From Luteitalea sp. (GTDB lineage Bacteria > Acidobacteriota > Vicinamibacteria > Vicinamibacterales > Vicinamibacteraceae), in contig WHTT01000064.1 in assembly GCA_009377605.1 (NCBI GenBank), positions 1-36,623 of the forward strand: a DNA stretch of 36,623 nt. Reading direction: 5' to 3'. Shown here one piece after another: positions 1-36,623 of the stretch (the first letter of the stretch is position 1; each line of letters opens with the position of its first letter). Both the position numbers and the translations under genes were made by a program. The notes under the pieces are model-generated. The model was not told the DNA's origin and did not search any database. It saw only the letters and a list, made by a program, of their open reading frames with translations.

Positions 1-264
1 GAAGTGTACGTGTTGACGAAAGAAGAGGGGGGCCGGCACACGCCGTTTTTCAACGGGTATCGGCCGCAGTATTACATTCGGACGACGGATGTGACGGGGG
101 TGTCGCAGTTGCCGACCGGGGTGGAGATGGTGATGCCGGGCGACAACGTGACGATGGAGATCGAGCTGATCGCGCCGGTGGCGTTGGAGACGGGGTTGCG
201 GTTTGCGATTCGGGAAGGCGGCCGCACCGTCGGGGCAGGCACGATCTCAGAGATCATCGAGTAG
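1..264 (+). CDS. tuf: Elongation factor Tu, C-terminal part (partial)
   Basis: This is the last 87 codons of EF-Tu, the GTPase that delivers aminoacyl-tRNA to the ribosome; the 5' part lies outside the window. The visible piece is the domain III barrel: [21 protein letters not shown], then [15 protein letters not shown], and the usual ending with [16 protein letters not shown]. It ends in TAG at 262-264. The gene is followed 79 nt later by rpsJ, the common bacterial order in which the str operon runs into the S10 operon, so rpsL, rpsG and fusA are expected just upstream but cannot be seen. The joint is occupied by a hairpin repeat. Confidence 0.97.
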
Positions 265-272
265 ATTCGGCC

Positions 273-331
273 GTAGCGCAGGCCTTTAGGCCTGCCTAGA
301 CCGTGTTGGCAGGCCTGAAGGCCTGCGCTAC
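273..331. repeat. Double-palindrome repeat, family 1 (tuf-rpsJ joint)
   Basis: Two 24-nt arms (273-296 and 308-331) are inverted copies with one mismatch around an 11-nt loop. The 5' arm starts GTAGCGCAGGCC. Each arm is itself a palindrome (GCAGGCCTTTAGGCCTGC), so the RNA can fold as one long stem or as two short hairpins. No T-run follows, so it does not look like an intrinsic terminator. Related copies lie at 8587-8652, 14264-14286 and 14992-15047. Confidence 0.9.
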
Positions 332-343
332 AGGGATTCAGCA

Positions 344-673
344 ATGTTCGGAGAAAAGATCCGTATCCGCCTGAAGGCGTACGACCACCGCGTGCTGGAT
401 CAGTCGACGACGGAGATCGTCGAGACGGCGAAGCGCACGGGCGCGCGTCTGGCTGGACCGGTTCCGCTGCCCACTGAAAAGAACAAGTGGACGGTGCTGC
501 GATCGCCGCACGTGGACAAGAAATCGCGCGAGCAATTCGAGCTTCGCACGCACAAGCGGCTGATCGACATCTTCGAGCCGACGTCGCAAACCGTGGACGC
601 GCTGATGAAGCTCGATTTGCCCGCTGGTGTCGACGTGGAAATCAAGGCGTTTGGCAAAGAACACGGGAAGTAG
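344..673 (+). CDS. rpsJ: 30S ribosomal protein S10
   Basis: S10 is part of the 30S head and also the NusE partner of NusB in antitermination. The 109-residue product is slightly longer than the usual ~102-105. The family core is clear: [17 protein letters not shown] near the start, [26 protein letters not shown] in the middle and [11 protein letters not shown] later. The ATG at 344 sits 12 nt after the family 1 hairpin; the ribosome-binding signal is weak (AGGGA). It is the first gene of the S10 block; a 108-nt joint filled by a heptamer repeat separates it from rplC. Confidence 0.98.
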
Positions 674-676
674 GTC

Positions 677-764
677 CTTGGTGCTTGGTCCTTGGTTCTT
701 GGTGCGGCCGCGTCGTACGTCATTGCCAGGCGCACCAGGGACCAAGAACGAAGAACCAAGAACC
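677..764. repeat. Inverted heptamer array, CTTGGTN family (rpsJ-rplC joint)
   Basis: The left arm is four exact 7-nt units in register: CTTGGTG (677), CTTGGTC (684), CTTGGTT (691), CTTGGTG (698). The right arm (732-764) is the inverted counterpart, also with a 7-nt period (GTTCTTG type on the opposite strand). The spacer 706-731 is unrelated. A second copy of the family is at 13319-13403. It fills nearly the whole gap and ends 17 nt before the rplC ATG. Confidence 0.9.
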
Positions 765-781
765 GGCGAACGAAGTGAGCT

Positions 782-1453
782 ATGGTTACCGGGATTATCG
801 GCAAGAAAGTCGGCATGACCCAGATCTTCGACGCGACGGGGGCGGCCGTTCCCGTGACGGTCATCAAGGCCGGGCCGTGCGTGGTGGTGCAGCGGAAGAC
901 AGCGACCGTCGACGGGTACGACGCGGTCCAGCTCGGCCTCGTGGAGGGGAAGCCCGCGAAGGTGAACCGTCCGCTTGGTGGTCACTTCAAGAAGGCCAAC
1001 GTCCCGCCCGCGCGCCTGGTGCGGGAAGTGGCGGCCGAGGGCGACGACGTCGTGGCAGGGACTGAGGTGGTGGCGTCGATGTTTCAGGACGGCGAGCTCG
1101 TCGACGTGACCGGTACCTCGCGCGGCCATGGCTTCCAAGGCGTGATGAAGCGGCACGGTTTTGCCGGTGGTGCCGCATCGCACGGCTCGATGTTTCATCG
1201 CGCCCCTGGCTCGATTGGTGCCTCATCGTTTCCATCCCGCGTGTTGAAGGGGATGCGCGCCCCGGGACGAATGGGTGCAGATCGTGTCACGGTGCACAAC
1301 CTGAAGGTGGTGCGTGTCGATGCGGAGAAGCACTTGTTGCTCGTGCGCGGCGCCGTGCCGGGCGCGCGCAACGGCTACGTGTTGATCCGGAAGGCGGTCA
1401 AGCCCAAGCGGGTCGCTGAGCCACAGGCGGAGAAACCGAAGGGAAAGAGGTAG
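782..1453 (+). CDS. rplC: 50S ribosomal protein L3
   Basis: L3 reaches the peptidyl-transferase region and starts 50S assembly. It has 223 residues, against ~205-215 typical. It opens with [13 protein letters not shown], and the core motif [14 protein letters not shown] is followed by [15 protein letters not shown] and HRAPGSIG. In E. coli the next residue is the glutamine methylated by PrmB (GSIGQ); here it is alanine (GSIGASSF), so that modification cannot occur at this place. The C-terminal ~20 residues are a lysine-rich tail. The start at 782 has no strong Shine-Dalgarno; it is set by family alignment. rplD follows after 21 nt. Confidence 0.98.
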
Positions 1454-1474
1454 GGACGCCCTATCCGAGATGTC

Positions 1475-2125
1475 ATGACTATCGACGTCGTGAATACGAA
1501 GAACGAGAAGGTCGGCTCCCTCGAGCTCAGCGACGAGGTGTTTGGTGGCCGCGTGCGCCAGGATCTCATCTGGGAGGCCGTCGTTCACGAGCAAGCGGAA
1601 CGACGGCGCGGGACCCACAAAACGAAGGAGCGGGGCGAGGTTCGCGGCAGCGGGCGAAAGCTGTGGCGTCAGAAGGGCACAGGCCGTGCGCGGGTGAGTG
1701 ATCTACGGACGCCGATCTGGCGCAAGGGCGGGACGATCTTCGGCCCGCGGCCACGCGCCTACGGGTACGCCCTGCCCAAGAAGGTCCGGAGGGGTGCGCT
1801 GCGGGATGCGCTCGCACAGCGATTGCGTGACGGCGTGGTGGTAGTGGTCGAGGCGCTGGGCGTTGGTGAAGTCAAGACGAAGCTGGCCGCGGCCATGCTG
1901 AAGGAGCTCGGCGCAACCTCGAAGACCTTGCTGATCGACGTCGCGCCCGATGACACGCTCATGCTCTCCACGCGGAACCTCGTGGGAGTTCGCCTCGTAC
2001 CGGCCAACGAAGTGTCGGCCCGCGATGTGATGGACAGCACGACCGTCATCGCAACACGCGCCGCGTTGGAGCGATTGCAGGCGGCGTTGGCGGTAGGACG
2101 GCCTCGCGGAGGCGGTCAACAGTAG
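1475..2125 (+). CDS. rplD: 50S ribosomal protein L4
   Basis: L4 lines the exit tunnel and in gammaproteobacteria represses its own operon. The 216-residue product shows the long tunnel loop, from RRGTHKTKERGEVRGSG through GTGRARVSDLRTPIWRKGG to FGPRPRAYGYALPKK. An ATG at 1470 is out of frame; 1475 gives the family N-terminus. The last ~11 codons (VGRPRGGGQQ) are written in a GACGCCTCGCCGAGGCGTC-type repeat (2093-2117) that continues past the stop, so the native C-terminus seems to have been replaced or extended by repeat DNA. The ribosomal function should not depend on this tail. Confidence 0.97.
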   Translation: MTIDVVNTKNEKVGSLELSDEVFGGRVRQDLIWEAVVHEQAERRRGTHKTKERGEVRGSGRKLWRQKGTGRARVSDLRTPIWRKGGTIFGPRPRAYGYALPKKVRRGALRDALAQRLRDGVVVVVEALGVGEVKTKLAAAMLKELGATSKTLLIDVAPDDTLMLSTRNLVGVRLVPANEVSARDVMDSTTVIATRAALERLQAALAVGRPRGGGQQ

Positions 2126-2146
2126 GGCTGCCTCGCTGAGGCGGCC
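2093..2146. repeat. Composite palindrome repeat, family 2 (rplD end and rplD-rplW joint)
   Basis: Two units stand head to tail: GTAGGACGGCCTCGCGGAGG (from 2093) and GTAGGGCTGCCTCGCTGAGG (from 2122). Each is a diverged copy of the palindrome GGACGCCTCGCCGAGGCGTCC seen at 29088-29108 and elsewhere. The first unit is inside the rplD frame; the second starts at the last base before the rplD TAG and runs 21 nt past it. Confidence 0.75.
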
Positions 2147-2173
2147 GGGACAATCGTCCTGGGGCACTGCGCT

Positions 2174-2464
2174 ATGAAGCTCACGGAAGTCATTCGTCGG
2201 CCGATCGTCACCGAGAAGACCACGAGACTGCGCGAGAGCGCGCCGGTGATGGTGTTGGCCGTGGCTCGGGATGCCACCAAGGTCGAGATTCGTCAGGCGG
2301 TCGAGCGGCTCTTGGGTGCGCGGGTCGCCGACGTGAAGACCATGCGCGTGCAGGGGAAGATCAAGCGGCAGGGGCGGTTTGCCGGGCGCCGGCCCGCCTG
2401 GAAGAAAGCGTACGTCCGACTGCGTGACAACGAGCAGATGCCGGACTTCCTGGAAGGCGCGTAG
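2174..2464 (+). CDS. rplW: 50S ribosomal protein L23
   Basis: L23 sits at the tunnel exit and docks trigger factor and SRP. The 96-residue product starts [17 protein letters not shown], the family signature, and has the central [21 protein letters not shown] helix-strand unit and the basic hairpin [21 protein letters not shown]. The length is typical. It is separated from rplD by a repeat-filled 48 nt and from rplB by 2 nt, so translational coupling to rplB is likely. Confidence 0.98.
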
Positions 2465-2466
2465 AT

Positions 2467-3291
2467 ATGGCTGTTCGGAAATACAAGCCGACGTCGGCCG
2501 GCCGGCGGTTCCAGACGGTTCAGTCGTTCGATGAGATCACGACGAGCGAGCCGCACAAACCGCTGACCGAGCCGCTCTCCAAGAGCGGCGGACGCAACAA
2601 CCGCGGCGAGATCACGGTATGGTGGCGCGGCGGCGGGCACAAGCGGCTCTACCGCGTCATTGACTTCAAGCGGGACAAGCGCGGTGTACCAGGGAAGGCC
2701 ACGACAATTGAGTACGACCCGAACCGCTCGGCGCGCATCGTGCTCGTCGCCTACGCCGACGGCGAGAAGCGGTACATCCTGCATCCGGTGGGCCTCAAGG
2801 TGGGCGATACGGTCGTTTCTGGTGAGCGGGTGGACATCCTGCCGGGTAACGCGATGCTGCTACGGCACGTTCCGGTCGGCACGACGGTCCACAACATCGA
2901 GTTACGGCCTGGGAAGGGCGGTCAGCTCGCGCGCAGCGCTGGCGCCTCCGCGCAGCTCGTGGCCAAAGAGGGGGACTACGCGACGTTGCGCATGCCGTCG
3001 AGCGAGACCCGCCTCGTTCACCTCGAGTGCATGGCGACCATTGGCCAGGTTGGAAATCTCGACCACGAGAATGTGTCGATTGGCAAGGCGGGCCGCAGCC
3101 GCTGGCTCGGGCGCCGACCACACGTGCGTGGCGTCGCGATGAACCCGGTCGATCATCCGCTGGGGGGTGGCGAGGGCAAGAGCGCGGGCGGCCGGCACCC
3201 GGTGTCGCCGTGGGGAATGCCGACGAAAGGCTACAAGACGCGTGGCCGCAAGCGGTCGGATCGGTTCATCGTGCAGCGGAGACAGAAGTGA
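2467..3291 (+). CDS. rplB: 50S ribosomal protein L2
   Basis: L2 is a core peptidyl-transferase-centre protein. It has 274 residues, full length. The oligosaccharide-binding fold region ([20 protein letters not shown]) and the C-terminal RNA-binding loop are present. The loop reads [20 protein letters not shown]: the functionally studied histidine of DHP is kept, while the second histidine of the commoner DHPHGGGEG is leucine. It ends with [15 protein letters not shown]. The start is 2 nt after rplW; rpsS starts 18 nt downstream. Confidence 0.98.
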
Positions 3292-3309
3292 CCACTTCAG
3301 GATTCAGGT

Positions 3310-3594
3310 ATGAGTAGATCGCTGAAGAAAGGCCCGTTCGTCGACACGCCCTTGTTGGAGAAGGTCGAGGTCATGAATCGGGCGGGCAACAAGCAGGTGA
3401 TCAAGACCTGGTCGCGGCGCTCGACGGTCGTGCCGGAGATGGTTGGCCACACGATCGCGGTGCACAACGGCAAGAAGTTCGTGCCGGTGTATCTCACCGA
3501 GAACATGGTCGGTCACAAGCTGGGCGAGTTCGCGCCCACCCGCACATTCAGGGGACACACGTCGAAGACCGAGAAAACGGCGGGCAGAGGATAG
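3310..3594 (+). CDS. rpsS: 30S ribosomal protein S19
   Basis: S19 binds 16S rRNA in the 30S head with S13. The 94-residue product begins [12 protein letters not shown] and contains [21 protein letters not shown] and [16 protein letters not shown], all family hallmarks. The length is normal. The stop is only 4 nt before the rplV ATG, so the two genes are probably coupled. Confidence 0.98.
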
Positions 3595-3598
3595 GACG

Positions 3599-4069
3599 AT
3601 GATCGAGGCGCAGGCAACAGCGAAGTACGTCCGCACGTCCGCGCAGAAAGCGGGGCTGGTGCTCGACTTGATTCGCGGCCGCAATGTTCCCCAGGCGACG
3701 GCCACGCTCAAGTTCTCGCGGAAGCGTGTGGCACGAGCGATTGAAAAAGTCTTGCACTCTGCGGTGGCCAACGCGCAGCAGAAGGATGGGTTTGGCGGCG
3801 ACGTGGATCAGCTCTACGTCAAGGGTTGCCATGCCAATCAAGGGCCATCGCTGAAACGGATTCGCCCGGCGCCCATGGGACGGGCGTTTCGGGTGCTCAA
3901 GCGGACGACGCACGTGACGATTGCGGTGGCAGAGCGGCCCGCGGCGGTCCGGCTTCCGGACACGGCATCGAAGAGCGCACGACCTGCCCGGCGAGGGGCG
4001 CCGCGCAAGCGCGCGCAGGGAAGCTCTGACCGCGGCCGAGCGGCGAGAGCGAAGAAGGCGGACGCATAG
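3599..4069 (+). CDS. rplV: 50S ribosomal protein L22 with basic C-terminal extension
   Basis: L22 forms part of the exit-tunnel constriction. The start ATG at 3599 lies 4 nt after rpsS and gives 156 residues; a longer upstream frame is an overlap with rpsS and is not used. The L22 domain (about residues 1-112) runs from [18 protein letters not shown] to [15 protein letters not shown]. After it comes a ~44-residue tail rich in Arg, Lys, Ala and Ser, absent from the ~110-residue standard protein. The tail is probably disordered and may bind rRNA at the surface. The 26-nt gap to rpsC contains a CGCCGAGGCGTC fragment that resembles family 2. Confidence 0.97.
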
Positions 4070-4095
4070 CGAGCCGCCGAGGCGTCGAGGAACAC

Positions 4096-4779
4096 ATGGG
4101 CCAGAAGGTACATCCATACGGCTTTCGGCTGGGGTTCAACAAGACCTGGCAATCGCGCTGGTATGCGGACAAGGACTACGCGAAGCTGCTGCACGAGGAC
4201 CTCGCGTTGCGCGCGGACCTCAAGCGCCGTTTTTCGCACGCCGGTGTGGCCAAGGTCGAGATCGAGCGCGCCGCCAACAAACTGAAGATCGACATTCACA
4301 CCTCGCGGCCAGGCATCATCATCGGCCGCAAAGGCACGGAAGTCGACAAGTTGAAGGGCGAGGTGCAGAAGCGCACCCAGCGCGAGGTGTTCATCAACAT
4401 TCAGGAGATTCAAAAACCGGAGCTCGATGCGCAGCTCATCTCCGAGTCGGTGGCGATGCAGCTCGAGAAGCGCGTGGCGTTCCGGCGGGCGATGCGAAAA
4501 GCCGTGGAGTCGGCGCTGCGCTTTGGGGCGCGCGGCATCAAGATCCGCGTCTCGGGGCGGCTGAACGGCGCGGAGATCGCGCGCTCCGAATGGTATCTGC
4601 ACGGACAGTTGCCGCTGCAGACGCTGCGTGCCGACATCGACTACGGCTACGCCGTCGCGCGCACGACGTATGGCGTCATCGGCGTGAAGGTGTGGCTGTA
4701 CAAGGGTGAGCGCGTCGTGATGCGCGCGCCCCGCGAGGAAGAGTACCGACCGGGGCGCCGCGCTGCGCGCGGCGCCTGA
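4096..4779 (+). CDS. rpsC: 30S ribosomal protein S3
   Basis: S3 contributes to the mRNA entry channel. It has 227 residues. It begins [13 protein letters not shown] and has a KH domain with [18 protein letters not shown], then the C-terminal domain with [15 protein letters not shown] and the ending [11 protein letters not shown]-type motif ([16 protein letters not shown]). The last residues GRRAARGA are encoded by a perfect 10-bp hairpin (4754-4776) just before the TGA. Confidence 0.98.
4754..4776 (+). repeat. GC-only hairpin at the 3' end of rpsC
   Basis: Arms GGCGCCGCGC (4754-4763) and GCGCGGCGCC (4767-4776) pair perfectly around the loop TGC, directly before the rpsC stop codon at 4777. 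No T-run follows. It could protect the upstream mRNA from 3' exonucleases or slow terminating ribosomes; that role is inference. Confidence 0.8.
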
Positions 4780-4794
4780 CGGTGAATAGTGAGT

Positions 4795-4811
4795 AGTGGT
4801 CACTGACCACT
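4795..4811. repeat. AGTGGTC-family palindrome (rpsC-rplP joint)
   Basis: AGTGGTCA (4795-4802) and TGACCACT (4804-4811) pair perfectly with a single unpaired C, preceded by GTGAATAGTGAGT. It is the shortest member of the family at 9437-9463, 13131-13168 and 16060-16087, and fills part of a 52-nt joint. Confidence 0.8.
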
Positions 4812-4831
4812 GAAGAGAGGCAGAGACAGCT

Positions 4832-5257
4832 ATGTTGATGCCAAAGAAGGTGAAGTTCCGCAAGCAGCAGCGGGGCCGTATGCGCGGGAAGGCATGGCGC
4901 GGCTCCGAGGTGGCGTTTGGGGACTTCGGGTTGAAAGCGCTGGAGCCGTGCTGGCTCACGGCGCGGCAGATCGAGGCGGCGCGTGTCGCCATGACGCGGT
5001 TCGTGAAGCGCGGCGGCAAGATTTGGATCCGAGTGTTTCCGGACAAGCCGCTCTCGAAGAAGCCGCAGGAGACCCGCATGGGGAAGGGGAAAGGCGCGCC
5101 CGAGCTGTGGGTGACGGTTGTCCGGCCCGGGCGGATCCTCTTCGAGATGGAAGGGGTGGCTGAATCGGAAGCGCGGCGCGCCATGCAGCTGGCCGCCGCC
5201 AAGCTCCCCATCAAGACGCGGTTCGCGACACGATTTGCGGCGGAGAAGGCGTCATGA
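4832..5257 (+). CDS. rplP: 50S ribosomal protein L16
   Basis: L16 positions A-site tRNA and binds near the central protuberance. The 141-residue product starts [19 protein letters not shown], the usual double-Met start, and contains [19 protein letters not shown] and [13 protein letters not shown], the family signatures. The first ATG (4832) is preferred over 4838 because MLMPK is the conserved start. The stop overlaps the rpmC start by 4 nt (ATGA), indicating coupling. Confidence 0.98.
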
Positions 5258-5463
5258 AGCGTGTGGCACAGTTCCAGGAGATGGGCGTCGATGCGCTCCA
5301 CCAGCGAGAGCTAGAGTTGGGCGACGAGCTGTTTCGGCTGCGGATGCAAAAAGCAACCGGGCAACTCGAGAAGGCACCCAAGCTTCGTGAGGTCCGCCGC
5401 GATATCGCGCGGGTGAAGACGTTGCTTCGTCAGAAGGTGAGCAGAGCCGGAGCAACAGGCTGA
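5254..5463 (+). CDS. rpmC: 50S ribosomal protein L29
   Basis: L29 lies next to L23 at the tunnel exit. The 69-residue product is two long helices; the conserved [21 protein letters not shown] is followed by [15 protein letters not shown]. The length is normal. It overlaps rplP by 4 nt and is followed 7 nt later by rpsQ. Confidence 0.96.
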
Positions 5464-5470
5464 GAGGCAC

Positions 5471-5725
5471 ATGGCAGTCAAGACGGAACTCCAAGGGCTC
5501 GTCGTCAGCGACAAGATGGACAAGACCGTGGTCGTTGCGGTGACCAGGCGGGTGCCGCATCCCCTCTACGGGAAGATCATGCGGCGGACCAAGAAGTTCG
5601 TGGCGCATGACGCGGCGAACGCCGCCAAGATCGGGGACCGCGTGGTCATCATCGCCTCGCGTCCGCTCAGCCGCCTCAAGCGCTGGGCCGTCACCCGGAT
5701 TGTGAAACCGGCGCGGGGAATGTAG
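5471..5725 (+). CDS. rpsQ: 30S ribosomal protein S17
   Basis: S17 is a primary 16S rRNA binder with an OB fold. The 84-residue product has [33 protein letters not shown] and [12 protein letters not shown], the three family blocks. It starts 7 nt after rpmC behind GAGAGG and precedes rplN by 14 nt. Confidence 0.97.
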
Positions 5726-5739
5726 CGCGGAGACCGACC

Positions 5740-6108
5740 ATGATCCAGATGCGCACGATTCTCGACGTCGCCGATAACTCCGGCGCCCGCAAGATCGCGG
5801 TGATCAATCCGCTCGGCGGATCGACCGGAAGCAGTGCACGCCTCGGAGACATCGTCACGGCGTCGGTGAAAGAGGCGTCGCCAGACGGCAACGTCAAGAA
5901 GGGGCAGGTGGTCAAGGCGGTCATCGTACGAACGCGGAAGGAGCAGCGCCGCAGGGATGGCAGCTATATCCGATTCGACCGCAATGCCGCCGTCCTCGTG
6001 AACGACCAGGGTGAGCCGATCGGCACCCGCGTGTTTGGCCCTGTCGCGCGTGAGCTGCGTGAGCGCCGGTTCATGAAGATCGTTTCTCTGGCGCCGGAGG
6101 TTTTGTAG
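5740..6108 (+). CDS. rplN: 50S ribosomal protein L14
   Basis: L14 forms the inter-subunit bridge with 16S rRNA and is the docking site of silencing factor RsfS. The 122 residues are of standard length, with [18 protein letters not shown] at the start, [14 protein letters not shown] in the middle and [14 protein letters not shown] near the end. Its TAG is followed by one base and then the rplX ATG. Confidence 0.98.
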
Positions 6109-6109
6109 T

Positions 6110-6442
6110 ATGTCGCGTTTGCAGACGCCAGTTCGGAAGAACGATGAGGTGGTAGTGATTGCGGGCAAGGACCGCGGCAGGCGAGGCCGTGTTCTACGCC
6201 TGCTTCCAGACGCGAATCGTGTGATCGTGGAAGGCGTGAACATGGTCAAGCGGCACACGCGTCCGGATCCGCGGCGCAACGTCAAGGGCGGCATTGTCGA
6301 GCGAGAGGGGCCCGTCCACGCGTCCAACGTGATGGTGGTGGATCCGACGACGGGCCGGGCGACGCGTGTCGGCCACCGGGTGCTGAACGATGGCCGCAAG
6401 GTGAGAATTGCCCGGAGCAGTGGCGAGGTAATCGACCGATGA
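6110..6442 (+). CDS. rplX: 50S ribosomal protein L24
   Basis: L24 is an assembly initiator of the large subunit. The KOW motif is seen as [21 protein letters not shown] (about residues 9-29), followed by [15 protein letters not shown] and [17 protein letters not shown]. The length is 110 residues, normal. The last codons overlap the rplE start by 4 nt. Confidence 0.97.
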
Positions 6443-6981
6443 GCCGGTTGAAGGAGCGGTATCTCAACGAGGTTCGGTCCGCGCTGGGAAAAGAGTTCGG
6501 CTACCCGAACGTGATGGCCATCCCCAAGGTCGAGAAAGTGGTGGTCAACATGGGTCTCGGGGAGGCGACGTCGAACGCGAAGGTCATCGACGCGGCGAGC
6601 GAGGATCTCGCGCGGATCACGGGCCAGAAGTCGGCAGTCACGCGCGCCCGCAAATCGGTGGCGGCATTCAAAGTGCGGCAGGGCATGCCGATTGGTGCGA
6701 GGGTCACGTTGCGTGGTGCGCGCATGTACGAGTTTCTCGATCGGCTCGTGTCGACGGCGCTGCCGCGGGTGCGGGACTTCCGCGGCATTTCGCCGAAGGG
6801 GTTCGACGGGCGCGGTAACTATACGCTTGGGTTGCGCGACCAATTGATCTTCCCGGAGATCGACTACCTGAAGGTCGACAAGACACGCGGCATGAATGTG
6901 TCGGTCGTGACCACGGCGAAGAGCGACGAGGAGGCCCGAAGGCTGCTGCAGCTCCTTGGCTTCCCGTTCAGGGCGAATTAG
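6439..6981 (+). CDS. rplE: 50S ribosomal protein L5
   Basis: L5 binds 5S rRNA and P-site tRNA. The 180-residue product starts with the usual [19 protein letters not shown] and has [44 protein letters not shown] and [19 protein letters not shown]. It is full length. It overlaps rplX by 4 nt and is 3 nt from rpsN. Confidence 0.98.
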
Positions 6982-6984
6982 CAC

Positions 6985-7170
6985 ATGGCGAAGGAATCGA
7001 AGATCGCGAAGTCGAAGGCAGACCCAAAGTTCCCGAACCGCCACCGAAATCGGTGCCGCTTGTGCGGGAGGAGCCGCGCGTATCTGCGTAAGTTCCATCT
7101 CTGCCGCCTCTGCTTCCGTGACTTGGCCCTCAAGGGCGAGGTAGCCGGTGTGACCAAGAGTAGCTGGTAG
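6985..7170 (+). CDS. rpsN: 30S ribosomal protein S14, zinc-binding short form
   Basis: This is the 61-residue C+ form of S14. The zinc site is [20 protein letters not shown]: two CxxC pairs. The ending VAGVTKSSW is the family C-terminus. The zinc-free ~100-residue form is not present here. It is tightly packed between rplE (3 nt) and rpsH (6 nt), as in most spc operons. Confidence 0.98.
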
Positions 7171-7176
7171 GAAGTT

Positions 7177-7581
7177 ATGACTGATCCGATTTCTGACATG
7201 CTGACGCGGATTCGGAACGCAGTGCACGGGCGACTCACCCGCGTGGACGTTCCGGCCTCCCGGCTGAAGCTGGAGATCGCCCGGATTCTCGAGCGCGAAG
7301 GATATATCACTGCCTTCAAGGTTGTGGATGCAGAAGCCGTGGAGGCACCTCTGCCCGTGATTCGCATCACGTTGAAGTACGGGCCACGAGGCGAGCGCGC
7401 CCTTTCGGGTCTCGAACGTGTGAGCAAGCCGGGGCGCCGCGTCTACTGTGGACGTGACGAGGTGCCCCACGTGCTCGGGGGACTCGGTGTCAGCATCCTC
7501 ACCACGTCGCGCGGCATCATGACGGGTCGTGAAGCCAGCAGCGTCGGCGTGGGCGGCGAGGTGTTGTGTAACGTGTGGTGA
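7177..7581 (+). CDS. rpsH: 30S ribosomal protein S8
   Basis: S8 binds the central domain of 16S rRNA and in E. coli represses the spc operon. The 134-residue product begins [19 protein letters not shown] and ends with [19 protein letters not shown] and the [10 protein letters not shown]-terminus. There is a small insertion around [12 protein letters not shown]. The start is 6 nt after rpsN; rplF follows after 4 nt. Confidence 0.98.
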
Positions 7582-7585
7582 AGTC

Positions 7586-8122
7586 ATGTCGCGTATTGGT
7601 AAGAAGCCGATTCCTATCCCGGCGAACGTGAAGATCGCGCTCGACAATGGCACTGTCGAGGTGCAGGGGCCCAAGGGGACGTTGCGCCAGCGTGTGCCGA
7701 ACGGCATCCGGTTCGAGCTGCACGACCAGCAGCTCGTGGCACAGGACCCGGACGACGGACGCGCGGGAGCGAAGTTCCACGGCTTGGCGCGCAGCCTCGT
7801 GGCGAACGCCGTGGCCGGCGTGTCCGAGGGCTTCAAGCGGGAGCTCGACATCGTCGGGGTCGGCTACCGCGCCGAGGTGAAGGGCCGGCAGGTGCAGTTC
7901 GCGTTGGGCTACTCGCACCCGGTCGTGTTCGACATCCCCGAGGGTATCGAGATCGCGGTCGACAGGAACACCCACGTCGTGGTGTCGGGCATCGACAAGC
8001 AACGCGTGGGGCAGGTGGCTGCGAACATTCGGGCACTGCGCAAGCCCGATCCGTACAAGCAGAAAGGGATTCGCTACACGGGCGAGGTGCTGAAGAAGAA
8101 GGTCGGGAAGACCGGTGCGTAA
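7586..8122 (+). CDS. rplF: 50S ribosomal protein L6
   Basis: L6 sits at the base of the L7/L12 stalk near the factor site. The ATG at 7586 ([16 protein letters not shown]) is the family start, 4 nt after rpsH; a longer frame from 7529 only reads through rpsH. It has 178 residues, normal, with the two duplicated domains; the second ends [20 protein letters not shown] and [16 protein letters not shown] 67-nt joint to rplR holds a heptamer array. Confidence 0.97.
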
Positions 8123-8125
8123 GAA

Positions 8126-8190
8126 GCGATCAGCCGTCAGCGAGCTGATAGCTAAGCTGATCGCTGAGCGCTGAGAGCTGAGAGCTGAGA
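8126..8190. repeat. Inverted heptamer array, GCTGAGN family (rplF-rplR joint)
   Basis: Right arm: five 7-nt units in exact register, GCTGATC (8156), GCTGAGC (8163), GCTGAGA (8170), GCTGAGA (8177), GCTGAGA (8184-8190). The A that ends the last unit is the A of the rplR ATG. The left arm is partial: GCGATCAGC (8126-8134) pairs with GCTGATCGC (8156-8164). It is the only copy in the window. Confidence 0.85.
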
Positions 8191-8564
8191 TGAAGATACG
8201 AACGAAGAAGGATCGCCGGCACCGCATCAAGCTGCGGATTCGCAAGAAGATGCGTGGGACGGCAGAGCGGCCGCGACTGGTCGTGTTCCGGAGCGTGGCG
8301 CACATCTCGGTGCAGATCGTCGATGACTCGGTGGGCCGCACGATGGCCGCCGCCTCGAGCACGGAACCGGACGTACGCGGGAAGCTCGCCGACGGCGCGC
8401 GGTCGGGCAACGTGGCGGGCGCGCGCCTCATCGGCCGCGTGGTGGCGGAGCGATTGCTGGAACGGGGTGTGAAGCGAGTGGTCTTCGACCGAAACGGCTT
8501 CTTGTATCACGGGCGAGTGCGTGCTGTCGCGGAGGCCGCACGCGAGGCAGGGCTCGAGTTCTAA
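8190..8564 (+). CDS. rplR: 50S ribosomal protein L18
   Basis: L18 carries 5S rRNA into the large subunit. The 124-residue product has the basic N-terminus ([18 protein letters not shown]), [20 protein letters not shown] and the C-terminal [21 protein letters not shown]. The start codon is directly fused to a GCTGAGA array with no Shine-Dalgarno except GAG triplets of the repeat. The 110 nt before rpsE hold a family 1 hairpin. Confidence 0.97.
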
Positions 8565-8586
8565 CGAGGGGTTCTGTTCGGTCGTC

Positions 8587-8652
8587 GTAGCGCAGGCCTT
8601 TAGGCCTGCCTGACGTTACGATGGCGGTGGCAGGCCTAAAGGCCTGCGCTAC
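8587..8652. repeat. Double-palindrome repeat, family 1 (rplR-rpsE joint)
   Basis: Two perfect inverted 24-nt arms (8587-8610 and 8629-8652) around an 18-nt spacer. The sequence of the 5' arm is identical to the arm at 273-296. It ends 22 nt before the rpsE ATG, leaving the AAGGA ribosome-binding site free. Confidence 0.93.
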
Positions 8653-8674
8653 GAGCGAGGGATAAGGATTACGC

Positions 8675-9193
8675 ATGGAGTTCCGCGAAAAGATCGATCC
8701 AAGCCAGCTCGAGCTGCAGGATACCGTCGTCTCCATCAACCGGGTGACGAAGGTGGTCAAGGGTGGCAAGAACTTGAGCTTCAGCGCCTTGGTTGTCGTT
8801 GGTGACGGGCGGGGCCACGTCGGCTACGGTGTTGGGAAGGCGAAAGAAGTGCCGTCAGCGATCAAGAAGGGCATCGAGACGGCGAAGAAAGGGCTCATCC
8901 GCGTGCCGCTCAACGGCTCGACCGTCACGCACGCCGTCGTGGGACATTTTGGCTCGGGCCGGGTGCTGCTCAAGCCAGCGCCGGAGGGCACCGGCATCAT
9001 TGCCGGGGGGGCCGTTCGTGCGGTGGTCGAATCGGCAGGCATCCAGAACATCGTCACCAAGAGCCTCGGGTCGGCGAACCCACACAACGTAGTACGGGCA
9101 ACTTTTGCTGGCCTGATGCTCCTGAAGGATCCGGTGGGCCTCGCGCGGATGCGCGGCAAGCAGGCCGAAGAGCTCGTGACACAGGGAGCATGA
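8675..9193 (+). CDS. rpsE: 30S ribosomal protein S5
   Basis: S5 takes part in decoding accuracy and mRNA unwinding. The 172-residue product has the double-stranded RNA-binding domain [21 protein letters not shown] with the [17 protein letters not shown] loop, and the C-terminal domain with [18 protein letters not shown] and [20 protein letters not shown] lies about 7 nt upstream of the ATG. rpmD follows after 7 nt. Confidence 0.98.
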
Positions 9194-9200
9194 GGACGAC

Positions 9201-9443
9201 ATGACGAAGACCTCCGTCGAATCCACCGTGGCGCCTGACGCGGCGCGGCAGAGCGACAGCGGAGCGCTGCGGATCACGCTGATACGCAGCACGATTGGTT
9301 ACGACCGAAAGCAAGCGACGGTGGTGCGCGGTCTTGGCCTGCGGCGCATCGGCCACACGGTCGTTGTGAAGGACGATCCATCCAGACGCGGCATGATTGC
9401 CAAGGTGCGCCATCTAGTGAAGGTGGATCATGTTTCTGAGTAG
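9201..9443 (+). CDS. rpmD: 50S ribosomal protein L30 with N-terminal extension
   Basis: The L30 fold ([36 protein letters not shown], about residues 23-59) is complete; the usual protein has ~60 residues. This one has 80: a ~22-residue Ser/Ala/Asp-rich N-terminal extension starts at the only ATG, 7 nt after rpsE. The final codons GAG TAG belong to the left arm of a palindrome repeat (9437-9463), so the stop codon is inside repeat DNA. rplO follows after 32 nt. Confidence 0.95.
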
Positions 9444-9463
9444 TCGCCACTGACGACTACTCA
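9437..9463. repeat. AGTGGTC-family palindrome (rpmD stop to rplO)
   Basis: Arms TGAGTAGTCG (9437-9446) and CGACTACTCA (9454-9463) pair perfectly around CCACTGA. The left arm contains the last codon and TAG stop of rpmD (9441-9443). The loop word CCACTGA is a unit of the related array at 16060-16087. Confidence 0.85.
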
Positions 9464-9475
9464 TCGAGAGCAACC

Positions 9476-9922
9476 ATGGATTTGAGCAGTCTCAAGCCGC
9501 CGGAGGGCGCCAAGCACGCGGCGAAGCGGATCGGCCGCGGGCCTGGCAGCGGCCACGGAAAGACAGCAGGCCGCGGCCACAAGGGCGCGAAGTCGCGATC
9601 CGGGTGGAGGACCAAGCGCGGCTTCGAAGGGGGCCAGATGCCGCTGCATCGTCGCTTGCCGAAGCGCGGCTTTCACAACCTCTTTCGAAGCGAGTACGCC
9701 GTGGTGAATCTCGACGTGCTGGCGCAGGCGTTCGAGGCCGGCGCGGAGGTTACGCCCGACGCCCTCCGCGCGCGAGGACTGCTGCGTGGGAAGGCGCGTC
9801 CCATCAAGGTGTTGGCTCGCGGTGACATCAGTGTGGCGCTCGCCGTGAAGGCGCACAAGTTCAGCGGCAAGGCTGCCGAGAAGATCCAGGCGGCCGGCGG
9901 CTCGGTCGAGACATTGACCTAG
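9476..9922 (+). CDS. rplO: 50S ribosomal protein L15
   Basis: L15 is a late assembly protein of the large subunit with a long basic arm. The 148-residue product opens [22 protein letters not shown] and contains [37 protein letters not shown] and the C-terminal [18 protein letters not shown]. The length is normal. secY follows after 18 nt, the standard order. Confidence 0.98.
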
Positions 9923-9940
9923 CAGCGTGTAAAGAGCGTT

Positions 9941-11329
9941 ATGGAGAGCTTTCGAAACATCTGGGTGATCCCAGAGCTCAGGATGCGAGTCCTGTTCACG
10001 CTCGGGTTGCTCGCCGTGTTTCGTCTGGGGTCGCATATCACGACACCGGGCATCAACACGGCCGCGCTCGAGGAGATCGCGGCCCAGTACGCCCAGAACA
10101 CGATGTTCGGCCTGTACGATCTCTTCTCGGGCCAGAACTTGTCGCAGATGACGATCTTTGCGTTGGGCGTGATGCCGTACATCAGCGCGTCGATCATCAT
10201 GCAGTTGCTGACCGTGGTGTGGCCGTACCTCGAGCGCTTGTCGAAAGAAGGCGAGCTGGGACGCCGGAAGATTACGCAGTATACGCGCTACGGGACGATT
10301 GTCTTGGCCGTCATCCAGTCGTTCACGATCGCGCTCTTCATCGAGAACTTCGGGAACACGGCGGGCGGCGTGCAGGTGGTCTACGAGCCGGGCCTGGCCT
10401 TCCGGCTGATGACCGTGCTCACGCTCACGGCAGGAACGACCTTCGTGATGTGGCTCGGCGAGCAGATCACCGAGCGTGGTGTGGGGAACGGGATGTCGCT
10501 CCTCATCTTCGCCGGCATCGTCGTGGGGCTGCCGTCGGCGGTGTTGGCGACGATCGACCAGATGCGGACGGGCCAGATGGGCATCATTCGAGTCGCCTTG
10601 TTGGTGGCCTTGATGGTCGTCGTCGTCGGGGTCATCGTGTTCTTCGAGCGCGCACAACGGCGCGTGACCGTCCAGTATGCGAAGCGCGTCGTTGGCCGGC
10701 GGATGTACGGCGGGTCGAGCACGCACATCCCGCTGAAGGTGAACACCGGCGGCGTCATCCCGGTCATCTTCGCGAGCTCGCTGCTGGCGTTGCCGATCAC
10801 GGTTGCGCAGGCGTTTCCGCCGGAGAGCTGGACGTGGCGCGTGTCCGAGCAGTTGAATCCGGGCATGCCGTTGTACAACTTGCTGTACGTGTCGATGATC
10901 ATTTTCTTCACGTACTTCTACGTCGCGATCATCTTCAACCCGGACGATGTCGCGGAGAACATGCGGAAGTATGGAGGATTCGTCCCTGGGATCCGGCCGG
11001 GGAAGCGGACGGCGGAGTACATCGACACAATTCTGGGCCGTCTCACCGTGGTGGGCGCGCTGTATCTGGCGGCCGTGGCGTTGTTGCCAGAGTTCTTGAT
11101 GGCGGGATTCAGGGTGGCGCCAATCCCATTCATTGGAGAACAGCTCGACGCCGTCCTGCCGCAGTTCGTGACCGAGGGCTTAAACGTGCAGTTCTTTTTC
11201 GGCGGCACCTCGCTGCTCATCGTCGTTGGCGTGGCGATGGACACCGTGAACCAGGTGGAGTCGCAGCTGATCATGCGGCACTACGACGGGTTCATGAAGC
11301 GCACGAGGATCCGTGGGCGGCGGGGCTAG
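9941..11329 (+). CDS. secY: Preprotein translocase subunit SecY
   Basis: SecY is the channel of the general secretion pathway in the inner membrane. The 462-residue product has about ten hydrophobic segments. Family motifs: the first segment after MESFRNIWVIPELRMRVLFT, YDLFSGQNLSQMTIFALGVMPYISASIIMQLL, YTRYGTI, the cytoplasmic loop ERAQRRVTVQYAKRVVG with HIPLKVNTGGVIPVIFASSL, and FNPDDVAENMRKYGGFVPGIRPG. It ends with VESQLIMRHYDGFMKRTRIRG. It is 18 nt after rplO and 17 nt before the chosen adk start. Confidence 0.98.
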   Translation: MESFRNIWVIPELRMRVLFTLGLLAVFRLGSHITTPGINTAALEEIAAQYAQNTMFGLYDLFSGQNLSQMTIFALGVMPYISASIIMQLLTVVWPYLERLSKEGELGRRKITQYTRYGTIVLAVIQSFTIALFIENFGNTAGGVQVVYEPGLAFRLMTVLTLTAGTTFVMWLGEQITERGVGNGMSLLIFAGIVVGLPSAVLATIDQMRTGQMGIIRVALLVALMVVVVGVIVFFERAQRRVTVQYAKRVVGRRMYGGSSTHIPLKVNTGGVIPVIFASSLLALPITVAQAFPPESWTWRVSEQLNPGMPLYNLLYVSMIIFFTYFYVAIIFNPDDVAENMRKYGGFVPGIRPGKRTAEYIDTILGRLTVVGALYLAAVALLPEFLMAGFRVAPIPFIGEQLDAVLPQFVTEGLNVQFFFGGTSLLIVVGVAMDTVNQVESQLIMRHYDGFMKRTRIRGRRG

Positions 11330-11346
11330 GAGTGGACGAGAGCCAG

Positions 11347-12045
11347 GTGGTGCTCAACATCGTGATGCTCGGTCCTCCCGGCGCGGGTAAGGGAACACAG
11401 GGCGAGCGTCTGGCCCGTGAGTACGGTGTGCCGCGGATTGCGACCGGCGACATCCTGCGCGAGGCGGTTGCCGCCGGAACCGACCTAGGTCGTCTTGCGA
11501 AAGCGACCATGGAGGCTGGGCAGCTCGTCGGCGACGAGGTGATGATCGAGATCGTGAGGGAGCGCCTCTCGCAGCCGGACACCCGGCGAGGCTTCGTGCT
11601 CGACGGTTTCCCGCGGACCGTTGGACAGGCAGAGGCGCTCGATGCCCTGGTGAGCACCCGAGGCGTGCTCACGGTACTGCACATTGTGGTGCCGCTCGAC
11701 GAGCTGGCGCGCCGCGTGGCTTCGCGTCGGATCTGCGCACAGTGCGGAGCCAACGCCGGTCCGCTGACGCCGCAAGAGGCGCCGTGCGCGGTGTGCGGTG
11801 GCACCTTGGTGCAGCGGACGGACGATTCGGTGGACGTCGTGCGCAAGCGGCTGCACGTCTTCGAGATCGAGACAGCGCCGCTCGTGAAGTACTACCGGCC
11901 GCGGTCGACGTTCTTCGAGATCGACGGCAATCAGTCGCCGGATCACGTGTCGGCAGCCATGCGCACGGCGATCGGTCTGGCCAGTGAAGTGAGCGGCGCG
12001 GCGCGAGGGGCCTCGTACCGGCCGAGTGCCGCCGACCATCGGTAG
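11347..12045 (+). CDS. adk: Adenylate kinase, zinc-containing lid
   Basis: Adk catalyses AMP + ATP to 2 ADP in the cytoplasm. The P-loop GPPGAGKGT is at residues 9-17 and the core DGFPRT near residue 86. The lid has a four-cysteine zinc site (C130, C133, C147, C150; CAQC and CAVC). It has 232 residues, slightly long because of a short polar tail. The start is uncertain: GTG 11347, GTG 11350 and GTG 11332 are all in frame. I chose 11347 since LNIVMLGPPG is the family N-terminus; AGGAG at 11328-11332 is upstream but spaced 14 nt. secY-adk-map is a conserved trio. Confidence 0.93.
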   Translation: MVLNIVMLGPPGAGKGTQGERLAREYGVPRIATGDILREAVAAGTDLGRLAKATMEAGQLVGDEVMIEIVRERLSQPDTRRGFVLDGFPRTVGQAEALDALVSTRGVLTVLHIVVPLDELARRVASRRICAQCGANAGPLTPQEAPCAVCGGTLVQRTDDSVDVVRKRLHVFEIETAPLVKYYRPRSTFFEIDGNQSPDHVSAAMRTAIGLASEVSGAARGASYRPSAADHR

Positions 12046-12062
12046 CGGATCGGAGCGAAGTC

Positions 12063-12887
12063 GTGATCGTCTGTAAGTCGCCAGCCGAAATCGAGAAGTT
12101 GCGCCGCGCGAACCAGCTCGTGGTGCGCATCCTGGAGGAGCTGCACTCCCTAGTGGTTCCGGGGGCGACCACGCAGGAGATTGATTGGCGCGCGGAGCAG
12201 CTTGCCGCCGACGCTGGGGCGGAGCCGGCGTTCAAGGGGTACCGGGGGTTCCCGTACACGATCTGCGCGTCGGTGAACGAGCAGGTCGTCCACGGGTTTC
12301 CGTCCAATCGCTCGCTTGCACAGGGAGACATCCTGTCGATTGACATGGGTGTTCGCCTGGACGGGTACTACGGGGACTGTGCGGTCACCCTGCCGGTTGG
12401 GCGCATCTCCGCGGAGACGCAGCACCTGCTGGAGGTGACGCAACAGGCGCTCGACGCTGGGATTGCGCAGGTGCGGGTCGGGCGACGGGTGTCGGACATC
12501 GGCCACGCGGTGCAGGCGCACGTCGAGGCGCACGGCTACTCGGTGGTCCGAGAGTTCGTGGGGCACGGCGTGGGTACTCGGTTGCACGAGGAGCCGCAAG
12601 TGCCGAACTACGGCCCGCCAGGCCGCGGTCCGCGGCTTGCCGAGGGTATGGTCTTGGCCATCGAGCCGATGGTCAACATGGGGAAGGCGGCGGTGCGCGT
12701 GCTGCGCGACGGCTGGACGGCTGTGACGGTCGACGGCAGCCTCTCGGCGCATTTCGAGCACACGATCGCCGTGACGACCACGGGCCCGGACATCCTCACG
12801 CTGTTGCCTAGGCCGACAGAGACACGCCAGGCGCCTGGGCGTCGCGCGGTGCTCGACGCCGTGGCTGCCGTCCATCACCGGTTGTGA
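12063..12887 (+). CDS. map: Type I methionine aminopeptidase
   Basis: It removes the N-terminal methionine from nascent proteins. Metal ligands are all present: D94 (SIDMGV), D105 (GYYGDCAVT), H168 (GHGVG), E201 (AIEPM) and E232 (HFEHTIAVT); the substrate histidine is H78 (VVHGFPS). It has 274 residues; the last ~25 form a tail not seen in the ~250-residue core. The start is GTG at 12063 (VIVCKSPAEIEKLRRAN), 17 nt after adk. infA follows after 27 nt. Confidence 0.97.
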   Translation: MIVCKSPAEIEKLRRANQLVVRILEELHSLVVPGATTQEIDWRAEQLAADAGAEPAFKGYRGFPYTICASVNEQVVHGFPSNRSLAQGDILSIDMGVRLDGYYGDCAVTLPVGRISAETQHLLEVTQQALDAGIAQVRVGRRVSDIGHAVQAHVEAHGYSVVREFVGHGVGTRLHEEPQVPNYGPPGRGPRLAEGMVLAIEPMVNMGKAAVRVLRDGWTAVTVDGSLSAHFEHTIAVTTTGPDILTLLPRPTETRQAPGRRAVLDAVAAVHHRL

Positions 12888-12914
12888 CGTGTCGTAGCGC
12901 ATCGGCGGACCGGC

Positions 12915-13139
12915 ATGATGGAGGAAGCGGCGGGACTGCCGGGAACGATTGTCGAGCTGTTGCCGCGGCGTCTGTTTCGTGTGGCGCTCGACTCACGCCA
13001 GGGCGGCTCGGTGGTGGCGCACATGACCGATTCGGTGCGCCGCAATTTCGTTCGGCTGATCGAGGGTGACCGCGTGCTCGTCAAGCTTTCTCTCTACGAC
13101 GTCACGAAAGGCCGAATCATTGGGAGAATCACTGAGTAG
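12915..13139 (+). CDS. infA: Translation initiation factor IF-1
   Basis: IF-1 blocks the 30S A site during initiation. The S1-like OB fold is clear: GTIVELLPRRLFRVALD, then VVAHMTDSVRRNFVRLIEGDRVLVKLSLYDVTKGRIIGR. The 74-residue product has a short insertion (SRQGGS) in the strand 2-3 turn compared with the ~72-residue standard. Two ATGs in a row (12915, 12918) can serve. The last residues T-E and the TAG are inside the left arm of a palindrome repeat (13131-13142). Confidence 0.95.
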   Translation: MMEEAAGLPGTIVELLPRRLFRVALDSRQGGSVVAHMTDSVRRNFVRLIEGDRVLVKLSLYDVTKGRIIGRITE

Positions 13140-13168
13140 TGGCCAGTGGTCAGTGACCACTACTCAGT
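13131..13168. repeat. AGTGGTC-family inverted array (infA stop to rpmJ)
   Basis: Perfect 12-bp arms ACTGAGTAGTGG (13131-13142) and CCACTACTCAGT (13157-13168) enclose a 14-nt loop. Read as units it is a 7-nt tandem: AGTGGCC, AGTGGTC, AGTGACC, ACT. The left arm supplies the last sense codon and the TAG stop of infA (13137-13139). Confidence 0.88.
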
Positions 13169-13170
13169 GA

Positions 13171-13198
13171 CAAGGAACGCAGTGCAAGGAATGCAGTG
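13171..13198 (+). repeat. 14-nt tandem duplication carrying the rpmJ ribosome-binding site
   Basis: CAAGGAACGCAGTG (13171-13184) is repeated as CAAGGAATGCAGTG (13185-13198), one mismatch, ending 2 nt before the rpmJ ATG. Each unit has an AAGGA. Only the second is at a usable distance (about 10 nt) from the start codon. Confidence 0.8.
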
Positions 13199-13200
13199 AC

Positions 13201-13314
13201 ATGAAAGTCCGAGCATCGGTCAAGCGCATTTGTCCGAAATGCAAAGTGATTCGCCGACGTGGTGTCGTGCGGATCATTTGCGATAACCCGAAGCACAAGC
13301 AGCGGCAAGGGTAG
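13201..13314 (+). CDS. rpmJ: 50S ribosomal protein L36, zinc-binding form
   Basis: This 37-residue gene is read directly: [20 protein letters not shown] then [20 protein letters not shown] at 13312-13314. The zinc ligands C11, C14, C27 and H33 are present, so it is the C+ form, like the S14 and S4 of this operon. AAGGA lies about 10 nt upstream. The position between infA and rpsM is the standard one. Confidence 0.97.
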
Positions 13315-13318
13315 GGAG

Positions 13319-13403
13319 GTGCTTGGTTCTTGGTCCTTGGCGCGGCTTCGGCGCGCCCCAATGCCAAGGCGCACCAAGCACTAAGAACCAAGAACCAAGG
13401 ACC
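13319..13403. repeat. Inverted heptamer array, CTTGGTN family (rpmJ-rpsM joint)
   Basis: Left arm units CTTGGTT (13322), CTTGGTC (13329), CTTGGCG (13336). The right arm 13364-13403 is the inverted counterpart (CCAAGGCGC, then AGAACCAAGAACCAAGGACC). It is the second copy of the family first seen at 677-764, with different unit order. It ends 7 nt before the rpsM ATG. Confidence 0.9.
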
Positions 13404-13410
13404 AGAGACT

Positions 13411-13785
13411 ATGGCTCGCATTGCAGGCATCGATCTTCCGCGGCAGAAGCGTGTGGAAGTCGGTTTGACGTACATTTACGGGATTGGGCGCAAGCGATCC
13501 AACGATATCCTCCAAGCGGCCGAGGTAAGCGCCGACACACGCGTGAAGGATCTCACCGAGGAGCACGTCCGCGCGATCAGCCGGGTCATCGAGGAGCTAG
13601 CTGGCGTCGAGGGTGATCTCCGGAAGGAGATCTCGATGAACGTGAAGCGCCTCATGGAGATCGGCTGCTATCGCGGTTTGCGACACCGCCGCAGCGTCCC
13701 CGTGCGCGGCCAGCGGACGCACACCAACGCGCGCACGCGCAAGGGACCGCGGCGGGGCGCCATCGCCAAGAAGAAGACGGTATAA
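13411..13785 (+). CDS. rpsM: 30S ribosomal protein S13
   Basis: S13 contacts P-site tRNA and bridges to the 50S. The 124-residue product begins [26 protein letters not shown] and ends with [29 protein letters not shown], both canonical. The upstream in-frame extension to 13330 is repeat DNA and is not used. There is no good Shine-Dalgarno; the sequence before the ATG is the repeat end ACCAGAGACT. rpsK starts 3 nt after its stop. Confidence 0.97.
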
Positions 13786-13788
13786 CCC

Positions 13789-14229
13789 ATGGCCAAAGCG
13801 GAAGCAACGCATGGAGCGGCTCCCGAAACCGGGAAGAAGCCGAAGAAGAAGAAGACGTTCAAGCGGCGCGGCGAGAAGCGTGTCGTCCACCACGGCGTGG
13901 TCCACATCCAGGCGTCGTTCAACAACACGGTCGTGACCATTACGGATGCCGAAGGCAATACGGTCTCCTGGTCGAGCGCCGGCGCCATTGGGTTCAAGGG
14001 CTCGCGCAAGGGCACGCCATTTGCGGCCACTCAGGCCGCCATCAACGCGGTCAGCGGCGCGAAGCAGGTCGGGATGCGCAGCGTCGAAGTGCGCATCAAG
14101 GGGCCGGGTGCCGGCCGCGAATCGGCAATTCGCGCGCTGCAGTCTGCCGGTCTCGACGTCAGGAGCATTCGCGACGTCACACCGATCCCGCACAACGGCT
14201 GCCGTCCCCCGAAGCGGAGGCGCGTGTAG
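13789..14229 (+). CDS. rpsK: 30S ribosomal protein S11
   Basis: S11 forms the platform with S18 and S6. The core [38 protein letters not shown]-type motif ([10 protein letters not shown]) and [36 protein letters not shown] are present. It has 146 residues, ~17 more than usual, from a Lys-rich N-terminal extension ([18 protein letters not shown]). It starts 3 nt after rpsM; the 125-nt gap to rpsD holds a half repeat. Confidence 0.97.
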
Positions 14230-14263
14230 GTCGACCGCGAGGCCGCGCATGACATGGCATTTG

Positions 14264-14286
14264 TAGGCCCGACCTTTAGGTCGGGC
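14264..14286. repeat. Single-arm palindrome, family 1 variant (rpsK-rpsD joint)
   Basis: GCCCGACCTTTAGGTCGGGC (14267-14286) is a perfect 8-bp hairpin with a TTTA loop, preceded by TGTAG. It resembles one arm of family 1 with the stem bases changed in a compensatory way (AGGCC to CGACC). The rest of the 125-nt joint has direct GACTAGCA words at 14312 and 14334 and otherwise nothing recognisable. Confidence 0.75.
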
Positions 14287-14354
14287 ATGACGCGACCGGT
14301 AGTAGGGTAGTGACTAGCATACGGTTGGATAGGGACTAGCACACAAGGAAGAAC

Positions 14355-14987
14355 ATGGCGCGATACGTTGGTTCGGTCTGTCGTCTCTGCCGCCGCGAGG
14401 GCATGAAGCTGTTCCTCAAGGGTGAGCGCTGTTATACGGATAGGTGTGCCATCGAGCGGCGTAATCAGCCGCCCGGCCAGCAGAACCGCCGCGCCCGGCG
14501 CAACAAGCTCGCCGGCTATGGGCTCCAACTGCGCGAGAAGCAGAAGGTCAAGCGCATCTACGGCGTGCTCGAGGGCCAGTTCCGCCGCTATTTCGACACC
14601 GCTGCGCGCACGCGTGGAATCACCGGTGAGACGTTGCTGCAGCTGCTCGAGCGGAGGCTGGACAACGTCGTCTACCGCCTCGGATTCGCGACCTCGCGTG
14701 CCCAAGCGCGCCAGCTCGTGCGCCACGGGCACTTCGTCGTCAACGGGCGAAGGGTCGACGTCCCCTCTTTCTCGGTGAAGGCCGGCGACGTCATCGGGAT
14801 GCGGTCGAGGAGCCAGAAGAATCTCTTCGTGCTGCATGCGATGGAGGAGGTCAAGGGGCGCGGCATCCCCGAGTGGTTGGCCATCGATGGCCAGAATTTC
14901 CAGGGACGGATCCTTGCGCTGCCAACCCGAGAGCAAATCGGCTTGCCGGTGCAGGAACAACTGATCGTCGAGCTGTATTCGAAGTAA
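14355..14987 (+). CDS. rpsD: 30S ribosomal protein S4, zinc-binding form
   Basis: S4 nucleates 30S assembly and represses the alpha operon in several bacteria. The 210-residue product has a CxxC plus two further cysteines near the N-terminus (C9, C12, C26, C31), the zinc-finger form. The S4 RNA-binding domain follows ([41 protein letters not shown]) and the C-terminus reads [12 protein letters not shown]. The start has AAGGAAGAAC upstream. rpoA follows after 82 nt with a mosaic hairpin. Confidence 0.98.
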
Positions 14988-14991
14988 GAAG

Positions 14992-15047
14992 GTAGCGCAG
15001 GGCTTCAGCCCTGCAGAGGCGTTGGCAGGCCTAAAGGCCTGCGCTGC
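14992..15047. repeat. Mosaic double-palindrome repeat, family 1 (rpsD-rpoA joint)
   Basis: The left arm (14992-15015) is GTAGCGCAGGGCTTCAGCCC-type, the right arm (15024-15047) the inverted GGCAGGCCTAAAGGCCTGCG-type. The outer ~10 bases of the arms still pair, but the inner palindromes differ (CAGGGCTTCAGCCCTG against CAGGCCTAAAGGCCTG), so each arm folds on itself better than with its partner. It ends 22 nt before the rpoA ATG, the same distance as the copy before rpsE. Confidence 0.85.
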
Positions 15048-15069
15048 GGAACGCAAGAAAGGATCAGCC

Positions 15070-16053
15070 ATGTTGTGGAAAGGGTTTCAGCGTCCGAAGC
15101 GGTTGGAGGTGGATCGAGAGACGCTGACCGATCGGTTTGGGCGGTTCTCCGCTCAGCCATTCGAGCGAGGCTGGGGCACCACGATCGGGAACGCGCTGCG
15201 GCGCGTGTTGCTATCCTCCGTCGAGGGGGCTGCCATCACGGCAGTCAAGATCGATGGTGTGCAGCACGAGTTCTCACCCATCCCTGGCGTGGTCGAGGAT
15301 GCCACCGACATCATCTTGAACCTGAAGCAGGTGCCACTGAAGCTGCATGGTGACGAGACCAAGGTGCTCTATGTCCGTGCGGACAAGGCAGGAGCCGTGC
15401 TGGCGCGTGACATCCAGGTAGACCAGGACGTGGACGTCCTCGAGCCCGATGCGCACATTGCCACCGTCGCCGACGGCGGCCACCTGCACATGGAAATGCG
15501 GCTGAAGAAGGGGCGCGGCTATATCTCCGCGGACCGAAACTTCGATGAAGACCTCGGGATCGGCTGGATTCCAGTCGACTCGGTTCACTCGCCGGTCAAG
15601 AAGGTGAACTATCTCGTCGAGGCGGCGCGTGTCGGGCAGGCGACCGACTATGACAGCCTTACGCTCGACGTGTGGACCAACGGGTCGATCACTCCGCCCG
15701 ACGCGGTGGCACTCGCCGCGCGCCTGCTTCGCGAGCACCTCACGATTTTTGTCGGTATCGAGGAAGACCTCGAGGAGGGGCTCGACACGTCCGGCGACGG
15801 AGCGTCCGTCCCGCACAACGACATACTCGACAAGAGCGTCGACGAGCTGGAGCTGTCGGTACGGTCGTACAACTGTCTCAAGAACGCCAACATTCGAACC
15901 ATCCGTGAGCTCGTGACGAAGACCGAGGCAGAGATGCTCCGGACGAAGAACTTCGGCCGCAAGTCGCTCAACGAGATCAAAGAGATTCTCACGAGCATGG
16001 GCCTCGGCCTCGGCATGCGGCTGGACCAACCGGCCGGTCAGCCATCGGAGTGA
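15070..16053 (+). CDS. rpoA: RNA polymerase alpha subunit
   Basis: Alpha dimerises to start RNA polymerase assembly. The 327-residue product has the N-terminal dimer domain ([57 protein letters not shown]) and the C-terminal DNA-contact domain ([43 protein letters not shown]), with the conserved R and N of VRSxNCLK. ATG 15070 has AAGGA 6 nt upstream. An in-frame extension back to 15022 would encode repeat DNA (AGLKACA) and is rejected. rplQ follows after 47 nt. Confidence 0.98.
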
Positions 16054-16059
16054 CGAGTG

Positions 16060-16087
16060 CCACTGGCCACTGACCACTGGCCACTAC
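16060..16087. repeat. CCACTGR heptamer array (rpoA-rplQ joint)
   Basis: Four 7-nt units in exact register: CCACTGG (16060), CCACTGA (16067), CCACTGG (16074), CCACTAC (16081). It is the complement-strand word of the AGTGGYC family (13131-13168). Here the array is nearly all in one orientation, flanked by GAGTG on the left and TCAGC on the right. Confidence 0.88.
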
Positions 16088-16100
16088 TCAGCGAAGTACC

Positions 16101-16724
16101 ATGAGACACCGTCTTGCCCACCGTAAGCTCGGGCGCCTTTCCGAACATCGGATGGCGTTGCTCCGTAGCCAGGCTACAGCACTCATCCGGCACGAGCGCA
16201 TCGAGACGACCCTGCCGAAGGCGAAAGAGCTGCGGCCCTTCGTCGAGCGTCTCATCACGATTGCCAAGCGCAGTCAGAATGGCGAAAAGACGCCGGCGCA
16301 GAAGCTGTTCGCCCGCCGGCTCGTGCTGCGCGATCTCTCGGACAGGGGAGTGGTCGCCAAGCTGTTCGATACGGTAGCGCCGCGCTTCGAGGGTCGGCCT
16401 GGCGGCTACACACGGATTCTGAAGCTTGGCTTTCGTCGTGGCGACGGCGCCGCGATTGCTCAGCTCGAGCTCATCGGCAGTGAGTACGACGCGCGGCCGA
16501 CACCGGAGGCGACGTCCGCGCCGAAACGAAAAGTGGGTGGGCGCCTCCGCGCTGCCGCACGCCGCTTGCGGGGCGGCGCGCAAAGCTCGGAGAGCGGCGA
16601 CCAGCCGGAGCGCTCACCAGAGACCGAGGCAAGCTCGGAAGATGAGAGCACGAGGCGCAAGAGCAAGGCCCGCGCCACGGAGCCCAGCGACACGCCCAAG
16701 CGCGCTCGGAAGAAAGAACAATAG
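16101..16724 (+). CDS. rplQ: 50S ribosomal protein L17 with long charged C-terminal tail
   Basis: The L17 domain (about residues 1-128) is complete: [64 protein letters not shown] and AQLELIG. The standard protein has ~115-130 residues; this one has 207. The extra ~78 residues start as Arg/Lys-rich and end with alternating acidic and basic stretches ([18 protein letters not shown]), low complexity and probably disordered. It is the last gene of the superoperon; rpoA-rplQ is the standard end. Confidence 0.96.
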
Positions 16725-16728
16725 AATT

Positions 16729-16746
16729 CAGGAATCGGGGTTCCTG
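16729..16746. terminator. Candidate terminator between convergent rplQ and EF-G-like gene
   Basis: CAGGAA (16729-16734) and TTCCTG (16741-16746) pair around TCGGGG, followed by CCTTTAG. The stem is short and there is no true T-run, so it is weak. It lies in the 25-nt gap between two convergent genes, where a bidirectional stop is expected. Confidence 0.4.
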
Positions 16747-16749
16747 CCT

Positions 16750-18852
16750 TTAGACCTCTTCTTCTACGACCTCTCCGCGCTCAGCCTTCGCCGTCGCGAT
16801 GACTTTCTGCCGAAGGTGAGCGGGCACCTCTTCGTGGTGCGAGAAGGCCATTGAATACGAGCCTCGACCGCCGGTGAACGATGTGAGCGTCTGCTCGTAC
16901 GTCAACATCTCGGCCATTGGCACTTGAGCACGGATGACCGTCATCGTGCCGCGCGCCTCCATGCCGGAGATCCGGCCTCGCCGGCTGTTGAGGTCTCCCA
17001 TCAAATCGCCTGCATACTCGTTTGGCGAATAGACTTCGACGTTCATGATCGGCTCGAGCAGCGTCGGCCTGGCGCGCGCCATCGCATCCTTGAACGCCAG
17101 GGCGCCTGCGACTTTGAACGAGAGCTCGTTCGAGTCGACCTGGTGAAACTGTCCGTCGACGAGCGTGACACGGAAGTCGACCATCGGGTAGCCCGCGAGG
17201 TACCCCTTGACCCGAGCATCCTGAATGCCTTTCTCGACCGCCGGGATGAACTGGCGCGGAATCGCGCCGCCGAAGATGTCGTTCACGAACGCGAAGTCCT
17301 CTCCTCTCGCTAGCGGCTCGACGCGGATCTTGCAGTCGCCGAACTGGCCGTGTCCACCGGTTTGCTTCTTGTGACGGCCGTGTGCCTCCGTTGCCGCCGT
17401 GATTGTCTCCAGATACGGGATGCGCGGAAGCTTGAGGTTGACGTCCACGCCGAAGCGGCGCTTGAGCTTCGCGACGGTCACCTCGATGTGCATCTGGCCC
17501 TGCCCGGAGATGAGCAGCTCCTTTGTCTGCGGATCGCGTCCCGATTGAATGGTTGGATCTTCCTCTTGGAGCCGATGCAGTGCGGAGCTGATCTTTTCTT
17601 CGTCGGCTCGACTCTTCGGCTCGACCGCATAGGAGAGTAGAGGTTCCGGCCACTTGAAGGAAGGAAACATCAGATCCGCGGACTTCTCGGCCAGCGTGTC
17701 GCCGGTTTGTGTTTCCTTCAGCTTCGCGACGGCGCCCAGATCGCCTGCGCGCAGCTCGGACACCTGCGTGGTTTGCTTCCCCTGTGGCACGAGTAGATGC
17801 CCGACGCGCTCCTGCGTGTCGCGTGTGAGATTCTCCAGTGTCGAGTCGGCTCTCAGCGTGCCGGTGACAACGCGGAACAGCGTGATGCGTCCCGCGAACG
17901 GATCTGCGACGGTCTTCCAGACAAAGATGCGGCACGGTGAGTCGGCTGCCGCGGAAACCTGCGTCGTCGAGCCGCTCCCCCGCTCGACGGCGGGGAATGG
18001 GCGATCAACCGGCGACGGGAGGAGCGACACGAGAGCGTCGAGCAGGGGATGAATGCCGATGTTGAGGAGCGCGGACGTCGTGAACAGTGGGACCAACTTA
18101 CCGCTGTGGACGCTCGCTCGCAGGCCGCTCACCAGCTCCTCGTCGGTCAGCGCTCCTTCTTCGAAAAAGCGCTCCATCAGGGCATCGTCCGCCTCGGCAA
18201 CCATCTCGACGAGCGCCTCCCGTGCGTCTTTCGCCGTCGCGGCCAACTCTGGCGGGATCTCTCCCTCCACGAATGTCCCGCTGTCACCGCTCGTCTCGTA
18301 GGTCAACGCCTTCATCGTGAGCAGGTTGACGACGCCGCGAAACTGTTTTTCCTCGCCGAGCGGCAGTGTCACCGGAACGATCGTGCGGCCAAACGTCTCG
18401 CGCAGCGAGCCGAGTGAGCGCTCGAGGCTGGCCCGCTCCCGATCGAAGCGGTTGAGGACCACCACGCGCGGTTGGCCTGTCTCAGATGCAAGGCTCCACA
18501 CTTTTTCGGTCTGTACCTCGACGCCGGCAACGGCGTCCACGACAACGACGGCCGCCTCGACGACACGCAGCCCGACCGCGGCGTCGCTCAAGAAGTTGCC
18601 GAAACCGGGTGTGTCTATGAGGTTGATCCTGGTCTTCTGCCACTCGAGCCAGGCCGGCGTTGCCGAGAGGGTGTGCTGCCGGGCGATCTCTTCCTCGTCG
18701 TAGTCCGTGGGCGACGTGCCCTCATCAACCTTGCCCAGCCGATTGACGCTGCCCGCATCGAAGAGCATCGCCGCCGTCAATTGAGTCTTGCCCGCGCCGC
18801 CGTGGCCGACCAAGGCGATGTTCCGGATGCTAGGAGCATCGAAGACTTTCAT
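16750..18852 (-). CDS. Elongation factor G-like GTPase (EF-G paralogue)
   Basis: This 700-residue protein has the five-domain EF-G plan. GTPase motifs: P-loop GHGGAGKT (16-23), DTPG (80-83), NRFD at 134-137 in place of the usual NKxD, TSALLN (259-264). Domain IV carries HKKQTGGHGQFGD (494-506). Switch I reads QHTLS rather than RGITI. These features fit the EF-G-like second class, not the housekeeping FusA, which is expected upstream of tuf. ATG 18852 is chosen over GTG 18861 because GGGAGG lies 9 nt before it and abuts the GTG. The role is unknown; a special translocation or recycling function is possible. Confidence 0.9.
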   Translation of the reverse strand: MKVFDAPSIRNIALVGHGGAGKTQLTAAMLFDAGSVNRLGKVDEGTSPTDYDEEEIARQHTLSATPAWLEWQKTRINLIDTPGFGNFLSDAAVGLRVVEAAVVVVDAVAGVEVQTEKVWSLASETGQPRVVVLNRFDRERASLERSLGSLRETFGRTIVPVTLPLGEEKQFRGVVNLLTMKALTYETSGDSGTFVEGEIPPELAATAKDAREALVEMVAEADDALMERFFEEGALTDEELVSGLRASVHSGKLVPLFTTSALLNIGIHPLLDALVSLLPSPVDRPFPAVERGSGSTTQVSAAADSPCRIFVWKTVADPFAGRITLFRVVTGTLRADSTLENLTRDTQERVGHLLVPQGKQTTQVSELRAGDLGAVAKLKETQTGDTLAEKSADLMFPSFKWPEPLLSYAVEPKSRADEEKISSALHRLQEEDPTIQSGRDPQTKELLISGQGQMHIEVTVAKLKRRFGVDVNLKLPRIPYLETITAATEAHGRHKKQTGGHGQFGDCKIRVEPLARGEDFAFVNDIFGGAIPRQFIPAVEKGIQDARVKGYLAGYPMVDFRVTLVDGQFHQVDSNELSFKVAGALAFKDAMARARPTLLEPIMNVEVYSPNEYAGDLMGDLNSRRGRISGMEARGTMTVIRAQVPMAEMLTYEQTLTSFTGGRGSYSMAFSHHEEVPAHLRQKVIATAKAERGEVVEEEV

Positions 18853-19065
18853 ACGCGGCACCCTCCCGCTGGTAACGAGCGTGTGACCTGTCGGGTAAAA
18901 GGGGATCGTATGTCAGATGCCGGGCTCGCTCAAGCCGGGGGGAGCTCCTACCTGTTCCTTTTGGCCAACGCCTGCGCTGCCACGAGCCTCGCGCGGGCCT
19001 CGTCGACACGCCGGTCTCCCATGGAGCCGCTCCCGGACGGGCTGGCTGTGATATTGCCCCATGCT

Positions 19066-19101
19066 ACCATGTCGTCATTCCTAGGTCTCGGACGACATGG
19101 T
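19066..19101. promoter_or_regulatory. Perfect 11-bp inverted repeat between divergent genes
   Basis: ACCATGTCGTC (19066-19076) and GACGACATGGT (19091-19101) are perfect inverted copies 14 nt apart. The centre holds CCTAGG. It is 23 nt before the FAD oxidoreductase ATG and about 215 nt from the divergent EF-G-like start. It could be an operator or an mRNA hairpin in the leader; neither can be decided here. Confidence 0.5.
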
Positions 19102-19124
19102 TGCCCCCCGCTGGAGTTGCGTGG

Positions 19125-20780
19125 ATGTTGCGACTGAAGATGCTGCTGCTTGCCGTCGGATTGGTCGCTGTGATTCAGTCGCCGGCCGCGGCGCAGCCTC
19201 GTAACTTCGATCTCGTCGTGTACGGTGGGACAGCTGCCGGTGTGATGAGCGCGGTTTCCGCCGCGCGTGAAGGCGTGCCGCGTGTGGCGCTGCTGGAGCC
19301 GCGCGATCATCTCGGCGGCATGGTGTCTGGCGGCCTCGGCTGGACGGACTTCGGACAAAAGGAGGTCGTCGGCGGGTATGCGCTCGAGTACTACGAGCGC
19401 GCAGGGAAGAAGTATGGCGTGCCGATTCAGTGGCATCTCGAGCCGCACGTTGCAGAGGAGATCTTCAAAGAGCTGGTCGAGGAGTCGGGCGTCGAGGTCT
19501 TCTATCGGCACCGCTTGCGTGAAGGGACCGGCGTGAGAACCGACCGCGGACGAATCGAGTCGATTGTGATGGAAAACGGCACGACGTTCACGGCCAAGAT
19601 CTTTGCCGATGCGACGTACGAGGGTGATCTCATGGCGCAAGCGGGCGTCTCGTATACGTGGGGCCGCGAAGGCACCGACGAGTACGGGGAATCGCTCGCC
19701 GGCGTACGAGACCGCACGCCGAAGCATCAGTTCCAGGTGCAGATCCGTGCCGTTGACGAGGAGGGCGAGTTGCTCCCAGAGGTTTCATCGGAGCGGAAGA
19801 CGCCCGCAGGCTCACCTGACAAGAAGGTGCAGGCCTACAACTTTCGCGTCTGTATGACGAAGGTTCCAGAGAACCGCGTCCCGTTCCCGAAACCCCGCGA
19901 GTACGACCCGAAGCGGTACGAGTTGTTGGCGCTGATGCTGGGAGAGATGGACAAGATCAAGCGGGCAGTGACCGAGAGCGGCGCGGCGGCCGGAGAACCG
20001 ATCGACGGAGATCCGATGTATCGCCTGAAGCAACCCTGGTCGCTGGCAGACGTCATGAAGCCGGATCCACTGCCCCACGGCAAGACCGATACGAACAACA
20101 ATGGGGCGTTCTCGACCGACTACATCGGCGGCAACTACGAGTATCCCGACGCTGACTATGCCACGCGCGAACGAATCTGGCAGGCACACGCGGACTACGT
20201 CCAGGGTTTCTTCTATTTCCTGCAGAACGACCCCCGGGTGCCGAAGGAGCTGCACGACGAGATGGCCCCATGGGGTTTGTGCAAGGACGAGTTCCTGGAT
20301 ACCGGACACTGGCCGCACCAACTCTACGTGCGCGAAGCGCGGCGGATGATCGGCGAGTACGTGATGTCACAGAAGGACATCCAGCAGGATCTCACCAAGC
20401 CGGACGTCATCGGCATGGGCTCTTACAACAGCGATTCCCACAACATTCAACGCATCGTCGACGCCGAAGGCTTCGTCGAGAACGAAGGCGACATGCAGGT
20501 GCCGGTCACGCCGTATCAGATTCCCTATCGCCTCATGCTGCCGAAGAAGACGGAGATGACGAACCTTCTCGTGCCCGTGTGCTTCTCGGCGACGCACGTC
20601 GCGTATTCAACGCTGCGAATGGAGCCGCAGTACATGATCATCGGCCAGGCGGCCGGCGTGGCGGCCAAGATGGCCGTGGATGCGAATATCCCCGTTCAAG
20701 ACATCGACACGCGAGCACTCATGAGCACGCTCCGCACGCAGCGCGCGGTGATCGAATGGAAGGAACCCGCGGTGAAGTAG
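19125..20780 (+). CDS. Secreted FAD-dependent oxidoreductase (FAD_oxidored family)
   Basis: The 551-residue product starts with a signal peptide (LRLKMLLLAVGLVAVIQSPAAAQ, cleavage near residue 24). Directly after comes the dinucleotide-binding motif FDLVVYGGTAAGVMSAVSAAREG and a flavin-family LEPRDHLGGM. The C-terminus has YMIIGQAAGVAAKMAVD, a second FAD contact. This layout fits the periplasmic or extracellular FAD_oxidored (PF12831-like) group common in Acidobacteriota, Planctomycetota and Bacteroidota; the substrate is unknown, often assumed carbohydrate-related. GGAG is 8 nt before the ATG at 19125; the longer frame from 19101 would begin inside the inverted repeat. Confidence 0.85.
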   Translation: MLRLKMLLLAVGLVAVIQSPAAAQPRNFDLVVYGGTAAGVMSAVSAAREGVPRVALLEPRDHLGGMVSGGLGWTDFGQKEVVGGYALEYYERAGKKYGVPIQWHLEPHVAEEIFKELVEESGVEVFYRHRLREGTGVRTDRGRIESIVMENGTTFTAKIFADATYEGDLMAQAGVSYTWGREGTDEYGESLAGVRDRTPKHQFQVQIRAVDEEGELLPEVSSERKTPAGSPDKKVQAYNFRVCMTKVPENRVPFPKPREYDPKRYELLALMLGEMDKIKRAVTESGAAAGEPIDGDPMYRLKQPWSLADVMKPDPLPHGKTDTNNNGAFSTDYIGGNYEYPDADYATRERIWQAHADYVQGFFYFLQNDPRVPKELHDEMAPWGLCKDEFLDTGHWPHQLYVREARRMIGEYVMSQKDIQQDLTKPDVIGMGSYNSDSHNIQRIVDAEGFVENEGDMQVPVTPYQIPYRLMLPKKTEMTNLLVPVCFSATHVAYSTLRMEPQYMIIGQAAGVAAKMAVDANIPVQDIDTRALMSTLRTQRAVIEWKEPAVK

Positions 20781-20804
20781 CGATTCGTCCGCGCATGGGG
20801 CGAG

Positions 20805-21052
20805 ATGCCATCAAGGATTCGTGTCGTCATCGTCGATGACCACCCCGTGGTCCGCTTCGGGCTGGCGGCGATCATCAACCTACAGCCCGACATGATTGTT
20901 GTCGGCGAGGCAGGATCGGGCCAGGAGGCTTGCTCCATCTGTGCGGAAACGACAGCGGACGTGGTCCTGATGGATGCTTCCCACAGGTGCCGGGCTCCAG
21001 TCGAGCTGGCGCAGCCGAGGCGGAGACGGTCGCATGCCGGACACGCAGCTGA
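20805..21052 (+). pseudogene. Broken NarL/LuxR-type response regulator, receiver domain fragment
   Basis: From ATG 20805 the frame reads a good receiver domain: RVVIVDDHPVVRFGLAAII with acidic D11-D12, then VVGEAGSGQEAC and DVVLMD ending in phospho-acceptor D57. After D57 similarity stops. In the next frame GTG 20987 onward gives VPGSSRAGAAEAE, which resembles the MPGLSGxEA that normally follows, so a frameshift at about 20976-20987 is likely; that frame then stops at 21050-21052. The rest of the receiver domain and the helix-turn-helix are missing. It lies 24 nt after the oxidoreductase gene. Confidence 0.75.
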
Positions 21053-21159
21053 CGAATCAGGCGGCTGTCCGGCCGCGATACTCCGCGCTCGCCGTGTACG
21101 AGAGGAAAGCTATGGGGACTCTAGCGAGGGGGGCCGGTTCCTGTCACCAATCGAAAGTT

Positions 21160-21192
21160 GGGGGAACCGTGGCCTCTGGCCACGGCTCCCCC
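21160..21192. repeat. Strong hairpin, possible terminator in scar region
   Basis: GGGGGAACCGTGGCC (21160-21174) pairs with GGCCACGGCTCCCCC (21178-21192), 15 bp with one mismatch and a TCT loop. There is no T-run on either strand. It lies between the broken regulator (+) and the FtsX-type gene (-), where transcription must end from both sides. It may equally be another mobile palindrome family. Confidence 0.65.
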
Positions 21193-21202
21193 CTCATGCC
21201 GC

Positions 21203-21258
21203 GCCGGCTTCGCCGGCCCTAGCAGGTTGGGCTCGCGCCGGCCCTGGCAGGTTGGGCT
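21203..21258. repeat. GCCGGC hairpin plus 22-nt direct repeat
   Basis: GCCGGCTTCGCCGGC (21203-21217) is a 6-bp hairpin. Overlapping it, a 22-nt unit starting GCCGGCCCT (21212-21233) recurs at 21237-21258 with one mismatch. The second copy ends inside the stop codon (CTA on this strand, 21257-21259) of the minus-strand permease gene. Confidence 0.75.
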
Positions 21259-22534
21259 ACTCGTAGCGGAGCGCTTCGATGGGATCGAGACGTGCGGCCT
21301 TGAAGGCGGGCAGCATGCCGAAGACGATGCCCACCGTTCCCGAGAAGGCGAGTCCGACCGCGAACGACCACCACGGCATGAGAACGGCCCAGCCTACGAA
21401 CCGATTCACCCCGAGCGCGATGCTCGCCCCGGTGATGATGCCCAGCAGGCCGCCGATCGACGTGAGGAAGACCGCCTCGAGCAAGAACTGCCACAGAATC
21501 TCGCGCCGGCGTGCACCGATGGCCTTGCGGACTCCGATCTCGCGCGTCCGCTCGGTCACCGAGATGGTCATGATTGCCATGACGCCGATACCGCCTACCA
21601 TCAGCGCGATCGAGGAGATGATGATCAGCGCTAGGAAGACGCCTTGCGTAATCTGATCAAAGAGCGCCGTCATCGCATCGGAGGTCATGATCGCGAAATC
21701 GTTCTCTTGATCGAGCCGCAGCCGATGCCGCGCGCGCATGAGCTCGCTGACCTGATCAATCACCTCGTCGCGGCTGATGCCCGGTTCCGGTACGACAGCA
21801 AGCATCGAGTTCAGGAATCGGATCCCTCGGATTTGATTGTAGGGGTCGTAGAGCTTTGCGTAGGTCGTGTACGGCATCACGGCGAACTGATCCGGATTGC
21901 CGATGGCGATGCTCGGCCGCTTCCCGAACACGCCCACCACCGTGAATTGCCGCGGTCCCACGCGTATCCGCTTGCCGATTGGATCCACGTTGGGAAACAG
22001 GATACGCGCAGGCTCGCTTCCCAGCACCACGCTCTGGCGCCGGCGATCGACGTCGACCGTCGTGAAGAAGCGTCCTTGGTCCAGCTCCATGAAGTTCGTC
22101 GACAGCCACTCCTCGCTGACGCCGAAGACCGTCATGGGTCTCGTCTTCTCGCTCCCGTACACCATCTCCTCTTGCCGGCCTTGGCCCATCGCACCGTACG
22201 CCATGCTGATGACGTCGGCCGACGGGATGTTCCGCTGAATGGCCTCGGCGTCCGCCATCGTGATGTCCGGGCGGCGCAGATAAGCGAGAAACTCCTTATC
22301 GTCTCGGCCGCCGCCGAAGGGGATCTTCACCAGATAAAGGGTGTCCGTGCCCATCTGACGAAAGAGCGACTTGACCGAGTCTTCGAATCCCAGAACGAGC
22401 GAGGTCATCGAGACGATTGACGTGACGCCAATCACGACGCCAAGGATGGTGAGGAACGAGCGGAGCTTGTTCGCTCTCAGCGTGTCCCACGCGAGCCCCA
22501 GAATATCCGTGAAGAGGCCGCTACGAAAGCCCAC
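21257..22534 (-). CDS. MacB/FtsX-type ABC transporter permease, second of pair
   Basis: The 425-residue product has the MacB plan: first membrane helix at KLRSFLTILGVVIGVTSIVSM (about 22-42), a ~220-residue periplasmic domain, then three C-terminal helices (about 285-415) with the FtsX signature VTERTREIGVRKAIGARRREI. It ends with AARLDPIEALRYE. It starts at GTG 22534, with AAGGAG in the last codons of the preceding gene 9 nt upstream, so translation is coupled. The gene is one of two homologous permeases, which probably form a heterodimer. No ATPase gene accompanies them. Confidence 0.9.
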   Translation of the reverse strand: MGFRSGLFTDILGLAWDTLRANKLRSFLTILGVVIGVTSIVSMTSLVLGFEDSVKSLFRQMGTDTLYLVKIPFGGGRDDKEFLAYLRRPDITMADAEAIQRNIPSADVISMAYGAMGQGRQEEMVYGSEKTRPMTVFGVSEEWLSTNFMELDQGRFFTTVDVDRRRQSVVLGSEPARILFPNVDPIGKRIRVGPRQFTVVGVFGKRPSIAIGNPDQFAVMPYTTYAKLYDPYNQIRGIRFLNSMLAVVPEPGISRDEVIDQVSELMRARHRLRLDQENDFAIMTSDAMTALFDQITQGVFLALIIISSIALMVGGIGVMAIMTISVTERTREIGVRKAIGARRREILWQFLLEAVFLTSIGGLLGIITGASIALGVNRFVGWAVLMPWWSFAVGLAFSGTVGIVFGMLPAFKAARLDPIEALRYE

Positions 22535-22540
22535 GCCTCA

Positions 22541-23764
22541 CTACTCCTTGCGCAGTGCCTCAATCGGGTCGAGGCGCGCCGCGCGCATCGCAGGATAGAG
22601 ACCAAAAAAGAGGCCCACGACGGCGGTCATCCCGACGCCAAGTGCCACGGACCATGGGCTGATGCTCGCCGGTAACGGCGTGAACGCCGTGACGATCATG
22701 GCCGCGCTGAACCCCAGCATCGTTCCGATGATCCCGCCCATCATCGAGAGCGTGGTCGACTCCGTCAGAAACTGCCAGACGATGTCGCGCCGCCGCGCAC
22801 CCAGTGACTTCCGAAGCCCCACCTCGCGCGTCCGCTCGCTCACCACCATGAGCATGATGTTCATAATCACGATGCCGCCCACCACGAGCGAGACCGAGAC
22901 GATGCCGATGAGGAGCGCAAACGCTCCTTGCGAGAAGCTGCGCCAGAAGTCCATCAGCGTGTCGGAGGTCACAATGCCGAAGTTATCCGGATCCTTGGGA
23001 CGCAGGTGCCGCCGAATCCGCATCGCGAGCCGCGCTTCATCCATCGCCTCGTCCATCTGCGCCGGGTCGGCCACCTTCACCGTGAGGTCGAGCGAGCGTC
23101 GCGTGCCGAACCAGCGCAGCGCGACGCCCAGCGGAATCACGACGAACTCGTCTTGCGAGTTGCCGAACATGGAGCCCTTTTGCTCGCTGACACCCACAAC
23201 CCGAATTGGATAACCGTTGATCCGGATGAACTGGTCGATAGGGCTGCGCGTCACGAACAGCTGCTCGGCGATGTCTGCGCCGAGCAACGCGACCGGCCGG
23301 TTGCGCTGCACTTCGAGCTGGCTCGGCAGACGGCCCTCCGCCGCATCGAAGCCCGCAAACTCCGTGTACTCTTCGGAGACCCCGCGGATCTGAATGGCGT
23401 CCAGCGTCTTCTCACGAAACGAGACGTTCGCCGAATTGCCGATCTCTGCCATCACCTCGTCGAACAGAGGGCTCCAATCACCGAGAAGGCGCCGATCGGC
23501 CAACGTGACATTCGGCCGGCCCGCGGCACGCTCAAACTCGTCGCGGCTCGTGATCAGGCCCATGCGCTCGACACGAAAGGTGCCGATGCCGACCTGAGAG
23601 GAGATGGCGTCGGCCACATAGCCGTTCATCCCCTGTACCAGCGAGACGACCGCGATGATCGATGTCACCGCCACGATGTTGCCGAGCACCATCATGACCG
23701 AGCGGAGCTTGTTCGCCCAGATGGCGGTCAGCGCGATCTTGATGGCGTCGAGGATGGCGACCAT
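22541..23764 (-). CDS. MacB/FtsX-type ABC transporter permease, first of pair
   Basis: The 407-residue product has the same plan as its neighbour: IWANKLRSVMMVLGNIVAVTSIIAVVS as first helix, the periplasmic domain, and the C-terminal membrane part with VSERTREVGLRKSLGARRRDI, ending AARLDPIEALRKE. In this family the permease works by mechanotransmission, passing cargo to an adaptor, and needs a MacB-type ATPase. The gap of 112 nt to the HlyD gene upstream is where such an ATPase gene commonly stands; here the gap contains a family 2 repeat instead. The stop is 6 nt before the next permease start. Confidence 0.9.
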   Translation of the reverse strand: MVAILDAIKIALTAIWANKLRSVMMVLGNIVAVTSIIAVVSLVQGMNGYVADAISSQVGIGTFRVERMGLITSRDEFERAAGRPNVTLADRRLLGDWSPLFDEVMAEIGNSANVSFREKTLDAIQIRGVSEEYTEFAGFDAAEGRLPSQLEVQRNRPVALLGADIAEQLFVTRSPIDQFIRINGYPIRVVGVSEQKGSMFGNSQDEFVVIPLGVALRWFGTRRSLDLTVKVADPAQMDEAMDEARLAMRIRRHLRPKDPDNFGIVTSDTLMDFWRSFSQGAFALLIGIVSVSLVVGGIVIMNIMLMVVSERTREVGLRKSLGARRRDIVWQFLTESTTLSMMGGIIGTMLGFSAAMIVTAFTPLPASISPWSVALGVGMTAVVGLFFGLYPAMRAARLDPIEALRKE

Positions 23765-23778
23765 GACGTTGGTATGTG

Positions 23779-23833
23779 GTAGGGCCGCCTCGCCGAGGCG
23801 GCCGTGACGGCGCGGGAGGCTGACGCGCCCTAC
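23779..23833. repeat. Composite palindrome repeat, family 2 (adaptor-permease gap)
   Basis: GTAGGGCCGCCTCGCCGAGG (from 23779) is the GGCGAGGC-type hairpin. It is followed by a variant of the second hairpin type (GGCGCGGGAGGCTGACGCGCC) and closed by CTAC at 23833. The outer ends GTAGGG and CCCTAC pair. It occupies half of the 112-nt gap in the minus-strand operon. Confidence 0.8.
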
Positions 23834-23876
23834 CCATCGCTACTGCGTGCAACGAGCTAGGTGAACGGCATCGAGG

Positions 23877-25259
23877 TTATCGCCGCGTGGACTGCGGCGC
23901 CTGCAACTTGACCTGATCACCGTCCTGGAGCTCGCGCACCGAGCTGAACGGACCGGTGATGACCTGGTCACCTCCTCTGAGTCCTGATAGGAGCTCGAAG
24001 TGGCGATCGCCTGCAATGCCGGTCCTCACAGGCATGAATATCGCCTGGTCGTTGCGCAGCACGAAGACACCTTCCTCTTCCTTGCGCGTTTGACCAGCCG
24101 GCAACTCCTGGGCAGAGGCGGTGGCGAACCCGGACCCCCCTTGTTCCTGACTGTCGCTCTCCTGTCGAACGATGTTGCCCGCCCGGTCGTAGACGACGTC
24201 ACGAACCGCCAGCGCCTGAATCGGCACCGTCATCGCGTTCTTCCGGGTGGCCGTGATGATCTCGGTCGTGCACGTGAATCCCGGTCGCACCTGCGGTATC
24301 TCGCCGTTCACCGTCACGACCACCTTGAACGTCGTGGCCTGCTGCCCCGTCGTGCCGGTCACGCCCGTCGTCGCCTGAATGGGGCTATTGCCAACCTCCG
24401 TCACCTGACCGTTGAAGGTGCGGCCGGTGAGCGCATCGATGCTCACCGAGGCTGACTGGCCCCGGTCGACCGTCGGCATATCCGTTTCGTCGATCTCGAG
24501 CTCTGCCTCGATGACGGACATGTCCGCAATCGTCAACAGCACGGTGCCCGGATTGTTCATCGTGCCGACCACGGCGGTCTCTCCCTCCTCGACGGCGCGG
24601 CGCACGACGAGACCTTCGATGGGCGATTCGATGCGCACCTTGCTCAATTGGTAACCGGCATTGGCAACGGCAGCCTGCTGCTCGCGGACGCGCGCTTCGA
24701 GCGTCTTGAGCGCCTGCACGCGCGCACGCAGGTCGGCTTCGTTGACCTTGAGGTCGTTCTGTGCCTGGTCGAGCGCCTCACGCGTCGTCAGCTCCTGCGC
24801 CCACAGCTCCTGCTGGCGCCGCAAGTTCTCTCGGGCGAGCTCGACGTTCTGGCGCCCAGCCTCGATCGTGGAGTCTTGCTCGGTGAGCTGCGATTGCGCG
24901 GCCGCCAACCCCGCCTGATTCTGCTGATATTGCGACCGGAACATACGCGGGTCGATCTCCATGAGGAACTGACCGGCCTTCACGCGCTGTCCCTCGTCGA
25001 CGGCAAGTTTCGTGATGCGGCCCGCGACGTCTGCGCTGATCTCAACCGTCCGCCTGGCCTGAATCGTGCCGGACGCCGTCACGACCGATTCCAGGTCGCG
25101 CCGCTGGACCGCCTCGACGGTGACTGGCTTGCCAGCCTCGCGTCGGAACGCCAGGTTGGCCACCACCAGCGCGACGAGGAGCAGCGAGATGCCGACGGCG
25201 ATCGACAGCTTCCTTCTTCGCTTGACGAAACGTACGGGACGAAGCTCTTGATAGTTCAT
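23877..25259 (-). CDS. HlyD/MacA-family membrane fusion protein (periplasmic adaptor)
   Basis: The 460-residue product has one N-terminal membrane anchor (KLSIAVGISLLLVALVVANLAF, about 17-38). The lipoyl-like motif half SGTIQARRTVEISADVAGRI follows, then a long coiled coil with Gln/Glu/Arg heptads (about 100-205). The second lipoyl half is VRIESPIEGLVVRRAVEEGE, then beta-barrel and membrane-proximal domains (VPIQALAVRD near the end). This is the MacA-type adaptor linking inner-membrane permeases to an outer-membrane channel. ATG 25259 is chosen over an upstream in-frame GTG at 25280 because GGAG in the last codons of the preceding gene is 9 nt away. No TolC gene is in view. Confidence 0.92.
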   Translation of the reverse strand: MNYQELRPVRFVKRRRKLSIAVGISLLLVALVVANLAFRREAGKPVTVEAVQRRDLESVVTASGTIQARRTVEISADVAGRITKLAVDEGQRVKAGQFLMEIDPRMFRSQYQQNQAGLAAAQSQLTEQDSTIEAGRQNVELARENLRRQQELWAQELTTREALDQAQNDLKVNEADLRARVQALKTLEARVREQQAAVANAGYQLSKVRIESPIEGLVVRRAVEEGETAVVGTMNNPGTVLLTIADMSVIEAELEIDETDMPTVDRGQSASVSIDALTGRTFNGQVTEVGNSPIQATTGVTGTTGQQATTFKVVVTVNGEIPQVRPGFTCTTEIITATRKNAMTVPIQALAVRDVVYDRAGNIVRQESDSQEQGGSGFATASAQELPAGQTRKEEEGVFVLRNDQAIFMPVRTGIAGDRHFELLSGLRGGDQVITGPFSSVRELQDGDQVKLQAPQSTRR

Positions 25260-25263
25260 CTCA

Positions 25264-25992
25264 TCAAGCTCCCGCGACAAAGGTCTGGTAACAAACGACC
25301 GCCAGCGCGATGGCGAAATAAACGCCTAGCAGCGTCCAGGCAATCGGGCCCGTGCGGCGGCGATACAGCACGGCGAGCCCAATCGCCATCAGTATGATCT
25401 GCCAGAGCATGAATAGCTCTACCCAGTTGAACAGGCGCCCCATGAAGCCATCCGGTGCCAGCATTGGGAAGAACGCGCCGAGCGTCGTCGTGGTTTGCAT
25501 CGATCCCCGAAGGTAATTCAGCGGGTGCAGCACGACCGCTTGTAGCAGCGTCACGACCCCGGAGTGGGTCACAATCGCGAGCACCTGTTTGTAGGCGCCG
25601 CTCCCCCCGAGGATAGCGCCATACCCCAACAGGAGACCCGCAAGGAGAAACGCGACAATCGGTGCGAAGACCAGTACGGCAGCCGGAAAGAAGAACTTGA
25701 ACCTCGGCGCGAACTCCCTGAACCGCGCCACGTCCTCGGATGACATCGGCTGACCCCGGTTCTCCTGCTGCCGGATCTGCTCGTTGAGGACCGCCTGCTC
25801 GCCCACTGGCGTCGCGACGAAGGCCGCCATGCCCCCAGCGCCGACCAATGTCGTGAGGAGGAGCACTCCCAGCCAGCGCGGATGCGCCACAATCGTAGCG
25901 AACGTGTCTCTGGGCGCGGTGAAAATCCCGATCACGCGGCTCCAGAGCGACAATTGCGGCGCCTCAGCGGGCGACAGAACCTGGTCGGTCAT
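25264..25992 (-). CDS. Yip1-like five-helix membrane protein
   Basis: The 242-residue product (from ATG 25992; ATG 26007 is also in frame) has about five hydrophobic segments: WLGVLLLTTLVGAGGMAAFVA, FFFPAAVLVFAPIVAFLLAGLLLG, VLAIVTHSGVVTLLQAVVL, LFMLWQIILMAIGLAVLY and WTLLGVYFAIALAVVCY. An N-terminal FTAPRDTFATIVAHPRW precedes the first segment; that box before the helices is typical of bacterial Yip1-family proteins. Its role in bacteria is unknown. It is the first gene of the four-gene minus-strand operon; the next gene starts 4 nt after its stop. Confidence 0.75.
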   Translation of the reverse strand: MTDQVLSPAEAPQLSLWSRVIGIFTAPRDTFATIVAHPRWLGVLLLTTLVGAGGMAAFVATPVGEQAVLNEQIRQQENRGQPMSSEDVARFREFAPRFKFFFPAAVLVFAPIVAFLLAGLLLGYGAILGGSGAYKQVLAIVTHSGVVTLLQAVVLHPLNYLRGSMQTTTTLGAFFPMLAPDGFMGRLFNWVELFMLWQIILMAIGLAVLYRRRTGPIAWTLLGVYFAIALAVVCYQTFVAGA

Positions 25993-26156
25993 CGCGAAAC
26001 CATCCATCCAACCCAGGTGGGGTGAGCTGAAAACTGGGCCTCTCGCCGTATATTACGGGAACGTGCCACCGATGGTTCGCGCCACCCGCCGCCTCCCCCA
26101 GCCGCGACGCATGTGGCGGCTGCGGCCTGTCGGCCTCGCCAACGAGTTCTCCAATT

Positions 26157-27137
26157 ATGCCTGTGCTTCGCCTCTTGCTCATAATCACTTGCTGGGCGGT
26201 TTCGGCCGCCGGCGCTACCGCGCAACCCATCGAGCTCATCGGGGCCCGCGCCCTTGGCATGGGCGGCGCGTTCGTCGCCGTTGCCGACGATGCCACGGCA
26301 ACGTATTGGAACCCGGCGGGCCTCGCCTTCGGTGGTCTCTTCAGCACCGTCGTCGAGCGAGCGGAGCTGAAAGCCGGCGTCCGAGAGGCTGCGGCGATGC
26401 CCAAGCGCCAGGCATCATCCAGCTTCATCGGATTGACGTCGCTCCAGCTGGGCCTCAGCTACTACCGCCTCAGTGAGACCACAGCGCGTACCGATGGCCC
26501 GGCCGCGTCTGGAACGTCAGAGCTTCAATCGCTCGTGACACAGCAGGCCGGCGTGACCCTCTTGCAGTCCATCGTGCCCAGCTTCGCCATTGGGACGACG
26601 CTGAAGCTCGTGCGTGGCCGTGCCGCACACGCGGTCGTGACCGATGCGGGGACGGGGCCGATCGACACAGCCGAAGATCTGCCCAGTCACAGCAGCACCG
26701 CTTTCGATCTGGACGTTGGCGCGATGGCCTCGGTCGGCCTCCTCCGCGTGGGGGTGGTCGTACGGAATGTACGTGAGCCCACGTTCGAGGCGCCCGACGA
26801 GACCGCTTTGTCCCTCTCGCGCCAAGCACGCATTGGCGTGGCGCTGGTGGCGCGGCGCGCCTGGGCCCTTGCCGTCGATGCCGACCTGACACGTGCCGAC
26901 ACCGTGCTTGGAGAGCGCCGTAACCTGGCTGCAGGCGTCGAGCGCTGGTTACTCGGCTACCGATTGGGCCTCCGTGGCGGCGTGCGCATCAATACCGTGG
27001 GAGGAGACACGCACCCCGTGGGAAGCCTCGGCGCGACCCTGCACCTGACCCCGACATTCGCGGTTGACGCCCATTGGGCCGACAGCGAGTCCCCGGCCGA
27101 TCGCAGCTGGGGAGTCGCGGGGCGCGTAGCCTTCTAA
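26157..27137 (+). CDS. Outer-membrane beta-barrel protein, TraF/PorV-like
   Basis: The 326-residue product starts with a signal peptide (LRLLLIITCWAVSAAGATAQ). Directly after comes IELIGARALGMGGAFVAVADDATATYWNPAGLA, the hallmark of the UPF0164/PorV/TraF-like barrel group. The remainder alternates short amphipathic strands and ends in RSWGVAGRVAF, with a C-terminal phenylalanine as in outer-membrane barrels. Proteins of this group act as outer-membrane ports or secretion accessories. The position 200 nt before pilB suggests a link to the pilus or secretion machine, which is inference. No Shine-Dalgarno is visible before ATG 26157. Confidence 0.75.
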   Translation: MPVLRLLLIITCWAVSAAGATAQPIELIGARALGMGGAFVAVADDATATYWNPAGLAFGGLFSTVVERAELKAGVREAAAMPKRQASSSFIGLTSLQLGLSYYRLSETTARTDGPAASGTSELQSLVTQQAGVTLLQSIVPSFAIGTTLKLVRGRAAHAVVTDAGTGPIDTAEDLPSHSSTAFDLDVGAMASVGLLRVGVVVRNVREPTFEAPDETALSLSRQARIGVALVARRAWALAVDADLTRADTVLGERRNLAAGVERWLLGYRLGLRGGVRINTVGGDTHPVGSLGATLHLTPTFAVDAHWADSESPADRSWGVAGRVAF

Positions 27138-27309
27138 TCGTACGCCAGTTTTCCTCGTTCGGCAGCCATTTTCCTCGCCCCGGGCCGGCTTCTGCGGGTG
27201 CGCAAAAACTGCCATCTCACCAGTTCTTATCGTTGCAGGCTTCGCACTCCAGCAGGGGGCTACACGCAGAAGGCGCCGGTTTTTTGCCCGCCCAGACGCT
27301 GGTGCCGGC

Positions 27310-27325
27310 GGGCAGGGAGTTTGCT
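27310..27325 (+). promoter_or_regulatory. Candidate sigma-54 promoter before pilB
   Basis: GGGCAG-GGAGT-TTGCT fits the TGGCAC-N5-TTGCT consensus with GG (27311-27312) and GC (27323-27324) exactly 10 nt apart. Transcription would start near 27336, two bases before the chosen GTG of pilB, giving an almost leaderless mRNA. GG-N10-GC alone is common in GC-rich DNA; the extra GGCA and TTGCT matches raise the weight. Confidence 0.5.
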
Positions 27326-27337
27326 CCTAGACGAGGC

Positions 27338-29044
27338 GTGACCATCGCACTGGGCCAGCTCCTCGTCGACGCCGGCATCCTCTCGAAGGGGGAGATTGAA
27401 ACTGCCGAGCAGCACCAAAAGCTCCAGGGTGGCAGCCTGGAGGCTTGCCTCGTCGCGCTGCACCTCGTCACCGAAGTGGACATCGCGGCGGCCCTCGGTT
27501 GGCACTACGGCGTGCCCGCGGTTGATCTCACGCGGGTGATTCCATCCGCGGACGCTCTCGCAGCCGTACCCGCCAGCGTGGCTCATCGACGACGTCTTCT
27601 GCCGTTGCACACGTCCGGTCGAACGTTGACGGTGGCGATGGCCGATCCGTCCGACCTTGGCGCGCTCGACGAGCTGCGCTTCTTGACCGGCTGTCGCGTG
27701 CATGCGGTCGTGGCATCTGAACGTGCGATAGACGAAGCGCTGCAAGGCGAGTATCCGGCGAGCGCGCCGCTCGAGCAGGCCACGCGTCGGCTCGAGCAGG
27801 AGCCGACGGCGTCAGGAGACGAGGCAGCACAGCGCGGGGGCGTCGCGGTCGAGCTCCCCGTCGCTTCCAGCGCAGGCGACGAGGCGCCTGTCGTGGCGCT
27901 GGTGAACGAGCTACTGCGGGCGGCGGCCCAGCGTGGCGCCAGCGACGTGCACGTGGAGCCGGGCGAGCGCGACGTGCGCGTCCGCCTCCGCGTCGATGGG
28001 GTGCTGCACCCGGTGATGGCGCTTCCGCTCCGCGTGCGCGACGCGCTCGTCGCACGCATCAAGGTGCTCGCCGACCTCGACATCGCCGAGCGCCGCCTAC
28101 CCCAAGATGGACGAATCAGGCTGCGCCTCGCTGGTGCGTTGGGCCGTCTGTTGGACGTACGCGTCTCGTCATTGCCCGCGCTCCACGGCGAGAAGCTCGT
28201 GCTCCGACTGCTGGACCGCGAACAGCTTCGTCTCGATCTTGGCGCGCTTGGCGTGGAGCCGTCTGCGCAGTCGGCCTTCGAGGCGGCGGTCGCGCGCCCG
28301 TGGGGGATGGTGCTCGTGACGGGACCGACCGGCAGCGGCAAGACCAACACGCTGTACTCCGCGATCGCTCGCCTCGACACCACGCACCGCAACGTCCTCA
28401 CGGTCGAGGACCCGGTCGAGATCCACCTGCCTGGTCTCACACAGGTCCAAGTGCACGAAGCGATTGGCCTGAGCTTTGCAGCGGTCCTGCGTGCGTTCTT
28501 GCGGCAGGACCCGGACGTGCTGCTGGTTGGGGAGATTCGTGATCGCGAGACCGCACAAATCGCCGTGCGCGCCGCCCTCACAGGACACCTGGTCTTTTCG
28601 ACGCTGCACACCACCGACGCGGCGGCGGCGGTCATGCGCCTGGTCGACATGGGTATCGAGCCCTTCCTCGTGGCCGGCGCGGTCTCGCTCGTGTGTGCGC
28701 AGCGCCTTGTCAGGCGCGCGTGTCCCTTCTGTTGCCGGCCCGAAGCCGTCCCGCCGCACGTCGTTCGCTCGCTCGGGCTCGCCGATGAAGACGCCGCGCC
28801 GCTGACCTCTGTCTCCCCCAGTGGCTGCCCGCGGTGCCACCAAACGGGCTATCGAGGGCGCATCGGGCTCTTCGAGGTGATGCGCATGACTGAATCGCTG
28901 CGCGAGCTCGTGATTGACGGCGCGCCGCTCCACCGGCTACGCGCGCAAGCGATAGACGAGGGGATGCAGACGCTCCGAGAGAGCGGTTTGCGGAAGGTAC
29001 GCGATGGCATCACGACCATCGAGGAAGTCCTTCGAGAAACGTAG
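27338..29044 (+). CDS. pilB: Type IV pilus/type II secretion assembly ATPase
   Basis: This hexameric ATPase drives pilus extension from the inner-membrane face. The 568-residue product from GTG 27338 has an N-terminal MshEN/T2SSE-N domain (IALGQLLVDAGILS; LGWHYGVPAVDL). Walker A GPTGSGKT is at 329-336, the Asp box EDPVEIH from 357 and Walker B LLVGEIRD around 399. A zinc tetracysteine follows, CPFC then CPRCHQTGY near residue 500. In-frame codons upstream to 27074 overlap the preceding gene and lack family similarity. PilB is preferred over GspE because of the pilus neighbours. No pilT retraction ATPase follows. Confidence 0.88.
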   Translation: MTIALGQLLVDAGILSKGEIETAEQHQKLQGGSLEACLVALHLVTEVDIAAALGWHYGVPAVDLTRVIPSADALAAVPASVAHRRRLLPLHTSGRTLTVAMADPSDLGALDELRFLTGCRVHAVVASERAIDEALQGEYPASAPLEQATRRLEQEPTASGDEAAQRGGVAVELPVASSAGDEAPVVALVNELLRAAAQRGASDVHVEPGERDVRVRLRVDGVLHPVMALPLRVRDALVARIKVLADLDIAERRLPQDGRIRLRLAGALGRLLDVRVSSLPALHGEKLVLRLLDREQLRLDLGALGVEPSAQSAFEAAVARPWGMVLVTGPTGSGKTNTLYSAIARLDTTHRNVLTVEDPVEIHLPGLTQVQVHEAIGLSFAAVLRAFLRQDPDVLLVGEIRDRETAQIAVRAALTGHLVFSTLHTTDAAAAVMRLVDMGIEPFLVAGAVSLVCAQRLVRRACPFCCRPEAVPPHVVRSLGLADEDAAPLTSVSPSGCPRCHQTGYRGRIGLFEVMRMTESLRELVIDGAPLHRLRAQAIDEGMQTLRESGLRKVRDGITTIEEVLRET

Positions 29045-29060
29045 TAGCACCAAGGATTAG

Positions 29061-29108
29061 GGCGCGCGTTCGCCGAACGCGCCGTTAGGACGCCTCGGCG
29101 AGGCGTCC
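29061..29108. repeat. Composite palindrome repeat, family 2 (pilB-pilC joint)
   Basis: Two adjacent hairpins: GGCGCGCGTTCGCCGAACGC ending CGCC (29061-29083) and GGACGCCTC-GGC-GAGGCGTCC (29088-29108, perfect 9 bp). The pair is framed by TTAGGG on the left and CCCTACC on the right. It fills most of the 82-nt joint. Confidence 0.88.
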
Positions 29109-29126
29109 CTACCATCAACGAAGGCA

Positions 29127-30323
29127 ATGCCCACATTTGTCTTTACCGGACGAGATCGCGATGGACGGGCGGTGACGGGCAGGCGAGACGCGGCCACGGC
29201 GGAGGCGGTGGCCGAGGCGCTCAGGCGCGACGGTCTTGTCGTCACGCGACTCGAGATGCGCCGAGCGAGCGCGCGACGACCCAAACGAGGGGTCGGCGCG
29301 CGCAAGCTGGCCGCCGCAACGCGGCAACTCGCGGCAATCCTTGCGGCTGGTCTTCCGCTCGTGCAGGCGCTCGACCTGCTCGCACGACAGGCCGCGCCGC
29401 CTCGTTTTGCCGAGGTGATACGGACGCTCGTGCACGACGTGGCGCGCGGAACGGCCCTCTCGGAGGCCATGGCGCGTCATCCGCAGATCTTCGGCTCCGT
29501 CTACACGAGCACCGTGGCGGCCGGCGAGCGTGCGGGAGCGCTGGCGGCCACCCTTGCCCGCGTCGCCAGTCATCTCGAGCGTCACGCGGCACTCCTCACG
29601 CGGCTGCGCGCGGCGCTCATGTATCCTGCGGTTGTCACTGGAGTCACCGTCGTGGTGGTCCTGCTTTTGGTGTGGAAGGTCGTGCCGGTGTTCGCGTCCC
29701 TCTTCGCAGGCCTCGACGCCCCACTCCCTTGGCCGACCCGCTTCGTGGTCGCAGCGAGCACCGCGCTCGTGGCCATCGCGCCCGCGTCCGTCTGTTCGGC
29801 GGCGCTCGCCGTGCTCGGCCTGCGTCTGACCTACCGGCGGCCGCGGGGCAAACTGCTCCTGGACCGTGCCATCTTGCGCATTCCGGGCCTCGGCCGGCTG
29901 GTTCGAGACGCCGCGACGGCGCAGTGCTGCCGGACGCTCTCGACGCTCGTTGCCGCCGGCGTCCCACTCATCGAAGCGCTGAACGTAGCGGCGCGGACGG
30001 CCGGTAACCGGGTGGTGGAGATGAGGCTGGTAGCCGCGCGGAGCCGCACCGCGAGTGGTGAGCTGCTCTCGGATGCGCTGGGAGCCACAGGGGACTGGCC
30101 TCCCCTGATGCTTCAGATGGTCGGGATCGGGGAGACGACGGGCGCGCTCGACACGATGCTCGACCGGGCCGCCGAGACGGCCGAGGAGGCGCTGGACCGA
30201 GCGACACAGACAATCGTCACGCTCGCCGAGCCCACGTTGATCCTCGTTCTGGGCATCGTGGTGGGAGGCCTCGTCGTATCGCTCTATCTGCCGCTCTTCG
30301 AGCTCATTGGCCGTCTGTCGTAG
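29127..30323 (+). CDS. pilC: Type IV pilus inner-membrane platform protein
   Basis: The 398-residue product is a GspF/PilC protein. It starts MPTFVFTGRDRDGRAVTG, the family N-terminus, and has two copies of the T2SSF helical domain: TRQLAAILAAGLPLVQALDLL (about 65-190) and CRTLSTLVAAGVPLIEALNVA (about 272-390). Hydrophobic helices are at about 172-195, 211-235 and 370-390, and it ends PLFELIGRLS. It couples PilB to pilin insertion. There is weak AAGG 3-6 nt before the ATG. The 447 nt downstream, before the pilin gene, are noncoding. Confidence 0.9.
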   Translation: MPTFVFTGRDRDGRAVTGRRDAATAEAVAEALRRDGLVVTRLEMRRASARRPKRGVGARKLAAATRQLAAILAAGLPLVQALDLLARQAAPPRFAEVIRTLVHDVARGTALSEAMARHPQIFGSVYTSTVAAGERAGALAATLARVASHLERHAALLTRLRAALMYPAVVTGVTVVVVLLLVWKVVPVFASLFAGLDAPLPWPTRFVVAASTALVAIAPASVCSAALAVLGLRLTYRRPRGKLLLDRAILRIPGLGRLVRDAATAQCCRTLSTLVAAGVPLIEALNVAARTAGNRVVEMRLVAARSRTASGELLSDALGATGDWPPLMLQMVGIGETTGALDTMLDRAAETAEEALDRATQTIVTLAEPTLILVLGIVVGGLVVSLYLPLFELIGRLS

Positions 30324-30352
30324 TGCAGCGAACGTCTAAAGGGGGGCAGGGC

Positions 30353-30505
30353 GTGACGTGGTGACTAGGTGACTGGGTGACAAGGTGATGAGGTCGTTTG
30401 AGCGTCGTAGGCCAACCGCATACGCCGCAGCCTCCCGTTGCCCGAATAACCTCCTCACCTTGTCACCCAGTCACCCAGTCACCCTGTTACCCTGTTACCC
30501 TGCCC
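30353..30505. repeat. Inverted octamer array, GTGACTGG family (pilC-pilin spacer)
   Basis: Left arm: five 8-nt units in register, GTGACGTG (30353), GTGACTAG, GTGACTGG, GTGACAAG, GTGATGAG (to 30392). Right arm: six inverted units from 30451, CTCCTCAC, CTTGTCAC, CCAGTCAC, CCAGTCAC, CCTGTTAC, CCTGTTAC, then CCTGCCC matching GGGCAGG at 30345-30351. The 58-nt centre includes TACGCCGCAG, which recurs outside the right arm at 30522. The 8-nt period sets it apart from the 7-nt arrays. Confidence 0.9.
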
Positions 30506-30625
30506 TTGACCGGAGTTGGCGTACGCCGCAGGATGAGAGGGGCGAGTACGTGGGATTTCAGGGTGCATCGACCGAAGGGATTGTCGGACAGGGAGTTGCG
30601 GGTGCGCACTGGATCGAGCGGCGAC

Positions 30626-30641
30626 GGGCACGCGGATTGCT
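30626..30641 (+). promoter_or_regulatory. Candidate sigma-54 promoter before the pilin gene
   Basis: GGGCAC-GCGGA-TTGCT matches TGGCAC-N5-TTGCT at ten of eleven defined positions; GG (30627-30628) and GC (30639-30640) are 10 nt apart. The start would be near 30652, leaving a ~119-nt leader containing the family 2 hairpins. A weaker GG-N10-GC site (30586-30599) is 40 nt upstream. TGTC-G-GACA at 30582-30590 could be an activator half-site pair of PilR type. pilA genes in Pseudomonas, Myxococcus and Geobacter are sigma-54 dependent, which supports the reading. Confidence 0.6.
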
Positions 30642-30688
30642 CGTCGCGAGGCAGAGCAAACAACGTTTCGTGCCCTAGTTCACAGCAC

Positions 30689-30749
30689 GGCGCGTTCAGC
30701 GAACGCGCCCTACCAGGGTGGAAGGTAGGGACGTCTCGCCGAGGCGTCC
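30689..30749. repeat. Composite palindrome repeat, family 2 (pilin leader)
   Basis: GGCGCGTTC-AGC-GAACGCGCC (30689-30709, perfect 9 bp) then CTACC, a 15-nt spacer, and GGACGTCTCGCCGAGGCGTCC (30729-30749, one mismatch) preceded by GTA. The two hairpin types are the same as at 29061-29108. It ends 12 nt before the GGAGG of the pilin gene. Confidence 0.85.
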
Positions 30750-30770
30750 GTCACTCGTCCGGAGGATTTT

Positions 30771-31307
30771 ATGACCGCGCGCGACAGCCACGGCTTCACA
30801 CTCATTGAGCTTCTGATCGTTGTGGCCATCATCACCATCATTGCGGCGTTTGCGATTCCCAATCTGATGAGGTCGCGCACGGCCGCCAATGAAGCGTCCG
30901 CGCTAGCCTCCCTGAAGGCCATTGGCGGCGCCCAGCAGGTGTACTCTGCTACCGCTGCCGGGGGGGGATTTGCGGACGCGCTGCCCACACTCGGCATCCC
31001 GTGCGGTGGTACAGGCCAGGCATTTCTCGGTGCAGACCTCACCGGTGGCCCGACGGCGGTCAAGAGCGGATACACGGTTGGCCTCACGGCTGCCAGTGGT
31101 GCGGCTGACGGTCCGATCGACTGCAACGGCACCACGACCACGACCGGCTACTACGCGACAGCCGTACCCGTCGCGCTGGGCCAGACGGGAAGCCGCGGCT
31201 TCGCGAGCGACGCGTCAATCGCGATCTGGGAGAACACGGGCGGCGCCGCGCCCAGCGAGGCGGAGATGACCAGCCCGCCGACGCAGACCGTGCACCCCAT
31301 CAGGTAG
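30771..31307 (+). CDS. pilA: Type IV pilin, probable major subunit
   Basis: The 178-residue prepilin has a short leader MTARDSHG, then the processed N-terminus FTLIELLIVVAIITIIAAFAIPNL with the essential Glu5. PilD should cut between G8 and F9 and N-methylate the phenylalanine. The helix continues through RTAANEASALASLKAIGGAQQVY. The globular part is Gly/Thr/Ala-rich and has two cysteines (IPCGG, IDCNG), likely a disulfide. GGAGG lies 6 nt before ATG. It is the only full pilin in view; the abundance of the product is inferred from its own promoter-like region. It could instead be a GspG-type pseudopilin. Confidence 0.85.
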   Translation: MTARDSHGFTLIELLIVVAIITIIAAFAIPNLMRSRTAANEASALASLKAIGGAQQVYSATAAGGGFADALPTLGIPCGGTGQAFLGADLTGGPTAVKSGYTVGLTAASGAADGPIDCNGTTTTTGYYATAVPVALGQTGSRGFASDASIAIWENTGGAAPSEAEMTSPPTQTVHPIR

Positions 31308-31382
31308 CGCCGGAAGACCGCGCCCGGGGCCCTCCGCGGCGCTCGTGCTACGATCCAGCCAGCAACCACGCTGGGAGAAGGC

Positions 31383-32675
31383 ATGACGAAGGCGGATGCA
31401 GGCCCCGGGAAACAGCAGGGGAAGCAGCAGGGGAAGAGGCCCGGGAACAGACCCGAGGAGATGTCCAGGAAGCACCCTGTGAAGTGGCTTCTGGCGGCCT
31501 TTGCGCTGTTGGGGCTCGCCGCATCGGTAGCCGCTGCCTTCGTGCATTATCAGCTCCTGACCATCCCGGACTATCAGAGCATCTGTGACATCAACGCGAC
31601 CTGGAGTTGCGCGAGCGCGTACCTGAGTCAGTACGGCAGCTACTTGGGCATCCCCGTGGCCGTCCTTGGTGCCCTGTTTTTCACGGCCGTCTCGCTCTTG
31701 TTGGTGGCCGACCACCGGGGCAGCCAATCGGCCATGAGCGTGGTCGTTCTGTTGTCCTCGGTCGGCTTGGCGTTCGTCTTGTATCTGGGTTATGCAACGT
31801 TCTTCCTGCTGAAGACCATCTGCATCATTTGCCTGATCACGTATGTCGCTGCCATCGGGCTCTTCGTGGTGGCCAACGTGATCATGAGACTTCCTATGCG
31901 CACGCTCCCTCAGTTCGTTCGCCACGACCTTCGCGGCCTTGCACGGAACCCGATCGCGTTGGGCCTCACGCTGCTCTTTCTCGCTGGCGCCACCACGGCC
32001 ATCGCGTACTTCCCACGCGAGGCGGCCACGGTCTCGGCACAGGAGGGCGGCGCGACTCAGGCACAAGCCGTCCAGCGCGAGCTCGCACCTGAGGAGCGTG
32101 CGCAGGTCGAGAGAGCGTTCGATGCCATGCCGCGCAGCATCGTGCCGGTCGCCGCGGCGGGCGCCAAGGTCGTGATTGTGAAGTTCAACGACTTTCAGTG
32201 TCCCGCCTGCGCCAACGCCCACAACATGTACAAGCCACTGCTCGAACGGTGGGAACAGGAGGCTCCCGGTCAGGTGAAGCTGTTCGTCAAGGATTTCCCG
32301 CTCGAGCCCGAGTGCAACACGAGCGTCAAGCGCGACGTGCATGCGGCGGCATGCGAGGCGGCGGCCGCGGTTCGGCTCGCCCGCCAGCAGCAGAAGGACG
32401 TCGCGCTGGAGGAATGGTTTTACGGCAATCAAGGAGCGATGACGCCAGAGACCGTGCGGACCGCAGCACGCGATGTCGGCGGTGTCCAGCAGTTCGACAC
32501 CCGTTACCAATCCGCCTTGGAAGGCGTGAAGACCGACGTCGCCCTCGCCAGCACGCTCGGCGTCTCAGCCACGCCGACCATCTTCATCAACGGCGTGAAG
32601 CTGGATGGCCTCCCGCCACCCAATGTCCTCGACGCGGTCATTGCTTACGAGCTGCGCAAGGCGAGCTCGCAGTAG
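31383..32675 (+). CDS. VKOR-DsbA fusion, disulfide bond-forming oxidase
   Basis: This 430-residue fusion makes disulfides and re-oxidises itself through quinone. After a polar Lys/Gln/Gly-rich N-tail with a 12-nt DNA repeat (GKQQGKQQGK) comes a VKOR domain with about four to five helices (34-210). Its loop cysteines are C68 and C76 and its active CxxC is C147-C150 (CIIC). The second half is a periplasmic thioredoxin-like DsbA domain: FNDFQCPAC (C273, C276), cis-proline P398 in SATPT, and an extra pair C311 and C324. GGGAG lies ~6 nt upstream of the ATG. The position 75 nt after a two-cysteine pilin gene suggests the pilin is a client. Confidence 0.92.
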   Translation: MTKADAGPGKQQGKQQGKRPGNRPEEMSRKHPVKWLLAAFALLGLAASVAAAFVHYQLLTIPDYQSICDINATWSCASAYLSQYGSYLGIPVAVLGALFFTAVSLLLVADHRGSQSAMSVVVLLSSVGLAFVLYLGYATFFLLKTICIICLITYVAAIGLFVVANVIMRLPMRTLPQFVRHDLRGLARNPIALGLTLLFLAGATTAIAYFPREAATVSAQEGGATQAQAVQRELAPEERAQVERAFDAMPRSIVPVAAAGAKVVIVKFNDFQCPACANAHNMYKPLLERWEQEAPGQVKLFVKDFPLEPECNTSVKRDVHAAACEAAAAVRLARQQQKDVALEEWFYGNQGAMTPETVRTAARDVGGVQQFDTRYQSALEGVKTDVALASTLGVSATPTIFINGVKLDGLPPPNVLDAVIAYELRKASSQ

Positions 32676-32683
32676 AGACCTAG

Positions 32684-32727
32684 GTAGGGACGCCTCGCCG
32701 AGGCGGCCGTTGGCGAATGCGCCCTAC
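32684..32727. repeat. Composite palindrome repeat, family 2, partly deleted
   Basis: GTAGGGACGCCTCGCCGAGG (from 32684) is followed by only half of the second hairpin (GGCGAATGCGCC), closed by CTAC at 32727. The outer GTAGGG/CCCTAC ends are kept, so the inner part seems to have lost bases while the ends were retained. Confidence 0.78.
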
Positions 32728-32744
32728 TGCGGGCCTAGTTGACA

Positions 32745-32763
32745 CGCGTCACAGTTTGACGCG
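32745..32763. promoter_or_regulatory. 7-bp inverted repeat at the start of the ABC gene
   Basis: CGCGTCA (32745-32751) and TGACGCG (32757-32763) pair around CAGTT, ending 3 nt before the ATG at 32767. It covers the place of the ribosome-binding site, so it may be an operator or an RNA stem that limits initiation. No Shine-Dalgarno is visible otherwise. Confidence 0.4.
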
Positions 32764-32766
32764 CCC

Positions 32767-33735
32767 ATGTCCGATGTTGCCATCGAGACGCGCGCGCTGA
32801 CGAAAGACTACTCGGTCGGCTTCTGGCGGTCGCGCCCACGGCGCGTCGTCGATGGCTTGACGCTCACGTCTGCGCGCGGCGAGATTCTAGGTCTCCTGGG
32901 GCCCAACGGCGCCGGGAAGAGCACCACCCTCAAGATTCTCGCTGGCCTCGTCTTTGCGACCAGCGGCGAAGCTCGTGTCCTGGGCAGCCCGCCCGGTTCC
33001 AAGGCAATCCTCGGGGCGGTGGGCTACCTGCCCGAGCAGCCCGCGTTCCCAAGCAGGCTCACGGCGGAAGAGTTGCTCGACGTTGCACTCCGCCTGCACG
33101 GTGAGCGCAGCCGGGCGGCACGTCAACGTCGAGTGGCTGCAGCGCTCGATCGTGTGGGGATCGGAGCGGAGCGTCGGAGAGCCTCCGGCCGCCTGTCCAA
33201 GGGTGAGCTCCAGCGCGTTGGGCTGGCACGCGCGCTGGTGCACGAACCGACCGTGCTGCTGTTGGATGAGCCGATGTCGGGCCTGGATCCCAACGGCCGC
33301 CTGCTCGTGCGCGATATTCTCTTGCAGGCGCGCGATGAGGGACGGACCATCTTCTTCAGCTCCCACATCCTGCCAGATGCCGAGGCGCTCTGCGGTCGAG
33401 TGGCGATGCTCACCAGAGGTCGATTGGTCGCCATCGGTGCGCTCGGCGAGCTCGGCGCCCTTGCTCCACGTGGCTGGGAGCTCATCGTGGAAGGCGTGAG
33501 CGAGGCAGTCCTCTCTCGTCTCGGAGTCGCGGGAGAAGCCACCCGTATCGACGCCAATCGATGGCGATTCCGCATCGACCAGACCTCACGACCCGAGCCG
33601 TTGGTCGATGAGCTGAGACGAGAAGGGGCCTTGCTCGTGTCGCTCGAGCCTCGGGTCGAGACGCTCGAAGAGGTCTTCCTCCGCCACACAGGCTTCGCAC
33701 CAAAGCAGCGTGACGCAGGAGAGGCCGAGCCTTGA
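32767..33735 (+). CDS. ABC-2 type transporter ATPase of the pilus cluster (PilH-like)
   Basis: The 322-residue ATPase has Walker A GPNGAGKST, Q-loop YLPEQ, signature LSKGELQRVGLARAL (LSKGE for LSGGQ), Walker B VLLLDEPMSGLDP and H-loop SSHIL, then a ~90-residue C-terminal regulatory part as in CcmA/NatA-type subunits. The placement between a pilin gene and prepilin peptidase resembles M. xanthus PilH, an ABC ATPase needed for pili; the equivalence is inference from order, not proven homology. Its TGA overlaps the next start (TTGA). Confidence 0.85.
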   Translation: MSDVAIETRALTKDYSVGFWRSRPRRVVDGLTLTSARGEILGLLGPNGAGKSTTLKILAGLVFATSGEARVLGSPPGSKAILGAVGYLPEQPAFPSRLTAEELLDVALRLHGERSRAARQRRVAAALDRVGIGAERRRASGRLSKGELQRVGLARALVHEPTVLLLDEPMSGLDPNGRLLVRDILLQARDEGRTIFFSSHILPDAEALCGRVAMLTRGRLVAIGALGELGALAPRGWELIVEGVSEAVLSRLGVAGEATRIDANRWRFRIDQTSRPEPLVDELRREGALLVSLEPRVETLEEVFLRHTGFAPKQRDAGEAEP

Positions 33736-34547
33736 TCGCGACGATGCGCAGCATCGGCACGCTGGCCATCGCGACCCTTCGAGAATACCTGCGTGAGCGC
33801 GGGCTGCACGCTCTCATCGTCCTGATCTGGATAGTGACATTCGCCGCCGCCGCATTGGGAGAGCTCAGCGCCGGAGAGCGAACGCGAGTGGTGACGGATA
33901 TCGGCCTTGCCGCGACGCGGCTAGGTGGGCTCTGCGCTGCGCTGTTCTTTGGTGCCGCCGTCGTGGCACGCGAGGTCGAGCAGCGAAGCGCGGCAACAAC
34001 CCTCACGGCGCCTATTGGGCGCCCGGCATGGCTGTTGGGGCGGTTCAGCGGAGCCCTTCTCGCAGTCGTCGTGTTGGTGATGCTCGCCGGGGGCGTACTG
34101 TGCATGGTGGCCGCGGCTGTGACGACGCCCGCCTTCCCACACGTGGCGGGGGCGACGAGCCGGTTGGATGTGGCCCTTCGACTCCTACCCGCGCTGCTCT
34201 TGGTGACAATCGAGCTGATGGTGGTGGCGGCTGTCGCGACCATGTTCTCGGCGTTCTCGAGCCATCTCTTCGCGTTTGGCTGTGCGTTCGGGTTGTGGGT
34301 AGCGGGTCACTATGCTCAGGCGGCTGCGCATCTCACCGCCAACGCCTCGTCTGCTCCGGTCAGCGTGCTCAATGGCGCGCTGTGGCTTCTCCTCCCCAAC
34401 GTTTCCTCGTTCGGCGCTGCGACTCGTATCGCACAGGGCGAGGCGGTGCGAAGCGGGGAAGTGGCGCTCGCGGCGGCGTACGGGGTCCTGTATGCCGCAG
34501 CGGCCCTAGCGATTGGCAATGGCCTCTTCGCGCGAAGGGATGTTTAG
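33732..34547 (+). CDS. ABC-2 type permease of the pilus cluster (PilI-like)
   Basis: The 271-residue protein has six hydrophobic segments, e.g. GLHALIVLIWIVTFAAAAL, LGGLCAALFFGAAVVA, FSGALLAVVVLVMLAGGVL, ALLLVTIELMVVAAVATMF, LFAFGCAFGLWVAGHYA and VALAAAYGVLYAAAALAIG, the ABC-2 permease topology. The start is probably TTG 33732, overlapping the ATPase stop, with AGGAG 10 nt upstream; ATG 33744 is the alternative. With the preceding ATPase it makes one transporter. The substrate is unknown. The last residues FARRDV precede a 42-nt gap. Confidence 0.82.
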   Translation: MIATMRSIGTLAIATLREYLRERGLHALIVLIWIVTFAAAALGELSAGERTRVVTDIGLAATRLGGLCAALFFGAAVVAREVEQRSAATTLTAPIGRPAWLLGRFSGALLAVVVLVMLAGGVLCMVAAAVTTPAFPHVAGATSRLDVALRLLPALLLVTIELMVVAAVATMFSAFSSHLFAFGCAFGLWVAGHYAQAAAHLTANASSAPVSVLNGALWLLLPNVSSFGAATRIAQGEAVRSGEVALAAAYGVLYAAAALAIGNGLFARRDV

Positions 34548-34589
34548 CCGAGGCGTCCGGACGACTGTCGGCGTTCTCACGGGCGTGAC

Positions 34590-35480
34590 GTGCGTATAAC
34601 TGCCTTTCTCATCGGCTGTGTGCTGCTCCTGTCGGCGTTGGCCGTGCAGGTAGTCCTCGAGCGGACACGTCTGCAGGCCGCCGCGGCAGCGCCAGGCGAG
34701 ATGCCGCACGCGCGCATGGCGCCGATGTTGAGGTTGTTGGGGGTTCCGTTTCCTGCGGTGGCGGCTGACATCTGTTGGATTGTGGCGGTCCAGCACTTCG
34801 CGAGCTTGCGTCATGCGCCTGATCCGGCGGCCGACGAGGCGCTGGTCGAGTTGATCGATCTCACTGTGACGCTCGATCCGGCCTTCATCTCCGGGTACCG
34901 GACTGGCGCAGCCCTCCTCGCCGAACCGCCCCCGATGGGACCGGGCGACGTCCAGGGGGCGCTTGGTGTGCTGAGAAAAGGGATCGGCGTGTCCCCCGAG
35001 CGCTGGGAGCTACTCTTCGACGAGGGATTTCTGCAGTATCGGTCGCTTCGACGGTACGATGAGGCCGCCGCCTCGTTTCTTCGGGCCAGCCGGCTGAGCG
35101 GCGCCCCATGGTGGCTGAGGCCGCTTGCTGCGAACACGCTCGCCGAGGGCGGCAGGCGACCGGCTGCTCGCGCGTTGTGGCGAGCGCAGCTCGACGAGAC
35201 CCGCCCGGAGTGGATGCGCCGGCAGGCGGAGCGGAGGCTCGATCAGCTCGATGCGCTGGACGAGATCGATCGCCTTCAAGGGATCGTGGACGAGGCACGC
35301 AGGAGCGGATTGCAGCCGCCGTACTCGTGGGATGCGCTGCGGCTCGCTGGGCGGCTCCAGGCGCCGCCGCGGGATCCCGGCGGCACGCCGTACATAATCG
35401 AGCCGACGACGGGGCGCGTGACGTTGTCACCCGTCTCTCCGCTGGCGCCGTTACCTGCCGAAGGCGGATTCGTGCCTTGA
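34590..35480 (+). CDS. Membrane-anchored helical-repeat protein of unknown function
   Basis: The 296-residue product starts at GTG 34590 with a signal anchor (MRITAFLIGCVLLLSALAVQVVLE). A conserved-looking patch AAPGEMPHARMAPMLRLLGVPFPAVAADICWI follows, and then TPR-like helical pairs (FDEGFLQYRSLRRYDEAAASFLRASRL, LAANTLAEGGRRPAARALWRAQL). The tail ending PTTGRVTLSPVSPLAPLPAEGGF is unstructured. It is set in the pilus operon between the permease and prepilin peptidase; in M. xanthus a third protein, PilG, accompanies PilH and PilI, and this may be a functional counterpart. I do not recognise a named family. Confidence 0.7.
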   Translation: MRITAFLIGCVLLLSALAVQVVLERTRLQAAAAAPGEMPHARMAPMLRLLGVPFPAVAADICWIVAVQHFASLRHAPDPAADEALVELIDLTVTLDPAFISGYRTGAALLAEPPPMGPGDVQGALGVLRKGIGVSPERWELLFDEGFLQYRSLRRYDEAAASFLRASRLSGAPWWLRPLAANTLAEGGRRPAARALWRAQLDETRPEWMRRQAERRLDQLDALDEIDRLQGIVDEARRSGLQPPYSWDALRLAGRLQAPPRDPGGTPYIIEPTTGRVTLSPVSPLAPLPAEGGFVP

Positions 35481-35521
35481 CCGTTTTGAGCGTCGAGGAG
35501 TGAGGAAGAGCAGGACGACCA

Positions 35522-36292
35522 ATGACACCGAGCGCTCAGGCGGCGGCCGTCGCGTTCTTCGCGCTGGGCGGTCTTGCCATCGGCAGCTTTCTCAACGTCT
35601 GTATCCATCGGCTGCCGCGGCGCCAGTCGCTTGTTCTGCCGGCGTCCTATTGTCCGTCGTGCGAGCAGCCGATCAGTTGGTTCCACAACGTGCCGCTCGT
35701 CGGTTACCTCTGGCTGCGAGGCCGGTGCGCGATGTGCCAGGCGCGAATCTCTCCACGCTACCCGCTCGTGGAGCTCGCGACCGCGCTCCTGTTCGTCGCC
35801 AACTTTCTCGCTTTTGGCTGGCAGCCGCTCCTCGCCGCGCGGCTTCTCTTCTCCTCCCTGCTCATCATCCTGTTCGTCGTGGACCTCGAGCATCGTCTGC
35901 TACCGAATGCCGTCACGCTGCCCGGGTTGCTCGTGGGCCTCATTCTCAGCGCGGTGATGCCGCCCGGTTGGGGAGAGGCGCTGCTGGGCGTCGTGCTTGG
36001 GGGTGGCGTGCTGTGGGTCATCGGCGAGACGTACGAGCGCTTTCGGGGTGAGCAAGGCCTCGGCATGGGCGACGTCAAGATGATCGCCATGATCGGTGCG
36101 TTTCTTGGATGGAAGTCGATGCTCGTGACGCTGGTGCTCGCTTCTTTTGCGGGCGCCGCGGTTGGGCTCTTGCTCATCGTCATTCGCCGAGCCTCGATGC
36201 AGTACGCCCTGCCGTTTGGCAGCTTTCTCGCCGCAGGCGCATTCGTCGCAAGCCTGTACGGTGCCCGCCTCCTTGACTGGTATCTGCGCTGA
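35522..36292 (+). CDS. pilD: Type IV prepilin peptidase/N-methyltransferase
   Basis: It cleaves prepilin leaders and methylates the new N-terminus. The 256-residue product has the N-terminal methylase domain with two CxxC pairs (C44, C47, C69, C72), the motif FLNVCIHRLPRRQS, and the two catalytic aspartates D121 (FVVDLEHRLLPN) and D184 (GLGMGDVKM). Eight or so hydrophobic helices follow the usual plan. It should process both the pilin at 30771 and the pseudopilin at 36531. It starts 41 nt after the preceding stop and is followed by a terminator hairpin. Confidence 0.94.
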   Translation: MTPSAQAAAVAFFALGGLAIGSFLNVCIHRLPRRQSLVLPASYCPSCEQPISWFHNVPLVGYLWLRGRCAMCQARISPRYPLVELATALLFVANFLAFGWQPLLAARLLFSSLLIILFVVDLEHRLLPNAVTLPGLLVGLILSAVMPPGWGEALLGVVLGGGVLWVIGETYERFRGEQGLGMGDVKMIAMIGAFLGWKSMLVTLVLASFAGAAVGLLLIVIRRASMQYALPFGSFLAAGAFVASLYGARLLDWYLR

Positions 36293-36294
36293 GC

Positions 36295-36319
36295 AGAAAA
36301 GATGACAGGCATCTTTTCT
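36295..36319. terminator. Terminator after prepilin peptidase gene
   Basis: AGAAAAGATG (36295-36304) and CATCTTTTCT (36310-36319) pair perfectly (10 bp) around ACAGG, 3 nt after the pilD stop. The right arm is T-rich and the left arm A-rich, fitting an intrinsic, possibly bidirectional terminator. It ends the pilus operon before a new promoter-like region. Confidence 0.65.
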
Positions 36320-36343
36320 TAGTGCTACTGGCGGGGCGAGTTA

Positions 36344-36360
36344 GGCACAATGCTTGTGCC
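36344..36360. repeat. Small perfect hairpin GGCACAA-TGC-TTGTGCC
   Basis: A perfect 7-bp stem with a 3-nt loop, 25 nt after the terminator hairpin. It may be a second terminator or an operator; nothing else identifies it. Confidence 0.45.
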
Positions 36361-36502
36361 ACGTTGCTCCCGACTTCGATCGGCTTAGTCCTTCGCAGAT
36401 CCTGCGATCTCCTTGCGCGTCACTGCTGCAGCTTCTGCTAGCGCTTTGCGCGTGGCGGCCGGTATCACAAAGACCAGCGCGCGTTTTCCTTCCCTGTCCT
36501 GG

Positions 36503-36518
36503 TGGCGTGGTGCTTGCA
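36503..36518 (+). promoter_or_regulatory. Candidate sigma-54 promoter before the last pseudopilin gene
   Basis: TGGCGT-GGTGC-TTGCA has GG (36504-36505) and GC (36516-36517) 10 nt apart and full TGGC and TTGCW matches. The ATG at 36531 is 14 nt after the -12 C, exactly as at pilB (27324 to 27338). The mRNA would start ~2 nt before the ATG. Confidence 0.5.
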
Positions 36519-36530
36519 CTACCGCTTCCC

Positions 36531-36623
36531 ATGGACCGATGGCAGCAAAGCCAGCCCTGTGCGGTGCACGGCTTCACGCTCATCGAGTGCGTCACGGCGC
36601 TCGCCATCATCGTGGTGCTGGCC
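36531..36623 (+). CDS. Pseudopilin/minor pilin, N-terminal part (partial)
   Basis: Thirty-one codons are visible. After a 14-residue leader (MDRWQQSQPCAVHG) comes FTLIECVTALAIIVVLA, the class III prepilin signal with Gly before Phe and Glu at +5. This identifies a pilin-like protein of a pilus or type II secretion tip complex; the class cannot be told without the rest. A GTG a few codons before the cleavage site could also start it, but the 14-nt spacing to the promoter-like site supports ATG 36531. Confidence 0.8.
   Translation, partial: MDRWQQSQPCAVHGFTLIECVTALAIIVVLA

Follow-up and report, generated by a model that had tools for sequence, protein, structure and literature searches.

An inverted array of GTGAC octamers at the end of a pilC-type gene in Luteitalea sp. 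and its place in a dispersed repeat family

The STRR heptamers of cyanobacteria, as they are generally described, form intergenic tandem heptamer arrays, whereas the repeats that we report here, the GTGAC family of Luteitalea sp., consist of inverted octamers. In the sections of PMC4692102 considered here, arrays of G-rich heptamers are described from Xanthomonas (GGGAATC) and Nostoc (GGGGA(C/T)T). The Xanthomonas arrays occupy more than 180 places per genome, with 70 and 75 convergent inverted pairs; they are mostly intergenic, lie near or overlap the upstream stop, are few in divergent gaps and vary in length between species (PMC4692102). In Xanthomonas axonopodis, transcript starts and stops are more frequent at quadruplex-forming repeats than at control repeats, and arrays without a quadruplex motif are described in the same source. 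The TAACTGA repeats of Beggiatoaceae, in the part of PMC4679880 drawn on here, resemble the GTGAC family in being intergenic arrays of a short unit (a heptamer) with a patchy distribution across phyla; however, they are direct and lie mostly just 5' of start codons, whereas the GTGAC arrays are inverted and lie at gene ends. The GTAG-tagged REP palindromes are likewise dispersed and mostly intergenic, but, compared with the REPs and REPINs as presented in the corresponding part of PMC3733652, the GTGAC family lacks the GTAG tag and is built of tandem units, and no RAYT gene flanked by octamers was found. Among the papers listed by a literature search, none deals with the GTGAC octamer. The closest published kind is the Xanthomonas GGGAATC heptamer arrays, and the GTGAC array is an octamer variant of this known kind. 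Unlike the 7-nt Xanthomonas units, it has a period of 8, while families of period 7 coexist in its own genome.

The window, by which we mean the whole analysed stretch of 36,623 nt, contains two facing arrays of 8-nt units in the gap that leads from a pilC-type gene with a T2SSF domain to a pilin-like gene. The pilC-type ORF (29127..30323, plus strand; Pfam PF00482, E 1.6e-54) ends with a TAG stop 29 nt before the left arm and thus outside the array. The left arm (30353..30392, plus strand) consists of five GTGACNNG-type octamers, four of them exact, in the order GTGACGTG GTGACTAG GTGACTGG GTGACAAG GTGATGAG. It is followed by a spacer of 58 nt (30393..30450, no strand assigned), whose first 14 nt, GTCGTTTGAGCGTC, open the spacers at two loci, this one and L251:8517. 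The right arm (30451..30498, minus strand) holds six inverted octamers, three of them exact, which read GTAACAGG GTAACAGG GTGACTGG GTGACTGG GTGACAAG GTGAGGAG on the minus strand. The five units facing six that the first-pass annotation had described are therefore present if some tolerance is allowed, but not at strict octamer identity, since four of the 11 units are degenerate and exact identity to GTGACNNG is confined to the remaining 7. The same annotation had the ends closed by GGGCAGG/CCTGCCC; indeed GGGCAGGG (30344..30351) and CCCTGCCC (30498..30505), neither assigned a strand, form a perfect 8-nt inverted pair, but the left member begins at 30344, before the start of 30353 that had been given for the array. 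The end of CCCTGCCC is overlapped by CCCTTGAC, which aligns with a small hairpin of the congener G001. Among the outer 30-nt flanks of the GTGAC family, GGCAGG is found in 11 of 88, against 3.3 in shuffles and 1.5 in gene 3' flanks.

Complementarity between the arms reaches 82% along 51 nt, and the RNA fold of 30335-30515 has an energy of -106.6 kcal/mol, compared with -62.0 +/- 4.4 in 200 shuffles, none of which was as good (z -10); the transcript is thus predicted to adopt a very stable hairpin. Taken singly, the octamer is no rarity in the window, with 36 matches where 30.3 are expected; the signal is the tandem and inverted arrangement, not the lone octamer. The right arm together with the closing arm matches the canonical G-quadruplex motif on the minus strand, and the left arm does not. 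No match was obtained in the window with Rfam at gathering scores, nor in a phage collection searched in near mode with window positions 27000-36623.

The pilin-like gene (30771..31307, plus strand) encodes a prepilin N-terminal methylation motif (Pfam PF07963, E 7.1e-09). Upstream of it is a sigma-54-like -24/-12 site, GGGCACGCGGATTGC (30626..30640, plus strand), with 10 of 11 bases of the fixed-base consensus generally given for sigma-54; when 2000 segments of 450 bp were drawn at random from contig C1, 11 scored at least 10. With the T2SSF gene 5' and this site and the methylation-motif gene 3', the array indeed lies between pilC and a probable pilin promoter, as had been proposed. A scan of 30250-30800 gave no sigma-70-like promoter and 0 U-tract terminator-like sites, only loops of 3-8 being allowed. 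Among the features of an intrinsic terminator, the array thus has a GC-rich hairpin, and a U-tract is absent in that scan.

In G001, a member of the same genus whose pilC is 76% identical, the array is absent from the pilC-pilin gap. At the same point there is a small hairpin, GGGGTCAAGGGATC-CGTTG-CCCCTTGAC, up to which the flanks align; its energy is not beyond that of shuffles (z -0.3 over 101 nt), and it would read like units of the AAGGGNTC family. G001 also has a sigma-54 consensus match of 10 of 11 at the aligned place, and the conserved sequence that precedes the promoter in the two species is on the 3' side of the array. By eye, no clean target-site duplication is present at the pilin site. 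Judged from these sequences, each species probably transcribes its pilin gene from a dedicated promoter, whether the array is present or absent. Since the sigma-54-like site is downstream in both, there is no need to suppose that the array is behind a separate transcription of the pilin gene; moreover, G001 keeps the same gene order and the site without the array, so that the array would be dispensable for separate pilin expression.

A search of the genome with the 201 nt around the array returned 106 matching pieces, the pilC-end array included. A three-unit pattern with at most one mismatch matched 442 times in the genome, and the reversed pattern 0 times. In 1,159,051 bases of the genome we found 117 arrays, which gave 44 inverted pairs, one of them (L266:17091) doubtful with overlapping arms. 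The GTGAC arm comes first in 44 of 44, so that the family, like the Xanthomonas arrays (PMC4692102, in the part considered), forms convergent inverted pairs. The pairing rule left 29 of the 117 arrays unpaired, some of which adjoin a pair. Because most of the 40 stretches added to this sample were centred on known copies, the 44 pairs are not a density; from the two largest contigs, C1 and C2, with 10 pairs in 352,554 bases, the genome total is extrapolated to roughly 190 pairs. The canonical quadruplex motif is present in 18 of the 44 elements but in only 21 of 88 arms, unlike the Xanthomonas arrays as described in that part of PMC4692102. As the same octamer family occurs at many other places in the genome, a pilin-specific role is not supported.

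According to gene calls from a purpose-made codon-pair predictor, not from annotation, 22 pairs lie in same-direction gaps, 16 in convergent and 4 in divergent ones, which accounts for 42 of the 44. The background of 797 gaps comprised 549 same-direction, 128 convergent and 120 divergent, giving an excess of pairs in convergent gaps (p 5e-4 vs 128/797; p 0.006 by intergenic bases). Within the same-direction gaps, 20 of 22 pairs lie closer to the upstream stop (p 6e-5). A TGA within the array terminates 24 of the 54 neighbour genes whose stop faces it; the family is thus intergenic and near or overlapping the upstream stop, as are the Xanthomonas arrays in the sections of PMC4692102 used. The TGA stops within arrays sit 4, 12 or 20 nt from the array edge, which is the expectation from the three frames of an 8-bp unit. 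When all unit families were pooled over 429 kb, the stop was the closer end for 16 of 21 arrays in same-direction gaps (p 0.013). GTGAC octamer elements favour gene ends genome-wide, and this stop-side preference puts the pilC-end array in the usual place of the family, although its TAG stop precedes the array by 29 nt.

The units themselves carry traces of how the arrays may have changed. Units two apart are more similar than permuted ones (0.270 vs 0.211 +/- 0.017; 0 of 300 permutations as high), which is what a 16-bp duplication would give, and adjacent units are not clearly above permutation (identity 0.223 vs 0.210; 56 of 300). Templated arms were rejected as a general rule, unit-order mirroring being 0.264 against 0.243 +/- 0.015, with 27 of 300 permutations as high. 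Locus-specific pairing of the arms was rejected as well: real pairs gave -1.626 and swapped pairs -1.651 kcal/mol per nt, and 36 of 40 swaps were equal or better. Taken together, the differing composition of the arms, their poorly mirrored order, the lag-2 similarity, the lack of locus-specific pairing and the existence of single-armed copies suggest growth and loss within each arm by slippage.

The spacers at C1:110007 and C2:89066 are 98% identical over 66 nt (including 4 nt of array at each end), while the displayed outer flanks differ, suggesting that copies are occasionally transferred. When 80 half-spacers were aligned, a possible inner motif emerged. TT[CT]G[AG][AG]C, picked from that alignment, occurs in 12 of the 80 inner halves, compared with 1 of the 88 outer flanks and an expectation of 0.8. 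A single common spacer core found no support, since the profile fails on held-out spacers, about 2 of 180 scores reaching 8 bits; this test comprised 29 spacers, excluding those outside 45-130 nt, those containing REPs and one of the near-identical pair. The profile search returned 31 places, mostly copies used to build the profile. We therefore do not claim one shared core, and the descent of all copies from one core is weakened.

The comparison with G001 was extended to 156 orthologous gaps, of which 22 have arrays in the genome under study, 18 in G001 and 5 in both (Fisher p 0.085). An earlier pass with a smaller sample and a wider gap limit gave 11 gaps with arrays only in our genome, 14 only in G001, 2 in both and 98 in neither (n=125). 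In four of the five common gaps the unit families differ, as judged by reading; the fifth (C7:86731 / L282:6731) has GTGAC units in both species, in different numbers. The detector found G001 to be without an array in 17 of our 22 array gaps, but it missed a single-armed G001 array in the gap C7:94368-94609, so that 17 is at least one too many and becomes 16 once that array is added. Compared with Xanthomonas as presented in the part of PMC4692102 at hand, the array gaps of the two species are thus mostly not common, although these congeners may be further apart. GTGAC-type doublets were found in G001 in 3 of 8 gaps that have GTGAC arrays in our genome and in 1 of the remaining 148 (Fisher p 3.5e-4); the motif had been picked after some of the sites had been seen. 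The idea of a hot spot for variation is thus supported between species only, in that the array is absent from G001 here and unit numbers differ at C7:86731; at the level of gaps a hot spot is not proven, sharing between the species being not significantly above chance (5/156, p 0.085).

The octamer is not the only unit of this kind in the genome. In a period survey of 429 kb (C1, C2, two pieces of C3 and the window), we found 26 arrays of period 7 and 37 of period 8, while periods 9 to 12 totalled 3; no array of any period from 7 to 12 occurred in shuffles. At period 6 there were 14 arrays against 1 in shuffles, and at period 5 there were 2 against 4. The unit families include GTGACNNG, AAGGGNTC, GGTCCTT, GAGTGAC, GGTTCGA and AGTGGCC; several unrelated families in one genome thus have a common architecture, unlike Xanthomonas in the account of PMC4692102 used here. 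In 60 of 61 inverted pairs that a family-blind detector found in sequence of both species, the first arm is the G-rich one as measured by its numbers of G and C, the G excess being only slight in units such as GGTCCTT. Outside the GTGAC family the figure was 36 of 37, and with a separate detector all 13 of the AAGGGNTC pairs were G-rich first. Ordinary palindromes also lean in this direction (44 G-rich first, 31 C-rich first and 11 equal in our genome; 21, 5 and 2 in G001), so that part of the polarity bias may be general. Within the window, heptamer arrays, several of them inverted, are found at 673-764, 8120-8192, 13137-13160, 13318-13405 and 16058-16085, in the gaps S10-L3, L6-L18, IF1-S13 (which may hold a small gene) and rpoA-L17; the detector found no array in the orthologous G001 gaps of this ribosomal region.

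GTAG-type REPs form a separate family in this genome and lie inside about five octamer-element spacers. Two facing GTAGGG-type palindromes, REPIN-like, are found at 30689-30748 of the window, just 5' of the pilin start, where the G001 sequence differs. A PF01797 search of the genome gave two Y1 transposase matches, and a Y1 (RAYT-like) gene with a 174-aa open frame (C22:23312, about 9312 of L286) has GTAG-type REP hairpins on its flanks; no octamers were seen in its printed flanks.

The recurrence of the octamer family in other genomes is very patchy. In the class sample of 193 genomes, four-unit matches numbered 139 in the genome under study, 7 in G001, and 3 and 1 in two others, and the remaining 189 of 193 had none. 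In the phylum sample, the AAG form with at most two mismatches matched 85 times in our genome and in 3 of 395 others (G240, 638; G251, 30; G410, 22), being absent from 392 of 396. The distant phylum member G240 (L295-L310) has 4 pairs in 284 kb, a sample that is partly copy-centred; their polarity agrees with that in our genome, and a stop lies next to every one of them. A wide scan with a five-unit pattern found the family in named contigs of several phyla, in at least 119 stretches, of which 80 are given as loci. Among the matches listed, many loci are within open frames of at least 150 codons (14 of 17 actinomycete loci, for example), so that the scan overstates the intergenic spread, and few of the 80 have an inverted arm within 400 nt. 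At one locus in an Acidobacteria MAG (L124) the arm order is opposite, by eye.

We consider it quite likely that this array is a copy of a non-coding repeat that is dispersed through the genome, lies mostly at gene 3' ends, changes by slippage and is now and then copied. The repeat would comprise two convergent arrays of the 8-bp unit GTGACNNG flanking a variable spacer, so that a long hairpin is possible in either transcript. Gene 3' ends would tolerate the insertion or growth of copies, slippage would make the arrays longer or shorter where they stand, and copies would occasionally be transferred to other places. At the pilC site, the array may have grown or been inserted in the lineage studied here, where G001 has the small hairpin only; we infer a gain here rather than a loss in G001. 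The array may locally affect transcription where pilC ends, most likely as a structured 3' end that might retard RNA polymerase on its way out of pilC or stop it in part, or protect the end of the transcript; such an effect would not be required for a separately promoted pilin gene.

A rival reading, in which the arrays are selected as transcription terminators or 3' RNA stabilisers for pilC and other genes, bidirectional by symmetry, seems to us somewhat doubtful. The transcription boundary that had been proposed is plausible, and agrees with the position 29 nt past the stop, the large hairpin (fold z -10), the gene-end preference and the excess in convergent gaps, and transcript starts and ends are enriched at the quadruplex-forming repeats of X. 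axonopodis (PMC4692102, in the part considered). However, there is no U-tract, swapped arms are as stable as real pairs (36/40), the unit order is hardly mirrored (27/300), and the arrays are missing from G001 in 17 of 22 orthologous gaps (16 after correction). An element of MITE or REPIN type, moved by a transposase, is unlikely. The two places with a near-identical spacer and different outer flanks, the array sites present in one congener only and the two Y1 transposase matches speak for it, but the Y1 gene is accompanied by GTAG-type REP hairpins and no octamers in its printed flanks, the pilin site has no clean target duplication by eye, most spacers are unrelated, and single-armed arrays occur.

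Activators of sigma-54 promoters can bind at distances such as 120 nt, and the array ends 120 nt before the sigma-54-like pilin promoter. A pilin-specific switch, in which changes in unit number alter pilin expression (phase variation), could also appeal to the different unit numbers at C7:86731; nevertheless, we regard it as very improbable, since the same family occurs at many other places and the stretch 5' of the promoter that is conserved between species lies 3' of the array. The pilC-end array probably belongs to the general repeat content of the genome and is no dedicated switch for pili, and such an array adjoining a pilin gene should not be taken for a pilin switch.

The several unrelated 7/8-mer families of one genome, with the same polarity and gene-end habit, and the very patchy recurrence of the octamer family suggest that the inverted G-rich short-unit arrays of Xanthomonas belong to a wider class. 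We also entertain, as a speculation with the odds well against it, a sequence-blind process by which short G-rich tandem arrays with units of 7 or 8 bp, lying at gene ends, become convergent inverted pairs; the G-rich nascent strand might be the template for fold-back copying. If true, such a process would explain the G-rich-first arms in units as unrelated as GTGACNNG, AAGGGNTC, GAGTGAC, GGTTCGA, GGGGCGA and others, the dominance of periods 7 and 8, and the different families at the same gene end in both congeners at some sites. The C22 stretches of G001 (L230-L235, L288-L292) carry a dispersed hairpin family of their own, with GGGGCGA/GGTGCAA heptamers and an inner CTGTCTCAGG stem.
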